In this document: positions 1-64,000 of the stretch, in pieces
Layout of the letters: the number at the start of each line of letters is the position of its first letter
Position numbering within the stretch: the first letter of the stretch is position 1
From: Bradyrhizobium sp. ORS 278
GTDB taxonomy: Bacteria > Pseudomonadota > Alphaproteobacteria > Rhizobiales > Xanthobacteraceae
DNA: 64,000 nt
Assembly (NCBI RefSeq): GCF_000026145.1
Contig: NC_009445.1
Coordinates: forward strand, 744,001-808,000
Direction of reading: 5' to 3'
The notes under the pieces: generated by a model
What the model was told of the DNA's origin: nothing
Database searches by the model: none
What the model saw: the letters and a program-made list of their open reading frames with translations, nothing else
Position numbers and translations under genes: made by a program

Positions 1-1
1 C

Positions 2-427
2 GTCAGCCTGCAGGCGGCCAATGGCGAGGCGGTGATCGATTTCACCGAGGTCGAGGCCGGCATCTTCGAAGGCCTGCGCCAGGGCGAGGGCGTCTACATC
101 CTGCAGAATCTGGCGGCGGCGCGCTCGCTGGCGAAATCGATGGACCAGATGATCGGCGATTGGGCCATGGTCGACGGCAATGGTGCGGCCGTCTGCAGCC
201 TGGTGCTGACCAACACCGATGCCGGCAATGACAATTTCCAGGTGTTCGTAAAGCCGAAATGCGATCCGAAGGTCGCGGCGTTCGCGCCGACGCAGTGGCG
301 GCTCGAGCACGGCCAGATGATGCTGATGTCGGCGCGCGGCGAGACCTGGAAGTTCGAGGCCGACGACAATGCGCAGTGGCGGCTGGTGCCGGACAGCGCA
401 GCGCCGCTGATCATGCTCCGGCAGTGA
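2..427 (+). CDS. AprI/Inh-family metalloprotease inhibitor-like protein (5' partial)
   Basis: The reading frame is already open at the left window edge, so the N-terminus, and probably a signal peptide, is missing. The visible part contains a GDWAMVDGNGAAVCSL segment followed by a second cysteine (KPKCDPK), a tryptophan-rich strand (APTQWRLEHGQ) and a C-terminal strand. This is the pattern of the AprI/Inh beta-barrel inhibitor domain, in which two cysteines form a disulfide and the protein acts in the periplasm against serralysin-type metalloproteases. Bradyrhizobia carry several such secreted proteins. I see no metalloprotease gene in the window to pair with it, so the inhibitory role is inferred from the fold only. 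A GTG at 32 could be an internal start, but the upstream codons read smoothly. Confidence 0.6.
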   Translation, partial: VSLQAANGEAVIDFTEVEAGIFEGLRQGEGVYILQNLAAARSLAKSMDQMIGDWAMVDGNGAAVCSLVLTNTDAGNDNFQVFVKPKCDPKVAAFAPTQWRLEHGQMMLMSARGETWKFEADDNAQWRLVPDSAAPLIMLRQ

Positions 428-557
428 AGCCTGAGCACCCGCCGCGTTAACGATTGCGAAACCTGGGTTAATTCTTCGTTGCGGCTTGGTGATGTTATCT
501 GAACGTGTTGTTTACGGATTTTGCGTCTGATGGTTGTCCCAACGCCGGGAGCCAGCC

Positions 558-2210
558 ATGCAGATGCTGTTGCGCAGGTTCACCCCTTTGCTGCCGTCGT
601 TCAGTCTCAACGACAAGATCAGCGCGGCCGCTGCCGCCTTCGCCGTCCTCGTGATGCTCTCGACCTTCGGCGCGGTGTCGGCGCTCCGGGAGCAGCGCCT
701 GTTCTACGACCGGCTCGAAACTCTTTCCGAGGCCTCCCGCAATATCGAGCGCATCAATGCGCTGATCTATGCCGTGGTGATGGAGTCTCGGGGCATCTAC
801 ATGTCGCCGGATCGCAACGTCGCCCGGCGCTACGCCGATTCGCAGCTCGTCAAGCTCGCGCAGCTGAGCAAGGTCGTCGAGGAATGGGAAGCCCGCACTG
901 GCGACGAGGATGCGGCCCTGTTCGCCCCGTTCAGGAAGCGGATCGATCAGTTCGTCGCATTCCGCACCGAGATGGCGCGTCGCACGATCGCGATCGGCTC
1001 GTCGGCGGCGCGCGAGCTCGGCGACAATGACGAGAACCGCGCGGTGCGGACCGCGCTCAACGAAGATCTCGAGGGTCTGTCGCGGCTCTATGCCGACCGC
1101 ACCCGCGAGCTCGGCGATGTCGTCGACGAGCGAGGCCTCGCCTCGTTCTTTATCGGCGGGCTCGGCCTGCTCATCGTCACGCTGATCGCGGCCGCCGCGC
1201 TGGCACTGCGCCGCGGCGTTCTGATGCCGCTGCTCGACATCGCCCGGGTCACGGATCGCATCGCCGCCGGCCGCATCAAGCTGAAGATCCCGCATGCGCA
1301 TCGCCAGGACGAGATCGGGCACGTTGCCCATGCCGTCGAGACCTATCAGAACAACGCATTCCGCCTGCAGGAGCTCGAGCAGCACGAGGTCGAGATCGAG
1401 CGGCAGTACACCGACATCCTGCGTGACCATGAGCGGCTGGAGCAGGGCGCGATCAGCAGCCAGCAGCGGCTGGATGCGGCCGTCGCCAACATGCCGCAGG
1501 GCCTGATCATGCTCGACAGCTTCGGCTATGTGCTGATGGTCAACGACCAGTACCGCAAGCTCTACGGCGTTCCTGCCTCGATCGCAAAGCCCGGCGCGCA
1601 TATGCGTGAGATCCTGGCGCATCGCGCCAAGCTCGGCCTGATGCGCGAAAAGCCGTCCGAGTTCCTCGCCGCGCTTCGCGAGCGCATGAAGGAGCGCAGG
1701 GCGGAGATCTTCGAGGTCGAGCTCACCGACGGCCGCATCATGCGCATCTCCGAGCGCCCGATGGACGGCGGTGGCTGGGTCGCGACCCACGAGGACTTCA
1801 CGGCCCAGCGGCGCAACGAGCGGGTGCTGGCGCGGGCGGAACATTTCCTCGCGGCGCTGCTGGAGAACATCCCGCAGGCCGTCGTTGCAAAGGACGCGCA
1901 GTCGCTCCGCTACGTGTTCGTCAACCGCGCGACCGAGGCGCTGTTCGGCCTGCCGCGGTCGGAGATCATCGGCCGCGCCGCGCGCGAGCTGTTTCCGGCG
2001 CCGACGGGCGCGCTGCTCGAAAGCTTCGATCGCGACCATCTCGACGAGGCGGCCGACCAGACACCGAAGGCGCACAGCATCGAGACGCCCGGCAATGGCA
2101 GGCGCGATATCGTGGTCCGCCGCCTGCCGGTGTCGGTCGGCGAGGGCGAGCCGAAATATCTGCTGAGCATCGTCGAGGACCGCACCAGGGATCAGCGCGC
2201 TGCGGCGTGA
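558..2210 (+). CDS. membrane HAMP-PAS-PAS sensor protein lacking an output domain
   Basis: About 550 aa. A first membrane helix lies near residues 22-45, followed by a helical periplasmic domain resembling four-helix-bundle ligand domains. A second membrane helix near 195-220 leads into a HAMP linker, a charged coiled coil and two PAS folds (first beginning near LDAAVANMPQGLIMLD, second near LAALLENIPQAVVAKD). The protein stops directly after the second PAS, at VEDRTRDQRAAA. Related bradyrhizobial proteins normally continue into GGDEF/EAL or histidine kinase domains at this point; nothing of that kind follows in any frame before the next gene. ATG 558 is chosen because GGGAG lies 6 nt upstream; an in-frame TTG at 534 has no such site. 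Signalling would have to go through a partner protein. No function is assigned beyond sensing. Confidence 0.75.
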   Translation: MQMLLRRFTPLLPSFSLNDKISAAAAAFAVLVMLSTFGAVSALREQRLFYDRLETLSEASRNIERINALIYAVVMESRGIYMSPDRNVARRYADSQLVKLAQLSKVVEEWEARTGDEDAALFAPFRKRIDQFVAFRTEMARRTIAIGSSAARELGDNDENRAVRTALNEDLEGLSRLYADRTRELGDVVDERGLASFFIGGLGLLIVTLIAAAALALRRGVLMPLLDIARVTDRIAAGRIKLKIPHAHRQDEIGHVAHAVETYQNNAFRLQELEQHEVEIERQYTDILRDHERLEQGAISSQQRLDAAVANMPQGLIMLDSFGYVLMVNDQYRKLYGVPASIAKPGAHMREILAHRAKLGLMREKPSEFLAALRERMKERRAEIFEVELTDGRIMRISERPMDGGGWVATHEDFTAQRRNERVLARAEHFLAALLENIPQAVVAKDAQSLRYVFVNRATEALFGLPRSEIIGRAARELFPAPTGALLESFDRDHLDEAADQTPKAHSIETPGNGRRDIVVRRLPVSVGEGEPKYLLSIVEDRTRDQRAAA

Positions 2211-2251
2211 TCGCGGCATGGACTACGCGATTCCGGCGCCTTGACCGCGCC

Positions 2252-2265
2252 TTGATCTGCATCAA
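2252..2265. promoter_or_regulatory. perfect FNR/FixK-type box TTGATCTGCATCAA
   Basis: TTGAT-N4-ATCAA is a perfect match to the FNR/FixK/FnrN consensus. Its centre is about 55 bp before the ATG of the glycine-zipper gene at 2314. A promoter activated from -41.5 would start near position 2300. It lies in the 103-bp gap after a gene on the same strand, so the downstream gene is the only sensible target. Regulation by oxygen limitation is inferred. Confidence 0.6.
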
Positions 2266-2313
2266 GAAGGGCTCATCCGGGCGGACTAGCGTGCCCGGAA
2301 CGGAGGCCTGTCC

Positions 2314-2643
2314 ATGACCCGACGTCTGGGGATTTCCCTTGCCACCCGCGTGAGTGCGGCTGCGGTGCTGACTCTCGCGACCGTCGCGCCGCTGCATCAG
2401 GCGGCCGCGCAGGACGTCCTTGGTGGTGCGATCCTGGGCGGAGCGGGCGGTGCGATCCTCGGTGGCGCCATCGGCGGAGGCCGTGGTGCGGCCATCGGCG
2501 CGGTGATCGGGGCCGGCACGGCAGCCGCGATCGCGGCGGACGGCGAGCGCCGTCGCGGCGGCTACTACGCCTATCGCAACGGCTGCTATCTGCAGCGTGG
2601 CGACGGCGCCTATGTCCGCGTCCATCCGCGCTACTGCTACTGA
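2314..2643 (+). CDS. exported glycine-zipper protein
   Basis: 109 aa. The N-terminus is a clear signal peptide (RR start, hydrophobic core, cleavage near AAAQD). It is followed by alternating Gly-Gly and Ala repeats (VLGGAILGGAGGAILGGAIG, then AAIGAVIGAGTAAAIAA) typical of glycine-zipper segments that pack membrane helices. The C-terminal 30 residues are rich in Tyr, Arg and Cys (YRNGCYLQRGD, ending HPRYCY). Small proteins of this design are common in Bradyrhizobium and resemble outer-membrane or stress-induced lipoprotein-like proteins; the exact role is unknown. GGAGG sits just before the ATG. The FNR/FixK-type site at 2252 suggests induction at low oxygen. It ends 10 bp before the 3' end of the convergent MocR gene. 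Confidence 0.75.
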   Translation: MTRRLGISLATRVSAAAVLTLATVAPLHQAAAQDVLGGAILGGAGGAILGGAIGGGRGAAIGAVIGAGTAAAIAADGERRRGGYYAYRNGCYLQRGDGAYVRVHPRYCY

Positions 2644-2653
2644 GATTTGCCGA

Positions 2654-4102
2654 TCATCGCTGGCGTTGAACCGGCCGCGCGACAGTTGCGGCCTCATGCT
2701 GGATCGCGCGCTCCAGAGCAGCCATCACCCGTTGATCGTCGCAATGCGCGACGTTGAAGCGCATCATCCCGGCCGCTGATTGCGCCGCGCTGAACACGTC
2801 GCCGGGCGCCAGCACCACATCCTCATCCAGGGCCGCCTCCGCGACCGCGATGGCCGTGCATCCCTCCGGCAGCTTGCACCACAGATGAAAGCCGCCGCGT
2901 GGCATCAGCCATGGCGTCATGCCGAGGCGATGCAGCCGTGCGGCAACGCGTGGCCGCACCCGCGCGAGCCGCGCGCGCAACTCCTCGACATGCTTGCGGT
3001 AGCTGCCGCCGGTCAAAACCTGCGCCAGCGCCTCTGCCGCGAACTGTCCGGGTCCGCCGAAGCCGGTGGCGATCTGCAGGTCGATCAGCGGCTCGATCCA
3101 GTCGGCGCGGCCTGCGATATAGCCGCAGCGGATCGACGCCGACAGCGTCTTGGAGAAGCTGCCGATCAGGATCACGCGCTGCAACCCGTCGAGCGCGGCG
3201 AGCCGCGGCGACGGCTCCGGCTCGAAGTCGCCGTAGATGTCGTCCTCGATGATGATCGTATCATGCGTGGTCGCGGCGTTGAGCAGCCGGTGCGCCGTCT
3301 GCAGCGACAGGGTCGCGCCGGTCGGATTGTGCAGGCCCGAATTGGTGATGTAGAGCCGCGGCCGCTCGGTCGCGAGCACCGCCTCGAACTGCGCGACATC
3401 CGGGCCGCTCGGTGTCATCGGCACGCTGACGATCCGCGCCTGATGCGCGCGCAGCAGCGCCAGGAAATTGAAATAGCAGGGATCGTCGACCACGACCGTC
3501 TCGCCGGGCCGCAGCAGCATGCGGCAGATCAGGTCGATCGCCTGGGTGCCCGACGACGTCAGCATGAGCTGCTCGCTCGAGGCTTCGACCCCGATGCCGC
3601 CGAGGCGGCCCTGCAGCACGCGGCGCAGCGTCATTGATCCGCGCGCGGCGCCGTAATGGGTGAGCTCAGGACCGCCACTGCGCGCCAGTGCGCGGACCGC
3701 GCGGCGGAGTGCGTCCTGCGGCATCCAGTCCGGCGGCAGCCAGCCGCAACCGGGCGTCAGCGTCGTCGCCGTGGCGTCGAGCGACTGCCGCGACACCCAG
3801 AACGGGTCGACCGCGCGCGGCCGGCGCGGCTCGGCCCCGGCGAGCGCGAGCGGCGGCAGGGCAGTCTCGGCGACATAGAACCCCGAGCCGCGCCGGGCGC
3901 GAATGAGGCCTTCGGCCGCAAGCCGGTCGTAGGCCTCGACGACAGTGGCCGGTGCGACACCCATCGTTGCAGCGAACGCCCGGATCGACGGCAGGCGCTG
4001 GCCGGGCGCGAGCGCGCGCGTCTTCAGCCGCTGCCTGATGGCCTCGACCACCGCCGTCGTCCTGGCGCCCGCCGGGCGCGGATCTGAGACCGCGAGTCCC
4101 AA
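2654..4102 (-). CDS. MocR/PdxR-type regulator (GntR HTH + aminotransferase-like domain)
   Basis: About 482 aa from the TTG at 4102. Residues ~10-75 form a GntR winged helix (RLPSIRAFAATMGVAPATVV, then EAYDRLAAEGLIRARRGSGF). The rest is a fold-type-I aminotransferase domain with the NPTGATLSL loop, the IIIEDDIYGDF aspartate motif and the PLP lysine in GSFSKTLSASIRCGY. MocR proteins use PLP or an amino-acid adduct as effector and usually act on a neighbouring divergent gene, here the EamA exporter at 4208. The start is uncertain: an upstream in-frame TTG at 4123 falls inside a palindrome that looks like the operator, so the later TTG is preferred; no in-frame ATG precedes the HTH. The effector is unknown. 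Confidence 0.85.
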   Translation of the reverse strand: MGLAVSDPRPAGARTTAVVEAIRQRLKTRALAPGQRLPSIRAFAATMGVAPATVVEAYDRLAAEGLIRARRGSGFYVAETALPPLALAGAEPRRPRAVDPFWVSRQSLDATATTLTPGCGWLPPDWMPQDALRRAVRALARSGGPELTHYGAARGSMTLRRVLQGRLGGIGVEASSEQLMLTSSGTQAIDLICRMLLRPGETVVVDDPCYFNFLALLRAHQARIVSVPMTPSGPDVAQFEAVLATERPRLYITNSGLHNPTGATLSLQTAHRLLNAATTHDTIIIEDDIYGDFEPEPSPRLAALDGLQRVILIGSFSKTLSASIRCGYIAGRADWIEPLIDLQIATGFGGPGQFAAEALAQVLTGGSYRKHVEELRARLARVRPRVAARLHRLGMTPWLMPRGGFHLWCKLPEGCTAIAVAEAALDEDVVLAPGDVFSAAQSAAGMMRFNVAHCDDQRVMAALERAIQHEAATVARPVQRQR

Positions 4103-4117
4103 GTGTACTGCCCCACA

Positions 4118-4149
4118 GATCAATACAGTTTGGCAGAATTGTATCGATC
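4118..4149. promoter_or_regulatory. inverted-repeat operator between MocR regulator and EamA exporter
   Basis: GATCAATACAGTT (4118-4130) and AATTGTATCGATC (4137-4149) are inverted arms matching at 11 of 13 positions across a 6-bp spacer. The repeat sits in the only space between the divergent genes and overlaps the most upstream possible start codon of the regulator. MocR regulators typically bind such AT-rich paired sites to control themselves and the neighbouring transporter. Binding is inferred. Confidence 0.55.
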
Positions 4150-4207
4150 CGTGGCTGCCGCAGCAAGGCGCCTTCGGCTAAGCAGGGCTGTCCAAGGAGG
4201 GCTGAGC

Positions 4208-5068
4208 ATGAAGGCATCGATCGACGGCTGGGGCAGCGGCGCCATCGGCATGACGATCTTCAGCGGCTCGCTGCCGGCGACGCGGGCCGCGCTCGAGGGC
4301 TTCGCGCCGCTGTTCCTGACCGGCGCGCGTGCGACGCTGGCCGCGGGGATTGCCGCGCTCTGTCTCGCCTGGTTCCGCCAGCGCATCCCGGGACGGCGCG
4401 AACTGTTGTCGCTCGCGACCGTCGCGCTCGGCGTCGTCATCGGCTTTCCGCTGCTCACGGCCCTGGCGCTGCAGCACGTGACCTCGGCGCATGCAATCGT
4501 CTTCATCGGCCTGCTGCCGCTCTCGACGGCGTCGTTCGGCGTGCCGCGCGGCGGCGAGCGGCCGCGGCCGCTGTTCTGGCTGTTCGCATGTCTTGGCGCG
4601 GCTTCGGTCTCCGGCTTCGCGCTGTCCCAGGGCGGCGCCGCGTCGCTCACCGGAGACCTCGCGATGATCGCCGCGATCATCGTCTGCGGACTCGGCTATG
4701 CCGAAGGCGCCGTGCTGACGCGCAGGCTCGGCGGCTGGCAGGTGATCTCATGGGCGCTGCTGCTGTCGGCGCCCATCATGCTGCCGCTGGCGCTAATGAC
4801 ATGGCCGATCTCCGCGCAGCCGATCAGCGCCGCGGCCTGGCTTGGTCTCGCCTATGTCTCCGTCTTCAGCATGTTCATCGGGTTCGCCTTCTGGTACCGC
4901 GGCCTGTCGCGCGGCGGCACGGCGAGCGTCGGACAGCTGCAGCTGCTGCAGCCGTTTCTCGGCCTCGCCTTCGCAAGCCTGCTGCTGCACGAGCCGGTGT
5001 CCGCCCCGATGCTCGGCGCGGCCGGACTCGTCGTGCTCTGCGTGGCGATGGCGCGCCGGTGGGCGTAA
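4208..5068 (+). CDS. EamA/DMT-family transporter
   Basis: 286 aa with about ten hydrophobic helices in two halves, the arrangement of the drug/metabolite transporter superfamily (EamA repeats). The second half carries the usual YVSVFSMFIGFAFWYRGLSRGG and QLLQPFLGLAFASLLLHEP signatures. These inner-membrane carriers export amino acids, nucleosides or similar small metabolites. The ATG at 4208 has a strong AAGGAGG just upstream. The gene diverges from the MocR regulator across a palindromic operator, which is the classical layout of a metabolite-responsive exporter with its own regulator. The substrate cannot be read from the sequence. Confidence 0.85.
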   Translation: MKASIDGWGSGAIGMTIFSGSLPATRAALEGFAPLFLTGARATLAAGIAALCLAWFRQRIPGRRELLSLATVALGVVIGFPLLTALALQHVTSAHAIVFIGLLPLSTASFGVPRGGERPRPLFWLFACLGAASVSGFALSQGGAASLTGDLAMIAAIIVCGLGYAEGAVLTRRLGGWQVISWALLLSAPIMLPLALMTWPISAQPISAAAWLGLAYVSVFSMFIGFAFWYRGLSRGGTASVGQLQLLQPFLGLAFASLLLHEPVSAPMLGAAGLVVLCVAMARRWA

Positions 5069-5078
5069 GCCGCGCCGG

Positions 5079-5798
5079 CTATTTGCGACGATAGAGGCCG
5101 GTGAAGCTGACGCCCGCACCGCCGCATCCGGCGTTGTCCTCGACCAGCAGAAGCGCGCCGACCCGCTGCAGACGCACGCGGCATTCGTCTCCGGCGCTCG
5201 GCCGCTCGAACGGCGTCGTGCCATCGTCGACGAAGGCGATCAGCCCGCCCTCCGGCTGGGCCGTCGCAGCGAGCGAGCCGTTGTTCAGATCGCGTCCCGC
5301 CGGCACCACCTGGTCGCCTTCGATCCTGAGCCGGCCGCCACCGGCGCTGGTGATCGCGAGCCCGCCGCCCGGATGCACCCAGCTGCCGGTCCAGTCCGCG
5401 AGCGCAGGCCGGGCCATCGGCGTGACCGGCGCCAAAGCCGTCCGCGGCAGCCAGCCGGAGGTCCAGGTCTGTGTCCGAGCGTGGGGCGACTGGTAGCTGA
5501 CGCAGGTGAACTCGCCACGGGTCTTGCCGACCAGCACGAGGTCGCCGCTGACCAGGTAGCTCTTCTTCCGGCATGTATCGCCTATCGCGGGGCAGGCAGC
5601 AGCCTTGAAGTCGTCGTCATAGGGGCTCTTGACGAAGTTAACCCGCGGCGACGCGCTGATTTCGGCAACCGCCAGCGGCCGCGCATCGTCCCAGCCGATG
5701 CCGTTGCAATTGGCCGGGTCATAGGCGTCGTAGGCGGACGCGTCCATTGTCGCCACAATGCCGAAGACAAGTCCGATAAGGGCGGCGCGCATGTCCAA
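5079..5798 (-). CDS. secreted protein of unknown function with SH3-like segment
   Basis: 239 aa. The N-terminal 22 residues form a signal peptide (ALIGLVFGIVATMDASA). Residues ~75-115 (KKSYLVSGDLVLVGKTRGEF and later TSGWLPRTAL) read like a bacterial SH3 strand set. The C-terminal third (ADWTGSWVHPGGGLAITSAG, ending TGLYRRK) resembles a small lipocalin-like or scaffold domain. Six cysteines suggest disulfides in the periplasm. It is tail-to-tail with the EamA exporter (10 bp apart). I do not recognise a named family; function unknown. Confidence 0.65.
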   Translation of the reverse strand: MDMRAALIGLVFGIVATMDASAYDAYDPANCNGIGWDDARPLAVAEISASPRVNFVKSPYDDDFKAAACPAIGDTCRKKSYLVSGDLVLVGKTRGEFTCVSYQSPHARTQTWTSGWLPRTALAPVTPMARPALADWTGSWVHPGGGLAITSAGGGRLRIEGDQVVPAGRDLNNGSLAATAQPEGGLIAFVDDGTTPFERPSAGDECRVRLQRVGALLLVEDNAGCGGAGVSFTGLYRRK

Positions 5799-6019
5799 TC
5801 CCGCTGCTGTTCACCAGGCTTGGTGATGCAAGCGGGCCTGTCGGTTCAAGCCTGCGCGATGACGCGCTCGGAACGCCAACTCACGAAAGAGATCGCGCCG
5901 TCGTGAGGTTGAGCAGATAGGCTTGATCCATGTTATTGATCGACGTGGGGCTGCATGAGAGTCTTCGACTAATAAATCCCGGCGGCGAGGTCGTGCGCCG
6001 GGGACGAAAGGTCGGTCGA

Positions 6020-6745
6020 ATGACGCTCCCGGAGCAGGCGCGCAGGTGCCCCTCATGCCCTGCAGCAGGGCTCTGCGAGGCCATCGTCGCGTCGCCCGGC
6101 GCTGCAGCCGATCGAGCCGGGCTGGATCAACGGTTCTTCACGATTGCAGCCGGTCAGCCGATTCCGAACAATGAGCGTTCGACCGCGCGAGCGCTGATCC
6201 TGTGCAGCGGCTGGGCGTTCCGCTATCGCATGCTTCCGGACGGGCGCCGCTCCATCGTCAGGATCGTTCTGCCGAGCCAGGTCGTGTCCGCGGAGGCGGC
6301 CTTCTCGGGACAGTCCGCGCCGCGGCTCGAGACGCCGGTGAAGGCGCTGACGGACGTCCGGCTCTGCAGCTACTCGGCGCGTGACCTGCGTGACAGATGT
6401 CTGGCGACGCCACCAATGATGTCGCTGGTGCTCGACCGGCTGATCGAGGAGATGCGTGATGCGTACGATCTGGCGGCCACGCTGGCGCGGCGTTCAGCCC
6501 AGGGCCGGATCGCCTTCCTGGTGATCGACACCCTGAAGAGGCTCAGTCCGGAAGGGCTGGCCGAAGGCCGTCGCTATTCCTTCCCGCTCCGCCAGCAGCA
6601 TATTGCCGATGCGGTCGGGCTCACCACGGTTCACGTCAGCCGCGTGCTGGCACAGCTGCGCGAGACCGGCTTGATGAACGTCGCCGATGGCGCGGTCACG
6701 TTTCAGGATCTGCCGGGCTGCGACCGCACCGCCGCGCGCGGTTGA
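6020..6745 (+). CDS. FNR-type Crp/Fnr transcription regulator with 4Fe-4S cysteine set
   Basis: 241 aa from ATG 6020 (AGG 8 nt upstream; FNR family usually 240-250 aa). An in-frame ATG at 5930 would add 30 residues without similarity. The N-terminus has CPSCPAAGLC, i.e. Cys10, Cys13 and Cys19 with the exact C-x2-C-x5-C spacing of Escherichia coli FNR. Cys116 in TDVRLCSYSARDL aligns with the fourth FNR ligand. A cyclic-nucleotide-like beta barrel and a C-terminal helix-turn-helix (QQHIADAVGLTTVHVSRVLAQL) follow. The recognition helix reads TTVHVSR instead of TVETISR, so the glutamate that reads the FNR box is missing while Ser and Arg remain. It is therefore likely an oxygen-responsive regulator with possibly altered DNA specificity. 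Two direct TTGATC motifs lie upstream at 5923 and 5936. Confidence 0.85.
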   Translation: MTLPEQARRCPSCPAAGLCEAIVASPGAAADRAGLDQRFFTIAAGQPIPNNERSTARALILCSGWAFRYRMLPDGRRSIVRIVLPSQVVSAEAAFSGQSAPRLETPVKALTDVRLCSYSARDLRDRCLATPPMMSLVLDRLIEEMRDAYDLAATLARRSAQGRIAFLVIDTLKRLSPEGLAEGRRYSFPLRQQHIADAVGLTTVHVSRVLAQLRETGLMNVADGAVTFQDLPGCDRTAARG

Positions 6746-6790
6746 CGCACGGCTTTCTGCCGAGTGGAATCACGCGGCTGCTCCGTTTGA

Positions 6791-7504
6791 TCACATCAGG
6801 CCGTTGCTCTTCAGGCTCGTGTGCCCGTTCCGGCCGACGATGATGTGGTCGTGCACGGTGATGCCGAGCGGCTTTGCGATCTCCACGATTGTCTTGGTCA
6901 TGCGGATGTCGGCCTGCGACGGCGTCGGATCGCCGGACGGGTGATTGTGCACCAGGATGATCGCGGTGGCAGATAATTCCAGCGCGCGCTTGATCACCTC
7001 GCGCGGATACACCGGGGTGTGATCCACGGTGCCGGTCTGCTGCACCTCGTCGGCGATCAGCTGGTTGCGTTTGTCGAGAAACAGCAGCCTGAACTGCTCC
7101 TTGTCGGCGAATGCCATGCTGGTCCGGCAATAGGAGATCACCTCCTGCCACGACGCCAGCGCATGCTTCTGCCGGACCTCGCCCTTGGCGATCCGGTGCG
7201 CGGCCGCTGCGATCAGCTTCAGCTGCGTGATCGACGCGTCGCCGATGCCGTCGAACTCGCGCAGGCGCTGCTCCGGCGCGTGAATGACGTCGGCGAACGA
7301 CCCGAACGTCTTGATCAGCGCCTTGGCCAGCGGCTTGACGTCGCGTCGCGGCAAGGCCGGAAACAGCGCCATCTCCAGGAGCTCGTAGTCGTTGAGCGCA
7401 TCCGGGCCGGCGCTGTGAAAGCGCTCGCGCAGGCGCTGCCGATGGCCGTGGTAATGCGGCGTCTCGGTCGGCCTGTCATCGGGGGGGAGGGCTTTGTCCG
7501 GCAT
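6791..7504 (-). CDS. radC: RadC-like JAMM/MPN domain protein
   Basis: About 237 aa from the ATG at 7504; ATGs at 7516 and 7564 are also in frame and none has a clear ribosome site. Residues ~15-110 form the helical helix-hairpin-helix part ([21 protein letters not shown]). The C-terminal half is the MPN domain with the JAMM metal-binding signature [14 protein letters not shown]. RadC was named for DNA repair, but its biochemical role is unresolved; the fold resembles metal-dependent peptidase or nuclease relatives. It lies downstream of the MAPEG gene on the same strand and may share its transcript. Confidence 0.9.
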
Positions 7505-7570
7505 CGGCGCCAGCATGCCGCGGCGTATTGTTTTTGCAACCTCGAAGTGCCGGCATCCGCGCATTGTCGG

Positions 7571-8110
7571 TCAGGTCGCGCGTCCCGTCAGCACCAGCAG
7601 CAGACCGATCACCAGCGCGAACGCCGTGGGAGAGAAGGTCAGCGCGAAGCCGAAGGCGCGGCCCGCCGCCCCCTTGGCATAGCTGAGCCAGAACAGCAGG
7701 CGTCCGAGGCCGAACAGCACCACCAGCGTGGTGAGCAGCGGTACGGGATCGTGCAGCGACGCCGCGAGGCCGAGATGCACCGCGATCGCGAGCGCCGCCT
7801 GCTCCAGCGTATTCTGCAGGATGGCGTTGCCGCGGCGGACGGCCTCGCTGGCGACGGTCGTCGCTGCGCCGGCGATGTCCTGGCGCGAGAAGAAGCGGAG
7901 GCGGGCGACGTTGCCGATCGAGGCGAGCAGCCAGACGATCACGAACAGATCGAGACGCAACGCCACGGCAAGCCGCTCGGCGATCGGCTGCGCCGAGCCC
8001 CCGCTTTGCCCTAAGGCGACGCCGATGGCGACGAGGCCCGTCAGCGCGGCCGCGGCCATGCCGGTCGCGACCTGGCGCTGCTCGTGACGAAACGCGGTGT
8101 CATCGGCCAT
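7571..8110 (-). CDS. MAPEG-family membrane protein
   Basis: 179 aa with four predicted membrane helices. The segment RGNAILQNTLEQAALAIAVH and the FWLSYAKGAAGRAFGFALTF stretch are the conserved features of bacterial MAPEG proteins (membrane-associated proteins in eicosanoid and glutathione metabolism), which in bacteria are often membrane glutathione transferases or of unknown function. ATG 8110 is chosen because AGGAG lies upstream; it overlaps the end of the SARP-hydrolase gene by 11 bp, which points to translational coupling. The substrate is unknown. Confidence 0.8.
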   Translation of the reverse strand: MADDTAFRHEQRQVATGMAAAALTGLVAIGVALGQSGGSAQPIAERLAVALRLDLFVIVWLLASIGNVARLRFFSRQDIAGAATTVASEAVRRGNAILQNTLEQAALAIAVHLGLAASLHDPVPLLTTLVVLFGLGRLLFWLSYAKGAAGRAFGFALTFSPTAFALVIGLLLVLTGRAT

Positions 8111-9737
8111 CGTGATCGCGATCTCCTGACGAGAGCGTCTCCATTGATCTCGCTCGCTCGGGGCGTCGCGCCGGGAGGCGATCGAGGAAAGCAGCGATAG
8201 CCGCGAGCACCGGCTGCTGGTCGCCGGCGAAGATCCAGTGATCGGCACCGTCGAGCTCGACGAATTTGGCGCCCGGGATGTTGCCGGCGAGATGCCGTCC
8301 AGCCCCGATCAGCACGGCGCGGTCCTTGCGACGGTGCAGCACCAGCGTCGGCGCCGTCACCTGTCCGAGCAGATGCCGCACGTCCGTGTCCCTCAAGGCC
8401 TCGATCAGGCCCCTGATCGCGCCGGGGCTTGAGGCGGCGCGCAGCAGCCCCGCCCACCAGGCACGAGCCTGGGGATCGCCGGCCAGGCTAGGTGCGAAGG
8501 TCTCGATCCCGGCGGGGCCGCCCCATCCGGCGACGAGCTGCTGCAGCCACATCCCGTACTGGCTGGCCTGCAGCGCGTGCGGATAGTCCGGTGTCGCGCT
8601 GCCCTTGGCCAGCGAGGCGAACAGGATCAGCCCGGCGACCCGCGCGGGGTGGGCGGCGGCAAACGCGATGCAGGCGGGCCCGCCCTCGGAGGCGCCGAGC
8701 AGCACGGTGCGCCGGCTGCCGACGGCATCGAGCACGGTGGCGATGTCCTGCGCGGTGGCGTGCAGGTCGGGGCTGAAGCCGACCCGGTCGGACAGTCCGA
8801 CACCGCGGCGATCGAACAGGATCAGGCGGCCCATGCCAGCGAGCGAGGACAGCAGCGCCCGGCAGCGCGGCTCCTCCCAGACACGCTCGACATGGGAGAC
8901 GAAGCCGGGCAGCAGCAGAATGTCGACCGGACCGTGGCCATAGGTCTGATAGGCGAGATGGATACCGTCCTTGCCGACATAACGCGTCGGCGGCGCGGCA
9001 CCGTCCCGCATCGCGGTGCCTTGCTTGATCAGCGCCAATGTGTCTGCTTCCGGCGTTACGCCGAGTTCGTCGTGAAGGCACTTGGTCAGGACCGCCAGAT
9101 GACGCTCCGCGCCGGCGCGGTCGCCCGCGAGCAGCAAGCTGCGGATCAGCGCGCGGCCATAGACCTCGCTGAGCGGATCGAGCGCGACGAGACGCCGGGC
9201 GTGGCTGACGGCCGCGGCATGGTCGCCGGTCGCGCTCGCGTCCTGCACCACCCGCTCCAGCGCCTGCACCACGCGGCCGCGCAGCGCCTCGCGGCGGAAG
9301 AACGCCCATTCGTCGAAGGACGGGCAGTCGCCGGGCGTGAAGCCATCGAGGAAATCACCGGTGTAGAGGCCGCATGCGCGGGCGAATTCGCCGCGATCGC
9401 AGGCGGCTTCGAACTGCTGGGAATCGACCTCCAGCCCGATCGCCGAAGACCAGCGGATCGTCGCACGGTCCACGATCAAGCAACCATCGCCGAGCACGAG
9501 CTGGATCCGATGCAGCAACCGTCGCAACCTCGCACGCGCCACGTCCTCGGAACACTCGGGCCAGAACATCGTGGCGACGATGTCGCGCGCGACGGCGGCC
9601 CTCGCCTCGCCGAGGTACACCAGCAGCGCCAATCCCTTGCGGAGCGACAGCGGGCACGGCTCGCGGTCCCGGAGGATCTCCGGAAAGCCCAAGGTGCGGA
9701 TGCTGTACCGCGGCATCGTGACGAGACCTGCTTTCAT
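8100..9737 (-). CDS. SARP/BTAD activator fused to an alpha/beta hydrolase
   Basis: 545 aa. Residues 10-95 resemble an OmpR-like winged helix of SARP regulators (LSLRKGLALLVYLGEARAAV, then the LRRLLHRIQLVLG helix). Residues ~105-240 are the helical bacterial transcriptional activation domain (SFDEWAFFRRE, RRLVALDPLSEVYGRALIRS). Residues ~255-530 are an alpha/beta hydrolase with nucleophile Ser350 in GASEGG, probable acid Asp472 and catalytic His500 in DGADHW. The hydrolase could act as an enzyme or as a ligand-sensing module for the DNA-binding part. The gene overlaps the MAPEG gene, its likely partner or target. SARP-type proteins are best known in actinobacteria but similar fusions occur in rhizobia. 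The ligand is unknown; the start could be ATG 9716. Confidence 0.8.
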   Translation of the reverse strand: MKAGLVTMPRYSIRTLGFPEILRDREPCPLSLRKGLALLVYLGEARAAVARDIVATMFWPECSEDVARARLRRLLHRIQLVLGDGCLIVDRATIRWSSAIGLEVDSQQFEAACDRGEFARACGLYTGDFLDGFTPGDCPSFDEWAFFRREALRGRVVQALERVVQDASATGDHAAAVSHARRLVALDPLSEVYGRALIRSLLLAGDRAGAERHLAVLTKCLHDELGVTPEADTLALIKQGTAMRDGAAPPTRYVGKDGIHLAYQTYGHGPVDILLLPGFVSHVERVWEEPRCRALLSSLAGMGRLILFDRRGVGLSDRVGFSPDLHATAQDIATVLDAVGSRRTVLLGASEGGPACIAFAAAHPARVAGLILFASLAKGSATPDYPHALQASQYGMWLQQLVAGWGGPAGIETFAPSLAGDPQARAWWAGLLRAASSPGAIRGLIEALRDTDVRHLLGQVTAPTLVLHRRKDRAVLIGAGRHLAGNIPGAKFVELDGADHWIFAGDQQPVLAAIAAFLDRLPARRPERARSMETLSSGDRDHDGR

Positions 9738-9857
9738 GGCGTCGGGGGACGCTCAGGGGACGGTCGCCTGATAGCACTGAGGCTCGATCGCGGCACGCGC
9801 TCGGGATCGCTCCCGCCGCACTCATGGCGCGGCCAGCCGCGCAACCGGAGAGCTTCC

Positions 9858-10640
9858 ATGTTCGCACGTCTCCTCATCATGATCTATGCCATTGCCAGCT
9901 ACGCACTTTTTCTTGTGTCGTTTGCCTGGGCGCTCGGTTTCATCGGCAATTATGGCCAGCTTGCCGCCAAAACGATCGACAGCGGCGGCGCCGCCGGGCC
10001 GCTCGCCGAGTCCATCGTCGTCGACGTGCTGCTGCTCGCATTGTTCGCGCTTCAGCACAGCGTGATGGCGCGGCCGGCGTTCAAGCGCTGGTGGACGACC
10101 CTCATCCCCGCCGCAACCGAGCGCAGCACCTATGTGCTGCTGTCGAGCCTGGTCCTGTTGCTCCTGCTGTGGCAGTGGCGGCCGATTGCGACGCCGATCT
10201 GGCGCGTCGATGGTCTGGCAGGCCAGGTCCTCACCGGCATCCAATGGCTCGGCTGGCTGGTCGCGCTGAGCTCGACCTACATGATCGATCATTTCGGTCT
10301 GTTCGGGTTGCGCCAGGGCTTCTTCGCGCTGCGTGGCACGCCGGTGCCGGGGCAGACGTTCAGGACGCCGCTGCTGTACCGCCTGGTCCGGCATCCGCTG
10401 ATGCTCGGCTTCCTGCTCGCCTTCTGGGCCACGCCGGAGATGAGCGTTGGCCATCTCCTGTTCGCGGCGCTCAGCACCGGCTACATCCTGATCGGCTCGC
10501 GCCTCGAGGAACGCGATCTCGTCGCCGAGTTCGGCGAGATCTATGAGCACTATCGCCAGCAGGTTCCCATGCTGCTGCCGCGCCTCGTCGGTGGGCGGCG
10601 AAGCGCGGACGCCGGGGCCGAAGCGGAGCGGATCCGCTGA
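9858..10640 (+). CDS. mddA: methanethiol S-methyltransferase (MddA-like membrane enzyme)
   Basis: 260 aa, largely hydrophobic with five to six membrane helices. The C-terminal region has the isoprenylcysteine-methyltransferase/NnrU-like signature: TPLLYRLVRHPLMLGFLLAF, then SRLEERDLVAEFGEIYEHYR. The RHP and EERDL residues form the AdoMet site in this fold. The ALQHSVMARPAFKRWW and STYMIDHFGLFGLRQG segments are typical of MddA, which methylates methanethiol to dimethyl sulfide; activity has been shown for Bradyrhizobium MddA proteins. ATG 9858 is preceded by GGAG. It stands alone, divergent from the SARP gene. Long in-frame sequence upstream is antisense to that gene and not part of this one. 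Confidence 0.8.
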   Translation: MFARLLIMIYAIASYALFLVSFAWALGFIGNYGQLAAKTIDSGGAAGPLAESIVVDVLLLALFALQHSVMARPAFKRWWTTLIPAATERSTYVLLSSLVLLLLLWQWRPIATPIWRVDGLAGQVLTGIQWLGWLVALSSTYMIDHFGLFGLRQGFFALRGTPVPGQTFRTPLLYRLVRHPLMLGFLLAFWATPEMSVGHLLFAALSTGYILIGSRLEERDLVAEFGEIYEHYRQQVPMLLPRLVGGRRSADAGAEAERIR

Positions 10641-10843
10641 CCGCATCTAAGCTGTCGAGGCGCGGGCAGGCTCCGGGCCCATCTCCGCCGGGGTCTGCCC
10701 GCCCTTGTCCCCACGCAGATGTGAACGGGCGAAACGGAGCTTCAGGACCCATGTGCAGCTTGAATGCTGCGATGCAAAATCTGGGCTTCACGGCGCCTAC
10801 GCCGTGTTGCACTGATTGACCGTCCCGCCTGGAGACGCCTGCC

Positions 10844-12034
10844 TTGACCACCATCACGTCCGATTCCGGCGACTCGCTGTCGTCCTGGATCACCTTGCTG
10901 CTCGCCTTCTCCTGCGGGCTGATCGTCGCCAACATCTATTATGCGCAGCCGCTGATCGGCCCGATCAGCGCCGATCTCGGCCTCAATCCGCAACTCGCCG
11001 GATTGCTGGTGACGATGAGCCAGATCGGCTACGGCGCCGGTCTCTTGCTGGTCGTCCCGCTCGGCGACCTCATCGAGAACCGCAAGCTGGTCATCGCGAC
11101 CATCATCGTCGGTGCCGCGGCGCTGGCCTGCGCGGCGCTTTCGACTGTGCCTTCGACCTTTCTGCTGTCGGCGCTGCTGATCGGCTTCGGCTCGGTCGCG
11201 GTGCAGATTTTGATCCCCTATGCCGGGCACATGGCGCCGGAGGCGATCCGCGGCCGCACCGTCGGCAACGTCACGACAGGGCTGATGCTCGGCATCATGC
11301 TGGCGCGGCCGCTGGCGAGCTTCGTCGCGGCGCATGCCTCCTGGCACCTGATCTACGCGGCCTCGGCGGTGGCCATGCTGACGCTCGCCGTCGTGCTGCG
11401 CGTGGCGCTGCCACCGCGCGAGCCGCAGGCGCGGCTGAGCTATGGCCAACTGCTCGGCTCGATGGTGCAGCTCTATCGCGACACCCCGGCGCTGCGCCGC
11501 CGCGCGCTGTACCAGGCGGCCCTGTTCAGCTGCTTCAGCGTGTTCTGGACCACCTCGCCGCTGCTGCTCGCGGGGCCCGACTTCCGCTTGTCGCAGACCG
11601 GCATCGCGCTGTTTGCGCTCGCCGGTGTTGCCGGTGCGATCATGGCGCCGGTGGCCGGCCGCATCGCCGATCGCGGCTGGACGCGGCCGGCGACGATCGC
11701 GTCGATGCTGCTCTGCGCGACCGGCTTTGCCGTGACACTGCTGGCGCCGCTCGGAACCAGCTGGTCGCTGAGCCTGCTGGTCATCGCGGCGATCGCCATC
11801 GATTGCGGCGCGCAGCTCAGCCTGATCCTCGGCTATCGCGTGCTGTTCGTGCTCGGCGCCCATCAGCGCAGCCGGCTCAACGGCCTCTACATGACGACGT
11901 TCTTCGTCGCCGGCGCCGCAGGCTCCGGCCTCGGCGCCTATGTCTACGCGCATGGCGGCTGGACGCTCGCCGCCGCGCTCGGCACCGCGCTGCCGCTCGC
12001 CGCCCTGGCCTATCAGTTCACCGAGCGCGACTGA
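10844..12034 (+). CDS. MFS transporter
   Basis: 396 aa with twelve membrane helices and the N-terminal YYAQPLIGPISADLGLNPQL motif typical of the YnfM/AraJ-like branch of drug:H+ antiporter-1 exporters. The helix 2-3 loop reads PLGDLIENRKLV, close to the MFS G-x-L-a-D-r-x-G-R-k motif. The inner-membrane protein probably exports small toxic compounds by proton antiport. The start is a TTG with GGAG 9 nt upstream; no ATG is available before the first helix. Its stop codon abuts the stop of the convergent dioxygenase gene with no gap. The substrate is unknown. Confidence 0.85.
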   Translation: MTTITSDSGDSLSSWITLLLAFSCGLIVANIYYAQPLIGPISADLGLNPQLAGLLVTMSQIGYGAGLLLVVPLGDLIENRKLVIATIIVGAAALACAALSTVPSTFLLSALLIGFGSVAVQILIPYAGHMAPEAIRGRTVGNVTTGLMLGIMLARPLASFVAAHASWHLIYAASAVAMLTLAVVLRVALPPREPQARLSYGQLLGSMVQLYRDTPALRRRALYQAALFSCFSVFWTTSPLLLAGPDFRLSQTGIALFALAGVAGAIMAPVAGRIADRGWTRPATIASMLLCATGFAVTLLAPLGTSWSLSLLVIAAIAIDCGAQLSLILGYRVLFVLGAHQRSRLNGLYMTTFFVAGAAGSGLGAYVYAHGGWTLAAALGTALPLAALAYQFTERD

Positions 12035-12838
12035 TCAGAACGGGCTGCGCTTCAGCCCGGGCACCAGCGCCGCCAAGCGGTCCTTGATCCAGGGCGCCGG
12101 CGGCAGCCTGCCGGTGGGCATCTCGACCGGCTTCGCCGCCTCGCGGCGCACCGCCAGGGTGAGCGTCGCGAGATAACGGTCACGCTCCTCCTTGATAGCG
12201 CAGTAGGCGCGATGATCGGGATCGGCATCGGTGGCGACGCGGTCATTGGCGTTGATCACCAGCCGCTGCTTCGGCCGTCCCGTGTAGTCCGGGACGCTGG
12301 TGTAGATGAACTCGTTGAGCGCCTCAGGGAAGAAGGTCTGTCCCGTCAGCACGGTGGCGTCGTCGACGAACACTCTGAAATGAATGTGGGTGGCGCGGCC
12401 GGCATACCAGCCTGGATAGATGGTGTTGAAGCCCGCCCATCCCGCGGCATCCGCCATCTGCGTGCCGCGCAGATAGGTCTTGCCGCTCTGGTCGAGCTTG
12501 TGATTATCGCCCTGGCCCGGATAGCCGGAATAGACGCCACGCGCGTCACAATGCCAGATGTCGACCCGCGCGCCAGAGATCGGCGTACAGGCGCCGGCCT
12601 CGATCACGCGCAGGCGCAAGCCGAGCGGCACGCCGGGGCGGCCCTCGGTGATATCAGCGCGCACGAGCTTGGGGTCGAGATAATAGGGACCGGATTCGGA
12701 CTGCGGCGTGAGGATGCAGGCATCTTCTGCGCCAGCGGCCGGAGCGGGCGTTTCCGACGCCGCGCGTGCCGATGGTGACAGCAGCGCCGCGCTCGCGGAG
12801 AGCAGGCCGAGAACGCCACGGCGTGTTGCAATCGTCAC
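12035..12838 (-). CDS. Tat-exported intradiol ring-cleavage dioxygenase
   Basis: 267 aa. The N-terminus has a twin-arginine signal (TRRGVLGLLSASAALL, cleavage near ARAAS). The core is the intradiol dioxygenase fold: DIWHCDARGVYSGY supplies a tyrosine ligand (Tyr103), YPGWYAGRATHIHF supplies Tyr145, His151 and His153, together a Tyr2-His2 non-heme Fe(III) site. Enzymes of this family open catechol-type rings between the hydroxyls. The exported, stand-alone version suggests action on aromatic compounds outside the cytoplasm rather than in the beta-ketoadipate pathway, and no pathway genes are nearby. The true substrate is unknown. Confidence 0.85.
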   Translation of the reverse strand: MTIATRRGVLGLLSASAALLSPSARAASETPAPAAGAEDACILTPQSESGPYYLDPKLVRADITEGRPGVPLGLRLRVIEAGACTPISGARVDIWHCDARGVYSGYPGQGDNHKLDQSGKTYLRGTQMADAAGWAGFNTIYPGWYAGRATHIHFRVFVDDATVLTGQTFFPEALNEFIYTSVPDYTGRPKQRLVINANDRVATDADPDHRAYCAIKEERDRYLATLTLAVRREAAKPVEMPTGRLPPAPWIKDRLAALVPGLKRSPF

Positions 12839-12931
12839 GGAAGCCTCCAGCGATCATGCGCGATGGAGGCAGTCGAGCAGCCGCGAATGGCAACAATCGG
12901 ACGCCGTGCGGCCGCGCGGCGCTGCACGCGC

Positions 12932-13756
12932 TCACACCTGCGTCAGCGGCTTCTCGCCATGGCGCTCGGACAGGGTGAAGATCTCGACCCCGTCATTGGT
13001 GACGCCGACCGAATGCTCGAACTGCGCCGACAGCGAGCGGTCGCGGGTGACCGCGGTCCAGCCATCGGACAGGATCTTCACGTGCGGCTTGCCGAGATTG
13101 ATCATCGGCTCGATGGTAAAGAACATGCCGGGCTTCAGCAGCACGCCCTCGCCGGGACGGCCGACATGGATGATGTTCGGCTCGTCGTGGAACAGCCGGC
13201 CGAGGCCATGGCCGCAGAAGTCGCGCACCACGCTCATGCCCTGCGGCTCGACGAAGCTCTGGATGGCGTGGCCGATATCGCCCGTGGTTGCGCCGGGCTT
13301 CACCGCGGCGATGCCGCGCATCATCGATTCATAGGTCACCTCGATCAGCCGCTCGGCCTTGCGCGAGATCGGCCCGATCGCATACATCCGGCTCGAATCG
13401 CCATACCAGCCGTCGACGATGAAGGTGACGTCGACATTGATGATGTCGCCTTCCTTCAGCGGCCGGTCGTTCGGCATGCCGTGACAGACCACGTGATTGA
13501 TCGAGGTGCAGGTCGAGTAGCGGTAGCCGCGATACATCAAGGTTGCCGGATAGGCGCCATGGCTGAAGGCGAAGTCGCGCACGACGTCGTCAATCCGCGA
13601 GGTCGGCACGCCCGGCTTGACGATGTCGGTGAGCGCATCGAGGCACTTCGACACCAGCGCGCCGGCCTTGCGCATGCCGGCGAACCCGCTCGGACCGTGC
13701 AGCTTGATCTGGCCGTTCTTGCGCGCAGCGGTGTCGGTGGCTTCGATATAGCTCAT
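12932..13756 (-). CDS. map: type I methionine aminopeptidase
   Basis: 274 aa, the usual length. The pita-bread fold ligands are all visible: two Asp in NVDVTFIVDGWYGDSSRMY, His in FCGHGLGRLFHDEP, Glu in FTIEPMINLG and Glu in QFEHSVGVT. The STCTSINHVVCHG motif with the substrate-contacting His is present. It removes the initiator methionine from nascent proteins in the cytoplasm using two divalent metal ions and is essential. It lies upstream of, and on the same strand as, the dioxygenase with a 93-bp gap, so a shared transcript is possible but functionally unrelated. Confidence 0.95.
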   Translation of the reverse strand: MSYIEATDTAARKNGQIKLHGPSGFAGMRKAGALVSKCLDALTDIVKPGVPTSRIDDVVRDFAFSHGAYPATLMYRGYRYSTCTSINHVVCHGMPNDRPLKEGDIINVDVTFIVDGWYGDSSRMYAIGPISRKAERLIEVTYESMMRGIAAVKPGATTGDIGHAIQSFVEPQGMSVVRDFCGHGLGRLFHDEPNIIHVGRPGEGVLLKPGMFFTIEPMINLGKPHVKILSDGWTAVTRDRSLSAQFEHSVGVTNDGVEIFTLSERHGEKPLTQV

Positions 13757-13880
13757 GGACCTGGTTCGTTCTCGGACATGTCGTGAGGTGATCGCCTAAT
13801 TTAATGATCCTGCCCCCCGGTGCAAGCCGGGTCTGCACGGCGGGTCGGGCCGTGGCTGGCGCCGCATGCACGGTCGATTC

Positions 13881-13975
13881 TCGCCCCCGCTTGCGGGGGA
13901 GGGCTAGGGAGGGGGCCACTCCGGCGGCAGTGCATGTGGCGCCCCCTCTCCAACTCTCCCCCGCAAGCGGGGGGA
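13881..13975. repeat. nested palindromic intergenic repeat (CCCCCGCTTGCGGGGG type)
   Basis: Two inverted arms (13881-13919 and 13936-13975), each containing its own perfect palindrome: CCCCCGCTTGCGGGGG at 13884-13899 and CCCCCGCAAGCGGGGG at about 13958-13973. They are flanked by G-rich or C-rich tails that can pair with each other. It fills most of the 309-bp gap between map and the MscS gene, where I see no gene. A very similar stretch lies inside polA at 51301. Confidence 0.75.
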
Positions 13976-14065
13976 TAGGGCGTCGCGGAATGCGGAGCGG
14001 CTTGATGAACTCAAACGCTTGAGGAGTGAGCCGATGCCACGGGGGATAGGGAAAAGTCGGCGTCC

Positions 14066-15394
14066 TCAGGCCGTCGGAACCTCGACGGTGGTTTCGACCG
14101 GCAATGCGCCGCCGCGCACGCGCAGTTCGCGCACCGGATAAGGGACGCGAATGCCTTCGCGCTTGAAAGCATCCCACAGCGCCAGCATCACCTCGCTCTT
14201 GACGCTGTCCATGTAGCTGGGGTCGGCGATCCAGCAGGTCAGCGAGAACTTCATGCCGGCCTCGGTGAACTCGGTCAGCAGGCAGTTCGGCGCCTTGGAC
14301 TTCAGCGTGCGGGGCATCTCGGCCGCGATGTCGGTGGCGAGCTTGACGACGATCCGGGGATCGGCGTCGTAGTTGGTGCCGAAATTGACCTTCACCAGCG
14401 TGTTCTTGTCGGTGTAGGTCCAGTTGGTGACCTTCTGCGTGACGAGGTCCTCGTTCGGGATCAGGAACTCGCGGCCGTCGCCGGCGGCGACCGAGATGTA
14501 GCGCGTGTTCATCGCGCTGATTCGTCCCGAGCTGTCGCCGATGGTGACGAGGTCGCCGGGCTTCACCGACTTGTCGGCGAGCAGGATGATGCCGGCGACG
14601 AAGTTGGCGACAATGCGTTGCAAGCCCAGACCGATACCGACACCGGCGGCGCCGGAGAAGATGGCGAGCGCCGAGAGGTTGATGCCGACCGCGCTGATTG
14701 CGATCGCCACGCCGAGGATCATCAGGCCCATCCGGACCATCTTGATCAGCAGCACCTGGATCGACGGCGTCAGGTCGGTCGAGCGCGTGATCCGGCTCTC
14801 GACGAAATTGCTGGCGATGTTGGTCAGCCAGAGCACGGCCAACAGCAGCACGCCAAGCTTGATGACCAGCAGCGGCGTCAACCTGAGCCCGCCGAGCACG
14901 ACCGAGACAGAGTCGAGCGCGTCGACGACGTTGTCGAGCTGGCCGATGATGCTGAGCGCCGCCACCAGCCAGGCCGAGATCGACACGATCTGCACGATGA
15001 AGGTGCTGCGGATCACAGAGGTGATCAGCCGGATGACAAGCCAGGCCAGCGCCAGCTTGAGCGCAACCGCGAGCAGATAGGAGCGGCTCGGCCAGGTCCA
15101 CAGCACCATGCCGGTGCGCGCGATCCGCATCAGGATGACGAACACGACGGTGGTGACGCTCTCCAGCAGCACGCGCAGCAGCTGCCGCAGCGGACCCGGC
15201 CAGCCCATCGCCAGCGAGGTCACGTCGATACGCGCGCGCACCGCGGCGCTCGCCGCGAACGCGATCCCGGCGCCGCTCAGCACCAATCCGAGCTGAAGAT
15301 AGAACCAGGGTGAGGTGACCTCGGCGCCGATCGATCGGGCAACAGTCTGGAGGAATTCGAGAACGTCTTTCAAATCGAGTAGATCGAGGTCCAT
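14066..15394 (-). CDS. MscS-family mechanosensitive ion channel
   Basis: 442 aa from ATG 15394. The N-terminal half has about five membrane helices. The pore helix TM3 and its continuation read LSALAIFSGAAGVGIGLGLQ followed by RIVANFVAGIILLADKSVKP, the diagnostic MscS motif. A beta domain (GRISAMNTRYISVAAGDGRE, PNEDLV) and an alpha/beta C-terminal domain follow. Such inner-membrane channels open on membrane tension and release solutes during osmotic downshock. An in-frame ATG at 15538 would add a basic extension overlapping a palindrome in the intergenic region and is less likely. It diverges from the nhaP2 antiporter, a plausible osmotic and ionic stress pairing. Confidence 0.9.
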   Translation of the reverse strand: MDLDLLDLKDVLEFLQTVARSIGAEVTSPWFYLQLGLVLSGAGIAFAASAAVRARIDVTSLAMGWPGPLRQLLRVLLESVTTVVFVILMRIARTGMVLWTWPSRSYLLAVALKLALAWLVIRLITSVIRSTFIVQIVSISAWLVAALSIIGQLDNVVDALDSVSVVLGGLRLTPLLVIKLGVLLLAVLWLTNIASNFVESRITRSTDLTPSIQVLLIKMVRMGLMILGVAIAISAVGINLSALAIFSGAAGVGIGLGLQRIVANFVAGIILLADKSVKPGDLVTIGDSSGRISAMNTRYISVAAGDGREFLIPNEDLVTQKVTNWTYTDKNTLVKVNFGTNYDADPRIVVKLATDIAAEMPRTLKSKAPNCLLTEFTEAGMKFSLTCWIADPSYMDSVKSEVMLALWDAFKREGIRVPYPVRELRVRGGALPVETTVEVPTA

Positions 15395-15516
15395 CAGAGG
15401 GGTCTCGGCGAGGAACAGGGGCGCGGGGCTGACCGACGCGTCGGATTTAGCGCGTTTTCGTGATGTGGTTTTGCCGCGAAATATACCCCGAACACGGGCA
15501 AGGGTGGAAAAATGGG

Positions 15517-15533
15517 CATATCGCCGCGATATG
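15517..15533. promoter_or_regulatory. perfect 17-bp palindrome between mscS-like and nhaP2 genes
   Basis: CATATCGC-C-GCGATATG is a perfect inverted repeat with 8-bp arms and a 1-bp centre. It lies 70 bp upstream of the antiporter ATG and about 120 bp upstream of the MscS ATG, the position of an operator serving one or both divergent genes. The binding protein is unknown. Confidence 0.4.
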
Positions 15534-15603
15534 AGCAAATCCGGTTGGCGTGCAAGTGTGGCGACGATAAGGATGTAAAACTCGGATCCATCAACGTTTT
15601 TTC

Positions 15604-17397
15604 ATGACATCCCTCGACGCCGTCAGCATTGCCATTCTCCTTGGCGCGGTCCTGGTCATGGCTGGGATCCTGTCCAGCCTGCTGGCGCTGCGCTTCGGCG
15701 CGCCGCTGCTGCTGGTGTTCCTGGTGATCGGCATGCTGGCGGGTGATTCCGGCCCTGGTCATATCGAATTTCAGGACGTCCGCACCACCTATCTGGTCGG
15801 CTCGGTCGCTCTGGCGCTGATTCTGTTCGACGGCGGCCTGCGCACGCGCTTTCAGAGCATCCGCACCGTGCTGGCGCCGTCGATGGTGCTCGCCACCATC
15901 GGCGTGCTGTTGACGGCGTTCATCACCGCGCCGGTGGCGAAATACGCGCTCGACCTCGACTGGACCGAGGCGATGCTGGTCGGCGCCGTCATCGCCTCGA
16001 CAGACGCGGCCGCCGTGTTTCTGCTGGTGCATGCGCAGGGCCTGCGCCTGCGGCCGCGCGTCGGCGCGACGCTGGAAGCGGAATCCGGCAGCAATGATCC
16101 GTTCGCGGTGTTCCTGACCCTGATGCTGGTCGAGCTGATCTCGGTCGGCCACGGCAGCATCGGCCATTTCCTGTTCGAGCTGGTGCGGGAGGCCGTGCTC
16201 GGCGCCCTGTTCGGCATCGTCGGCGGCCGTCTCGTGGTGATCGGTCTCAACAAGGTCGCGCTGCCGCAGGGCCTGCACGCGCCCTTCGTCACGACGGCGG
16301 CGCTCGTCATCTTCGGCGCGGCGCAGATCGCGCATGGCTCCGGCTTCCTCGCCGTCTATCTCGCCGGCATCATCATCGGCAACCGGCCGACGCGCGCACA
16401 TAATTCGGTGGTCGCCTTTCTCGACGCCGCCACCTGGCTTGCGCAGATCGTGATGTTCGTGCTGCTCGGGCTGCTCGTGTCGCCGCAGCGGCTGCTCGAC
16501 AGCCTCCTGCCGGCGATTGCGGTGGCGCTGGTGCTGATGCTGGTCGCGCGCCCCGCCGCGGTGTTTCTCTGCCTGCATCCGTTCCGGTTCAACTGGCGGG
16601 AGAAGGCGTTCATCGCCTGGACCGGCCTGCGCGGCGCGGTGGCGATCTTCCTGGCGTCGATCCCGATGCTGGTCGGATTGTCCAAGGCCTATCTCTATTT
16701 CGACGTCGCCTTCGTCGTCGTCATCATCTCACTGCTGGCGCAGGGCTGGACGCTCGGCGTCGCCGCCCGCAAGCTGCACGTGGCGCTGCCGCGCACCGAC
16801 CGCGGGCCCCGCCGCGTCGAGCTCGATCTGCCCGGCCAGCTCGAGCAGCAGCTGGTCGGCTACTCGGTCCGCTCCAAGAGTCTGTACTATCGCCGGGGCC
16901 TGATCCCGTCATGGTCCAAGCCGACGCTGGTGATCCGCAACCAGCAGATCCTGTCGCCTAACGAGGCCGAGCCGATCGCGCCGGGGGATTACCTCTATCT
17001 GCTGGCGCCGCCTGAAAAGGCCGAGTCGCTCGACCGCTTCTTCGTCGACATGCCGCCGTCGTCGTCGCCCGATCCGCATCTGCTCGGCGACTTCATGGTG
17101 TCGGCCGAGCACACGCTCGACGAAGTCGCCGGCATCTACGGCGTCAAGCTCGGCGAGGGCGAGGACAAGCTGACCTTGGCGGATTACTTCGACATCCATC
17201 TCGACAACGCGCCGAAGGAAGGCTCCACCGTCGCGCTCGACACCATCGTGCTGGTCGCCCGCTCGATCTCCGGCGGCCGCGTCAACGTCGTCGGCCTGCG
17301 CCTGCCCGAGGACGAGGAGCCGCAGCCGGTGCTGACACGCAAGGAGCAGGTGAGACGCAAGCTCGCGGATGTGTGGGCGACGGTGGTAGGGGTGTGA
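15604..17397 (+). CDS. nhaP2: potassium/proton antiporter, CPA1 family (NhaP2/CvrA)
   Basis: 597 aa. Residues 1-390 form a twelve-helix CPA1 exchanger; ASTDAAAVFLLVHAQGLRLR contains the Asp of the ion site and EAESGSNDPFAVF the second acidic motif. The C-terminal third is cytoplasmic, with a TrkA-C-like part (VRSKSLYYRRGLIP, PGDYLYLLAPPE) and a CorC/HlyC-like terminal domain (LADYFDIHLDNAPKEGSTVA), the NhaP2 layout. It exchanges cytoplasmic K+ for external H+ and protects against excess potassium. No good ribosome site precedes ATG 15604; AAGGA lies too far upstream. Divergent from the MscS channel. Confidence 0.88.
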   Translation: MTSLDAVSIAILLGAVLVMAGILSSLLALRFGAPLLLVFLVIGMLAGDSGPGHIEFQDVRTTYLVGSVALALILFDGGLRTRFQSIRTVLAPSMVLATIGVLLTAFITAPVAKYALDLDWTEAMLVGAVIASTDAAAVFLLVHAQGLRLRPRVGATLEAESGSNDPFAVFLTLMLVELISVGHGSIGHFLFELVREAVLGALFGIVGGRLVVIGLNKVALPQGLHAPFVTTAALVIFGAAQIAHGSGFLAVYLAGIIIGNRPTRAHNSVVAFLDAATWLAQIVMFVLLGLLVSPQRLLDSLLPAIAVALVLMLVARPAAVFLCLHPFRFNWREKAFIAWTGLRGAVAIFLASIPMLVGLSKAYLYFDVAFVVVIISLLAQGWTLGVAARKLHVALPRTDRGPRRVELDLPGQLEQQLVGYSVRSKSLYYRRGLIPSWSKPTLVIRNQQILSPNEAEPIAPGDYLYLLAPPEKAESLDRFFVDMPPSSSPDPHLLGDFMVSAEHTLDEVAGIYGVKLGEGEDKLTLADYFDIHLDNAPKEGSTVALDTIVLVARSISGGRVNVVGLRLPEDEEPQPVLTRKEQVRRKLADVWATVVGV

Positions 17398-17413
17398 AGA
17401 CTGCAGTCTCGAG

Positions 17414-17740
17414 CTAATTCGCTTTTGGATCTACGTCTGCAAAGATTGCGACGATGTCCTGCCGCGCGTCGATGACACGGACGATCTGCGGCCCTTCCTT
17501 TGCGACGCGGTAGAACACGACCTGGGCGCCGACGGGTATCGAACGAAGACCTGGTCGCAACTCGCTGCGAGACCGACCCGCATGTGGGAACTCGATCAGC
17601 ACCGTGACGGCGCGCTACACATCACGAAGAATTCGGTCGGCGATTGCTGGTCCGGCGGTGTCCGCTAGATACTCCCAAAGACGATCGAGATCGCTGATGG
17701 CTTCCGGTGACCACAGCGCTGCACGTTCACCCGCGGACAT
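17414..17740 (-). pseudogene. ParE-type toxin gene interrupted by an in-frame amber codon
   Basis: Reading from ATG 17740 gives MSAGERAALWSPEAISDLDR, then LWEYLADTAGPAIADRILRDV, a TAG at 17617-17615 (codon 42), and directly after it in the same frame RAVTVLIEFPHAGRSRSELR and PGLRSIPVGAQVVFYR to the end (108 codons in all). Both halves are typical of ParE/RelE toxins (DLDRLWEYLAD, then FPHAGRSR and VFYRV), so one nonsense change disrupts an otherwise intact gene. The ATG overlaps the antitoxin end by 14 bp, as usual for parDE pairs. A GTG at 17602 could restart translation of the last 62 codons, but that fragment lacks the first helices. ParE toxins poison DNA gyrase; this copy is probably inactive. 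Confidence 0.75.
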
Positions 17741-17957
17741 GTCCAGCGTTTTTCCGCTTGATCAACTCTTCGATATCCAGCGTCTGACCCTGGCCGGCAT
17801 CGAGAGACTCCACGCCTTGGTCAAGCATGTTACGAAGCGACTGAAGCTTCTGAACATGCGCAATCAGCTCGCGGCTGATTTGCTCCTGATCCGCCGCCGG
17901 TAGCTGCTCGAGTGCGGAGATTGCGTATTCGAGTGCCTTGATCATGGGCGAGATCAT
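17727..17957 (-). CDS. ParD-like antitoxin partner of the broken ParE gene
   Basis: 76 aa from ATG 17957, which has GGAG 7 nt upstream; ATG 17945 is a second possible start. The sequence (MIKALEYAISALEQLPAADQ, EQISRELIAHVQKLQSLRN) is helical and charged and ends in LDIEELIKRKNAGHVRG, the toxin-wrapping C-terminal tail expected of ParD-like antitoxins found before ParE genes in rhizobia. Antitoxins of this type bind the toxin and repress the operon. With the toxin interrupted the antitoxin may persist as a relic or protect against related toxins elsewhere in the genome. Confidence 0.6.
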   Translation of the reverse strand: MISPMIKALEYAISALEQLPAADQEQISRELIAHVQKLQSLRNMLDQGVESLDAGQGQTLDIEELIKRKNAGHVRG

Positions 17958-18015
17958 AGCAAATCTCCGGCAAACGCGCACCCGTCAATTGCGACCTGAG
18001 GGTTACTCGCAAGGC

Positions 18016-18531
18016 TCATTCCGCCGGCAGGATCGCGACCGAGATCGCCGCCTCCGGTGCGCCGCTGATCTGCAGCACGAACGGCTGCGCGCCGAGCTCG
18101 TACTTCACGGTCTTGCGGATGCCGTCGCAATCGGTGGCGCCGCTGAAGGCGACCGGCTTGAGGGTCTTGCCATCCTGCATGACGTCGATCCAGGCGGCGG
18201 CCGACAGGCTCACAGTGTAGATGCCCGGCTTGGGAGCGGTGGTCGTCCGCGTGAAGCCGGCGAAGCTGCCGTCCTTCGGCGCGCGCTCCGGGGTGGCCGG
18301 CAGCCTGGCATCGGCGAGCGGGCGCAGCGTGAGCAACACGCCCGTCGCCGGCAGCGCCGCGATCTCGGCGCCCGACTCCAGATTCTGGCGATCGGCTGCG
18401 GTCAACGCCGCGCGCTCGCGCGCGATGTCCCATTTGAACTTGTCGCAGCCGCTCGGCTCGGCGGCGCGGCAGGTGGCGCTGGCGGCAAGGCTCAGGAGCA
18501 GGGCGGTGGCAGCGCGGCGGATCAGGGTCAT
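18016..18531 (-). CDS. secreted protein of unknown function
   Basis: About 171 aa from ATG 18531. The N-terminus is a signal peptide (MTLIRRAATALLLSLAASAT, cleavage near CRAAE). The mature part begins SGCDKFKWDIARERAALTAA and contains a beta-rich region (GIYTVSLSAAAWIDVMQDGK) and TDCDGIRKTVKYELGAQPFV, which reads like a small periplasmic beta domain with two conserved-looking cysteines. I recognise no named family. It is flanked by the ParDE relic and mepA on the same strand. Function unknown. Confidence 0.6.
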   Translation of the reverse strand: MTLIRRAATALLLSLAASATCRAAEPSGCDKFKWDIARERAALTAADRQNLESGAEIAALPATGVLLTLRPLADARLPATPERAPKDGSFAGFTRTTTAPKPGIYTVSLSAAAWIDVMQDGKTLKPVAFSGATDCDGIRKTVKYELGAQPFVLQISGAPEAAISVAILPAE

Positions 18532-18699
18532 GACGGACTCAGAGGAGTGGACAGCCCAGCGCAATGCGCCGCGCCCAGGATCGTTGTCTGAAAGAGTGGG
18601 ACCGTCATCCCGTTCGAGTGCCGCGCTTACGGCGCGAGCCCGGACATCCTAGCGCATGTCGGCGCCGCCGCGAAACGCGATCGCGTCAGAGCTTGCGCC

Positions 18700-19641
18700 T
18701 CAATTCTTGGCATCCGGCGCGTGCAGTACCGCGCGGCAGGCCGGTGGCAGCTGCGCCATGGTGATCGGCTGCGGCGGCTTCGGCGGCTCCTTCGGCGGCG
18801 GCGGATGCAGCACCGCGTCGGAGAACCAGTAGTCGAGGTCGCCGCAGCCGTCGCCGCCCTCCTGGTCGGTCTGGCCGTGACAATCGGGATTGCCGGGCGG
18901 ACACATCATGCGGATGTGGAAGTGGTAGTCATGACCCCACCACGGCCGCACCTTCGTCAGCCAGCCGCGATCGCCCTTGGCGTCGCGGCACAGCGCCTTC
19001 TTGATCGCGGCGTTGACGAAGATGCGTTGCACCGACGGCTCCCTGGCCGCGGCGCGGATCACGGCGAGATGTCCCGGCGTAAACACGCGCGGGTCGACGT
19101 CGAGGCGGTCGGGCCGGACCATCATCACGGCCGACATGTCCTCGCGCTCGTTGCGTGACAGCCGGTGCTCGGGCATCGGCGTCAGCCAGATGTCTGCGTC
19201 GAGCCCGATCTGGTGGCTGGCATGACCGCTCAGCGCCGGTCCGCCGCGCGGCTGGCCGATGTCGCCGACCAGGATGCCGGGCCAGCCGGCGTCCTTGTGC
19301 GCCCGGGCGGCGAGTCGCTTGAGCAGCGCGATCAGCAGCGGATGGCCGAAATTGCGGTTCCTGGACAGCCGCATCACCTGCCAGTCGTCGCCATTGATCG
19401 GCATCCGCTCGGCGCCGGCGATGCAACCGCGGTTATAGGTGCCGATGACCTTGGTCGGCTGCGCCGAGGGCAGGACCCGGCGAGCGAACAACTCCTTGGC
19501 CGGGGTGTCGGGAGCATCCGGATGGGCCAACGGCGGCAGGGCCTGCGGCTCGACGCTCCCTTTGTCCTGCGCATGCGCCGGTGCCATGGCGGCGACGAGG
19601 GCCGAACTCATGACGGCGATCAGAATCAGGCGGACGTGCAT
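18700..19641 (-). CDS. mepA: penicillin-insensitive murein DD-endopeptidase
   Basis: 313 aa. Signal peptide at residues 1-24 (VMSSALVAAMAPAHAQ). The LAS metallopeptidase core shows the zinc motif GHASHQIGLDADIW (His and Asp) and the third zinc ligand region WWGHDYHFHIRMMC. The protein cleaves D-alanyl-meso-diaminopimelyl cross-links in peptidoglycan in the periplasm and is not inhibited by penicillin. Length and motif order match MepA. A proline-rich tail (HPPPPKEPPKPPQP) follows the domain. No partner genes are adjacent. Confidence 0.92.
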   Translation of the reverse strand: MHVRLILIAVMSSALVAAMAPAHAQDKGSVEPQALPPLAHPDAPDTPAKELFARRVLPSAQPTKVIGTYNRGCIAGAERMPINGDDWQVMRLSRNRNFGHPLLIALLKRLAARAHKDAGWPGILVGDIGQPRGGPALSGHASHQIGLDADIWLTPMPEHRLSRNEREDMSAVMMVRPDRLDVDPRVFTPGHLAVIRAAAREPSVQRIFVNAAIKKALCRDAKGDRGWLTKVRPWWGHDYHFHIRMMCPPGNPDCHGQTDQEGGDGCGDLDYWFSDAVLHPPPPKEPPKPPQPITMAQLPPACRAVLHAPDAKN

Positions 19642-19921
19642 GACACCAGTCTAGCCGTTGTACGCGTGCAAAGGAGGACGATCTTAAGCAGCGAGTAACC
19701 CTGCGTGCGGATTGGTGGAACCCGCCCAACACCGATCAAATGCACGATGTCGTGCGACAGATGAACGTCATCGCTCCGTAAATACACGGAATGCGTGTCA
19801 TGTTTGTAGCAGCCAGCGGACCGAGCTTACCGAAGGTTGTGCCGACATGTTTGATTAAGCATGTTCGACGATGATTCCTCGCCTAAAACGAGAATCGACG
19901 CCGAATCTCGCTCAATGAGAG

Positions 19922-19954
19922 ATGGTATCACTCTACATCGAGATACCATTTTTT
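19922..19954 (+). terminator. intrinsic-terminator-like hairpin in the leader of the EAL gene
   Basis: ATGGTATC (19922-19929) pairs perfectly with GATACCAT (19942-19949) around a 12-nt loop, and a run of six T ends the structure (19949-19954). It lies about 50 bp before the preferred start codon at 20002 and downstream of any likely promoter in the 19642-19860 gap, so it could act as a leader attenuator. The stem is AT-rich, so strength is uncertain. Confidence 0.45.
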
Positions 19955-20001
19955 CAGAAACTTGGCCGAAAACGCGACGCGTGAGGAGAGTGAGGCGTGT
20001 G

Positions 20002-22224
20002 ATGCGGCCTGTGCGGCCAATAAAGCCCAAAACGCTGAAGCGCGCGCCCCGCGCCAGTGCATCCCGTCCGGTGAGGCCGAGCCCGAAGCTGGGGCGGCGC
20101 AACCTGGAGGATACGGCCGCGGCCGACCAGATCGCTGGCACCCGGGCCGAGGCGGAGGCTGCCATCGCGGAGGCGAGGAAGGCGCATGACCGCCTGATGG
20201 AGGCGATCGACATCCTCCCCGAGGGGATCGTCTTTCTCGATTCCGACGGCCGTTACATTCTCTGGAACAAGAAATACGCCGAGATCTACAATCGCAGCTC
20301 CGATCTGTTCGAGTCCGGCGCGCGGCTGCAGGACACGATCCGCGTCGGCGTCGCGCGCGGCGACTATCCGGAAGCCGCGGGCCGCGAGGACGCGTGGATC
20401 ACCGAGCGGCTGGAGAAGCTGTTCCATCCGAGCGGCCGGCACGAACAGAAGCTCTCCGACGGCCGCACCATCCTGATCGAGGAGCGCCTCACCGGCGACG
20501 GCGGCATCATCGGTCTGCGCGTCGACATCACTGAGCTCAAGCAGCGCGAGGAATCGTTCCGGCTTCTGTTTGACGGCAACCCTGTCCCGATGATCGTCTG
20601 CGCGCGTGACGACGGCCGCGTGCTTGGCGTCAACGAGGCCGCGGCCCAGCACTACGGCTACAGCCGCGCGGCGTTCGAGCAGCTCAGCATCCGCAATCTG
20701 CAGGCCTACGAGAGCGAGACGCCCTGGGCCAGCGAGCAGTCCGGCGAGGAGCAGGCGGCGCGCACCTGGAAGCATGTCCGCGCCGACGGCGCGCTGATCG
20801 ATCTCGCAATCTATTCCCGCCACCTCGTCCACAACGATCAGCCGGCGGTGCTGCTGGCGCTGATGGACATTACCGAGCGCAAGCGCGCCGAGGCGCGACT
20901 GGCCTTCCTCGCCCAGCACGATGCACTGACCGGGCTGCCGAGCCGCAACCTGCTGCGTCAGCAGATCGACGACAAGCTGATCCAGATGCGGCGCGGCTCG
21001 GAGAAGATGGCCGTGCTGGTGCTCGGCCTCGACAATTTCAAGTCGATCAACGACACCTTGGGTCATGCTATCGGCGACCGGCTGCTGCGCGGTGTCGGCA
21101 AGCGGCTGCGCTCGATCCTGCGCCAGGAGGACATCGTGGCGCGGCTGAACTCGGACGAGTTCGCGGTCGTGCAGGGCGGACTGGCGCGGCCGGAAGATGC
21201 CGCGCAGCTCTGCCGCCGCCTGCTGCAGGCACTCGCCGATCCCTATCTGATCGACGGCAGCTCGGTGACGATCGGCGCGACGATCGGCATCGCGATGGCG
21301 CCAAATGATGGGGACGATGCCGAGAAGCTCCTGAAGAACGCCGACATGGCGCTGTCGCGCGCCAAGACGGAGACGCGCGGCACCTTCAGCTATTTCGAGA
21401 CCGGCATGGATGCGCGGGCGCAGAGCCGGCGCAAGATCGAGATCGAGCTGCGCGATGCGATCCAGCGCGACCTGCTGCAGCCGCACTATCAGCCGCTGAT
21501 CGATCTTTCGACCGGCCGCATCACCGGCTTCGAGGCGCTGGTGCGCTGGCCGCATCCGGAGCGCGGCATGATCCCGCCGTCGGAGTTCATTCCGATCGCC
21601 GAGGAGACCGGGCTGATCTCCGGGCTCGGCCGCTCGATGCTGCGCCAGGCCTGCAGCGATGCGGCGAAATGGCCCGACGAGGTGCGCGTGGCCGTGAACA
21701 TGTCGCCGCTGCAATTCCGCGTCGGCAACGTGCTGTCGCTGGTGATGGATGCGCTCAAGCAGTCCGGCCTGCCGGCGAGCCGGCTCGAGCTCGAGATCAC
21801 CGAGACCTTGGTGCTAGAGAAGAGCGGCCAGGTGCTGGCGACACTGCATGCGCTGCGGGCGCTCGGCGTGCGCATCTCGATGGACGATTTCGGCACCGGC
21901 TATTCCAGCCTGAGCTATCTGCGCAGCTTCCCGTTCGACAAGATCAAGGTCGACCAGTCCTTCATCCGCGACCTCGCCGCCAACCGCGAGGCGCAGGCGA
22001 TCGTCCGCTCGATCGTCAGCCTCGGCAAGGGCCTCGGCGTCACCATCACCGCGGAGGGCGTCGAGACCGAGGCCGAGCTGCGCTGCCTGCGCGCCGAAGG
22101 TTGCCACGAGGCGCAGGGCTATCTGTTCAGCCGCCCGCGGCCGAACGCCGAGATCGTCGGCCTTTTGCTGGCGCAGCGGGATGCGTCGGGTGGACCGTCA
22201 TCGGGCAAGGCGATGGTGGCTTAG
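20002..22224 (+). CDS. PAS-PAS-GGDEF(degenerate)-EAL cyclic-di-GMP phosphodiesterase
   Basis: About 740 aa from ATG 20002, chosen because GAGG lies 6 nt upstream; an ATG at 19861 has no ribosome site and would span a terminator-like hairpin. A basic, proline-rich N-terminus precedes two PAS folds (LMEAIDILPEGIVFLDSDGR and EESFRLLFDGNPVPMIVCAR). The GGDEF-like domain has NSDEF in place of GGDEF (residues 383-387), which should abolish diguanylate cyclase activity but may still bind GTP. The EAL domain keeps its catalytic set: FEALVRW (Glu511), LELEITET, MDDFGTGYSS, KVDQSF and TAEGVET. It should therefore hydrolyse c-di-GMP to pGpG in response to PAS signals, lowering c-di-GMP and favouring motility. 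Cytoplasmic, no membrane helices. Confidence 0.85.
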   Translation: MRPVRPIKPKTLKRAPRASASRPVRPSPKLGRRNLEDTAAADQIAGTRAEAEAAIAEARKAHDRLMEAIDILPEGIVFLDSDGRYILWNKKYAEIYNRSSDLFESGARLQDTIRVGVARGDYPEAAGREDAWITERLEKLFHPSGRHEQKLSDGRTILIEERLTGDGGIIGLRVDITELKQREESFRLLFDGNPVPMIVCARDDGRVLGVNEAAAQHYGYSRAAFEQLSIRNLQAYESETPWASEQSGEEQAARTWKHVRADGALIDLAIYSRHLVHNDQPAVLLALMDITERKRAEARLAFLAQHDALTGLPSRNLLRQQIDDKLIQMRRGSEKMAVLVLGLDNFKSINDTLGHAIGDRLLRGVGKRLRSILRQEDIVARLNSDEFAVVQGGLARPEDAAQLCRRLLQALADPYLIDGSSVTIGATIGIAMAPNDGDDAEKLLKNADMALSRAKTETRGTFSYFETGMDARAQSRRKIEIELRDAIQRDLLQPHYQPLIDLSTGRITGFEALVRWPHPERGMIPPSEFIPIAEETGLISGLGRSMLRQACSDAAKWPDEVRVAVNMSPLQFRVGNVLSLVMDALKQSGLPASRLELEITETLVLEKSGQVLATLHALRALGVRISMDDFGTGYSSLSYLRSFPFDKIKVDQSFIRDLAANREAQAIVRSIVSLGKGLGVTITAEGVETEAELRCLRAEGCHEAQGYLFSRPRPNAEIVGLLLAQRDASGGPSSGKAMVA

Positions 22225-22282
22225 TCACAGCTTTAGCCGCGATCCCGCCCGAAAACTTCAGCTTGTGGTTGGCTCTCTCCGC

Positions 22283-22370
22283 GTCGTCATGGCCGGGCTT
22301 GTCCCGGCCATCCACGTCGAGCCGCGCCTGGAGGACGACGTGGATGCGCTGGACGAGCCCGGGCATGACG
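22283..22370. repeat. inverted palindromic repeat (GTCATGGCCGGGC type)
   Basis: The left arm begins GTCGTCATGGCCGGGCTTGT and contains a GGCCGGG...CCCGGCC hairpin. The right arm ends GAGCCCGGGCATGACG, and both inner flanks carry complementary CCACGTCG/CGACGTGG. The same subtype occurs at 48331-48458. It occupies the gap between the EAL gene and ftrA. Confidence 0.7.
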
Positions 22371-22431
22371 AGTAACTAATTGGCAGTTCGCTTGTTGCGC
22401 TCACTTGTCGTGTTTTGGTCGATCGCCGACA

Positions 22432-23418
22432 TCAGGGCATGCTGCTTCTGAACCGCGCGCGATACGCGGCCGGCGATGTGCCGACGCTGCGGCGGAAAGC
22501 GACGCGGAAGGTTTCGAGCGACTGATAGCCGCATTGCGCCGAGACGTCGGCAAGCGAGAGCACCCCGCTCTCGAGCAGCTCCCGCGCGCGCGACATGCGC
22601 TCCTGCTGCAGCCAGGCGGCGGGGCCGGCACCCGTGCTCTCGTTGAAGCGCCGCAGGAAGGTGCGCTCGCTCATGCCTGCCCGCTTGGCCATGGCGCTGA
22701 TCGCGATCGGTTGCGACAGCCTTGTGCGCGCCCAGTCCATCACATCGCCGATCGTGCGTCCGGGGCGCGCCTGGATCGGCGCGGCGACGTATTGCGCCTG
22801 TCCGCCGTCGCGATGCGGCGGCATCACCAGGCGCCGCGCCACGCTGTTGGCGATCTTGGCTCCGAAGTCGCGCCGTACGAGGTGCAGGCAGGCGTCGATG
22901 CCGGCGGCGCTGCCGGCCGAGGTGATGACGTCGCCCTCGTCGACATAGAGCGTGTCCTCTTCGATCTGAATACCCGGATAAAGCCGCTTCAGGTCGGGCA
23001 TGTGCCGCCAGTGCGTGGTCGCGCGCCTGCCGTCGAGCAGCCCGGCCGCCGCCAGCACGAACACGCCCGAGCAGATCGACAGGCAGCGGGCGCCGCGCGC
23101 GGAGGCTTGCGCGATGGCGCGCAGCAGCCGTTCCGGCGGCCGCTCGTTGCGGTCGCGCCATCCGGGCACGATGATCGTGCGTGCCTCCTTCAGCCGGGTC
23201 AGCGGCGCGCCGGCCTCGACGACGATGCCGCCGATCGCCCGCGACCGCCGCCCCTCTGCGGAGACGACCTTGAACCGATACCAGGGGAAATCGAACTCCG
23301 GCCGCGGCAGCCCGAACACTTCCACGGCGATGCCGAACTCGAAGGTGCACAGCCCGTCATAGGTGATGACGGCGACGAGGCCGGGATCCGGATCGGGTTT
23401 ACGTGCAGGACGTGGCAT
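22432..23418 (-). CDS. ftrA: GlxA/FtrA-type AraC regulator with DJ-1/PfpI domain
   Basis: 328 aa from ATG 23418. Residues ~10-180 form a DJ-1/PfpI class I amidotransferase-like domain (VAVITYDGLCTFEFGIAVEV, Cys in LSICSGVFVLAAAGLLDGRR, then TSAGSAAGIDACLHLVRRDF). Residues ~220-320 carry the AraC double helix-turn-helix (AISAMAKRAGMSERTFLRRF, LADVSAQCGYQSLETFRVAF). Proteins of this exact layout are annotated FtrA. It diverges from a rhodanese gene 97 bp away, a pairing often seen for this regulator, so it probably controls the rhodanese. The effector is unknown. Confidence 0.85.
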   Translation of the reverse strand: MPRPARKPDPDPGLVAVITYDGLCTFEFGIAVEVFGLPRPEFDFPWYRFKVVSAEGRRSRAIGGIVVEAGAPLTRLKEARTIIVPGWRDRNERPPERLLRAIAQASARGARCLSICSGVFVLAAAGLLDGRRATTHWRHMPDLKRLYPGIQIEEDTLYVDEGDVITSAGSAAGIDACLHLVRRDFGAKIANSVARRLVMPPHRDGGQAQYVAAPIQARPGRTIGDVMDWARTRLSQPIAISAMAKRAGMSERTFLRRFNESTGAGPAAWLQQERMSRARELLESGVLSLADVSAQCGYQSLETFRVAFRRSVGTSPAAYRARFRSSMP

Positions 23419-23515
23419 TGGCGGAAACTTACCGGACTTTGTCGGATCCGTCACTTGGGTCGCGGGCGGTTGCGCGCGAGGTTGGAGCCGCTCATGCAAC
23501 GTCGCTGGAGAGACC

Positions 23516-23914
23516 ATGACCACCCATGTCACCGAGGTGCCCGCAGCGCCATCAGCGCAGGCGCTTGCCCATTTCGAGGCGATGCTGGCGTACGAGACCG
23601 ATTGCTGGGACGTGCACCAAAGCCTGCGCGCCACCGCGCCGGATTTCATTCTGGTGGACGTCCGCGGCGAGCCCTCCTTCGCCAAGGGCCACATCGCCGG
23701 CGCGATCAACATTCCGCACCGGACCATGACCGCGGAGCGGATGGCTGCATATCCGCGCGACACGACCTTCGTGGTGTATTGCGCTGGCCCGCACTGCAAC
23801 GGCGCCAACCGCGCCGCCATCCGCCTCGCGCGGCTCGGGCGCCCCGTCAAAATGATGATCGGCGGCATCGCCGGCTGGCTCGACGAGGGCTTTGCGCTGA
23901 CGACGGGTGACTGA
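23516..23914 (+). CDS. single-domain rhodanese-like sulfurtransferase
   Basis: 132 aa. The rhodanese fold is seen in FILVDVRGEPSFAKGHIAGA, INIPHR and the active-site loop VVYCAGPHCNGANRAAIRLA, in which the first Cys is the likely persulfide-carrying residue and a second Cys lies four residues later. GGAGAG precedes ATG 23516. Such cytoplasmic proteins move sulfane sulfur from thiosulfate or persulfides to acceptors. Divergent location from ftrA suggests that regulator controls it. The acceptor is unknown. Confidence 0.85.
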   Translation: MTTHVTEVPAAPSAQALAHFEAMLAYETDCWDVHQSLRATAPDFILVDVRGEPSFAKGHIAGAINIPHRTMTAERMAAYPRDTTFVVYCAGPHCNGANRAAIRLARLGRPVKMMIGGIAGWLDEGFALTTGD

Positions 23915-23947
23915 ACGTGAGAGCCCGGCTCTTGCATCATTAAAAGT

Positions 23948-24071
23948 GTCGTCCCGGCCTTGAGCCGGGACCCATAAACACCGACGGCCGAATTTAGAGC
24001 GACCTGGAGCTACAGCCGTGCTTCACCTCAGGCGGCGCGGTGTATGGGTCCCGGCTCAAGGCCGGGACGAC
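23948..24071. repeat. REPIN-like element, two identical 29-bp arms in inverted orientation
   Basis: The left arm (23948-23976) begins GTCGTCCCGGCCTTGAGCCG and ends GGGACCCATA; the right arm (24043-24071) is its perfect reverse complement, 29 of 29. Each arm is itself a hairpin (CCCGGC...GCCGGG). Total length is 124 bp, the same as the copy at 38097, which shares this 29-bp arm exactly. Confidence 0.85.
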
Positions 24072-24107
24072 GGCGGAGTGTTTGGCGAGCAGCGTTGGCA
24101 CCGATCG

Positions 24108-26084
24108 CTACGCCGCCTGGCGCAGGCCGGCCAGAAACGTGTCGACGCTCTTGAACAGCTCGCTGGCCTGCTTGCCGAGGTCGCGTGTCGCCACCATCAC
24201 GTGATCGGCGAGCTGGCGCGACTGTTCGGCGGCGTCGCTGGCGCCGACCACGTTCTGCGACACCTCCGACGTGCCCGAGGCGGCCTGCTGGACGCTGCGC
24301 GCGATCTCGCGGGTCGCCGAGCCCTGCTGCTCGACGGCGGCGGCGATGGTCGCGGCGATGCCGCTGATCTCCTGGATCGTGGTACTGATGCCGCCGATCG
24401 CGGTGACGCAGTCGGAGGTCGCGGCCTGGATCGAGGTGACCTGTCCCGCGATCTCCTCGGTGGCCTTCGCGGTCTGCCCGGCGAGTTCCTTGACCTCGGC
24501 GGCGACCACCGCGAAGCCGCGGCCGGCCTCGCCGGCGCGCGCCGCCTCGATCGTGGCGTTCAGCGCCAGCAGGTTGGTCTGGCTGGCGATCGCGTCGATC
24601 AGGCGCAGCACGTCGCCGATCTTCTCGGCGGCGGCGGCGAGGCTGCCGACCATTTCGGTGGTCTGCCGCGCCTTGACCACGGCGCCATCGGCCACCTTGC
24701 TCGAATGCGCGACCTGTCGGCCGATCTCGGTCACCGAAGAAGCGAGTTCCTCTGACGCCGCGGCCACCGTCGAGACGCCGCTCGAGGCCTCCTCCGACGC
24801 AGCCGCCGCGGCAGCCGTGCGCTGCGAGGTGCCGTTGACGCTGATCGTGATCTCTTCAACGACGCGCTCCATGTCGGCGGTCGCCTTGGCCACCGCTGAC
24901 ACCACGCCCTTGACGTCGGCCTCGAAGCGGTCGGCCATCTGCCGCTGCAGCGCCTGCTTGTCGCGCTCGGCCTGCTTCTGGTTGGCCTCCTGCGCGTCGC
25001 GCAGGCTCGCAGTCTCGATCATGTTGCGGCGAAACACGTCGACCGCCTGCGCCATGGTGCCGAGCTCGTCCTTGCGTTCGCCGCCGGGGATCGCGACCCC
25101 GGTGTCGCCGCTCGACAGCCGGTGCATCACGGCGGTGATCGCGGCCAGCGGGCGCGAGATGCCGCGGGCGACGAGCAGCGCGACGATGACGGCAAGCAGC
25201 AGGATCACCAGCGTGCCTGCGATCAGCTGCTGCTGCGCGCTGGCGGCCGCGGCCTCGTAGGCGGTGGTGTCCTTGATCAGCTCGAGCACGGCAACGGGAT
25301 CGCCGGCATAGTTCTTGATCTGGCCAACGAACAATGCTGCGGGCCGCCCGTTCAGGGTTGCGTCGCGCTGCAGTTGGTTGCCCTTGAACACCGCGAGCAC
25401 TTCCTCCGGCGTGGCGACGACATCGTCGCCGAACGTCGAGGACAGCCGCTTAGGCTGGCCGTCATTGATCCAATAGACCGCGAGATCGATGCCGAAGCGC
25501 TGCTTGGCGCGGTCGACGAACTCCTTGCCGAAGGCAGCGCCGACATCGACGGTGGCGATCACCTTGCCGTCGCGCACGATCGGCGTCATGCCGAAGATGC
25601 CGAGCGACAGCCGGCTCTGCTCGACGCCGGCGATCTGTTTCCCGGTCTGGTTGGCCTGCACGACGGTGAGGCGGCGCTTCGAGGTGTCGTCGCCGAACAC
25701 CTTCGGCTCATGCACGCGGTAGAAGTTGGTCGCCGGCGGCGCCCACACGTTGACCAGCGGAATGCCCTGCGCCTTCAGCGAGGTCATGGCGCCGCCGAGC
25801 AGGGCGCCCAGCGCATCGCGGTCGCCCTTGAGATAGGCGTCGGCGACCGGCGGCAGCGCCGCCAAAGTCGAACTCACCGCCAGCGCCGCGCGGCCCTCAT
25901 AGTCGATGCCGGCCGAGACGCTGTCGAACTGCAGCTTGAGCTGCTGCTCCAGAGCGAGGCGGGTCAGCGCGCGCTGCTGGATGACGGAAAAGGTACCGAG
26001 CACGGCGCAGGCGATGGCGACCGTGAGCGACAGCGCAATGATGAGGCGGGCGGAGATCGATTGAAGGCGGGACATTCCGGGCAT
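24108..26084 (-). CDS. methyl-accepting chemotaxis protein with periplasmic Cache-type sensor
   Basis: 658 aa. Helix 1 lies near residues 12-33 ([20 protein letters not shown]). A ~250-residue periplasmic region with a Cache-like core ([38 protein letters not shown]) is followed by helix 2 near residues 280-305 ([20 protein letters not shown]), HAMP, and a long signalling coiled coil. The hairpin tip has [20 protein letters not shown] followed by [15 protein letters not shown]. It senses an external ligand and controls CheA; the ligand class cannot be read. Stands alone next to a REPIN-like repeat. ATG 26075 is an alternative start. Confidence 0.92.
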
Positions 26085-26315
26085 TCCTTGCTGTGCAGCA
26101 AGGTCCCAGAATACCGTTAAGGAAAAGATACCGTGGTTTTACGGGAATCTGGATTGATCGATGAATGCGTGATGCATGTCCCGTCGAGAATGACCTCGAA
26201 ACCGCCTGAGACTGTTTCGATCCGTTGACTCCCGCACAGGTCGAAGTTAGTGCAGCGGCGGGGTTCCGGGTTTTTACGGGTCTGGGGGCGGGCCATGCTG
26301 TCATACTGTCTGCCG

Positions 26316-26900
26316 ATGCGGAAGCGTCGGCCAATCATGTTCGCCGCCATGCTGGTGGGCGCGACATTATCAGGCTGCGCCGGACAAGGCGGCAGTTCGT
26401 TCCAGCAGGGGGCGGGCTCGAACGCCGCTCCCGTCTCCGACCCGATTGACGACGAAATCGCGCGCGTCGAAGCCCGCGAGAAGGCGCTGAGCCCCGCTTA
26501 TCTGCAGCGCCGACGCCAGGCCATCGCGGAGATGCTCGAGAACAACCCGGGGTTCGGCGCGGCGCTTCGCGTCCCGCTCACGGGCCCGCTCATCGCCGGT
26601 CCCAAGGTGATGCGCGTGCGGACCTGGACCAGCCTGATATCGTCGACCATCACTGTCCGCACCGTGTATTGCGTCAAGGCCCTGCTGGATTCTCCATTGG
26701 AGCTGTACGCGCTGGGCTCCGCCTACGTTGAAGTCGAGCCGGGAGATCAGGGAACTGAACGGCTGCACGGCGGCGTCTTCCGCGGGAACTTCGGGACCGA
26801 TCGCGGTCCTCTCGCCTGCTACAAGGCGGCCTATGCGCCGTTCCCCGAACTCGAGCAGGTGCGCGCGCAGAAACGTCAGGCGCTGGGCAAGACCTCCTGA
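26316..26900 (+). CDS. putative lipoprotein of unknown function
   Basis: 194 aa from ATG 26316. The N-terminus MRKRRPIMFAAMLVGATLSG followed by Cys is a type II signal peptide with the lipobox LSGC, so the mature protein should be lipid-anchored. The mature part has a helical charged stretch (DEIARVEAREKALSPAYLQR) and a beta-rich C-terminal region with two cysteines (VYCVKALLDSP, PLACYKAAYAPFP). An earlier ATG at 26295 would spoil the signal peptide. I recognise no family; function unknown. It is convergent with lepA, 56 bp away. Confidence 0.65.
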   Translation: MRKRRPIMFAAMLVGATLSGCAGQGGSSFQQGAGSNAAPVSDPIDDEIARVEAREKALSPAYLQRRRQAIAEMLENNPGFGAALRVPLTGPLIAGPKVMRVRTWTSLISSTITVRTVYCVKALLDSPLELYALGSAYVEVEPGDQGTERLHGGVFRGNFGTDRGPLACYKAAYAPFPELEQVRAQKRQALGKTS

Positions 26901-26956
26901 TAGCGCCGGCTGCGTCGACCTTGCAGATCTGAACGAGCGCGCCCCGCCCGACGGCC

Positions 26957-28768
<1,812 letters not shown>

Positions 28769-28884
28769 GGGTCGCGCAAATAGCATCACAGCACCCTGAC
28801 CAGCAACCATATTGCTGAATTTCCAGGGCCTTTCTTCACGCCAAGCTGATTCCCCGAGGCGCGAAAACAGGCTACCGAGGGCTG

Positions 28885-30489
28885 ATGTCGAGTACCTCCC
28901 TGCCGCACCCCGCGGCCCGCCCGCGCCACCGCCTCGGACCGCAGCGTCTGGCCGCCTGGCTGGTCGCGCACGCCACCGCGCCGGCGACGTCGATCTGGGC
29001 CGTGATTGCCTTCGCGCTCGTCCACGCCGTGCTGTGGACCGCGATCCTGACCCGTCTGAAGGCGGCCCAGGACATCCATATGGATGTCGCCGAGGCCTAT
29101 GCCTGGGGCAGCCGCTTCCTGCTCGGCTATGGCAAGCATCCGCCGCTGTCCGGCTGGCTCGCCGGGCTGTGGTTCTCGGTGTTTCCGGTCAAGGATTGGG
29201 CGACCTATGCGCTGGCGATGGCCGTCAACGGCAGCGGCCTGGTCGTGATCTGGCTCGCCAGCCTGAAGGTGGTCGACCGCCGCCGGGCGTTCTTCGTTGT
29301 GGTGATGGTCGCGCTGTACCCGATCTTCAATTTCAAGGGATTCAAGTACAACCCCGACCTGCTGCAGCTTCTCACTCTGCCGCTGCTGATGCTGGCCTAT
29401 CTTCATGCCTTCGAAAAGCGCAGCGTCGCGTCCGGCATCTGGCTGGGGCTGGCCGGCGCCGCGGCGCTGATGACCAAATATTGGGTGCTGACCATGATCG
29501 GCGCCATCGGCCTCGCGGCGCTGCTGCATCCCGAGCGGCTGCGCTTCCTGGCCTCGCCGGCGCCCTGGGTCGCAATCGTCACGATGATCGTCGCGATGAT
29601 TCCGCATCTGGTCTGGCTGTGGCGGGCGGATTTCGTCGCCATCACCTATGCCGGCGACGTCTACACGCTGTCGGATCGCGGCCGCGCGGCCGCGCTGGCC
29701 GGCGGCTATATCGGCCACAATCTGGCGCTGCTCGCGCTGCCGGTGGCGCTGGCCGCGCTGGTGCTCGCCTGGCCGCCGCGCTTCGTGTTCGACAACTGGC
29801 GGCGCGGGCCGAATCCCGGCGTCAATGTTGGACAGGCCATCAATGTCTGGCTGGTGCAGGCGATCGTCGCAATCGGGCCGCCGCTCGGCGGCCTCGCCTT
29901 CACGATCTACATGAAGACCGATTGGGGCATCTCGCTCTTCTTCCAGGTGCCGCTGGCGCTGGTGGCGATCCCCGCGCTCCGGCTGCGGCGGATCATGCTG
30001 CATCGTCTCACCGCGGTCTGGCTGGTGCTGTCGTTGCTGACGCTGGCCGCCTCGCCCTGGATCGCTCGGCGCGAGATGGAAGCCAATCCGAACGGCGTCA
30101 CCGGCTATGGCGCCCGGTCGCAGCTGGCGCAGCAGCTGACCGAGGCCTGGCACGCTCGATTCGGCTCGCCCTGGAAACATGTCGCCGGCTATTCCGAGAT
30201 GAACACGCCGATGACGTTCTACAGCCCGGACCACCCGCGGCCGTTCACCGTCCCCTATACGGCGGAGGAGACCTGGGGCTCGGGCCTGAGCACGCTCGAG
30301 GACCTCAAGCACGACGGCTTCATCGGCGTCTGCGACACCACCGACAACCGCATCGCCGCCTGCGAGGCCTGGATGGCCAAGGAGGCGCCCCGCGCCGAGC
30401 CGCTGGTGATGACCACCCAGCGCTTCTTCCACGGCCTGGCGGGCCCTGCAATCGTTTGGAAGGTATATGTTCAGGGGCCTGAGAGGTAA
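28885..30489 (+). CDS. GT39/ArnT-like membrane glycosyltransferase
   Basis: 534 aa with about eleven membrane helices. The first periplasmic loop has the acidic motif [20 protein letters not shown] followed by [10 protein letters not shown], matching the E/D-x-Y...HPPL pattern of GT-C enzymes of the ArnT/PMT_2 family. A soluble C-terminal domain (residues ~400-534, e.g. [20 protein letters not shown]) follows. Such enzymes use polyprenyl-phosphate sugars as donors to modify lipid A, glycans or proteins at the periplasmic face. The acceptor cannot be predicted. Divergent from lepA; a palindromic repeat begins 11 bp after the stop. Confidence 0.8.
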
Positions 30490-30500
30490 CCAACCGCGAC

Positions 30501-30610
30501 GTCATTCCGGGGCGCCGCGTCAGCGGCGAACCCGGAATCCCGAGATTGTTTTGCGACGTCGTGCCTCAGCTCGAGATTCCGGGCTCGCGCTGCGCGCGCC
30601 CCGGAATGAC
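30501..30610. repeat. palindromic repeat (GTCATTCCGGGG type)
   Basis: The arm GTCATTCCGGGGCGC (from 30501) pairs with GCGCCCCGGAATGAC (ending 30610), and the inner flanks CCCGGAATCCCGAGATTG and CTCGAGATTCCGGG are also complementary. It fills the gap between the GT39 gene and the ptsH gene. Confidence 0.75.
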
Positions 30611-30620
30611 GAGTTCGTGG

Positions 30621-30950
30621 TCACACGCCTTCTTCGTGGAACTTGTCGTTCACCAGGTCGGTGATCCCCTGGAGCGCGGCTTCCGCTTCGGGGCCCTTCG
30701 CCGACACCAGGATCTTTGTCCCCGGCGCCGCCGCCAGCATCATCAGGCCCATAATCGAGCGGCCGCCGACAGTCTCGCCGCCGCGCGTCACCCAGACCTC
30801 GGCTTGGAACTTCTCGACCATCTGCACGAACTTCGCGGAGGCCCGCGCATGCAGGCCACGCTTGTTGGTGATCAGGAGCTCCCGCGAAATGGCATCGGCG
30901 GGCACCGACGGCCCGGCGACATTGTCCTGCGGCGCGTCCTCGTCGCTCAT
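30621..30950 (-). CDS. ptsH: HPr-family phosphocarrier of the regulatory PTS
   Basis: 109 aa. The active histidine is His34 in TNKRGLHARASAKFV, and the regulatory serine is Ser65 in GRSIMGLMML, the site phosphorylated by HprK. An N-terminal extension of about 20 residues is normal in alphaproteobacteria. It receives phosphate from enzyme I (not in the window) and passes it to the EIIA protein. No sugar permease is nearby, so this is a regulatory rather than transport PTS. The start overlaps the EIIA stop by 4 bp, indicating coupled translation and one transcript with EIIA. Confidence 0.93.
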   Translation of the reverse strand: MSDEDAPQDNVAGPSVPADAISRELLITNKRGLHARASAKFVQMVEKFQAEVWVTRGGETVGGRSIMGLMMLAAAPGTKILVSAKGPEAEAALQGITDLVNDKFHEEGV

Positions 30951-31348
30951 TTGCCGGCGAGCACCCGGCTGGCGATGGTGACGTATTTCCGGCCCGCCTC
31001 CTGCGCCATCGCGATGGCATCGGGCAGCGAGCGCTCCTCGCGCACCTTGGCGAGCTTCACGAGCATGGGCAGGTTGATGCCCGCGAGCACCTCGACCTTC
31101 GGCCGGCTCATGCAGGAGATCGCGAGGTTCGACGGCGTGCCGCCGAACATGTCGGTGAGGATGGCGACGCCGTCGCCGGTGTCCACACGGTTCACGGCCT
31201 CGATGATGTCGCTGCGACAGAGATCGGAATCATCGTCGGCGCCAATCGTGACCGCTTCAATTTGCTTTTGAGGACCCATGACGTGTTCGAGCGCCGCTCG
31301 GAACTCGTCGGCGAGGCGCCCATGGGTCACCAGTACCAGGCCAATCAT
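30947..31348 (-). CDS. PTS EIIA protein of the mannose family (regulatory)
   Basis: 133 aa from ATG 31348. The phosphorylated histidine is His9 in MIGLVLVTHGRLADEF. The fold continues with GDGVAILTDMFGGTPSNLAI, the characteristic EIIA-Man motif. It is phosphorylated by HPr; without EIIB/EIIC partners it serves as a phosphorylation-dependent regulator of carbon and envelope functions in rhizobia. It is translationally coupled to ptsH, and a 203-bp gap separates it from hprK upstream. That gap contains a CCAATT/AATTGG inverted repeat (31514-31535), so it may have its own promoter. Confidence 0.9.
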   Translation of the reverse strand: MIGLVLVTHGRLADEFRAALEHVMGPQKQIEAVTIGADDDSDLCRSDIIEAVNRVDTGDGVAILTDMFGGTPSNLAISCMSRPKVEVLAGINLPMLVKLAKVREERSLPDAIAMAQEAGRKYVTIASRVLAGK

Positions 31349-31551
31349 CGGATACTCCTCGCGGGCGCCTTGGGTGCACCGCACGAACGCGCCACTTTGA
31401 CCATCCGGAGCCCCCGCGCAAGAGGGCACATTCGCGATTCTCCCGGATGCAGGCAGAGCGACGGGGAGCTGGCGACGGTCGATCGGGCGCCGATAGTGGG
31501 GGTGATATGGTTACCAATTCGATTCACACAATTGGCCGAAAGATTACCGGG

Positions 31552-32004
31552 TCATGAACTCTCGGTCGTGGTTAGCGCAGCCACAACCAGCAACAGGGGC
31601 TCATAACCCCTGCCGACCGGGATTCGCGGCAACTCGATACCGTTTTGCTGCCAGCGCAGCGCATGGCGGGGCGGCAGCCGCGCGGCATCCTCGGCCATCA
31701 AATCGACAATGAGACCGATCGGCGCGTCGGACACGTGGTCGCAGGCGCGGATGCCAAGCCCGCGAATCTCGATCAGGCCGGCCAGCTGCGGGGCTGGGCT
31801 GACCCACATTTCTCCGCCGCGTGTGGCGAGATGAACACGGTCGTCGCCGACCAGAACGGCCGGCGGGATCTGTCCGGCACGGCCGGCGAGAATCAGATCG
31901 AAGGCCAGGCGCGACTTGCCCGAGCCCGAGGGGCCGCGGATCAGCACCGCACGATCCCCGACCTTGACGGCGGAGGCATGGACCGTCGGGCCGGCCGTGG
32001 TCAC
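31552..32004 (-). CDS. hprK: short HPr kinase/phosphorylase (C-terminal domain form)
   Basis: 150 aa. Only the catalytic domain is present, as is normal in alphaproteobacteria, where HprK lacks the N-terminal half found in Firmicutes. The P-loop is GPSGSGKS at residues 24-31, followed by LVGDDRVHLATRGG, the usual catalytic Asp-Asp pair, and IEIRGLGI. It phosphorylates HPr on serine and can reverse the reaction, gating the PTS relay. Its start overlaps the chvG stop by 4 bp, showing translational coupling to the two-component system. Confidence 0.92.
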   Translation of the reverse strand: MTTAGPTVHASAVKVGDRAVLIRGPSGSGKSRLAFDLILAGRAGQIPPAVLVGDDRVHLATRGGEMWVSPAPQLAGLIEIRGLGIRACDHVSDAPIGLIVDLMAEDAARLPPRHALRWQQNGIELPRIPVGRGYEPLLLVVAALTTTESS

Positions 32005-33800
32005 GACGCCGGGAGCCGGACGATGAAGCGCGCGCCGGCGACGGTCGGATTGCCCTCGGCATCGACCGGGCCGGGCCGGTTCTCGGCCCAGATCCGCCCG
32101 CCATGGGCGTCGATGATCTGCTTGGAGATCGACAGACCCAGGCCGGAGTTCTGGCCGAAGCCCTGGTGCGGGCGATCAGTGTAGAAGCGCTCGAAGATGC
32201 GCTGCAGGGCGTCCTCGCGGATGCCGGGGCCGTCATCGTCCACCATGATCTCGATCTCGGAGCGCACGCGCCGGCAGGTGATGCGGACCTTGCCGCCGGC
32301 CGCCGAGAACGACTGGGCGTTCGACAGCAGGTTCGAGATCACCTGGCCGAGCCGCGAATCATGGCCGGGCACCGAGAACGTGTCGTTCACCCCACGGCCT
32401 TCGAAGCGGACCTCGACGGCGACATCGGTGCCGTTCTTCTTGGTCTCGTTGGCGACCGAGGTCAGCGTGTTCAGGAGCCGGCGCAGGTCGACCAACGTCA
32501 TGTCCTGGCGCTGCAGTTCGGCGTCGAGCCGGCTGGCGTCGGAAATGTCGGAGATCAGGCGGTCGAGCCGCTTGACGTCGTGTTCGATGACCGCGAGCAG
32601 GCGGGCGCGGCTGTTGTCGTTGCGCGCCAGCGGCAGGGTCTCGACCGCCGAGCGCAGAGAGGTCAGCGGGTTCTTCAATTCATGTGCGACGTCGGCGGCG
32701 AACATCTCGATCGCCTCGATGCGGTTGTAGAGCGCATCCGTCATGTCGCGCAGCGCGCCGGAGAGATGGCCGATCTCGTCGCGGCGGCGGGTGAAGTCGG
32801 GGATCTCGACGCGGGTCTTGATGCGGCGGCGGACGCGCTCGGCGCTGTCGGCGAGCCGGCGGACCGGGCCCGCAATAGTGCTGGCGAGCAAGAGCGACAG
32901 CACGATCATGACCGCGGAGGCGACGCCGCCGACCTTGAGAATGGCGAGGCGCTCGGCGGTGACCATCTGGTCGATGTCGTCACCCTGCGTCGACAGCATC
33001 AAGGCGCCGTGGATGGTGCGCGAGCGCTGCACCGACACCGCGACCGAGACGATGACCTCGCCGCGCGAATTGACGCGGACCATGCTGCGCTTCTGGCCCT
33101 TCAGCGCGTCCGTGACCTCTTCGTAGCCGTTGCCGTTCTCGGGGCCGAATTCGCGGTACAGCGGCAGGTCGCCGCGATTGAGCCAGGTGCGCACGGAGAT
33201 CAGCGCGCGCTCCACAAAGCCCGGCTTCTCGCTCGAGGGCGGCGGCAGGTCGAAGCGCAGCACATTTTCGAGATTGCGGCTGTCCAGCAGCAGCCCGCCA
33301 TTCGGATCGTAGATCCGCGCCCGCGTCTTGGTCGGCGAGATCAGCGTGCGCAGCACCGGCGCGACGCGCTCCGGATTGATCGGGAAGTCGAGCGGCGAAT
33401 ATTCGTCCGGCGCGCCATAGCTCTCGCCGGGCTTGAGATCGAGCAGGCGCTCGGGATCGATGGTGATGGTGTTGGTCTGGACTGTCGCCGACGCCGCGAT
33501 CGCGCCGGCGATGATTTCTGCCTGGACGAGGAGGCTCTGTGCGCGCGCATCGATCAGGCCCGCGCGAAATTGTGAAAGATAGAGAACGCTTGCAACCAGG
33601 GCGAGCAGGCCGGCGATATTCAGCGAGACGATGCGCCGGGTCAGGCTCGAGAACGACAGCGCGAACAGAAACTGCCCGGCGCGGCGCAGCCAGCTGACCG
33701 GACGCTGCCAGCCGGAGACCTTCGGGGTCTCGTCCACCACCTCCGAGGTGATGGAAGCCTCGGTGTTCAGGGCCGGATCAGGAAGCGTGCGATCGAGCAA
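32001..33800 (-). CDS. chvG: ChvG/ExoS sensor histidine kinase
   Basis: 599 aa. A cytoplasmic N-terminus precedes membrane helix 1 (~60-80, VSLNIAGLLALVASVLYLSQ), a ~200-residue periplasmic sensor and helix 2 (VGGVASAVMIVLSLLLAS). HAMP follows, then the dimerisation helix with phosphorylated His in DVAHELKNPLTSLRSAVE, and the ATPase motifs QVISNLLSNAQSF (N box), VDDDGPGI (G1) and GLGLSISKQIIDAHGGRIWA (G2). ChvG senses acidity and envelope state and phosphorylates ChvI; in rhizobia the pair controls exopolysaccharide, motility and outer-membrane proteins and is often essential. It lies between chvI and hprK. Confidence 0.95.
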   Translation of the reverse strand: MLDRTLPDPALNTEASITSEVVDETPKVSGWQRPVSWLRRAGQFLFALSFSSLTRRIVSLNIAGLLALVASVLYLSQFRAGLIDARAQSLLVQAEIIAGAIAASATVQTNTITIDPERLLDLKPGESYGAPDEYSPLDFPINPERVAPVLRTLISPTKTRARIYDPNGGLLLDSRNLENVLRFDLPPPSSEKPGFVERALISVRTWLNRGDLPLYREFGPENGNGYEEVTDALKGQKRSMVRVNSRGEVIVSVAVSVQRSRTIHGALMLSTQGDDIDQMVTAERLAILKVGGVASAVMIVLSLLLASTIAGPVRRLADSAERVRRRIKTRVEIPDFTRRRDEIGHLSGALRDMTDALYNRIEAIEMFAADVAHELKNPLTSLRSAVETLPLARNDNSRARLLAVIEHDVKRLDRLISDISDASRLDAELQRQDMTLVDLRRLLNTLTSVANETKKNGTDVAVEVRFEGRGVNDTFSVPGHDSRLGQVISNLLSNAQSFSAAGGKVRITCRRVRSEIEIMVDDDGPGIREDALQRIFERFYTDRPHQGFGQNSGLGLSISKQIIDAHGGRIWAENRPGPVDAEGNPTVAGARFIVRLPAS

Positions 33801-34000
33801 TGTAAGTGCTCCGACTCCGAATGTCGCAAGAGGTGTGCGGCGAGCTCCCCGTGAGAACCGCTCCGCCGCACTCGAATTCGCCGCAACAATCGCCCTGTTC
33901 CGGCACCTGCGCTCGGATCAACGCGCAGAGTGGTACTCTACCCAATCCAGGCCGCGACGTCAGCGCGCAATTTCGCATGACGCCGCGCGAGAACGATGTG

Positions 34001-34702
34001 TCAGGTTTCCTTGAAACGATAGCCGACGCCGTAGAGGGTCTCGATCATCTCGAACTCCTCGTCGACCATCTTGAACTTCTTGCGCAGCCGCTTGATGTGG
34101 CTGTCGATGGTGCGGTCGTCGACATAGACCTGGTCGTCATAGGCCGCGTCCATCAACGCGTTGCGGCTCTTGACCACGCCCGGACGCTGCGCCAGCGCCT
34201 GCAGGATCAGGAACTCGGTGACGGTCAGGGTGACCGGCTCGTTCTTCCAGGTGCAGGTGTGACGTTCGGGATCCATGCGCAGCAGGCCGCGGTCCAGCGC
34301 CTTGGCGTCGTTCTCCTTCGGCAGCGCCGTCGGATCCTTCGGCTGCGAGCGGCGCAGCACGGCCTTGACGCGCTCGACCAGCAGGCGCTGCGAGAACGGT
34401 TTGCGGATGAAGTCGTCCGCGCCCATCTTCAGGCCGAACAGCTCGTCGATCTCCTCGTCCTTGGAGGTGAGGAAGATCACCGGCAGGTCGGACTTCTGGC
34501 GCAGCCGCCGCAGCGTCTCCATGCCGTCCATGCGCGGCATCTTGATGTCGAGAATGGCCAGATCAGGCTGGCTGGTCCGGAAACCGTCAAGGGCCGACGC
34601 ACCATCGGTGTAGGTCATGATGCGATAGCCTTCAGCCTCGAGCGCGATCGAGACGGATGTCAGAATGTTACGGTCGTCATCGACCAAGGCGATTGTGGGC
34701 AT
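34001..34702 (-). CDS. chvI: ChvI response regulator (OmpR family)
   Basis: 233 aa. The receiver domain has the acidic pocket at Asp8-10 (ALVDDD), the phosphorylated Asp52 in [13 protein letters not shown], and the Lys in [11 protein letters not shown]. The C-terminal winged helix ends with [20 protein letters not shown], a typical OmpR/PhoB recognition helix, and GVGYRFKET. It is phosphorylated by ChvG and activates or represses envelope and symbiosis genes. A 200-bp gap separates it from chvG, so chvG may also be transcribed from an internal promoter. Upstream lies a 216-bp divergent gap shared with the HugZ-like gene. Confidence 0.95.
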
Positions 34703-34918
34703 GAGCCTGCTTTCAGAGTCTGGTTACGCCGAGACTTCGAGAATCAAGTAAGGGCCGCGTATTTGGGCTTCGAACATGGTCAACGAGCAATGCAAGCTGG
34801 GCTGAAGTGTGACCGAGTTCCACAAATACGATGGCAAAGTCTTGTGCCGTGCCCAGGTTTGTGGCCCGTTTAGCCGAAAAAAGGCCTTCATTGCAACTGG
34901 ATGGACGAGGGAAAGACG

Positions 34919-35650
34919 ATGACCCCGAGCTTTAACCCTAACCACGTGACCCGGTCCCTGCTGCGCCGAAGCCGACAGGGCGCGCTCGCGACCCTGATGA
35001 CGGGCTCGGGCGATCCCTATTGTTCCCTCGTCAACGTCGCCACCGCCGCCGACGGCGCGCCGATCATCCTGATCTCGCGATTAGCAGTGCACACGAAGAA
35101 CGTTCTCGCCGATTCGCGCGTGTCGCTGATGCTCGATGAACGCGCGCCGGGTGATCCGCTCGAAGGCGCTCGCATCATGCTGTCGGGCAAGGCCGAACAG
35201 GCAACTGATGAGAACAAGGATGCGCTTCGTCGCCGGTATCTCAATGTGCATCCGTCAGCGGCCGACTACGCCGATTTTGCCGACTTCTCCTTCTTCCTCA
35301 TTCGTCCGGCCGGCACGCATCTCGTCGCCGGATTCGGCCGCATCGTCGATCTCAAGCCGGAGCAGTTTCTGACGGATGTATCCGACGCCGCCGAACTGCT
35401 GGCGGCGGAGCAGGGCGCTGTGGATCACATGAACGAGGATCACCGGGATGCGCTCGGCCTCTACGCCACCAAGCTGCTCGGCGCGGACGCGGCCGAGTGG
35501 CGCTGCTCCGGATGCGATCCCGACGGATTGGACCTGATGGCCGAGGGCAAGACGCTGCGGCTGGATTTTCCCGAGCGCGTCGCCACGCCGGGGGCGTTGC
35601 GCAAGATGCTGGTGCGGCTCGCCGACGAGGCGCGGGCGAAGATTGGGTAG
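34919..35650 (+). CDS. HugZ-family heme utilisation/PNPOx-like protein
   Basis: 243 aa from ATG 34919, preceded by GAGGGAAAG; an ATG at 34901 is in frame but lacks a ribosome site. The N-terminal split-barrel FMN-binding-like domain includes RRSRQGALATLMTGSGDPYC, VHTKNVLADSRVSLML and FFLIRPAGTHLVAGFGRI. The C-terminal HugZ domain is marked by GAVDHMNEDHRDALGLYATK. Members bind heme or flavin and some degrade heme for iron release; others are uncharacterised. No heme transporter is adjacent, so substrate use is uncertain. Divergent from chvI. Confidence 0.8.
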   Translation: MTPSFNPNHVTRSLLRRSRQGALATLMTGSGDPYCSLVNVATAADGAPIILISRLAVHTKNVLADSRVSLMLDERAPGDPLEGARIMLSGKAEQATDENKDALRRRYLNVHPSAADYADFADFSFFLIRPAGTHLVAGFGRIVDLKPEQFLTDVSDAAELLAAEQGAVDHMNEDHRDALGLYATKLLGADAAEWRCSGCDPDGLDLMAEGKTLRLDFPERVATPGALRKMLVRLADEARAKIG

Positions 35651-36389
35651 CCGAGCTGACTGCTCATCAGTCGAGCAATCTCTGACGGCAGTCTCCGCGC
35701 CAAAGCAGCGGTGCGATTCCTTTCCTCGTTCCTGCGTGGCGAGGATCGGCGATGGGAGCGGTCGCACGAGACGTGCAGCCGCCGTACTACGAACTCAATC
35801 AGCTTGGAACGGCGGCGCCGACAGCTGCGACGGTTGTCGTCATGCGACGATGGGGCTGACGTCGAAAGGTTGCGCAGCTGAAGCTTAACGCCGACGCCGT
35901 CGGCCCTCGGCAACATGACCGGCGACAAGCGCCGCCGAGGCGCCAGGCCTTGCACGGGCGTTTGTCGACGCCGGTGCGTCGTCACGTTGCTCACGCATTG
36001 AGTCGCTAACCGGGCAGCGGCAACGCGGAGGTTCCAGCGCCGGAAGACGAACCTGCGAGATGAGCCGTCTTCGCCCGTCCATGCGTTTGGTTCGGTTTCA
36101 GTATCGTTTCGCTGCTCGGCGAAATCGAAATGCGCATCTATCTGCTGCGTTGCAGCATGACGTGGTCAGAATGAATTTTGCTCCGCGGATGAGCATCGCC
36201 GCGCGGAAATTGAGCTACGTGCATCAGCTGTCGGCAATAACCAATTCGACCGGATCGTCTTGGCAAGACCAGCGTTGATCAGTAATAGGTCGCGACCGCG
36301 CTTGGGTAAGGCGATGTAAACGGTAACGGTCACCGCGCGCTGCGCCACGAATTTCGCGCGATCGCTGCGGGCTCTCAGGAGGGATTTCG
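35651..36389. other. 739-bp gene-free stretch upstream of pckA
   Basis: I find no credible gene here: the reading frames on either strand are short, Arg/Ser-rich and have no recognisable motif. The part from about 36090 to 36380 is noticeably less GC-rich than its surroundings. It holds a perfect palindrome GGTCGCGACC at 36288-36297 and an operator-like sequence at 36321-36335. The stretch probably contains the pckA promoter and may hold a remnant of a lost gene. Confidence 0.5.
36321..36335. promoter_or_regulatory. operator-like inverted repeat upstream of pckA
   Basis: CGGTAACGGTCACCG is a 15-bp imperfect inverted repeat of the form CGGTNACNGTNACCG, 55 bp before the pckA start. LacI-family regulators such as CceR control gluconeogenic genes in alphaproteobacteria and bind palindromes of about this size; assignment to any regulator is a guess. 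Confidence 0.3.
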
Positions 36390-38003
36390 GTGCAAGAGAC
36401 GGGTATTCGCAACGGTGCCTTCGGTGCCGACAAGTTCGGCTTAAAAAATCTCAAGCAGTTGCATTGGAATCTCGGCGCGCCCCAGCTCTATCAGTATTCG
36501 CTGGCGGCGGGCGAGGCCACGCTGTCTGCCGACGGAGCGCTGTGCGCGGATACGGGCGAATTCACCGGTCGCAGCCCGAAGGACAAGTTCACCGTGCGCG
36601 ATGCGTCCACCGAGAAGATGTGGTGGGCGGGCAATCAGTCGATTACGCCGGAGCAGTTCGAGGCGCTGTATCAGGACTTCATCAAGCACGCCGAAGGCAA
36701 GACGCTGTTCGCGCAGGACCTGTATGGCGGCGCCGATCCGACTTTCCGCATCAAGACCCGCGTCTTCACCGAGCTCGCCTGGCATTCGCTGTTCATTCGC
36801 ACGCTTCTCATCCGCCCGGAGACAATCGAGCTCGACACCTTCGTGCCGGAGCTGACGATCATCGACATGCCGAGCTTCCGCGCCGATCCGATGCGGCACG
36901 GCGTGCGCTCGCAGAACGTGGTCGCGATCGATTTCGCCCGCAAGATCGTGCTGATCGGCGGATCGTATTACGCCGGCGAGATGAAGAAGAGCGTGTTCAC
37001 CACGCTCAACTACTACCTGCCCGCGCGCGGTGTAATGCCGATGCACTGCTCGGCCAATGTCGGCCCCAAGGGCGACACCGCGATTTTCTTCGGCCTGTCC
37101 GGCACCGGCAAGACGACGCTGTCGGCCGATCCCAACCGCACGCTGATCGGTGACGACGAGCACGGCTGGGGTCCGTCCGGCGTGTTCAACTTCGAGGGCG
37201 GCTGCTACGCCAAATGCATCAAGCTCTCGCAGGAGGCCGAGCCGCAGATCTTCGCCGCCTCGAACCGTTTTGGTGCGGTGCTGGAGAATGTGGTGCTCGA
37301 CGAGGACAGCCGCGTTCCCGATTTCGACGACGGCTCCAAAACCGAGAACACCCGCTCGGCCTATCCGCTCGACTACATCCCGAACGCCTCGCGCACCGGA
37401 CGCGCGCCGCATCCGAAGAACGTCGTGATGCTCGCCGCCGACGCCTTCGGCGTGCTGCCGCCGATCGCAAAACTGTCGCCGGCGCAGGCGATGTATCACT
37501 TCCTGTCCGGCTACACCGCCAAGGTCGCCGGCACCGAGCGCGGCCTCGGCTCCGAGCCGCAGCCGGAGTTCTCGACCTGCTTCGGCTCGCCGTTCCTGCC
37601 GCTGGATCCCTCCGTCTACGGCAACATGCTGCGGCAGCTGATCGCCGACCACAATGTCGACTGCTGGCTGGTCAACACCGGCTGGACCGGCGGCAAATAC
37701 GGCACCGGCTCGCGCATGCCGATCAAGGTGACGCGCGCGCTGTTGACCGCGGCACTCGACGGCTCGCTTCGCAACGTCGAGTTCCGCACCGACAAATATT
37801 TCGGCTTCGCGGTGCCGACGGCGCTGCCGGGCGTGCCGAGCGAGATCCTCGATCCGGTCAACACCTGGAAGGACAAGGTCGAGTTCGACAAGACCGCCCG
37901 CGCGCTCGTCGGCATGTTCCAGAAGAACTTCGCCAAGTTCGAGGCCCAGGTCGACGCCGATGTCCGCGCCGCCGCGCCCGACGTGAAGCTCGCGGCGGAG
38001 TAG
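36390..38003 (+). CDS. pckA: phosphoenolpyruvate carboxykinase (ATP)
   Basis: 537 aa from a GTG at 36390 with AGGAGGG 6 nt upstream. The signature blocks are all present: [14 protein letters not shown]-like SQNVVAIDF, the substrate loop [13 protein letters not shown], the P-loop [17 protein letters not shown] with DDEHGW, and [10 protein letters not shown]. It converts oxaloacetate and ATP to phosphoenolpyruvate and CO2, the first committed step of gluconeogenesis, needed for growth on dicarboxylates such as those supplied to bacteroids. In related rhizobia its expression depends on the ChvGI system, which is encoded 2-4 kb away. It stands alone after a long leader region. Confidence 0.97.
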
Positions 38004-38096
38004 GGCTGCAAGCTCAAGGGTCAGCCGCGCTGCGGCTGCCCCTTCGTTTTCGCGCCAAAGCGCGGAGCAGCCGAAGGTCGCGCCAAACCCACCGCC

Positions 38097-38220
38097 GTCG
38101 TCCCGGCCTTGAGCCGGGACCCATAACCACAGGACGGCGTGGTTGAAACGGGAAGGCGGCTCCAGCGTTCGCAAAACTCCGGACGGTGGTTATGGGTCCC
38201 GGCTCGGAGGCCGGGACGAC
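38097..38220. repeat. REPIN-like element, 124 bp
   Basis: The left arm (38097-38125) is identical over 29 bp to the arm of the element at 23948, and the right arm (ending GGCCGGGACGAC at 38220) is its reverse complement with two differences. Inner flanks AACCAC and GTGGTT extend the pairing. It has the same overall 124-bp length as the 23948 copy. Confidence 0.85.
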
Positions 38221-38248
38221 ACCGAGATTGTTGAAGGGTCTTGGGCCC

Positions 38249-39067
38249 TCACGCCTTGAAATACGCGATCTGCGTCGTCGTCGCGAGCAGCCGACCCGAG
38301 GGTGACCACAGCTCGCCGTGCTGATCCTGGTAGCTGCGGTTGAACACCTTGGCATCCGCGGTGGCCAGCAGATGGGTGATGTCCTCGGCCGCGAGCTCCT
38401 CGCGGCTGACGTGGAAGTAGGTGGTTAGCGACACCGTGCCGAACGGAATCAATTCGCCGCGGACGTGGAAGGCGCGGCCGAAGAAGGCGTCCGACATCGA
38501 CAGCAGCGACAGGCAGTCGAGCTTGCGCGGCTTGCGGTCGGAGATCCAGAGCCGCGAATAGGCGCTGCGTGGTTGATCCGAACGGCTGCCGAAGTCTGGC
38601 CGTCCTTCCACGAAGCGGAAATCATATTGCCTGGTCCACGACATTCCGGCATCGGGATAGCGCTTGACCTGATCGAACGGCGGCGCGTCCGGCTTGATCG
38701 CCGGCTGGTGCGACCAAGACGGCCGGCGCTCAGCGAAGACCGCCGTCGCCAGCGTCGCTGAGTCGGCATCACCCTGGCTCAGCTCGACGCACCAGTGCTG
38801 CGACGAGCGGTTGGCCTTCACCAGCCGCACGTCGAGATCGAACGACCCCTCCGCAATCGGCGCGCAGTAATTGACCGTCACCGCCAGCGGATCGCCCATG
38901 ATTTGCGGATGCTCGATCAGCGCGCGCAGCACGGTCGCCGCGGTGACGCCGCCGAACGGACCGACGAAGGCCCAGTAGTCCGGGCTGGTCCGCCCCTGCC
39001 AGCGGCTGTCGCCGGCCGTGACGCGGGTGGCCTCGTCGAACAAATACGTGGTCGGCGTGTCGGTCAT
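38249..39067 (-). CDS. TesB-like acyl-CoA thioesterase family protein
   Basis: 272 aa, matching a double hot-dog thioesterase. The N-terminal hot dog has the helix FVGPFGGVTAATVLRALIEH followed by strands (AVTVNYCAPIAEGSFDLDVR, SSQHWCVELSQG). The C-terminal hot dog ends with QDQHGELWSPSGRLLATTTQ and IAYF, where TesB-like proteins have their conserved D...S.DG-like region. It probably hydrolyses acyl-CoA esters in the cytoplasm. It is convergent with pckA across a REPIN-like repeat. The acyl chain preference is unknown. Confidence 0.8.
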   Translation of the reverse strand: MTDTPTTYLFDEATRVTAGDSRWQGRTSPDYWAFVGPFGGVTAATVLRALIEHPQIMGDPLAVTVNYCAPIAEGSFDLDVRLVKANRSSQHWCVELSQGDADSATLATAVFAERRPSWSHQPAIKPDAPPFDQVKRYPDAGMSWTRQYDFRFVEGRPDFGSRSDQPRSAYSRLWISDRKPRKLDCLSLLSMSDAFFGRAFHVRGELIPFGTVSLTTYFHVSREELAAEDITHLLATADAKVFNRSYQDQHGELWSPSGRLLATTTQIAYFKA

Positions 39068-39172
39068 GCGCTCCTCCTGACGATCATCGTATGATGGTCG
39101 TCAGGTCAGATGCAATTCGGCCAGACCCGCAATGACGTCACAGGTCATTGATGCGTACGAAGCGCTTGGTCC

Positions 39173-41719
39173 TCAGGCCCGCTGCGCATGCGCCGGAGCC
39201 GCGACCGGTCCCACCGGCACGTTCCAGATGTCGTCGGCATATTCGCGGATGGTGCGATCGGAGGAGAACCACGCCATGCGCGCGACGTTGAGGATCGAGG
39301 CGCGGGTCCAGGCCGGCTCGGACTGCCAGCGCGCATCGACGCCGCGCTGGGCCTCGTAGTAGGAATCGAAATCGGCCGAGACCATGTAGTGGTCGAGGTG
39401 GCGCAGCGCATGCGCGATCGGCTCGAACCGGCCCGGCTCGCCCGGCGAGAACAGGCCGTTCGCGATCGCGTCGATGGCGCGGCCCAGCCGCGGCGAGCGG
39501 CGGATGACGTCGGTGGCATCCAGGCCCTGCTGGCGGCGCAGCATGACGTCGCCGGCCTCCATGCCGAAGATCGCGATGTTGTCGGCGCCGACATTGTCGC
39601 GGATCTCGATATTGGCGCCATCCAGCGTGCCGATGGTGATGGCGCCGTTCAGCGCCAGCTTCATGTTGCCGGTGCCGGACGCCTCCATGCCCGCGGTCGA
39701 GATCTGCTCGGACAGGTCGGCGGCGGGAATGATCGTTTCCGCCAGGCTGACATTGTAGTCGGCCATGAACACGACCTTGAGCTTGCCGCCGATCGCAGGA
39801 TCGTTGTTGACCAATTCGGCAACGTCGTTGATCAGCTTGATGATCAGCTTGGCATAGCGGTAGCTCGCCGCCGCCTTGCCGGCGAAGATCTTGACCCGCG
39901 GCACCCAGTCGCGCTGCGGGTCGTCCTTCATGTCGAGATAGAGCGCGACCGCCTCGAGGATGTTGAGCAGCTGCCGCTTGTATTCGTGGATGCGCTTGAT
40001 CTGCACATCGAACAGCGCGCTTGGGTCGAGCCGAACGTTCATGCGCTCGGAGATGAGACGCGCGAGCTGCACCTTGTTGTGGTGCTTCACCGCGCGGAAC
40101 TTCTGGTGGAAGCCGGAATCCGCGACGTAGCTCTCCAGGCTCGTCAGCAGGGTCGGATCGTCGACAATGGCGTCGCCGCAGGCCTCGCGCAACAGGCTCG
40201 TCAGCTTCGGATTCGCGAGCGTCAGCCAGCGGCGGAAGGTGATGCCGTTGGTCTTGTTGGTGATGCGGCCGGAATAAAGATGGTTGAGATCGTGGAACAC
40301 GGTCTCCTTCATCAGGTCCGAATGCATCGCCGAGACGCCGTTGATGCGGTGCGAGCCGACGAAGGCGAGCTGGCCCATGCGAACGCGGCGCCCGCTCTTC
40401 TCGTCGATCAGCGACACCGACGCGCGATAGTCGATATCACCGGGCGCGCGCTGCTCGGCGAGCGCGAGATGCTGCGCATTGATGCGGTAGATGATCTCGA
40501 GATGCCGCGGCAGCAGCCGCTCGAACAATTCGACCGGCCAGGTCTCCAGCGCCTCGGGCAGCAAGGTGTGGTTGGTGTAGGACAAGGTCGCGACGGTGAT
40601 CTTCCAAGCCTCGTCCCAGCGGAAATTGTGCAGGTCGACCAGGATCCGCATCAGCTCGGCGACCGCGAGCGAGGGATGCGTGTCGTTGAGCTGCACCGCG
40701 GCCTTCTGCGCGAGACTCCGCAACTGGCCGTCGGAGCCGAGATGGCGCTTGACGAGATCCTGCAGCGAGGCCGAGACGAAGAAATATTCCTGCCGCAGCC
40801 GCAGCTCGCGGCCCGCCGGGCTCTCGTCGTTCGGATACAGGAACTTGCAGATCGCCTCCGCGCGGGCTTCCTCGGCGGACGCCCCGAGATAGTCGCCGGA
40901 GTTGAACACGTCGAGCTTCAGCGGATCGGGCGAGCGCGCCGACCATAGCCGCAGCGCATTCACGTGCTGGCCGCGCCAGCCGACGATCGGCGTGTCATAG
41001 GCGACCGCCTGCACGGTCTCGCCGGGATGCCAGATCGCGCGGTCGCGGCCCTTGTCGTCGACATGCTCGACACCGCCGCCGAAATGGACGTGATAGACCA
41101 CCTCCGGGCGCTGGAATTCCCAGGGGTTGCCGAACGACAGCCAAACGTCGGGATATTCGTGCTGCCAGCCGTCGACGATGACCTGGCGGAACAGGCCGAA
41201 ATCATAGCGGATGCCGTAGCCGATCGCCGGGATCTGCAGGGTCGACATGCTCTCCATGAAGCACGCCGCGAGCCGGCCGAGGCCGCCATTGCCGAGCGCG
41301 GCATCCGGCTCGCATTTGCGCAGGTCCATCAGGCCGACGCCGAGATCGCCGAGCGCGGTCTCGAACACCTTCATCAGGCCCATATTGTTGAGCGCGTCGG
41401 TGAACAGGCGGCCGATCAGGAATTCGAGGCTGAGATAATAGACCCGCTTGCGTCCGGCGTCGTAGCTCTCCTTGTCCGCCGTCAGCCAGCGATGCACGAT
41501 GCGGTCGCGCAGGGTCAGCGCCGCGGCATGATACCAGTCCTGCTGCGTCGCCTGGCTCGCCTCCTTGCCAATCGCGAGCCGGAGCTTCGCCAGGATGTCG
41601 CTCTTGATCTCGGCGACGGCCAATTCGTCGACGGGCTGGCCGGTGCTTACGAAGCTGCGCTGGGACGGCTGATCTGTCACCTTGAAACCTGTGATGCTAC
41701 GAGGAACCGGTAAAAGCAT
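39173..41719 (-). CDS. glgP: glycogen/alpha-glucan phosphorylase
   Basis: 848 aa from ATG 41719; a GTG at 41680 beginning VTDQPSQ is an equally plausible start. GT35 landmarks: KRVYYLSLEFLIGRLFTDAL, NGGLGRLAACFMES, IGYGIRYDFGLFRQ, and the PLP lysine segment EASGTGNMKLALNGAITIGT followed by LDGANIEI. It releases glucose-1-phosphate from glycogen with inorganic phosphate in the cytoplasm. No glgA, glgB, glgC or glgX genes are adjacent here, so it is not in the usual glg cluster. Its 5' end lies near the GIY-YIG/palindrome unit. Confidence 0.95.
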   Translation of the reverse strand: MLLPVPRSITGFKVTDQPSQRSFVSTGQPVDELAVAEIKSDILAKLRLAIGKEASQATQQDWYHAAALTLRDRIVHRWLTADKESYDAGRKRVYYLSLEFLIGRLFTDALNNMGLMKVFETALGDLGVGLMDLRKCEPDAALGNGGLGRLAACFMESMSTLQIPAIGYGIRYDFGLFRQVIVDGWQHEYPDVWLSFGNPWEFQRPEVVYHVHFGGGVEHVDDKGRDRAIWHPGETVQAVAYDTPIVGWRGQHVNALRLWSARSPDPLKLDVFNSGDYLGASAEEARAEAICKFLYPNDESPAGRELRLRQEYFFVSASLQDLVKRHLGSDGQLRSLAQKAAVQLNDTHPSLAVAELMRILVDLHNFRWDEAWKITVATLSYTNHTLLPEALETWPVELFERLLPRHLEIIYRINAQHLALAEQRAPGDIDYRASVSLIDEKSGRRVRMGQLAFVGSHRINGVSAMHSDLMKETVFHDLNHLYSGRITNKTNGITFRRWLTLANPKLTSLLREACGDAIVDDPTLLTSLESYVADSGFHQKFRAVKHHNKVQLARLISERMNVRLDPSALFDVQIKRIHEYKRQLLNILEAVALYLDMKDDPQRDWVPRVKIFAGKAAASYRYAKLIIKLINDVAELVNNDPAIGGKLKVVFMADYNVSLAETIIPAADLSEQISTAGMEASGTGNMKLALNGAITIGTLDGANIEIRDNVGADNIAIFGMEAGDVMLRRQQGLDATDVIRRSPRLGRAIDAIANGLFSPGEPGRFEPIAHALRHLDHYMVSADFDSYYEAQRGVDARWQSEPAWTRASILNVARMAWFSSDRTIREYADDIWNVPVGPVAAPAHAQRA

Positions 41720-41899
41720 ACGATGGTTGCGCGCGGTCCGAAACCCGGGGAAAGGCTGGTCCGCACAGCAAGGTGATGGAAAAATATGCAAAGTTCGGGC
41801 CGAAGTTCCCAAAGAGGAACGCGCTAACCTCCTGCAGGCGCACGAGAGGATCGAAACAAGTCTCCTCCTCGTCATCCCGGCGAAAGCCGGGATCCAGAC

Positions 41900-42187
41900 T
41901 CACCGGCCAAAGATGAGGCCCGACAAGTCGCTCCAATCGGGGTTTTCCTTTTCGATCAGCTCGACCTTCCAATCGCGATGCCAGTTCTTGAGCTGCTTCT
42001 CGCGGGCGATGGCCTCCAGCGGGCTCGCGAACCTCTCGACGTGAACCAGGCGAAAAACCTTGTTTTGAGCCCCGCCCGGCACGGTGGTCTTCGAGGCGCT
42101 TCCTGACATCATTGGTGATGCCGATGTACAGCGTGCCATGATGCCCGCTGGCGAGAATGTAGACCGTCCATGCAGCTTCGGCGCTCA
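41900..42187 (-). pseudogene. GIY-YIG endonuclease-like gene with internal frameshift
   Basis: From ATG 42187 the frame reads MSAEAAWTVYILASGHHGTL, YIGITNDVRKRLEDHRAGRG, carrying the VYIL and YIG motifs and the catalytic Arg of the GIY-YIG fold. Near 42061-42072 the similarity moves to another frame, which continues KVFRLVHVERFASPLEAIAR, EKQLKNWHRDWKVELIEKEN and PDWSDLSGLIFGR to a stop at 41900. Compared with typical small (about 95 aa) bacterial GIY-YIG proteins, a few residues after GRGSK are missing, consistent with a short deletion that changes frame. The catalytic Glu (SPLEAIAREK) survives only in the second frame. Function of this family (URI-like domain) is unknown; this copy should be inactive unless frameshifting occurs. 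Confidence 0.8.
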
Positions 42188-42212
42188 TCGGTCCGTGCAA
42201 ACCAAAGGGCTG

Positions 42213-42250
42213 CGGTGGCTATGGGTCCCGGCTCGGGGGCCGGGACGACG
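42213..42250. repeat. single REPIN-type arm beside GIY-YIG gene
   Basis: GGTGGCTATGGGTCCCGGCT followed by CGGGGGCCGGGACGACG forms one hairpin arm. Its reverse complement matches the left arm of the elements at 23948 and 38097 through GTCGTCCCGG and GAGCCGGGACCCATA. Only a partner of a different subtype lies on the other side, at 41871 beyond the nuclease gene. Confidence 0.75.
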
Positions 42251-42363
42251 ACAATTGACTTCCTTTTTCGATCAGAACAAATTAAGAACGATTTAGCAAG
42301 CGATCGTTATCCTTCTTGCGATTCGATCCGCCCCCCGGCATCAGTGCATCACGTGAGGACACC

Positions 42364-42795
42364 ATGTCCAACATCGCCTTCGATCCCCTGGCCCTGACCC
42401 GCATTGCCGATTTTGCGCGCACTCTGACGCGGCTGCACAAGACGGCACGCCGCCGGGCCGTCGACGACGATCAGATCGACCGCGCGTTCAACGCCGTCTG
42501 CATGTCGGTCTGGGGCTACACCACCGACGACATTTCCGACGACCTGTTCTCCGCCACCGACCACACCTTCCTGGACGGCCTGGACGAGGCGCGGGCGCGC
42601 ATCTTCGCGGCCGAGCAGGGCTACGATCTGGTCGACGACGAGGGCATGCTGACCGACTGGTGGGGCTTCTGCTGGATGATCCTGGCCGAGAAGCGCGGCC
42701 TGCTGACGCCGGACAACCGCGCGGCTGCGCGGGCGGCGATCGAGGAGAAGTACCTGGAAGCGCCGAATGTCATCGGCGTGATCGTCGGGCGCTGA
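42364..42795 (+). CDS. small acidic protein of unknown function
   Basis: 143 aa from ATG 42364, with GAGG just upstream. It is cytoplasmic, acidic and largely helical: RIADFARTLTRLHKTARRRA, DDDQIDRAFNAVCMSVWGYT, then LTDWWGFCWMILAEKRGLLT and EEKYLEAPNVIGVIVGR. I recognise no family or catalytic motif. GC content and codon use match its neighbours. It is convergent with the DUF2865 gene, 15 bp apart. Function unknown. Confidence 0.65.
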   Translation: MSNIAFDPLALTRIADFARTLTRLHKTARRRAVDDDQIDRAFNAVCMSVWGYTTDDISDDLFSATDHTFLDGLDEARARIFAAEQGYDLVDDEGMLTDWWGFCWMILAEKRGLLTPDNRAAARAAIEEKYLEAPNVIGVIVGR

Positions 42796-42810
42796 CGCAG
42801 CCTTCCGGAC

Positions 42811-43701
42811 TCAATCCACATCCGCGCGCTTGGCGCGGCCCGTGCCCGGCTTCGGCGTGATCGTCATCGGCGGGGCGACGCTGACATTGCCGGCGCTGGT
42901 CTCCGGCGGCATCGCGGCGAGCGCATCGGCCGCCAGCATCTCGGCGCGCACCGGTGCCACCTTCATCTCGCTGAGCTTGGCGCGCATGTCCGAATTCAGC
43001 CCGGGATAGGAGGCGACCGGCTTGAAATCGGCGGGCTGGCCGCCGCTGCCGCGGGTGCCCGAATAGGCGACGAGGCCGTCGCTGGTCGCGACCACGTCGC
43101 CGGGGCGCAGCGAGGTGTCGAGCGAGAGGTCGACCGGCGCGAGCCCGGCCGGATCGCGGCCGTTGCAGGTGCAGTCGGCGCGCAGCGCCTGGCGATAGGC
43201 GAACGCGGTCTCGCTGTCGGCATAGCGCTCGCCATTCGCCGCGGTGGCGTAGTCGATGTTGGAGCCGAAATACACCTTGGTCGGGCTCGCCGGGCAGAAC
43301 GCCTGGCACATCTGCACCGGCGAGGCGAGGCCGCGGGTCAGCGGGAAATAGCGCCCGTCGCAGGTGCGCACGCAGAACGCCGCGCCCGATCCGCCCGAGG
43401 CCGCCCGGGGCTGCGCCGGAGCCTGAGGATTGGTGCCGAACGGGTCGGTGAAGAAGCTGCCCGGCGCCGCCGGCCGTTGCGATTGCGGCTTGGTGAAGCC
43501 GCCGAACAGCAGATCGAACAATCCCTGGGCCGAGGCCCTCTGCGGCGCCAACGTGCCGACAGCCACAAGGCCGGCGGCACCGGCGACCGCCACGCGGCGG
43601 GACATCAGCCGAAACGACAACACGCTACGCAACGCCTGCTCCCACGCGCCAAGGATCACCGCAAAGCCCCTCCGAACAAGCGTCCGGATGGCCTCGATCA
43701 T
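42811..43701 (-). CDS. DUF2865-domain exported protein
   Basis: Up to 296 aa from ATG 43701; ATG 43605 gives a cleaner signal peptide (MSRRVAVAGAAGLVAVGTLA, cleavage near RASAQ). The conserved DUF2865 block is FCVRTCDGRYFPLTRGLASP, VQMCQAFCPASPTKVYFGSN, followed by YADSETAFAYRQALRADCTC. Paired cysteines suggest disulfides and a periplasmic or surface location. The family is widespread in Hyphomicrobiales and uncharacterised. The C-terminal tail is proline- and lysine-rich. Convergent with the small acidic protein gene. Confidence 0.75.
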   Translation of the reverse strand: MIEAIRTLVRRGFAVILGAWEQALRSVLSFRLMSRRVAVAGAAGLVAVGTLAPQRASAQGLFDLLFGGFTKPQSQRPAAPGSFFTDPFGTNPQAPAQPRAASGGSGAAFCVRTCDGRYFPLTRGLASPVQMCQAFCPASPTKVYFGSNIDYATAANGERYADSETAFAYRQALRADCTCNGRDPAGLAPVDLSLDTSLRPGDVVATSDGLVAYSGTRGSGGQPADFKPVASYPGLNSDMRAKLSEMKVAPVRAEMLAADALAAMPPETSAGNVSVAPPMTITPKPGTGRAKRADVD

Positions 43702-43818
43702 GTACGACCGAATGGGCCATGCCCCAGGGCATGGCGCCGTCAGCTTTGCAGTAACCTTAACGAGCCTTTGGTAAATGAGCGGTGTGCGCGGTTGCGAATT
43801 GCGCCGCGGAGGACCGGA

Positions 43819-44376
43819 TCAGAGAAATTCGCGCGCCTTGTAGAGCGCGCGGAACGAGAGGCCGGCGGCCGCGAAGGCCTCGGCGGCGCCTTCCTCGCGG
43901 TCGACCATGGTGAACACCAGCGACACCTCGGCGCCGGCCTCGCGCAACGTCTCGACCGCCTTCATCGCCGAGCCGCCCGTCGTGGTGACGTCCTCGACCA
44001 CGACGATGCGTTTTCCCGCCAGGGTCTCGTCCCGGGTCAGTCCCTCGATCGCGAGCCTGGCGCCGTGCTCCTTCGGCTTCTTGCGCACGAAGAAGGCCGC
44101 GATCGGATGGCCCTTGATCCACGAAATCTGCGCGATCGCGCCGGCCAGCGGCACGGCACCCATCTCCAGCCCGCCGATATAGTCGTAGCCGTCGTCCTTC
44201 AGCGCCTCGTAGGTGAGCTCGGCGAGCAGGGTGGCGCCCTCCGGGTCCATCATGGTCGGCTTCAGGTTGAAATAGAAATCGCTCTTGCGGCCCGAGGCCA
44301 GGGTGACCTCGCCGCGGCCGAAAGAGCGCCTGCGGATGATCTCGAGGAGGCGGGCGCGGGAGGCGGATTTGGACAC
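43819..44376 (-). CDS. pyrE: orotate phosphoribosyltransferase
   Basis: 185 aa from a GTG at 44376, preceded by GGGAAAA; no suitable ATG exists. The PRPP-binding motif [18 protein letters not shown] and the flexible loop [15 protein letters not shown] are both present, as is [20 protein letters not shown] at the orotate site. It makes orotidine 5'-phosphate from orotate and PRPP in pyrimidine synthesis. Length and motif order match PyrE. It is divergent from the glutathione transferase gene; other pyr genes are not in the window. Confidence 0.93.
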
Positions 44377-44596
44377 GGCGTTTTCCCTTGAGGGGTCAGA
44401 TCTTGAGTGAGGTCTCGGTCGATTCTTGGCGGCTTCTTGGCGACTTCTTGGGTGGCGCAATCTATCGGCCTCGGACGCCGGAGGCCAGCGGCCACGACGT
44501 CCCATCAACAACGCTACGTTTGGAGCGGCGCTCAGTTTCGAGCTAATGAAGCCAGCGCCCGGCATGCACAATCCGCAAAACCTCGGAAGGCCCCCC

Positions 44597-45223
44597 ATGA
44601 CGATCGAACTGCACACCTGGAACACCCCCAACGGCCGCAAGATCTCGGTGGCGCTGGAGGAGATGGGGCTGGCTTATCGCGTCATTCCGGTCGACATCAC
44701 CAAGGGCGCCCAGATGGCCCCGGCGTTCCTGGCGATCAGCCCGAACAACAAGATCCCGGCGATCGTCGATCCCGCCGGACCCGAGGGCCAGCCGGTCAGC
44801 GTGTTCGAATCCGGCGCGATCCTGCTGTACCTGGCCGAGAAGACCGGCCAATTCCTGCCGAAATCGCTCGCTGCGCGGATCCCGGTCTATGAATGGCTGA
44901 TGTGGCAGATGGGCGGCTTCGGCCCGATGCCCGGCCAGGTGCACCATTTCATCGCGCTGGAGAACGAGCAGGACCGCGCCTACGGCCTGAAGCGCTACAT
45001 GGCCGAGACCGTCCGGCTCTATGGCGTGCTCGACCGCCGCCTGGCGCAGTACGAATTCGTCGCCGGCGCGCTCTCGATCGCCGATTTCGCCATCCTCGGC
45101 TGGGCCTGGCGCCACCCCCGCCACAAGGTCGACCTCGCCGATTTCCCCCACGTCAAGCGCTGGTACGACGCGCTGATGGCCCGCCCCGCCGTGAAGCGTG
45201 GCATGGAGGCGAAGCTGGACTGA
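44597..45223 (+). CDS. glutathione S-transferase (YfcG/YghU-like)
   Basis: 208 aa from ATG 44597, with GGAAGG upstream. The thioredoxin-like N-terminal domain reads [24 protein letters not shown], with TPNGRK at the glutathione site, then [12 protein letters not shown] and the [15 protein letters not shown] motif that binds the gamma-glutamyl part. The helical C-terminal domain has [16 protein letters not shown]. The Thr/Asn active-site pattern and SPNNKIPAI are typical of the nu-class YfcG/YghU disulfide reductases, so it probably has GSH-dependent disulfide reductase activity. Cytoplasmic. Substrate unknown. Confidence 0.85.
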
Positions 45224-45324
45224 GGGAAGCCCGACGCGGATCGCAGCCGGTGATGGCGCCACACTAAACTGCTGACCATAAGCCCACCGCAAGTTGCGAA
45301 TGTCCAGCGCGCCGGTTTCGAGCC

Positions 45325-45505
45325 CTCAACCCTCTCCATGAACACGCCTCTTGGCCTGTTCATGGTCCCGTGTGCAGCGGCCGCTCCGCCGTCCGATCCT
45401 CGTGGTGAGGAGGCGCGCAGCGCCGTCTCGAACCATGAGGCCTCCGCACCGGCCTCGCCCTTCGAGACGCCCGCCTGCGGCGGGCTCCTCAGGGTGAGGG
45501 TTGAG
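45325..45505. repeat. composite inverted repeat in the GST-OmpA gap
   Basis: The outer arms CTCAACCCTC (45325-45334) and GAGGGTTGAG (45496-45505) are perfectly complementary. Inside is a hairpin CATGAACA (45337-45344)/TGTTCATG (45357-45364) and a GC-rich middle with CTCGTGGTGAGGAGGCGCGC. The rest of the 334-bp gap (45224-45557) shows no gene. It resembles a dispersed palindromic repeat of another family than the GTCGTCCCGG type. Confidence 0.6.
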
Positions 45506-45557
45506 AGTCGCTGGTTGAGCGTGCGATCCAATCCGGCGCGCCGCGCCCCTGTCTCTA

Positions 45558-46847
45558 TCACCGCCTGCAGCCGAGCTTGACGATCTCGACGCGGCGGTTG
45601 AGGGCGCGGCCCTGGTCGGTGCCGTTGTCGGCGACAGGGCGGGTCTTGCCATAGCCGTGCGAGGTCAGCCGCGCCGCGGCGACGCCGTGCTGCGTCAGCC
45701 ATGTCCTGACGCTGGCGGCGCGCGCATCCGACAATCTCATATTGTAGTCGTCGCCGCCGACATTGTCGGTATGACCCTCGATCTCGGCATTGAGGTCGGG
45801 ACGCGCGGTGACGAGCGCGGCCACCTTGGTGAGCAGCGGCTCGGACTCCGGCTTCAACGACGCCTTGTTGAAGTCGAACAGCACGCCATAGAGCGGCAGA
45901 TGGCAGTCCTTGTCGAGCTTGCCGGCCAGATCCTCGGCGCCGAGATCGACAACCGACACACTGAGATTGGCGCCGAACTCATAGGTCAGCCTGGCCCAGA
46001 TGTCGCGGCCGTCGCGCGTGTAGTGCGCGATCACCACCGCCGCGTCGGCCGCTTCCTTGTCGGTCGCGGGATAGGTCACCTGCCAGCCCGCCTTGCTCAG
46101 CGCGGCGCGGTACTCGGCGACGAATTGCAGCTTCGAGAGCGTCGTCGGACCCTGATAGCTGCGGACGACGACGCCCTGGCCGACCAGCGCCGGCTCGTCG
46201 CCGGAGCCCGGCCGGGTCACGTCGAGCGGACCATTGCCGCGCCCCTCGCCCTTGCGCGACGAGCCCGGATACGGCTTGAGGTAGGGCAGGTCGTCCTTGT
46301 CGGCGACCTTCTCCGGCTTCGCGGCCGGCGGTGCCAGGGTGAGCGCAGGCGCAGCCTCGCCGCTTTCGATCACGTTGACGTTCACGGCGGCCTGCGGCCC
46401 ATCCATCTTGACTGCGAGCCAGGCGTCTGTGCCGCCGCGGACGAGATGCATCGTGAACTGATCCTTGTTGTCATTGACCTGGACCAGCTGCCAGCCTGCC
46501 GCGAGCAGCGGAGCCTGCATCGCCTTGAAGATGCGTTCCTCCGTGCCGTTGTAGTAGCCGGGCGCGGGCTCGCCGGCGGCGGGCTTGTAGGTCATCCAAC
46601 GCTGGAAATGCCGGCCGCGGCGCACCGTCATCGTGCCCGTGGCGTCGCTCGCGAACTCGTCCTCGGCGAGGTTCTCCTTGATCAGCTGTTGCTGGGCATC
46701 GATCACGATCTGCCCCGGAAACTTCACCGTGTCGGGAAAGCCGAGATCGGCCAGCGCCGGCGGCGTCATCGACCACATCGCCACGCCGGTGACCAGCGCG
46801 ATGCCAAACACTTTCGAGATCTGCAAAAACTTCCCCCATCGAACCAT
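45558..46847 (-). CDS. OmpA-family outer-membrane/periplasmic protein
   Basis: 429 aa. A signal peptide (residues ~8-33, KVFGIALVTGVAMWSMTPPALA) leads into a ~270-residue N-terminal region of mixed strands that resembles no barrel I can name, with a charged proline-rich linker (PYLKPYPGSSRKGEGRGNGP). The C-terminal 120 residues are an OmpA/MotB peptidoglycan-binding domain: LFDFNKASLKPESEPLLTKV, EIEGHTDNVGGDDYNMRLSD, ARAASVRTWLTQHGVAAARL, GYGKTRPVADN and NRRVEIV. It probably tethers the envelope to peptidoglycan. A ligand or barrel function is not clear. Confidence 0.85.
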   Translation of the reverse strand: MVRWGKFLQISKVFGIALVTGVAMWSMTPPALADLGFPDTVKFPGQIVIDAQQQLIKENLAEDEFASDATGTMTVRRGRHFQRWMTYKPAAGEPAPGYYNGTEERIFKAMQAPLLAAGWQLVQVNDNKDQFTMHLVRGGTDAWLAVKMDGPQAAVNVNVIESGEAAPALTLAPPAAKPEKVADKDDLPYLKPYPGSSRKGEGRGNGPLDVTRPGSGDEPALVGQGVVVRSYQGPTTLSKLQFVAEYRAALSKAGWQVTYPATDKEAADAAVVIAHYTRDGRDIWARLTYEFGANLSVSVVDLGAEDLAGKLDKDCHLPLYGVLFDFNKASLKPESEPLLTKVAALVTARPDLNAEIEGHTDNVGGDDYNMRLSDARAASVRTWLTQHGVAAARLTSHGYGKTRPVADNGTDQGRALNRRVEIVKLGCRR

Positions 46848-46907
46848 GACTGCGATGCAGGCCCGGGCCCGCGTCGTGTCATTTGGTCGCCGCAGGGCAG
46901 CGAATGT

Positions 46908-48089
46908 TCAGCGCCGGATGGAAGACAGCGCCGGCATCTCCGTCCCGTCGCGCACGGCGATGCTGGCGAACAGCACGCCCAGCAGCATGGCCGCCACGAA
47001 CGGTAGCGAATGACCGATCATGGCCAGCAGGCAGGTGCCGAGCGCGATCACGAGGCCGATCTCCCAAAGCGCGATCGTTTTGCCCGCGTCCGTTCGTGCC
47101 TTCCAGTGGATCGCAAGACCGGCCGCCACCATCGGCACGTCGTAGATCATCGCGTAGGGGGTGGCCACGATGCTGCCGATCGCGACCAGCGCGATGGTCC
47201 GCTCGTCGATGCCGCGCCGGCTGGTCCGCCAGAGCACGATCGCGACGGCGCATGACAGCATGAGCTGGAGTACGTAGCCCAGCGCGGGCGGCGCGCCGAT
47301 CGCGTGCATGCCCGCCATGACCGTCGGCATCATGTGATCGAGGCTGGCCTGGTTGGCTGCCAGCAGCGCCTGATAGCTCGGGAAGCGCGCGACCCATTGC
47401 AGCCAGATCGACCCGTCGATCCCGGCGCTGGTGATGAGGGCGACGAGCGCGGTCGTTGCGACCGCGGCCAGAATGGCGCGCCAGTTGCGCGAGGCCAGCA
47501 GCACGATTGGCAGCAGCAGCACGAATTGCGGCTTGTAGGCGAGCAGGCCGAGCAGGCCGCCTGCAATGAGCGGATGGCTCCCGAGCAGCCGCAGGCCGCC
47601 GATCAGCAGCGCCGCCGAGAGGAAGCCGTTCTGGCCGGTGATCGCGTTGATCAGCGTCGTCGGCGCGGCCAGCAGCGCGAGGCCGAACGGCGAGCGCCAA
47701 TCGCGGCCGAGCGTTGCGAGCCCATAGGCGGTAAACGTCGCGGCCATCCAGCAGACATAGGCTGCAGGCAGCGCCATCATGCCGAGCGGAATCAGCGCCA
47801 GCAGGAAGGTCGGCGGGTAGGGATAGGGAAAGCCGCCGCCGCCGAGCGCGGGATCCAGCTGCTGCTGAAAGGCGGCGAGCGCGAACGGATCGTAGATCGC
47901 GGCGCCGGACTGCGCCGCGAACCTGCCGAACGACCACAGGCCGGAGAAGTCGCCGAACGCCGGCTGCGGCCCCGACAGCCACCAGCTGACGAGATAGACG
48001 CCGTTGTAGAGCGCCAGCGCGATCAGCAGCATCAGCACCGCGCGCCGGTCGCGCGTCGTGGGATGAGCTGCGGATGCGATCGCGGTCAT
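46908..48089 (-). CDS. GT87/DUF2029-type membrane glycosyltransferase
   Basis: 393 aa from ATG 48089; ATG 48122 is also in frame. It has about ten to eleven membrane helices. The first periplasmic loop has DFSGLWSFGRFAAQSGAAIYDP with an Asp/Ser pattern, followed by GGFPYPYPPTFLLALIPLG, which is the PYPP motif of GT87 enzymes. ITGQNGFLSAALLIGGLRLL and GLLAYKPQFVLLLP are also typical. GT87 proteins use polyprenyl-phosphate mannose or similar donors in glycan assembly. The acceptor is unknown. It shares strand and a 60-bp gap with the OmpA-like gene, so they may be co-transcribed. Confidence 0.82.
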   Translation of the reverse strand: MTAIASAAHPTTRDRRAVLMLLIALALYNGVYLVSWWLSGPQPAFGDFSGLWSFGRFAAQSGAAIYDPFALAAFQQQLDPALGGGGFPYPYPPTFLLALIPLGMMALPAAYVCWMAATFTAYGLATLGRDWRSPFGLALLAAPTTLINAITGQNGFLSAALLIGGLRLLGSHPLIAGGLLGLLAYKPQFVLLLPIVLLASRNWRAILAAVATTALVALITSAGIDGSIWLQWVARFPSYQALLAANQASLDHMMPTVMAGMHAIGAPPALGYVLQLMLSCAVAIVLWRTSRRGIDERTIALVAIGSIVATPYAMIYDVPMVAAGLAIHWKARTDAGKTIALWEIGLVIALGTCLLAMIGHSLPFVAAMLLGVLFASIAVRDGTEMPALSSIRR

Positions 48090-48330
48090 GGAGTTCGTCG
48101 AGGCCAGGTTCGTCGGCGCCATCGGGGACTTCGTGGCAGGAGGCTTGATCGATGCCGTCGCGATCGCTCGCGCGCGGTCCCCACCGACCTTGCCAAAGCG
48201 CGCTGCACGTCGTGTTACCGCGCGTCCAACCGGCCAATCGCGCTCTCATCGTGCCTAATGATGGGTAAACCGCCGCGGTCCCAGGGCAATCGCATGTGAC
48301 GGTCGCAGATTTGTGCTTTTCTCTTTCCAC

Positions 48331-48458
48331 GTCGTCATGGCCGGGCTTGTCCCGGCCATCCACGTCGGCCGGCATGCTGAGAACGACATGGATGCCCGGG
48401 CCTTCGCCGCGCCGAAGCGGCTTCGGCCGCGCAGGCGGGACAAGCCCGGGCATGACGG
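48331..48458. repeat. inverted palindromic repeat (GTCATGGCCGGGC type)
   Basis: The left arm GTCGTCATGGCCGGGCTTGT, followed by CCCGGCCATCCACGTCG, matches the left arm at 22283 closely. The right arm ends GGGACAAGCCCGGGCATGACGG. The middle contains a second hairpin (CCGAAGCGGCTTCGG). It is the second copy of this subtype in the window. The 241 bp before it (48090-48330) hold no gene I can support. Confidence 0.7.
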
Positions 48459-49101
48459 AGTGTCTGATCGGCAGGATCGCTCGTTAAGGGACTCCGTACC
48501 TCCACATGCGATTGCCCCTTGGCCGCGTTCCTGGTGACCGTGCCGGCGGCGTCGTGGCTCAGTGCGTGCGGTCCGCGACCGCATTTTCATTTTGCTATTC
48601 TTCCGAATTTATGTTCTGATTCACGTATCCCGTCCTCATGCAGAGGGGCGTGCGCGGCGTCACGATACGTAGAGGCGGGGAGCGGTGGCCGCGGGCCTGT
48701 CGGGTGCTGATGCGCTGGACGATTGGCGAGCTCGCGGACGTTCGAGCCGTGTGGTCCTGGCGCCCGATGCTGGCGCCAAGCCGGCGTGACATGACGTGTC
48801 GCGCTGGTGACGGGGGCAAGACAGCCCGGTCCCCGAGGAGAGCGCGGAGCAGACGTTCAACCCATCGCGCAGGGAGGGCCGGGTCGTTCCGGCTGAACCT
48901 GTGGTACCTGCCGCCTGCATTTTTCCGCCGGCGGGCCACGGGCCGTGTGCCGAGGCCCGGCCTTCCCTGCGCCCTTTGCACCGTTCGCGAGGGCGGACTG
49001 TTGGCAAACCTCGGGCACGACGTGCCGCGAGACAGCGAAGCTGTGCCTCTCATCTTACGTCTTCAGCCGTGTGAACCGCGAATGCGTCCTCGCCCTCCAC
49101 T
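48459..49101. other. 643-bp gene-free stretch with nested hairpins
   Basis: No credible gene on either strand: the frames are Arg-rich with no motif. Near 48948-49017 an outer stem TGCCGAGG/CCTCGGGCA encloses a perfect inner stem CGCCCT (48970-48975)/AGGGCG (48990-48995) with a 14-nt loop, and a CCGCCGGCGG palindrome lies just before. The stretch sits between two palindromic repeats. It may be a structured RNA, a dispersed repeat or a gene remnant. Confidence 0.35.
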
Positions 49102-49253
49102 GTCGTCCCGGACAAGCCGTGACGCGCGCCAGCGCGACACGGCGCCGATCCGGGATCCATACTCCGCGGCGGTCGTGTTCGGCAAAAGGCCAACGACCAG
49201 CGTGCCTCGAACCGCTCCCTGGGGGTATGGGTCCCGGCGTTCGCCGGGACGAC
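49102..49253. repeat. REPIN-like element, long-arm subtype
   Basis: It begins GTCGTCCCGGACAAGCCG, includes GGATCCATACTCCGCGGCGG, and ends GTATGGGTCCCGGCGTTCGC then CGGGACGAC. The layout and internal CCATACTCCGCGGCGG match the copy at 52471-52624, in the same orientation. It lies 70 bp downstream of the polA stop codon. Confidence 0.75.
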
Positions 49254-49322
49254 GGGAACGGTTGGCGATGCGGCCGGGCATCTACTAGCAATCGATCAAG
49301 TAGGAAGAGCCGTGTGATCAGC

Positions 49323-52300
49323 TCAATGCGCCTCGTCCCAATTATCCGCTGCGCGCGCGTCGACGTGCAGCGGGACGGACAGCAGCACGGCCGGGAAGGG
49401 GGCGTCCTGCATGACGTGCTGCACGACCGGCAAGGTCGCGGCGACCTCGTCCTCAGGGACCTCGAAGATCAGTTCGTCATGCACCTGCAGCAGCATCTGA
49501 GCCGAGAGCTTCTTTTGCGCCAGCGCCTCCTCGACGCGCGTCATCGCGCGCCGGATGATGTCGGCCGCCGTCCCCTGCAGCCGCGCGTTGATCGCGGCGC
49601 GCTCGTTGAAGGCGCGGACCGAGGCGTTCGAGGCCTTGATTTCGGGGTAATGGCACTTGCGGCCGAACAGGGTGACGACATAGCCGTTCTTGCGACAGAA
49701 CTCGCGGGTCTCGTCCATGTAGGCGCGGATGCCCGGGAAGCGCTCGAAATAGCGCTTGATATAGGCCGAGGCCTCCTCGCGGGCGATGCCGAGCTGGTTG
49801 GCGAGGCCGAAGGCGGAGATGCCGTAGATGATGCCGAAATTGATCGCCTTGGCGCGACGACGCACCTCGCTCGGCATGTCCTTGATCGGCACGCCGAACA
49901 TCTCCGACGCCGTCATCGCGTGAATGTCGAGCCCGTCCTTGAACGCCTGCTTCAGCACCGGGATGTCGGCGATCTCGGCCAGCAGCCGCAGCTCGATCTG
50001 CGAATAGTCCGCCGACACCAGCTTGTAGCCGGGCGTCGCGATGAAGGCGCGGCGGATCTTGCGGCCGTCCTCGGTGCGCACCGGGATGTTCTGCAGATTC
50101 GGCTCGTTCGACGACAGCCGGCCCGTGGTGGTCGCCGCCAGTGCGTAGGTCGTGTGCACGCGATGTGTCTGCGGGTTGACGTAGGTCGGCAGCGCATCGG
50201 TGTAGGTCGATTTCAGCTTCGAGACCTGGCGCCATTCCAGGATCTTGCGCGCGAAATCATTGCCCTGCTCGGCGAGGTCGTCGAGAATCGAGGCGGAGGT
50301 CGACCAGGCGCCGGTCTTGGTCCTGGTGCCGCCGGACAGGCCCATCTTGCCGAACAGGATGTCGCCGATCTGCTTGGGGCTGCCGACATTGATCGGCTCG
50401 CCGGCGAGCTCCTGCAACTCGGCTTCGACACGCGCCGCGGTCTGGGCGAAGTCGCCGGACAGGCGCGACAGCACTTGGCGGTCGATCGAAATGCCGCGCC
50501 GCTCCATGCGCGCCAGCACCGACACGAGCGGCCGTTCCAGCGTCTCGTAAACCGCGGTCATGCGCTCGGCTGTGAGGCGCGGCTTCAGTACGCGCCAGAC
50601 CCGATGGATGACATCGGCCGCTTCAGCCGCATGCGCCGTGGCGCGGTCGATCGCGACCTGCTCGAACGTCAGCTTGTTCTTGCCGCTGCCGATCAACTCG
50701 CCTTCGCTGATGATGGCATGCGCCAGCACATGCTCGGCGAGCGAGTCGAGCTTGTGCGAGCCGCGCCCGGCGTCGAGCGCGTAGCTCATCAGCAGGATGT
50801 CGTCGACGTTTTGCAGCGTGATGCCATGCTGCGCCAGCAGCACGGCCAGGAACTTGATGTTGTATCCGATCTTCAAGAGCCCGGTGGATTCCAGCACCGG
50901 CTTCAGCGCCGCCAGCGCCTCGCTCTCCTTGATCTGGTCCGGCGCGAGCCCGGCATCGAACAGGCCGCCGCCATCGCCGGCCTGGCGATGCGCCAGCGGG
51001 ATGTAGCAGGCCTCGCCCGGCGCCAACGCCAGAGACAAGCCGCACAGGTTTGCCTGCATCGGATCGATCGAGCTCGCCTTGACGTCGACGGTGACGCGGC
51101 CGAACTCGTGCGCGCGGGCGAGAAAAGCCTTCAGCTCCGGCAGCGAGCGCAACGTCTGATATTTGTCGCGATCGATGCGCGCGCTCTTCGCTGCCTCGGC
51201 TCTGGACTCGGCAAGACCAGCAGGCGTGCCCTTGCCCATCGCGGATTTGTCGATGCGTGGATCACCCGTGCGCGGAGCCGTCGCCGGCTTGCTCGGTGCG
51301 CTCCCTCCTCCGCTCGCGGGGGAGGACGGGGTGGGGGCCGCCGCCGGGCTCGATCCCACCTTCAATTGCGCGTCCGCGGTCACATCAGCCGGATCGATCT
51401 GCGAATACTCCGCCACACGCCTCGTCAGCGTGGAGAACTCCATCGCCTTGAGAAACGCGATCAGCTTGCGCGGATCGGGCTCGTGCACGGCGAGGTCGTC
51501 CAGCGGCACCTCGAGGGCGACCTTGTCGTCGAGCAGCACCAGCTGGCGCGAGATCCGCGCCTTCTCGGCATTCTCGATCAGCGCCTCGCGCCGCTTCGGC
51601 TGCTTGATCTCGGCCGCGCGCGTCAGCAGGCTCTCGAGATCGCCATAGTCGTTGATCAGCTGCGCTGCGGTCTTGATGCCGATGCCGGGCACGCCCGGCA
51701 CGTTGTCGGTGGAGTCGCCGGCCAGCGCCTGCACCTCGACGACCTTCTCCGGCGGCACGCCGAACTTCTCGATCACCTCGGCCGTGCCGATGCGGCGGTC
51801 CTTCATGGTGTCGTACATCGTGACGCAGTCGTTGACGAGCTGCATCAGGTCCTTGTCGGAGGACACGATGGTGGTGGTGGCGCCGCGCTCGCAAGCGAGC
51901 CGCGCATAGGTCGCGATCAGGTCGTCGGCCTCGAAGCCGGACTGTTCCAGGCAGGGCAGGTCGAAGGCGCGCACGGCCTCGCGGATCAGCGCGAATTGCG
52001 GGATCAGATCATCGGGTGCCGGCGGCCGGTGTGCCTTATAGTCGGCGTAGATCTGGTTGCGGAACGTGACCTCGGACTTGTCGAACACGATCGCCAGATG
52101 CGTTGGCCGGTCGGTCTCGGGCATGTCGCGCAAGAGCTTCCAAAGCATGTTGCAGAAGCCGAGCACGGCATTGACGTTCAGTCCGTCGGACTTGCGGTTC
52201 AGCGGCGGCAGCGCGTGATAGGCGCGGAAGATGTAGGACGAGCCGTCGACCAGGAACACATGGTCGCCTTTGGCCGCGGCCTTTGCCAAATTCTTGGCGG

Positions 52301-52355
52301 CGGCAGGCGCAGGAGCGGCGGGCGTGACGGCGGCTTTCTGGGGAGCTTTGGGCAT
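49323..52355 (-). CDS. polA: DNA polymerase I with degenerate proofreading domain
   Basis: 1010 aa from ATG 52355. Residues ~32-320 form the 5'-3' exonuclease (HVFLVDGSSYIFRAYHALPP, SGFEADDLIATYARLA, SSDKDLMQLV, GDSTDNVPGVPGIG). A low-complexity linker spans ~335-395. The 3'-5' exonuclease-like domain (~398-590) keeps the fold but not the site: Asp424 remains, the expected Glu two residues on is Lys426, the Asp of motif II is Leu503 and the last Asp is Ala579. The polymerase domain is intact (SADYSQIELRLLAEIADIPV, RRRAKAINFGIIYGISAFGL, VHDELIFEVPEDEV). It fills Okazaki gaps and repairs DNA, probably without proofreading. Two similar REPIN-like repeats flank it. Confidence 0.95.
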   Translation of the reverse strand: MPKAPQKAAVTPAAPAPAAAKNLAKAAAKGDHVFLVDGSSYIFRAYHALPPLNRKSDGLNVNAVLGFCNMLWKLLRDMPETDRPTHLAIVFDKSEVTFRNQIYADYKAHRPPAPDDLIPQFALIREAVRAFDLPCLEQSGFEADDLIATYARLACERGATTTIVSSDKDLMQLVNDCVTMYDTMKDRRIGTAEVIEKFGVPPEKVVEVQALAGDSTDNVPGVPGIGIKTAAQLINDYGDLESLLTRAAEIKQPKRREALIENAEKARISRQLVLLDDKVALEVPLDDLAVHEPDPRKLIAFLKAMEFSTLTRRVAEYSQIDPADVTADAQLKVGSSPAAAPTPSSPASGGGSAPSKPATAPRTGDPRIDKSAMGKGTPAGLAESRAEAAKSARIDRDKYQTLRSLPELKAFLARAHEFGRVTVDVKASSIDPMQANLCGLSLALAPGEACYIPLAHRQAGDGGGLFDAGLAPDQIKESEALAALKPVLESTGLLKIGYNIKFLAVLLAQHGITLQNVDDILLMSYALDAGRGSHKLDSLAEHVLAHAIISEGELIGSGKNKLTFEQVAIDRATAHAAEAADVIHRVWRVLKPRLTAERMTAVYETLERPLVSVLARMERRGISIDRQVLSRLSGDFAQTAARVEAELQELAGEPINVGSPKQIGDILFGKMGLSGGTRTKTGAWSTSASILDDLAEQGNDFARKILEWRQVSKLKSTYTDALPTYVNPQTHRVHTTYALAATTTGRLSSNEPNLQNIPVRTEDGRKIRRAFIATPGYKLVSADYSQIELRLLAEIADIPVLKQAFKDGLDIHAMTASEMFGVPIKDMPSEVRRRAKAINFGIIYGISAFGLANQLGIAREEASAYIKRYFERFPGIRAYMDETREFCRKNGYVVTLFGRKCHYPEIKASNASVRAFNERAAINARLQGTAADIIRRAMTRVEEALAQKKLSAQMLLQVHDELIFEVPEDEVAATLPVVQHVMQDAPFPAVLLSVPLHVDARAADNWDEAH
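51301..51337. repeat. palindromic repeat remnant inside polA
   Basis: CTCCCTCCTCCGCTCGCGGG followed by GGAGGACGGGGTGGGGG resembles the arm at 13881 (CCCGCTTGCGGGGGAGGGCT, AGGGAGGGGG). On the coding strand it encodes PTPSSPASGGGSA in the linker between the two exonuclease domains. It appears to be a captured intergenic palindrome, kept in frame. Confidence 0.45.
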
Positions 52356-52470
52356 GGCCGCAATGTAGGGAATTTGGCCGGGATTGACACCCTCGGAACG
52401 GCAGATTCCGGCGCGTTCCCCACCCAATTCGATGGCCTCGCAGGCCTTGGTCGGCGCCACAAATTTCGCC

Positions 52471-52624
52471 GTCGTCCCGGGCAAGCCGCGTCGCCGCGAA
52501 GCGGCGGCGGGGCGCCGACCCGGGACCCATACTCCGCGGCGGGAATGAGGCGGCAGGCCGGGGCCACAGCGTGCCCAACGCTGAGGACGGTGGCTATGGG
52601 TCCCGGGTCTACGCCCGGGACGAC
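52471..52624. repeat. REPIN-like element, long-arm subtype
   Basis: It begins GTCGTCCCGGGCAAGCCGCG, includes CCCATACTCCGCGGCGGGAA, and ends GGTGGCTATGGGTCCCGGGT then CGCCCGGGACGAC. It has the same order and orientation as the copy at 49102 and lies 115 bp upstream of polA, in the 282-bp gap to the acyltransferase gene. Confidence 0.78.
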
Positions 52625-52637
52625 ACCGTGGGTGGCG

Positions 52638-53690
52638 CTACTCTGCCGGCTGCATCGCAGGCCGTGCCTTCGGCGGCGCAATCCAGAACGCGACGGGGCG
52701 TTCGAACAGGAAGCGGGCGCCGACAACAAGCGCGAGGCGCCAGATCGCGAGCGCGCCGAGCACGCCGGCGATGGTCACCAGCAGCGAGACCGTTCCGATA
52801 TCGGTAATGATCCCCGTCTTCAGCAGCAATGTGCGCGTCGCGGCCATCGGCAGGAAGAAGGCGAGATAGATCACGATCGAATGCTCGCCGCAGAACCTGA
52901 GCGCGTTGAGAAGCTGGGCCCGCGCCAGCAGGGTGCCGGCGATGATGATCGCCACGGCGCCGGCATAGCCGAGCAGCAGCGAGACGATGGGCCACTCGCT
53001 GACGCCGAGGCTCACCAGCGACTGGTTGGTCACCGCCCAGGCGAGCAGGCCGGTGACGGCGAGCATCGGCTGTGCCCGGGCGCGATACGACATGGCGAAG
53101 ATGATCGTCGCGAACAGATAGCCGGAATAGATGTAGACGAAGCGGGCGCAGAATTCGTCGATCACGGTCCAGCCGGTCGAGATATGCGACATTTCCAGGC
53201 CGGCGGCGATGCCCCAGATCACCGGCACGGGGACCGTCCGTGTCACCTTGATGACGACGAAGAGGATCGGCAGCAGATAGATGAACCACAGCGTGCCGAA
53301 CGGCTCGATGAAGGATTCCAGGTACAGATACCCGGCATGCGGCCAGCCGTTCGCTGCGGCGAAGCCGGGCGCCTTGAAGCCGAACTGGATCGTCACCCAC
53401 AGCACGTAGAAATAGGCGAAGTGCAAGACCTTGCGGTCGAGATAGGTACGCCAGTCGCGGTCGATCACCAGCGGCAGGAACAGGCCGGAGATCAGGAAGA
53501 AGTCCGGCATCCGGAACGGTTTTGCGAAAGCGACCACGGCATGCATGAATCCGGTCTCGCCGGCCGCGAGCTCGACGCCGAGCACCGAGTGCATCATCAC
53601 CACCATGATGATGCAGATGCCCTTGGCGTAGTCCACCCAGTCGATGCGCGCCTCGGTTCCGGCCGGCCTCGGCGTACCATTCGCGGTCAT
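52638..53690 (-). CDS. acyltransferase-3 family membrane protein
   Basis: 350 aa from ATG 53690. Ten to eleven membrane helices with the family hallmarks: RIDWVDYAKGICIIMVVMMH (the R/D-x-D...K-G motif and membrane His), RMPDFFLISGLFLP, and the C-terminal FCGEHSIVIYLAFFLPMAA. Such inner-membrane enzymes transfer O-acyl groups from acyl-CoA-derived donors to surface sugars such as glucans, lipopolysaccharide or exopolysaccharide. It diverges from ugd, so surface polysaccharide modification fits. The acceptor is unknown. Confidence 0.85.
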   Translation of the reverse strand: MTANGTPRPAGTEARIDWVDYAKGICIIMVVMMHSVLGVELAAGETGFMHAVVAFAKPFRMPDFFLISGLFLPLVIDRDWRTYLDRKVLHFAYFYVLWVTIQFGFKAPGFAAANGWPHAGYLYLESFIEPFGTLWFIYLLPILFVVIKVTRTVPVPVIWGIAAGLEMSHISTGWTVIDEFCARFVYIYSGYLFATIIFAMSYRARAQPMLAVTGLLAWAVTNQSLVSLGVSEWPIVSLLLGYAGAVAIIIAGTLLARAQLLNALRFCGEHSIVIYLAFFLPMAATRTLLLKTGIITDIGTVSLLVTIAGVLGALAIWRLALVVGARFLFERPVAFWIAPPKARPAMQPAE

Positions 53691-53841
53691 GCTGTCCCTC
53701 TCTGGCGCGGAGCTGCCGCATTCTCGGGCAGAGCCGTTAATACTCCTTGCTGTCATCCAAACGTCATGCCGTTTTCTAAATTCCCCCTGGGCCGCAAATG
53801 GTCTAAGACGCCAAAGTATTAACCTTGAAGGATGGGTTTCG

Positions 53842-55161
53842 ATGCGAATTGCGATGATCGGCACGGGGTATGTGGGGCTGGTGTCCGGGGCCTGCTTCGC
53901 CGATTTCGGCCACGAGGTCACTTGCGTCGACAAGGACGAGAGCAAGATCGCCGCGCTTCATCGTGGGGAAATTCCGATCTTCGAGCCGGGGCTGGATGCG
54001 CTGGTCGCGGCCAACGTCAAGGCCAAGCGCCTCGACTTCACGACCGACCTGAAGCAGCCCGTCGCCGATGCCGACGCCGTCTTCATCGCCGTCGGCACCC
54101 CGTCGCGGCGCGGCGACGGCCATGCCGACCTCACCTACGTCTATGCAGCGGCGCGCGAGATCGCGGCGTCGCTGACCGGCTTTACAGTCGTCGTGACCAA
54201 ATCGACCGTGCCGGTCGGCACCGGCGACGAGGTCGAGCGCATCATCCGCGAGACCAATCCGGCGGCCGATGTCGTCGTCGCCTCGAATCCTGAGTTCCTG
54301 CGCGAGGGTGCGGCGATCCGCGACTTCAAATGGCCCGACCGCATCGTGGTCGGCACCGATGACGAGCGCGGCCGCAAGGCGCTCGGCGACATCTATCGCC
54401 CGCTGTCGCTGAACCAGGCGCCGATCATGTACACGGCGCGGCGCACCGCGGAGCTGATCAAATACGCCGCCAACGCGTTCCTCGCCACCAAGATCACCTT
54501 CATCAACGAGGTCGCCGATCTCGCCGAGAAGGTCGGCGCCGACGTGCAGGAAGTGGCGCGCGGCATCGGTCTCGACAACCGCATCGGCTCCAAGTTCCTC
54601 CACGCCGGTCCGGGCTTCGGCGGCTCGTGCTTCCCGAAGGATACCCGCGCGCTGATCAAGATCGCGCAGGACTACGACACGCAGCTGCGCATCGTCGAAT
54701 CCGTGCTGGCGGTGAACGACAACCGCAAGCGCGCGATGGCGCGCAAGGTAGCGCATGCGGTCGGCGGCAATCTGCGCGGCAAGACGGTCGCGGTGCTCGG
54801 CCTCACCTTCAAGCCGGAGACCGACGACATGCGCGAGGCGCCGTCGATTCCGCTGGTGACGGGTCTGCTCGACATGGGCGCAAAGGTGCGCGCGCATGAT
54901 CCGGTCGGCATCGAGCAGGCCAAGAAGGAGCTGCCCGAGATCGCCTATTTCGAGGATCCCTATGCCTGCGCCACCGGCGCCGACGCGATCGTGCTGGTCA
55001 CCGAATGGGTGCAGTACCGCGCCATGGATCTCGACCGCCTGAAGCAGGTCATGGCCCGGCCGGTCGTCGTCGACCTGCGCAACGTCTACCGTCCTGACGA
55101 GATGGCAGCGCACGGCTTCGTCTATGAGAGCGTCGGCAGGCCCTCGGCGAAGGGCGCGTGA
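53842..55161 (+). CDS. ugd: UDP-glucose 6-dehydrogenase
   Basis: 439 aa, with GAAGGA before the ATG. The NAD Rossmann motif is MIGTGYVGLVSGACFADFGH at the N-terminus. The dimer core has ELIKYAANAFLATKITFINE and the catalytic cysteine lies in GPGFGGSCFPKD, with the Lys in VKS-like context upstream. It oxidises UDP-glucose twice to UDP-glucuronate in the cytoplasm, a precursor for exopolysaccharide and lipopolysaccharide. Starts just after a divergent acyltransferase gene, and a palindromic repeat follows its stop codon. Confidence 0.96.
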   Translation: MRIAMIGTGYVGLVSGACFADFGHEVTCVDKDESKIAALHRGEIPIFEPGLDALVAANVKAKRLDFTTDLKQPVADADAVFIAVGTPSRRGDGHADLTYVYAAAREIAASLTGFTVVVTKSTVPVGTGDEVERIIRETNPAADVVVASNPEFLREGAAIRDFKWPDRIVVGTDDERGRKALGDIYRPLSLNQAPIMYTARRTAELIKYAANAFLATKITFINEVADLAEKVGADVQEVARGIGLDNRIGSKFLHAGPGFGGSCFPKDTRALIKIAQDYDTQLRIVESVLAVNDNRKRAMARKVAHAVGGNLRGKTVAVLGLTFKPETDDMREAPSIPLVTGLLDMGAKVRAHDPVGIEQAKKELPEIAYFEDPYACATGADAIVLVTEWVQYRAMDLDRLKQVMARPVVVDLRNVYRPDEMAAHGFVYESVGRPSAKGA

Positions 55162-55173
55162 CGCTGACTGATT

Positions 55174-55271
55174 GTCATACCCCGCGAAGGCGGGGTATCC
55201 AGTACGCCCGGTCGTCGTGATCAATGACGGCTGTGTGTACTGGATCGTCCGCCTTCGCGGACGATGACAGG
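55174..55271. repeat. palindromic repeat (GTCATACCCCGCG type) overlapping hrpB leader
   Basis: The arm GTCATACCCCGCGAAGGCGG followed by GGTATCCAGTACGC pairs with GTGTACTGGATCGTCCGCCT followed by TCGCGGACGATGAC. The hairpins CCCCGCGAAGGCGGGG and CGTCCGCCTTCGCGGACG are visible. It lies between ugd and the preferred hrpB start. Confidence 0.75.
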
Positions 55272-55280
55272 TTCCGACCC

Positions 55281-57755
55281 TTGCCCCTTCGCTTCGACAC
55301 CCCGCTGCCCATCGATGCCGTGCTGGACGATTTGTCCGGCACGCTCGCACGCAGTAACACCGCCGTCCTGGTGGCGCCGCCCGGCGCCGGCAAGACGACG
55401 CGGGTGCCGCTCGCCCTGCGCGATGCGCCGTGGATCGGGGACAAGAAGATCATCGTGCTGGAGCCGCGCCGCATCGCCGCTCGCGCCAGCGCCGAGCGGA
55501 TGGCTAAGTCGCTCGGCGAGTGCGCCGGCGAGACCGTCGGCTATCGGGTGCGGTTCGGCTCGAAGATCTCGCGCGCGACCCGCATCGAGGTCGTCACCGA
55601 GGGCATCTTCACCCGCCAGATTCTCGATGATCCCGAGCTCACCGGCGTCGCGGCCGTGCTGTTCGACGAATTCCACGAGCGCTCGCTCGATGCCGATCTC
55701 GGCTTGGCCTTGGCCCGCGACGCGCAGCAGGGCCTGCGCGAGGATCTCCGCATACTCGTGATGTCGGCGACGCTCGACGGCGCCCGCGTCGCCAGCCTGC
55801 TCGGCAATGCGCCCGTGGTCGAGAGCGAGGGCCGGGCCTTTCCGGTCGAGACCCGCTATGTCGGCCGCAAGCCGGATGTGCCGGTCGAGCGCCAGATGGC
55901 CGAGACGATTGCCTCCGCGCTGCGCGCCGATGCCGGCTCGGTGCTGGCGTTCCTGCCCGGCGCGGCCGAGATCCGGCGCACCCAGACCATGCTCGCCGAG
56001 CGCGTCCAGGATGCTGCAATCGAGATCGTGCCGCTGTTCGGCGCGCTCGATGCCGCGGTCCAGGACCGCGCGATCTCGCCGGCGCCGAAGGGCCACCGCA
56101 AGGTGGTGCTGGCGACCTCGATCGCCGAGACCTCGCTGACCATCGAGGGCGTGCGCATCGTGGTCGATTCCGGCCTCGCCCGCGTGCCGCGCTACGAACC
56201 TGATATCGGCCTGACCCGGCTGGAGACGGTGCGCGCCTCGCGCGCCGCCGTCGACCAGCGCCGCGGCCGCGCCGGCCGCACCGAGCCCGGCGTCTGCTAC
56301 CGGCTGTGGGACGAGCCGCAGACGGCCTCGCTCGCCGCCTACACGCAGCCGGAAATTCTCAGCGCCGATCTGTCCTCGCTGGTGCTCGACCTCGCGCAAT
56401 GGGGCGTCAGCGATCCCGCAGGCTTGAGCTTCCTCGATCCGCCGCCGCTACCGGCCTGGAAGGAGGCGCGCGATCTCCTCAACGAACTCGGCGCGCTCGA
56501 TGTCGGCGGCCGCCTCACCGAGGAGGGCCGGCGGCTGCGGGCGCTCGCGTTGCCGCCGCGGCTGGCGCGGATGATCGTCGATGCAGCCGACTACGGCGCG
56601 GCAGGGCAGGCGGCCGATATCGCCGCGATCCTGACCGAGCGCGGGCTCGGCGGCGACAGCGTCGACCTCGAGGTCCGGCTCGATCAGTTCCGCAGAGATC
56701 GCTCGCAACGGGCGCAGAGCGCGCGTGACATGGCGCGGCGCTGGGCGCAGCAGGTCAGCTCGGCGGCGTCGCCGCGAGAGGCCGGGGATCTGGCGACCGG
56801 GCTGATGCTGGCCTTCGCCTTCCCCGACCGTGTGGCGCGCAACCGCGGCAATGGCAGCTTCGTGCTGGCCAATGGCCGCGGCGCCGCGGTCGACCAGACA
56901 TCGTCGCTGGCACGGGTGCCCTACATCGCCGTGGGCGAGCTGACCGGCACGGCGGCCAGCGGTCGCATCCTGCTGGCGGCGCCGCTCGCGCTCGAGGACA
57001 TTGAGCGTCACTTCGCCGCGCAGATCGAGGCAAAGGACGAGGTCAGTTTCGACCCGAGCGCGATGGCGCTGCGTGCGCGCCGCCGGCGCAAGCTGCACGC
57101 GATCACCATGGCCGATGCGCCGGTGGCGCTGACGCCGTCGGAGGACACCGCGCGCATCTTCGCCGAAGGGATCTGTGCCGCCGGCCTCGACCGGCTGCCG
57201 TGGTCGAAGGCCGCCAGCCAGTGGCGCGATCGCGTCACCTTCCTGCGCAAGGCGGAGGGCGATGCCTGGCCGGATCTGTCGGATGCCGGGCTGATCGAGC
57301 GGCGCGAGGATTGGCTGGTGCCGCTGCTCGCCGACAGGACCTCGCTGCGCGATGTCTCTCCGGGCGACGTCTCGGACGCCGTCATGGGTCTGCTGCCCTG
57401 GGACCTCCGCGCCCGGCTCGACAAGGAGGCGCCGACCCATTTCGAGGCGCCGACCGGGACCATGCTGGCGATCGACTACGAGGCCGAGCAGGGGCCGACC
57501 ATCGCGGTGCGGCTGCAGGAGCTGTTCGGGTTGAACGTTCATCCGACGATCGCCCGTGGAGCGGTTCCGCTGGTGCTGGAGCTGCTGTCGCCGGCGCAGC
57601 GGCCGGTGCAGGTGACGCGCGATCTGCCCGGCTTCTGGCGCGGCTCCTATGCCGCCGTGCGCACCGATCTGCGCGGCCGCTATCCCCGGCATCCCTGGCC
57701 GGAGGATCCCGCCAGCGCCATGCCGACCCGGCGGGCCAAGCCTCGGGGAACATAG
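55281..57755 (+). CDS. hrpB: ATP-dependent helicase HrpB
   Basis: 824 aa from TTG 55281 (MPLRFDTPLPIDAVLDDLSG). An in-frame ATG at 55224 would add 19 residues encoded by the palindromic repeat and is probably not used. DExH helicase motifs: APPGAGKTTRVPL (I), LEPRRIAARA (Ia), LFDEFHERSLDADL (II, DEFH), MSATLDGARV (III), then LPGAAEIRRTQ, LATSIAETSLTIEGV and DQRRGRAGRTEPG (VI). The HA2 and HrpB-specific C-terminal regions follow. The helicase acts on nucleic acids; its physiological role is not well defined and it has been linked to stress and cell-envelope enzymes in some species. Confidence 0.92.
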   Translation: MPLRFDTPLPIDAVLDDLSGTLARSNTAVLVAPPGAGKTTRVPLALRDAPWIGDKKIIVLEPRRIAARASAERMAKSLGECAGETVGYRVRFGSKISRATRIEVVTEGIFTRQILDDPELTGVAAVLFDEFHERSLDADLGLALARDAQQGLREDLRILVMSATLDGARVASLLGNAPVVESEGRAFPVETRYVGRKPDVPVERQMAETIASALRADAGSVLAFLPGAAEIRRTQTMLAERVQDAAIEIVPLFGALDAAVQDRAISPAPKGHRKVVLATSIAETSLTIEGVRIVVDSGLARVPRYEPDIGLTRLETVRASRAAVDQRRGRAGRTEPGVCYRLWDEPQTASLAAYTQPEILSADLSSLVLDLAQWGVSDPAGLSFLDPPPLPAWKEARDLLNELGALDVGGRLTEEGRRLRALALPPRLARMIVDAADYGAAGQAADIAAILTERGLGGDSVDLEVRLDQFRRDRSQRAQSARDMARRWAQQVSSAASPREAGDLATGLMLAFAFPDRVARNRGNGSFVLANGRGAAVDQTSSLARVPYIAVGELTGTAASGRILLAAPLALEDIERHFAAQIEAKDEVSFDPSAMALRARRRRKLHAITMADAPVALTPSEDTARIFAEGICAAGLDRLPWSKAASQWRDRVTFLRKAEGDAWPDLSDAGLIERREDWLVPLLADRTSLRDVSPGDVSDAVMGLLPWDLRARLDKEAPTHFEAPTGTMLAIDYEAEQGPTIAVRLQELFGLNVHPTIARGAVPLVLELLSPAQRPVQVTRDLPGFWRGSYAAVRTDLRGRYPRHPWPEDPASAMPTRRAKPRGT

Positions 57756-57903
57756 CTGATGCAAATTATACCGCCCGAATGGCCCTCGTTAACGCTTCGC
57801 TCATCGTTTTCGCCAAAATGGCGGCGGCAGCCGTTACGCTTCAGTCGCCCGTCAGCGGCTTTCATGATCAAGTCGGTTGCGGGGTAGAGTCGGGCGTTGC
57901 GTG

Positions 57904-58416
57904 ATGCGTAACATAATGATCTTCGCGGCCGTTCTCGTCGGCCTCGGCACCTTCATGGCGCAGCTGGCCGATCGCCTCACGCCGGCGCCTGCGTCCGCCA
58001 CCCCCTCGGTGCGGAGCGCGACGGTAGACACCGCAGCCGCAAGCCAGCGCAGCCTCAGCATCCCGACGGACCGCCGCGGCCATTTCCGCGCCGACGGCCG
58101 CATCGACGGCCAGCGCATCAGCTTCATGATCGACACCGGCGCCTCGATGGTCGCGCTCAACGAAAGCTCGGCCGCCCGCTTCGGCCTGCGCCCGGCGCGC
58201 GGCGAGTACACCGCCAATGTGACGACGGCCAACGGGACCGTGAAGGCCGCCCGGGCGAAGCTTGCGATGGTCGAACTCGGCGAGCTCACCGTGCGCGATG
58301 TCGACGCCCTCGTGTTGCCGGACGCGGCGCTGTCCGAGAACCTGCTCGGATTGTCGTTCCTGTCCAAGCTGAAGCGCTTCGCCTATGCCAACGGCCAGAT
58401 GGTGCTGGAGCAGTAA
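57904..58416 (+). CDS. TIGR02281-type retropepsin-like aspartic protease
   Basis: 170 aa from ATG 57904. A single N-terminal membrane helix (MIFAAVLVGLGTFMAQLADR) precedes a compact clan AA aspartic-protease domain. The active site is FMIDTGASMVAL (DTGAS) after GHFRADGRIDGQRI, and the flap/second strand region has ENLLGLSFLSKLKRFAYANG. As in retropepsins it must dimerise to form the active site. Related rhizobial proteins are membrane-anchored and face the periplasm; the substrate is unknown. Stands between hrpB and the phosphomannomutase gene. Confidence 0.8.
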   Translation: MRNIMIFAAVLVGLGTFMAQLADRLTPAPASATPSVRSATVDTAAASQRSLSIPTDRRGHFRADGRIDGQRISFMIDTGASMVALNESSAARFGLRPARGEYTANVTTANGTVKAARAKLAMVELGELTVRDVDALVLPDAALSENLLGLSFLSKLKRFAYANGQMVLEQ

Positions 58417-58599
58417 TCACGATCGCTGAAGATCGGACGATGCGACGGCGGCCCCATATACCGTAAGATCAGATGGGGGAGGCTCCCTGCCTGATTGTTG
58501 CCTGCTTTCCTCTGCCTTTGTTGTATGACGTCTTTGTATGAAGCCGCGCGCCGCGCGACTGCACTGTTCCATTGATGTGATTTCCCGAGGCCCCTCCTT

Positions 58600-60099
58600 A
58601 TGTTCCCCAAGCCGAAACCCATCTTGGTCCCCAATACCTACGCCTTTGAATCCGAGCCGATGGTGAAGCCGACGGGCTTCCGCGAATATGACGCGCGCTG
58701 GCTGTTCAACAAGGAAATCAACCTGATGGGGGTGCAGGCGCTCGGCATGGGGCTGGGCGCGCTGATCGCGGAGCGCGGCGTGAGCCGAGAAATCGTGACC
58801 GGTCACGATTTCCGTGGCTACTCCGCCTCGATCAAATACGCGCTGATCTCGGGCCTGATGGCCGCCGGCTGCAAGGTGCACGACATCGGTCTTGCGGTGA
58901 CACCCATGGCCTATTTCGCGCAGTTCGAGCTCGATGTGCCCTGCGTCGCGATGGTGACCGCCTCGCATAATGACAACGGCTGGACCGGCGTTAAGATGGG
59001 CGCCAATCGTCCGCTGACCTTTGGGCCGGAGGAAATGACACGGTTGAAAGAGATCGTGCTCAACGCCGAGTTCAAGAACACGGGCGGCGGCTCGTATCAG
59101 TTCCACGAGAATTTCCCGGCGCGCTACATCGCCGATCTGACTAACCGTCCGAAACTGAAGCGCAAGCTCAAGGTCGTCGCCGCCTGCGGCAACGGCACCG
59201 CGGGCGCGTTCGCGCCACAGGTGCTGGAGGCGATTGGCTGCGAGGTGATCCCGCTCGACACCGAGCTCGATCACACCTTCCCGAAATACAATCCCAATCC
59301 CGAAGACATGGAGATGCTGCACGCCATTCGCGACGCCGTACTCGCCCACAAGGCCGATGTCGGCCTCGGCTTCGACGGCGACGGCGACCGCTGTGGCGTG
59401 GTCGACAACACCGGCGAGGAGATCTTCGCCGACAAGGTCGGCGTCATGCTGGCGCGCGACATGTCCGCGATCCACAAGGACGCGCAGTTCGTCGTCGACG
59501 TGAAATCAACCGGCCTGTTCATGACCGATCCGGTGCTGCAGGCGCAGGGCGCCAAGACCGAATATTGGAAGACCGGCCATTCCTACATGAAGCGCCGGAC
59601 CAACGAGCTCGGTGCGCTCGCGGGCTTCGAGAAGTCCGGCCATTTCTTCTTCAACAAGCCGTTCGGTCGCGGCTATGATGACGGCCTCGTCTCGGCGATC
59701 GCGATCTGCGAGATGCTCGACCGCGCGCCGGGCAAGTCGATGGCCGACCTCAAGGAGGCCCTGCCCAAGACGTGGTCGTCGCCGACGATGTCGCCGCATT
59801 GCGGCGACGAGGTCAAATACGGCGTCGTCGACGCGGTGGTGAAGCATTTCCAGACGCTGCAGCAGCAGGGCGGCAAGGTCGCCGGTCAATCGATCCGCGA
59901 TCTCGTCACCGTCAACGGCGTGCGTGTCACGGTGGAGGACGGCAGCTGGGGCCTGGTGCGCGCGTCATCCAACAAGCCGGAGCTCGTCGTCGTCGTCGAA
60001 AGCCCCGTGTCGGAGCAGCGCATGCACGACATGTTCGAGGCGGTCAACGTCGTGCTGCGGACGCACCCCGAAGTGGGCGCCTATAATCAGACGATCTGA
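58600..60099 (+). CDS. phosphomannomutase/phosphoglucomutase
   Basis: 499 aa. The phosphoserine loop is MVTASHNDNGWTGVKMGANR (the Ser of TASHN), the Mg loop is GFDGDGDRCGVVDN, the sugar loop is GFEKSGHFFFNKPFGRGYDD, and the phosphate-binding domain is near the end (VRASSNKPELVVVVESP). It interconverts mannose-6-P and mannose-1-P, or glucose-6-P and glucose-1-P, supplying GDP-mannose or UDP-glucose routes and so linking to ugd. The precise substrate split cannot be read. Followed by a divergent chemoreceptor gene's 3' end. Confidence 0.93.
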   Translation: MFPKPKPILVPNTYAFESEPMVKPTGFREYDARWLFNKEINLMGVQALGMGLGALIAERGVSREIVTGHDFRGYSASIKYALISGLMAAGCKVHDIGLAVTPMAYFAQFELDVPCVAMVTASHNDNGWTGVKMGANRPLTFGPEEMTRLKEIVLNAEFKNTGGGSYQFHENFPARYIADLTNRPKLKRKLKVVAACGNGTAGAFAPQVLEAIGCEVIPLDTELDHTFPKYNPNPEDMEMLHAIRDAVLAHKADVGLGFDGDGDRCGVVDNTGEEIFADKVGVMLARDMSAIHKDAQFVVDVKSTGLFMTDPVLQAQGAKTEYWKTGHSYMKRRTNELGALAGFEKSGHFFFNKPFGRGYDDGLVSAIAICEMLDRAPGKSMADLKEALPKTWSSPTMSPHCGDEVKYGVVDAVVKHFQTLQQQGGKVAGQSIRDLVTVNGVRVTVEDGSWGLVRASSNKPELVVVVESPVSEQRMHDMFEAVNVVLRTHPEVGAYNQTI

Positions 60100-60161
60100 T
60101 ACGCCAGGGCGAGCATGCCTCGCACGAGGCGCGCTCGCCTTTGTCCAGGCAATTCGGCGAA

Positions 60162-61652
60162 CTAAGCGACCCGCAGCGATTTCAGGAACTGATCGACCTC
60201 GGACTTGAGCCGAGCCGATTGCGAGGACAGGCCGTTCGCGGACTCCAACAGCCGGGACGCGGCGCCGCCGGTCTCGTTGGAGGCCTGCGTCACGCTGCCC
60301 ATGCTTTGGCTCACCAGTCGCGTGCCTTCGGAGGCCTGCTGCACGTTTCCGGAAATTTCCCCCGTCGCGAGCCCCTGCTGTTCGACGGCGGTTGCGATCT
60401 CCTTGGAGATCCCGTCGATCTCGGCGATCGTGCCGCCGATCATCTGGATGGCGCTTACGGCATCACCCGTCGCGCTCTGGATGCTCTGCACCTGGCTGGA
60501 GATTTCCTCGGTCGCCTTCGCAGTCTGATTGGCCAGCGCTTTCACCTCGCTGGCGACGACGGCAAAGCCCTTCCCGTGCTCGCCGGCGCGGGCGGCCTCG
60601 ATGGTGGCGTTCAGCGCCAGCAGGTTGGTCTGGCTGGCGATCGTCTGGATCAGCGTCACCACCTCGCCGATCTTCTGCGTGCCCGCGGCGAGGCTTTCGA
60701 CCACGCTGTTGGTGCGTCGCGCCTCTTCGGCGGCTTTCGCGGCGATCTCCGCGGAGCGCGTCACCTGCTGGGAAATGCTGCCGATGGAGGCGGTCAGCTC
60801 TTCGGTTGCGGCAGCGACGGTCTCGACGTTGGTGGAAGCGCGCTGCGAGGCGTGGGCCGCTGCCGACGTCTGGCGCGAGGCTTCGGCGCTGTTACGGCTC
60901 ATCAAGGATGACAGGTTCTGGACCTCGTTCGCAGCGACGGCCACCGCCTCCACGATGCCGCCGATCTTGCGCTCGAAGCCTTCCGCAAGCTCGCGCCGGG
61001 CGAGATCGCCCTGTTGCTTGACCCGCTGCTCGGCCTCGGTCCGCTCGGCGTTGGCACGCGCTTCGGCCGCGATCGCCGCATTGGCTTCGGCGGTCTTGCG
61101 CATGCTGGTTTCGAACAGCTGCGTGAGCTTGAGCGCCAGCGCGCCCAGAACGCCCGCCTCGATCAGGAGGATGACAGCGTGCAGCACCACGCGGCCGAAA
61201 TCGCTCCCGCCGGGATAGACCGCGGCCGGAAAAACGAAGTTCAGCACCAGATGGTGAAGCGCGACGGCGACCGTTCCCGCCACGATGGGCCGGTAGTCGC
61301 AATAGGCGACGAGACAGGCCAGCGCCGCGAAGAAGTACATGTGCATGTCGACCTGCCAGGCGTGGCCGGACATCTGGTAGACGAGCACGGACACGCCGCC
61401 CATCAGAGCAACTGCGACCGTGAGCTGGGTCGCCAAGCCGTCGCCGGCGCTGCGCCAGGAGAGCGTCGCCGCGGCCGCCAAGGCGACCATCATCATCGTC
61501 GGCAACATCCAATCGCCGCGCGACAGCCCGATGATGAGCGCGAGTGGAACGTGAATCCAGAGCACCGCCAGCAGAAGCTTGCTGGTTGCGTCACGGAGAA
61601 TTGCCAGATCGTCGGTCTCGCCGGTCATTCCCATCCCCCCGATCATCATCAT
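60162..61652 (-). CDS. polytopic chemoreceptor with His-rich membrane sensor
   Basis: 496 aa. The N-terminal ~190 residues are five to six membrane helices with no periplasmic domain. Conserved-looking histidines lie in [20 protein letters not shown] and in [20 protein letters not shown]. The cytoplasmic part is a standard MCP signalling domain without HAMP, with tip [20 protein letters not shown] followed by [17 protein letters not shown]. The integral-membrane sensor may detect membrane state, metal or gas. Its start codon overlaps the stop of the small upstream gene (ATGA), so both are made together. Confidence 0.9.
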
Positions 61653-61978
61653 TGTGTAAAGCAGGCGGAGATCGCCTGCGGGTCGATGACGAGCCAGGCC
61701 CCCGCCTTGCGCAGCCGCGCCAAGCCGTCGTGTTCGCCAGGACGAACCACGAGCAGCGACGAAAATGCCGTCGTACGCACGAGAGCGGCGTCAGCCGATG
61801 CTGCAGCCAGCATCGTCTGTTGCGCGCTCCACCAGGGTGGAAAAGCGACGGCGACGATCTCGCGCCCGGGGTGCACCTGCAGCGACAGCGCTGCCACACC
61901 GACGAAGCTCGCGATCAAAAGCGCCATTGCGTTCAGCCAAGCGCGCGACGATGAAGGTATGGTTGCACCGGACATCAT
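61649..61978 (-). CDS. small membrane-anchored protein coupled to the chemoreceptor
   Basis: 109 aa from ATG 61978 (ATG 61975 is also possible). One N-terminal membrane helix ([20 protein letters not shown]) is followed by a ~75-residue domain that should face the periplasm: [40 protein letters not shown] and [19 protein letters not shown] recognise no family. The stop codon overlaps the chemoreceptor start by 4 bp, indicating coupled translation and a likely functional tie, for example as an accessory ligand-binding subunit. Function unknown. Confidence 0.65.
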
Positions 61979-62120
61979 CACATCTGAAGATAGATGGATG
62001 AAGATAACTTCCGGTAAACGATGATGGGGAAACAGGACAAAAGGCCGACTACGTGTGGCTGAGCATTGCCACGGCCCCACCGTGTGGGCTCGAACGAGCG
62101 GCGAGACTATGCGGGCCGGA

Positions 62121-62621
62121 CTAGACCGGCGGCACCGGCAAGGCCGTGACCGACTTGATCTTCTCCATGGCAAAGCGCGAGGTGACGTTCTTCAGCGGCA
62201 CGGCGCTGATCAGCTTCTTGTAGAAAACGTCGTAGCTCTGCATGTCCGCAACCACCACGCGCAGCATGTAGTCGACGTCGCCCGCCATCCGGTAGAACTC
62301 CATCACCTCCGGCATCGAGCTGACCGCCTCGGCGAACTTCTTCAGCCAGGCTTCGGAATGATCGGCACTCTCGACCGAGACGAACACGGAGATGCCGAGC
62401 CCGATCTTGTTCTGATCGACCAGGGCAACCCGGCGCAGGATGACGCCGTCGGCCTCCAGCCGCTGGATGCGCTTCCAGCACGGCGTCGACGACAGCCCAA
62501 CGCGGTCGCCGATCTCAGCGACCGAGAGAGAGGCATCTTCCTGCAGGACCATTAGGATCTTGCGGTCGATAGCGTCGAGCCGGCGGTTGGCTTCAGGGCC
62601 CTGGGCGGTGACGTCGGTCAT
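62121..62621 (-). CDS. Lrp/AsnC-family transcription regulator
   Basis: 166 aa from ATG 62621. The N-terminal helix-turn-helix is RRLDAIDRKILMVLQEDASL, SVAEIGDRVGLSSTPCWKRI, the canonical Lrp/AsnC pattern. The RAM domain follows (QNKIGLGISVFVSVESAD, VMEFYRMAGDVDYMLRVVVA, DMQSYDVFYKKLI). Such proteins form octamers and respond to amino acids. The TFQ-like motif at the ligand loop is not distinctive. It is on the same strand as nudC with a 106-bp gap holding its promoter. Target genes unknown. Confidence 0.9.
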   Translation of the reverse strand: MTDVTAQGPEANRRLDAIDRKILMVLQEDASLSVAEIGDRVGLSSTPCWKRIQRLEADGVILRRVALVDQNKIGLGISVFVSVESADHSEAWLKKFAEAVSSMPEVMEFYRMAGDVDYMLRVVVADMQSYDVFYKKLISAVPLKNVTSRFAMEKIKSVTALPVPPV

Positions 62622-62727
62622 GGAGAAATTTGTTCCATATGAAGGTCGAGAAACCCTCATATAGAGAAAATCGTTCCAAGGCAAGGATCGGCCGTTCAGG
62701 CCACGTCAGGCGCCTCGAATGCGGTCT

Positions 62728-63675
62728 TCAGCTACCGCTAGTCTGCATCAGCAGCCAGCGGCCGACCAGATGATGCGCAATTGCGAACGGATGCGGGCCC
62801 GCCAGGCCGTCGGGATGCTGCCGCTGCAGCATCAGCTGGGCCTCGTCGCGGCTGAACCAGCGGACGTCCTCGAGTTCGGTGCGGTCGATGACGATGTCCT
62901 CGTTGAGCGCCCGCGCGCTGCAGCCGATCATCAGCGAGGACGGATAGGGCCAGGGCTGGGTCATGTAGTAGGTCACGTCGGTGCAGCGGATGCCGGACTC
63001 CTCGAACACCTCGCGGCGGACGGCGTCCTCGATCGTCTCGGCGGCCTCGACGAAACCCGCGAGACAGGAATACATGCCCGCCGGAAACTGCTTCTGCCGG
63101 CCGAGCAGGCACTTGTCGCCGGAGGCGACCAGCGAGATCACCACCGGGTCGGTGCGCGGGAAATGCTCGGTCTTGCAATTCGGGCATTCGCGCTTCCAGC
63201 CGCCCTCGCGCATCGCGGTCTTGGTGCCGCAATTGGCACAGAAGCCGTGGCGCTGATGCCAGGACACCATCGACTTGGCCATGGCGATCGTCGCCAGTTG
63301 CTCGACAGGAATCGCGCCCTGCATCGCCAAGCCGCGCAGCTCGGTGACCGATACATCCTCGCGGCCGGCGAGCTTCTCGACGGCCGCTGGCGAGATGCCC
63401 ATGCCGAACACGGCCGCGCCGTCCTGCAGGCCGAGGAAGATCGTGCCGGGATTGGCGCCAAAGCCGAGCGCCTCATCGATCGACAGCAGCGGACGCAACT
63501 GGTCGCCGTCGCGCTTCAGCACCAGCGAATCGCGATGCACGACATAGGCGCGGGTCGAAGGCTTGCCCTCGAAGGCGAGCAGCTTGTCGTCATGAAAGCG
63601 CAGATGGGCGGCGCGCTCGATCGGATGGCCGACGAAGGCCGGCTTGCCCAATGGAAACAAGTCGAATGGCGACAT
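62728..63675 (-). CDS. nudC: NAD(+)/NADH pyrophosphatase NudC
   Basis: 315 aa. A zinc ribbon with four cysteines (FCANCGTKTAMREGGWKREC, PNC) precedes the Nudix fold. The Nudix box is GFVEAAETIEDAVRREVFEESGI, and the NADH-specific motif SQPWPFPxS appears as TQPWPYPSSLM. The N-terminal NudC-specific domain covers residues 1-140. It hydrolyses NADH and NAD+ to NMN(H) and AMP and can remove NAD caps from RNA. The HIT gene ends 3 bp upstream, so the two are probably one operon. Length fits the family. Confidence 0.93.
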   Translation of the reverse strand: MSPFDLFPLGKPAFVGHPIERAAHLRFHDDKLLAFEGKPSTRAYVVHRDSLVLKRDGDQLRPLLSIDEALGFGANPGTIFLGLQDGAAVFGMGISPAAVEKLAGREDVSVTELRGLAMQGAIPVEQLATIAMAKSMVSWHQRHGFCANCGTKTAMREGGWKRECPNCKTEHFPRTDPVVISLVASGDKCLLGRQKQFPAGMYSCLAGFVEAAETIEDAVRREVFEESGIRCTDVTYYMTQPWPYPSSLMIGCSARALNEDIVIDRTELEDVRWFSRDEAQLMLQRQHPDGLAGPHPFAIAHHLVGRWLLMQTSGS

Positions 63676-63678
63676 CTC

Positions 63679-63999
63679 TCACCCTAGCCAGATCTTGCGC
63701 CTGACAGCGCTGATGAAACTCTCAACCTCCTGCGCGTCGTGTGGCACAGGGGTTGCGACGCCCCAGACCGGGCGCGGCCAGGCCACGTCACTGGTGCGGC
63801 GGGCGATGATATGGATGTGCAGCTGCGGCACCATGTTGCCGAGCGCGGCGACGTTCAGCTTGTCGCACTTGGTGATCTCCTTGACGGCGCGCGACACCCG
63901 CGTGATCTCGGTCATCAGCTGCGCCTGGGCGACCTCGTCGAGATCGATGATCTCGACCGCGTCCTCGCGGCGCGGCACCAGCAGCAGCCACGGATAGTT
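63679..63999 (-). CDS. HIT-family hydrolase (5' part cut by the window end)
   Basis: The frame continues past the right window edge (it reads NYPWLLLVPRREDAVEIIDL before the visible ATG-less part), so the N-terminus is missing. The catalytic HIT triad is QLHIHIIARRTSD near the C-terminus, with NVAALGNMVPQ before it and WGVATPVPHD after. HIT proteins hydrolyse adenosine dinucleotides or AMP-lysine-type conjugates. Only 3 bp separate it from nudC, so both nucleotide-handling genes are likely co-expressed. Confidence 0.88.
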   Translation of the reverse strand, partial: NYPWLLLVPRREDAVEIIDLDEVAQAQLMTEITRVSRAVKEITKCDKLNVAALGNMVPQLHIHIIARRTSDVAWPRPVWGVATPVPHDAQEVESFISAVRRKIWLG

Positions 64000-64000
64000 G

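Follow-up and report, generated by a model that had tools for sequence, protein, structure and literature searches.

Introduction

CGTC REPs are widespread bacterial repeats, and are described, in Bradyrhizobium among other genera, as hairpins with a C/TGTC tag, a stem of 8–9 bp, a loop of 4–5 nt, and a CCA tail, which are mostly arranged as head-to-head dimers (Di Nocera et al. 2013, PMC3733652). The superfamily includes the dRS3 repeats of Neisseria and the RPE-4 and RPE-6 repeats of Rickettsia (PMC3733652). According to the available text of the same report, the CGTC repeats lack associated transposase genes and seemingly have no dedicated transposase, and the identity of the mobilising enzyme is left open (PMC3733652). 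In some bacterial genomes CGTC-type REP hairpins are scattered by the hundred. REPs of the GTAG kind are the subject of a paper on MITEs of Coxiella, as far as its available text goes (PMC5896051). RayT and a GIY-YIG protein are both present, as unlinked entries, in the available part of a Moraxella pangenome table. The initial annotation of the locus described here knew of no such system; this holds for open-licence PubMed Central, where, among the matches listed, no paper ties GIY-YIG proteins to REPs by its title or abstract. The available text of a 2006 survey of GIY-YIG proteins contains no word starting with "palindrom" (PMC1564403).

Results

Structure of the element in the window

The 64-kb stretch of the Bradyrhizobium sp. 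ORS 278 genome that was analysed (the window) contains a small GIY-YIG gene framed by two REP arms. The left CGTC-type REP arm (positions 41,871–41,896, plus strand) has a GTC tag, an 8-bp stem, a GAAA loop, and a CCA tail that points toward the gene, and the right arm (42,222–42,249, minus strand) is inverted relative to the left one. Both arms are complete hairpins of the CGTC-REP grammar with their tails directed inward; the stems of the two are alike and the loops unlike. The space between them is occupied by a pseudogene of the REP-associated GIY-YIG nuclease family (41,900–42,188, minus strand), which was delineated from its match to PF01541 and from the reading frames. Thus, the tight flanking of a small GIY-YIG gene by single inverted arms, which had been proposed from the initial reading of the DNA, is borne out by the hairpins and by the PF01541 frame between them. 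The gene is split into an N-terminal part (42,188–42,063) and a C-terminal part (42,058–41,900) in separate frames, with the frameshift located at approximately 42,059–42,066. Since the PF01541 match is in two pieces in differing frames, this copy is dead. The frameshift, together with an intact copy elsewhere in the genome (L002), agrees with the earlier description of the ~380-bp unit as a decayed parent element. The unit probably derives by decay from an autonomous mobile element that has REP hairpins as its ends and carries one gene for a nuclease of ~93 residues.

A strict detector of REP-like hairpins found 14 in the window and three in a reversed-sequence control. The bare 11-mer arm motif is a weak marker, with 137 matches in the window at up to two mismatches when 95 are expected. 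Inward-facing REPs within 60 bp on both sides were found for 27 of 63,300 intervals of 300 bp sampled by sliding along the window, and the three listed among these 27 start at 41,896–41,898, at the site of the GIY-YIG gene.

Inverted arm pairs had also been reported at four other places in the window. Two of these, at 23,948–24,071 and 38,097–38,220, are full dispersed inverted REP pairs (REPINs) of the same CCCGGC stem class as the window arms, and the latter has an internal CCCATAACCAC motif. The REPIN-like pairs at 49,102–49,253 and 52,471–52,624 hold this kind of repeat, but the strict detector passes only their right arms (49,228–49,253 and 52,597–52,624). The window additionally contains an inverted pair of another CGTC REP type (GTCATACCCCGC / GTCATCGTCCGC) at 55,174–55,268, and single REPs of the GTCATGGCCGGGCTTGTCCCGGCCATCCA type on the plus strand at 22,286–22,314 and 48,334–48,362. 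The CGTC REP types at these three positions (GTCATGGCCGGG..., GTCATACCCCGC...) match no arm of the three elements of the genome.

GIY-YIG genes of the ORS 278 genome

The genome of ORS 278 (G000) has five matches to PF01541 (L001–L005), one of which, L004, is UvrC with a frame of 691 residues. Three are copies of one small GIY-YIG family: the window copy (L005), L003, which is interrupted by an in-frame TAG, and L002, which is intact and encodes 93 residues; one family copy is thus intact and two are broken. All three are framed by inward-facing arms, each copy with a stem of its own (CCCGGC, CGCCCGG, and CCCTGCG). Arms are absent at UvrC and at L001, an unrelated small GIY-YIG gene, of the same genome. 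L001 (G000:C1:116707) is located ~200 bp after a tRNA-Ala gene; it and L163 make up another small GIY-YIG family, which has no arms.

Arms flank the gene across the family

Eighty named loci of the family were found by protein similarity alone. They are the best 80 of 569 confirmed stretches, and therefore contain a disproportionate share of Bradyrhizobium and a few strains in duplicate. The strict detector found an inward-facing REP within 400 bp upstream (left) of the gene at 48 of the 80 loci, downstream (right) at 58, and on both sides at 45. REPs in the wrong orientation were present at 14 and 18 loci, respectively. At distances above 1 kb in these 80 loci, an inward REP was present in 8 and 9 of 578 control windows (Fisher 8e-43 and 9e-55), so that the rate is 60–72% at the gene and 1.4–1.6% in control windows. 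Loci with both arms make up 26 of the 33 loci L010–L042 and 19 of the 47 loci L043–L089, and include members from Candidatus Saccharibacteria (L066, L081), Bacteroidota (L072, L080), and Cloacimonadota (L079).

The arms were also sought without any motif, by aligning the upstream DNA with the reverse complement of the downstream DNA. This set comprised 122 loci, some of them near contig ends: the 80 named loci, 29 of 30 phylum loci (the genome's own copy, L090, was left out), and 13 of 33 plasmid records. Matched arms were detected at 96 of the 122 (65/80 named, 22/29 phylum, and 9/13 plasmid loci) and were missing from 26 (15/80, 7/29, and 4/13). Same-locus controls gave 3 matches in 229, with one control scoring 60, and the cross-locus control gave 34 in 361, an effect of arms common to related species. 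Among the matched pairs listed, most have the CGTC frame, including those of L101, L103, L104, and L117, in which the loop is ~40 nt long. A few pairs depart from the rule: the REPs of L100 face outward, L162 is without the GTC tag, and the tail is not CCA in L152 and L156/L157.

Arms were missing from all 14 loci with UvrC-type or large GIY-YIG genes and from all six readable loci of other small GIY-YIG families (L001, L163, L166, L165, L181, and L168), among which L165 had an arm score of 15, one under the threshold. L164, L167, and L185 were left out of these control loci. The control search also brought up L175 and the truncated L182, which are members of the REP-type family, and both have arms. 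Arms are present at loci of the family in Neisseria and Aeromonas as well. A phage collection contained no family member at E≤1e-8. As expected, GTC-tagged arms are thus far commoner at genes of the family than in other sequence of the same loci, and are lacking at other GIY-YIG genes. Chance proximity of arms and gene was ruled out by the control windows, by permutations, and by the other GIY-YIG genes. The existence of the element and its tie to the CGTC REPs are well supported, and we regard them as close to certain.

Two plasmid records of the family have particular surroundings. In a Neisseria gonorrhoeae sequence deposited as a plasmid (NZ_CP119140.1; L150, positions 1270–2100), a REP-type GIY-YIG gene is located among arrayed dRS3-like CGTC repeats, and a CGTC repeat starts directly after the stop codon of the gene. 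The GIY-YIG family may therefore be linked to Neisseria dRS3 too. In a plasmid of Planktothrix agardhii (L159), the family gene is without matched arms and lies between an MmeI-type restriction gene and the DISARM gene drmA.

The two arms of an element match each other

The left and right REPs of an element have an average identity of 0.944, compared with 0.705 after permutation (maximum 0.741 of 300), in the 70 of the 122 loci at which a looser detector found both arms. For the 43 loci outside L010–L042, the values are 92.8% and 66.9%. The loop class of the arms requires eight changes on the protein tree, compared with 16.7 after shuffling, and none of 500 shuffles was as low; the 65-row tree is poorly resolved, and near-copies contribute to the result. 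Coevolution of the gene with its flanking REPs, by which RAYT/REPIN systems are recognised, is therefore seen here in the loop-class test, on a poorly resolved tree.

The REP-associated protein is a predicted single-domain GIY-YIG nuclease

The protein alignment contains 115 uninterrupted sequences, after seven of the 122 with an internal stop were dropped. Each of the residues Y5, Y16, G18, R26, H30, E63, and N82 is retained by at least 113 of the 115 proteins, and Asn82 by all 115. The catalytic residues are thus conserved, and the two tyrosine motifs (Y5 and Y16-x-G18), central arginine (R26), and C-terminal glutamate (E63) that define the GIY-YIG superfamily are present. The median dN/dS of 121 Bradyrhizobium-type pairs is 0.109, with no pair at 1 or above, which indicates that the protein is under purifying selection. 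Only GIY-YIG families of Pfam match the 93-residue protein, and there is no second domain. At E≤1e-5 there are 3,510 homologues, and the association with REPs need not hold for all of them.

The AlphaFold model of the protein has a pLDDT of 94.7. The solved fold nearest to it is the UPF0213 protein 1zg2 (E 1.6e-4), the only one at E≤0.001, followed by Slx1 folds with E of 0.03 and above, and I-TevI further down. The best proteins from the PDB are 1zg2 and 1ywl, which are UPF0213 or prokaryotic Slx1-like proteins. Slx1 is a nuclease for branched DNA. Since the base of a hairpin or cruciform is a branched structure, we infer that an enzyme of this class would suit such a substrate. Prokaryotic Slx1-like proteins are predicted repair enzymes in the 2006 survey, the available text of which gives no C-terminal asparagine for the Slx1 cluster (PMC1564403). 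The REP-associated family differs from that description in its invariant Asn82, with no positional equivalence assumed.

Dispersed REPINs and a miniature derivative

The 26-nt arm of L002 has 23 copies in the genome, of which 22 are letter-identical, and none in the control. Seven regular inverted pairs of 113–124 bp and the pair at the gene account for 16 of the 23. The REPINs share sub-terminal motifs with the element (CCCATAACC...) or carry a second motif (CCCATACCGC...). The units at L248 and L251 are located at distant loci and have part of their internal sequence in common. The L251 unit is ~122 bp long and has the same sharp ends in related genomes; at identities of at least 85%, and among the matches listed, it occurs at ten places in G613, four in G651, and three in G632. 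The left flank of the REPIN at L248 (positions 250–465) is part of a different dispersed repeat family, which is present in many copies in the majority of the ten related Bradyrhizobium genomes searched.

Multiple copies of complete elements are found in the genus g9 (G055 and G171). These ~513-bp elements are alike from CTTCGTC to GACGAAG and mostly unlike outside, with some copies, chiefly in G171, having flanking context in common. In the Sinorhizobium locus L155, a REP-bounded copy with an internal deletion of 213 bp adjoins a full element, to which it is ~93% identical elsewhere. Judged by its sequence, the deleted copy is a miniature derivative beside its parent, in this one case.

At an orthologous REPIN site compared between species (L258–L262; reference G000:C1:1056264–1056382), the spacer is kept and the stems vary, and in L260 the left and right arms are of unlike type. 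The replacement of stems is a sign of conversion between REPs, which fits it better than fresh insertion.

Sites without the element

The unit of Azospirillum lipoferum separates sufB from sufC, and its gene has an inverted REP pair to either side. Three Azospirillum relatives with 95–98% identical flanks have no unit there, and their adjoining intergenic DNA also differs. In Sphingobium plasmids, the element lies beside fnrL in seven records. It is absent from three Sphingobium relatives compared at the fnrL site (record H114 was outside the comparison), one of which is without a REP, and two of which (L349 and L350) have a single doubly tagged palindrome with the structure CGTC-stem-loop-stem-GACG and without a CCA tail. 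The L350 palindrome corresponds to the element minus everything between its stems, and that of L349 is the same with two changes. Doubly tagged palindromes occur in low numbers in the 200 genomes searched, with 19 in G008, 12 in G032, 11 in G089, and 10 in G159; G032 has one REP by pattern and no match to the gene.

The site of the window element was compared in 18 relatives (L216–L233). The element is present within ~500 bp in five, absent from ten, reduced to a REP remnant in one (L220), and unreadable in two (L225 and L233). Letter-exact empty sites were not found at the orthologous sites of the window element, of the presumably ubiG-like gene beside L002, or of three REPINs, and searches of plasmids starting from L152, L155, L160, and L186 likewise yielded no junction that was exact. 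No target duplication was found at the element-free sites compared. Empty sites in sister strains, which had been suggested as a check, therefore exist in the sense that relatives have element-free sites, but the junctions compared are not letter-exact.

REP abundance follows the presence of the gene

Of 398 genomes in a survey of the phylum, 95 have a match to the family at E≤1e-15. At least 20 REPs are present in 33 of these 95 gene-positive genomes and in 13 of the 303 gene-negative ones (Fisher 1.9e-13, a value that ignores relatedness). The REPs were counted by one general CGTC pattern and not by cognate types, which misses long loops and other stems. Forty of the 95 gene-positive genomes have fewer than five REPs by this single pattern, and several of them have arms of another type. 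When 12 of the 13 REP-rich gene-negative genomes were searched again, six had UvrC as their sole GIY-YIG protein. Two of the 12, G365 and G089, proved to have family members with arms that fell below the strong-match threshold. The correlation between the gene and REP abundance that the initial annotation had put forward as a test thus holds across the 398 genomes, with exceptions both ways and with relatedness ignored.

Discussion

Proposed mechanism and alternative explanations

A nuclease gene placed between mirror-image copies of scattered hairpin repeats is a strong candidate for the enzyme that spreads them. The sharp-ended multi-copy units, deleted derivative, element-free relatives, purifying selection, and REP counts fit an autonomous element accompanied by non-autonomous REPINs. 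We infer that the mobilisation of CGTC REPs and REPINs by the GIY-YIG nuclease is the best explanation of the data, with a probability of approximately 70%. The nuclease would recognise the cognate REP hairpin, either as an extruded cruciform or as folded lagging-strand DNA, and would nick it at the hairpin base beside the GTC tag. Host replication and repair could then copy the freed hairpin-ended unit or insert it anew. The enzyme may act in cis on its own element and in trans on REPINs, as proposed for RAYTs with GTAG REPs, and gene conversion from one REP stem to another might contribute to the spread. No covalent intermediate forms when GIY-YIG enzymes hydrolyse DNA, and therefore the joining would depend on the host. 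Strand transfer is not known for GIY-YIG chemistry. Nick-and-repair or homing-like spread is, given the hydrolytic chemistry, likelier than classical transposition. The stem replacement and the doubly tagged palindromes suggest that conversion or deletion also has its breakpoints at REP stems, so that a homing-like variant is conceivable.

The role of a RAYT was originally suggested as possible for the GIY-YIG enzyme in the lineage of the window. The results of the checks proposed with it favour this putative role, but the confinement to one lineage does not hold, since the family with its arms extends to Saccharibacteria, Bacteroidota, Cloacimonadota, Neisseria, and Aeromonas. It is somewhat likelier than the opposite that all CGTC REPs, Neisseria dRS3 and Rickettsia RPE-4 and RPE-6 among them, have a stand-alone Slx1-like GIY-YIG nuclease as their mobilising enzyme, and that this nuclease spreads itself and, in trans, REPINs through structure-specific hairpin nicking and host repair.

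GIY-YIG enzymes are classic homing nucleases, and the gene could instead be a homing-like passenger, a free-standing endonuclease that cuts gene-less REP palindromes or REPINs, where repair templated by a copy with the gene places it between the stems, so that the arms are its homing site and not transposon ends. The doubly tagged palindromes at the site in two of the three Sphingobium relatives, and in low numbers in other genomes (G008, G032, G089, and G159), are suggestive of such a target, but a palindrome of this kind may just as well be left over from a stem-to-stem deletion, the third Sphingobium relative has none at the site, and G032 is rich in palindromes yet has one REP and no gene match. 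Homing is also compatible with the replaced stems at the orthologous REPIN site and with REP-rich genomes that lack the gene. It leaves unexplained the REPINs with common internal spacers at several loci and the homogeneous REP population that matches a single intact gene, and we consider it unlikely. The REP-rich genomes without the gene would equally suit an explanation in which another enzyme, such as a RAYT or IS transposase, moves the REP-gene-REP units in trans and the GIY-YIG protein does something else. Bradyrhizobium sp. ORS278 does have tyrosine transposases, but according to the available text of the CGTC REP report none of their genes is flanked by CGTC REPs, and cases with other transposase classes are few and fortuitous (PMC3733652). 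As the tie to one GIY-YIG family spans several phyla, a mover of this kind is very improbable.

The UPF0213/Slx1-like fold, the purifying selection, and the predicted repair function of prokaryotic Slx1-like proteins in the available text of the 2006 survey (PMC1564403) would also be expected of a house-keeping nuclease that removes or repairs REP hairpins and is kept near REPs for regulation or genome stability. However, the gene is found at many unrelated sites, is often multi-copy and sometimes broken, with one intact and two broken copies in G000, and the boundaries of the unit fall at the arms, which makes such a function less probable still. There is practically no chance that a small gene simply has common extragenic REPs as neighbours, whether by coincidence or through clustering at gene ends: REPs are common beside the 3′ ends of genes in the available text of Di Nocera et al. 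(PMC3733652), but this does not account for the 60–72% at the gene against 1.4–1.6% in control windows, the orientation and left-right identity of the arms, or the UvrC controls without arms.

If a GIY-YIG nuclease drives the CGTC REPs, it represents a second, unrelated route to REP and REPIN populations, and the problem of REP mobilisation becomes testable with a 93-residue enzyme and a 26-nt hairpin. Mobility would then be driven by a single-domain hydrolytic nuclease, and such bacterial mobile elements would form a class that does without a transposase, a recombinase, or a reverse transcriptase. A function would also be suggested for many database entries named "GIY-YIG nuclease family protein" or "putative endonuclease".

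Comparison with known systems

The arms and dispersed repeats described here fit the description of the CGTC REP superfamily (PMC3733652), from which few elements depart. The difference is that a GIY-YIG gene is tied to the repeats here, whereas the available text of that report records no associated transposase gene (PMC3733652). The protein resembles the stand-alone UPF0213 or prokaryotic Slx1-like proteins in size, fold, and sequence; in contrast to the REP-associated family, the six readable small GIY-YIG loci outside it, among which UPF0213 membership is unsorted, have no arms. Free-standing GIY-YIG homing endonucleases of the I-TevI class have the GIY-YIG core in common with the REP-associated protein, and their selfish spread would likewise come from DNA cutting. 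Unlike them, the family has no second domain, and its elements lie at scattered ectopic sites, end in REP hairpins, and have miniature derivatives. The internally deleted copy that keeps both ends, of which there is one case (L155), is a feature of an autonomous transposon with MITE derivatives.

The closest likeness in behaviour is to the RAYT/REPIN systems as described in the available text of two reports (Nunvar 2010, PMC2817692; Bertels & Rainey 2011, PMC3116915), in the co-variation of the gene with its REPs, the occurrence of the cognate REP as dispersed inverted pairs, and the correlation of gene presence with REP abundance. The enzyme, however, is a GIY-YIG nuclease of ~93 residues unrelated to the IS200/IS605-like HUH tyrosine transposases, and the REPs belong to the CGTC superfamily (GTC...CCA, with C/TGTC tags), whereas those of RAYTs are of the GTAG kind. 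In its workings the element is RAYT-like, but it is no RAYT element.
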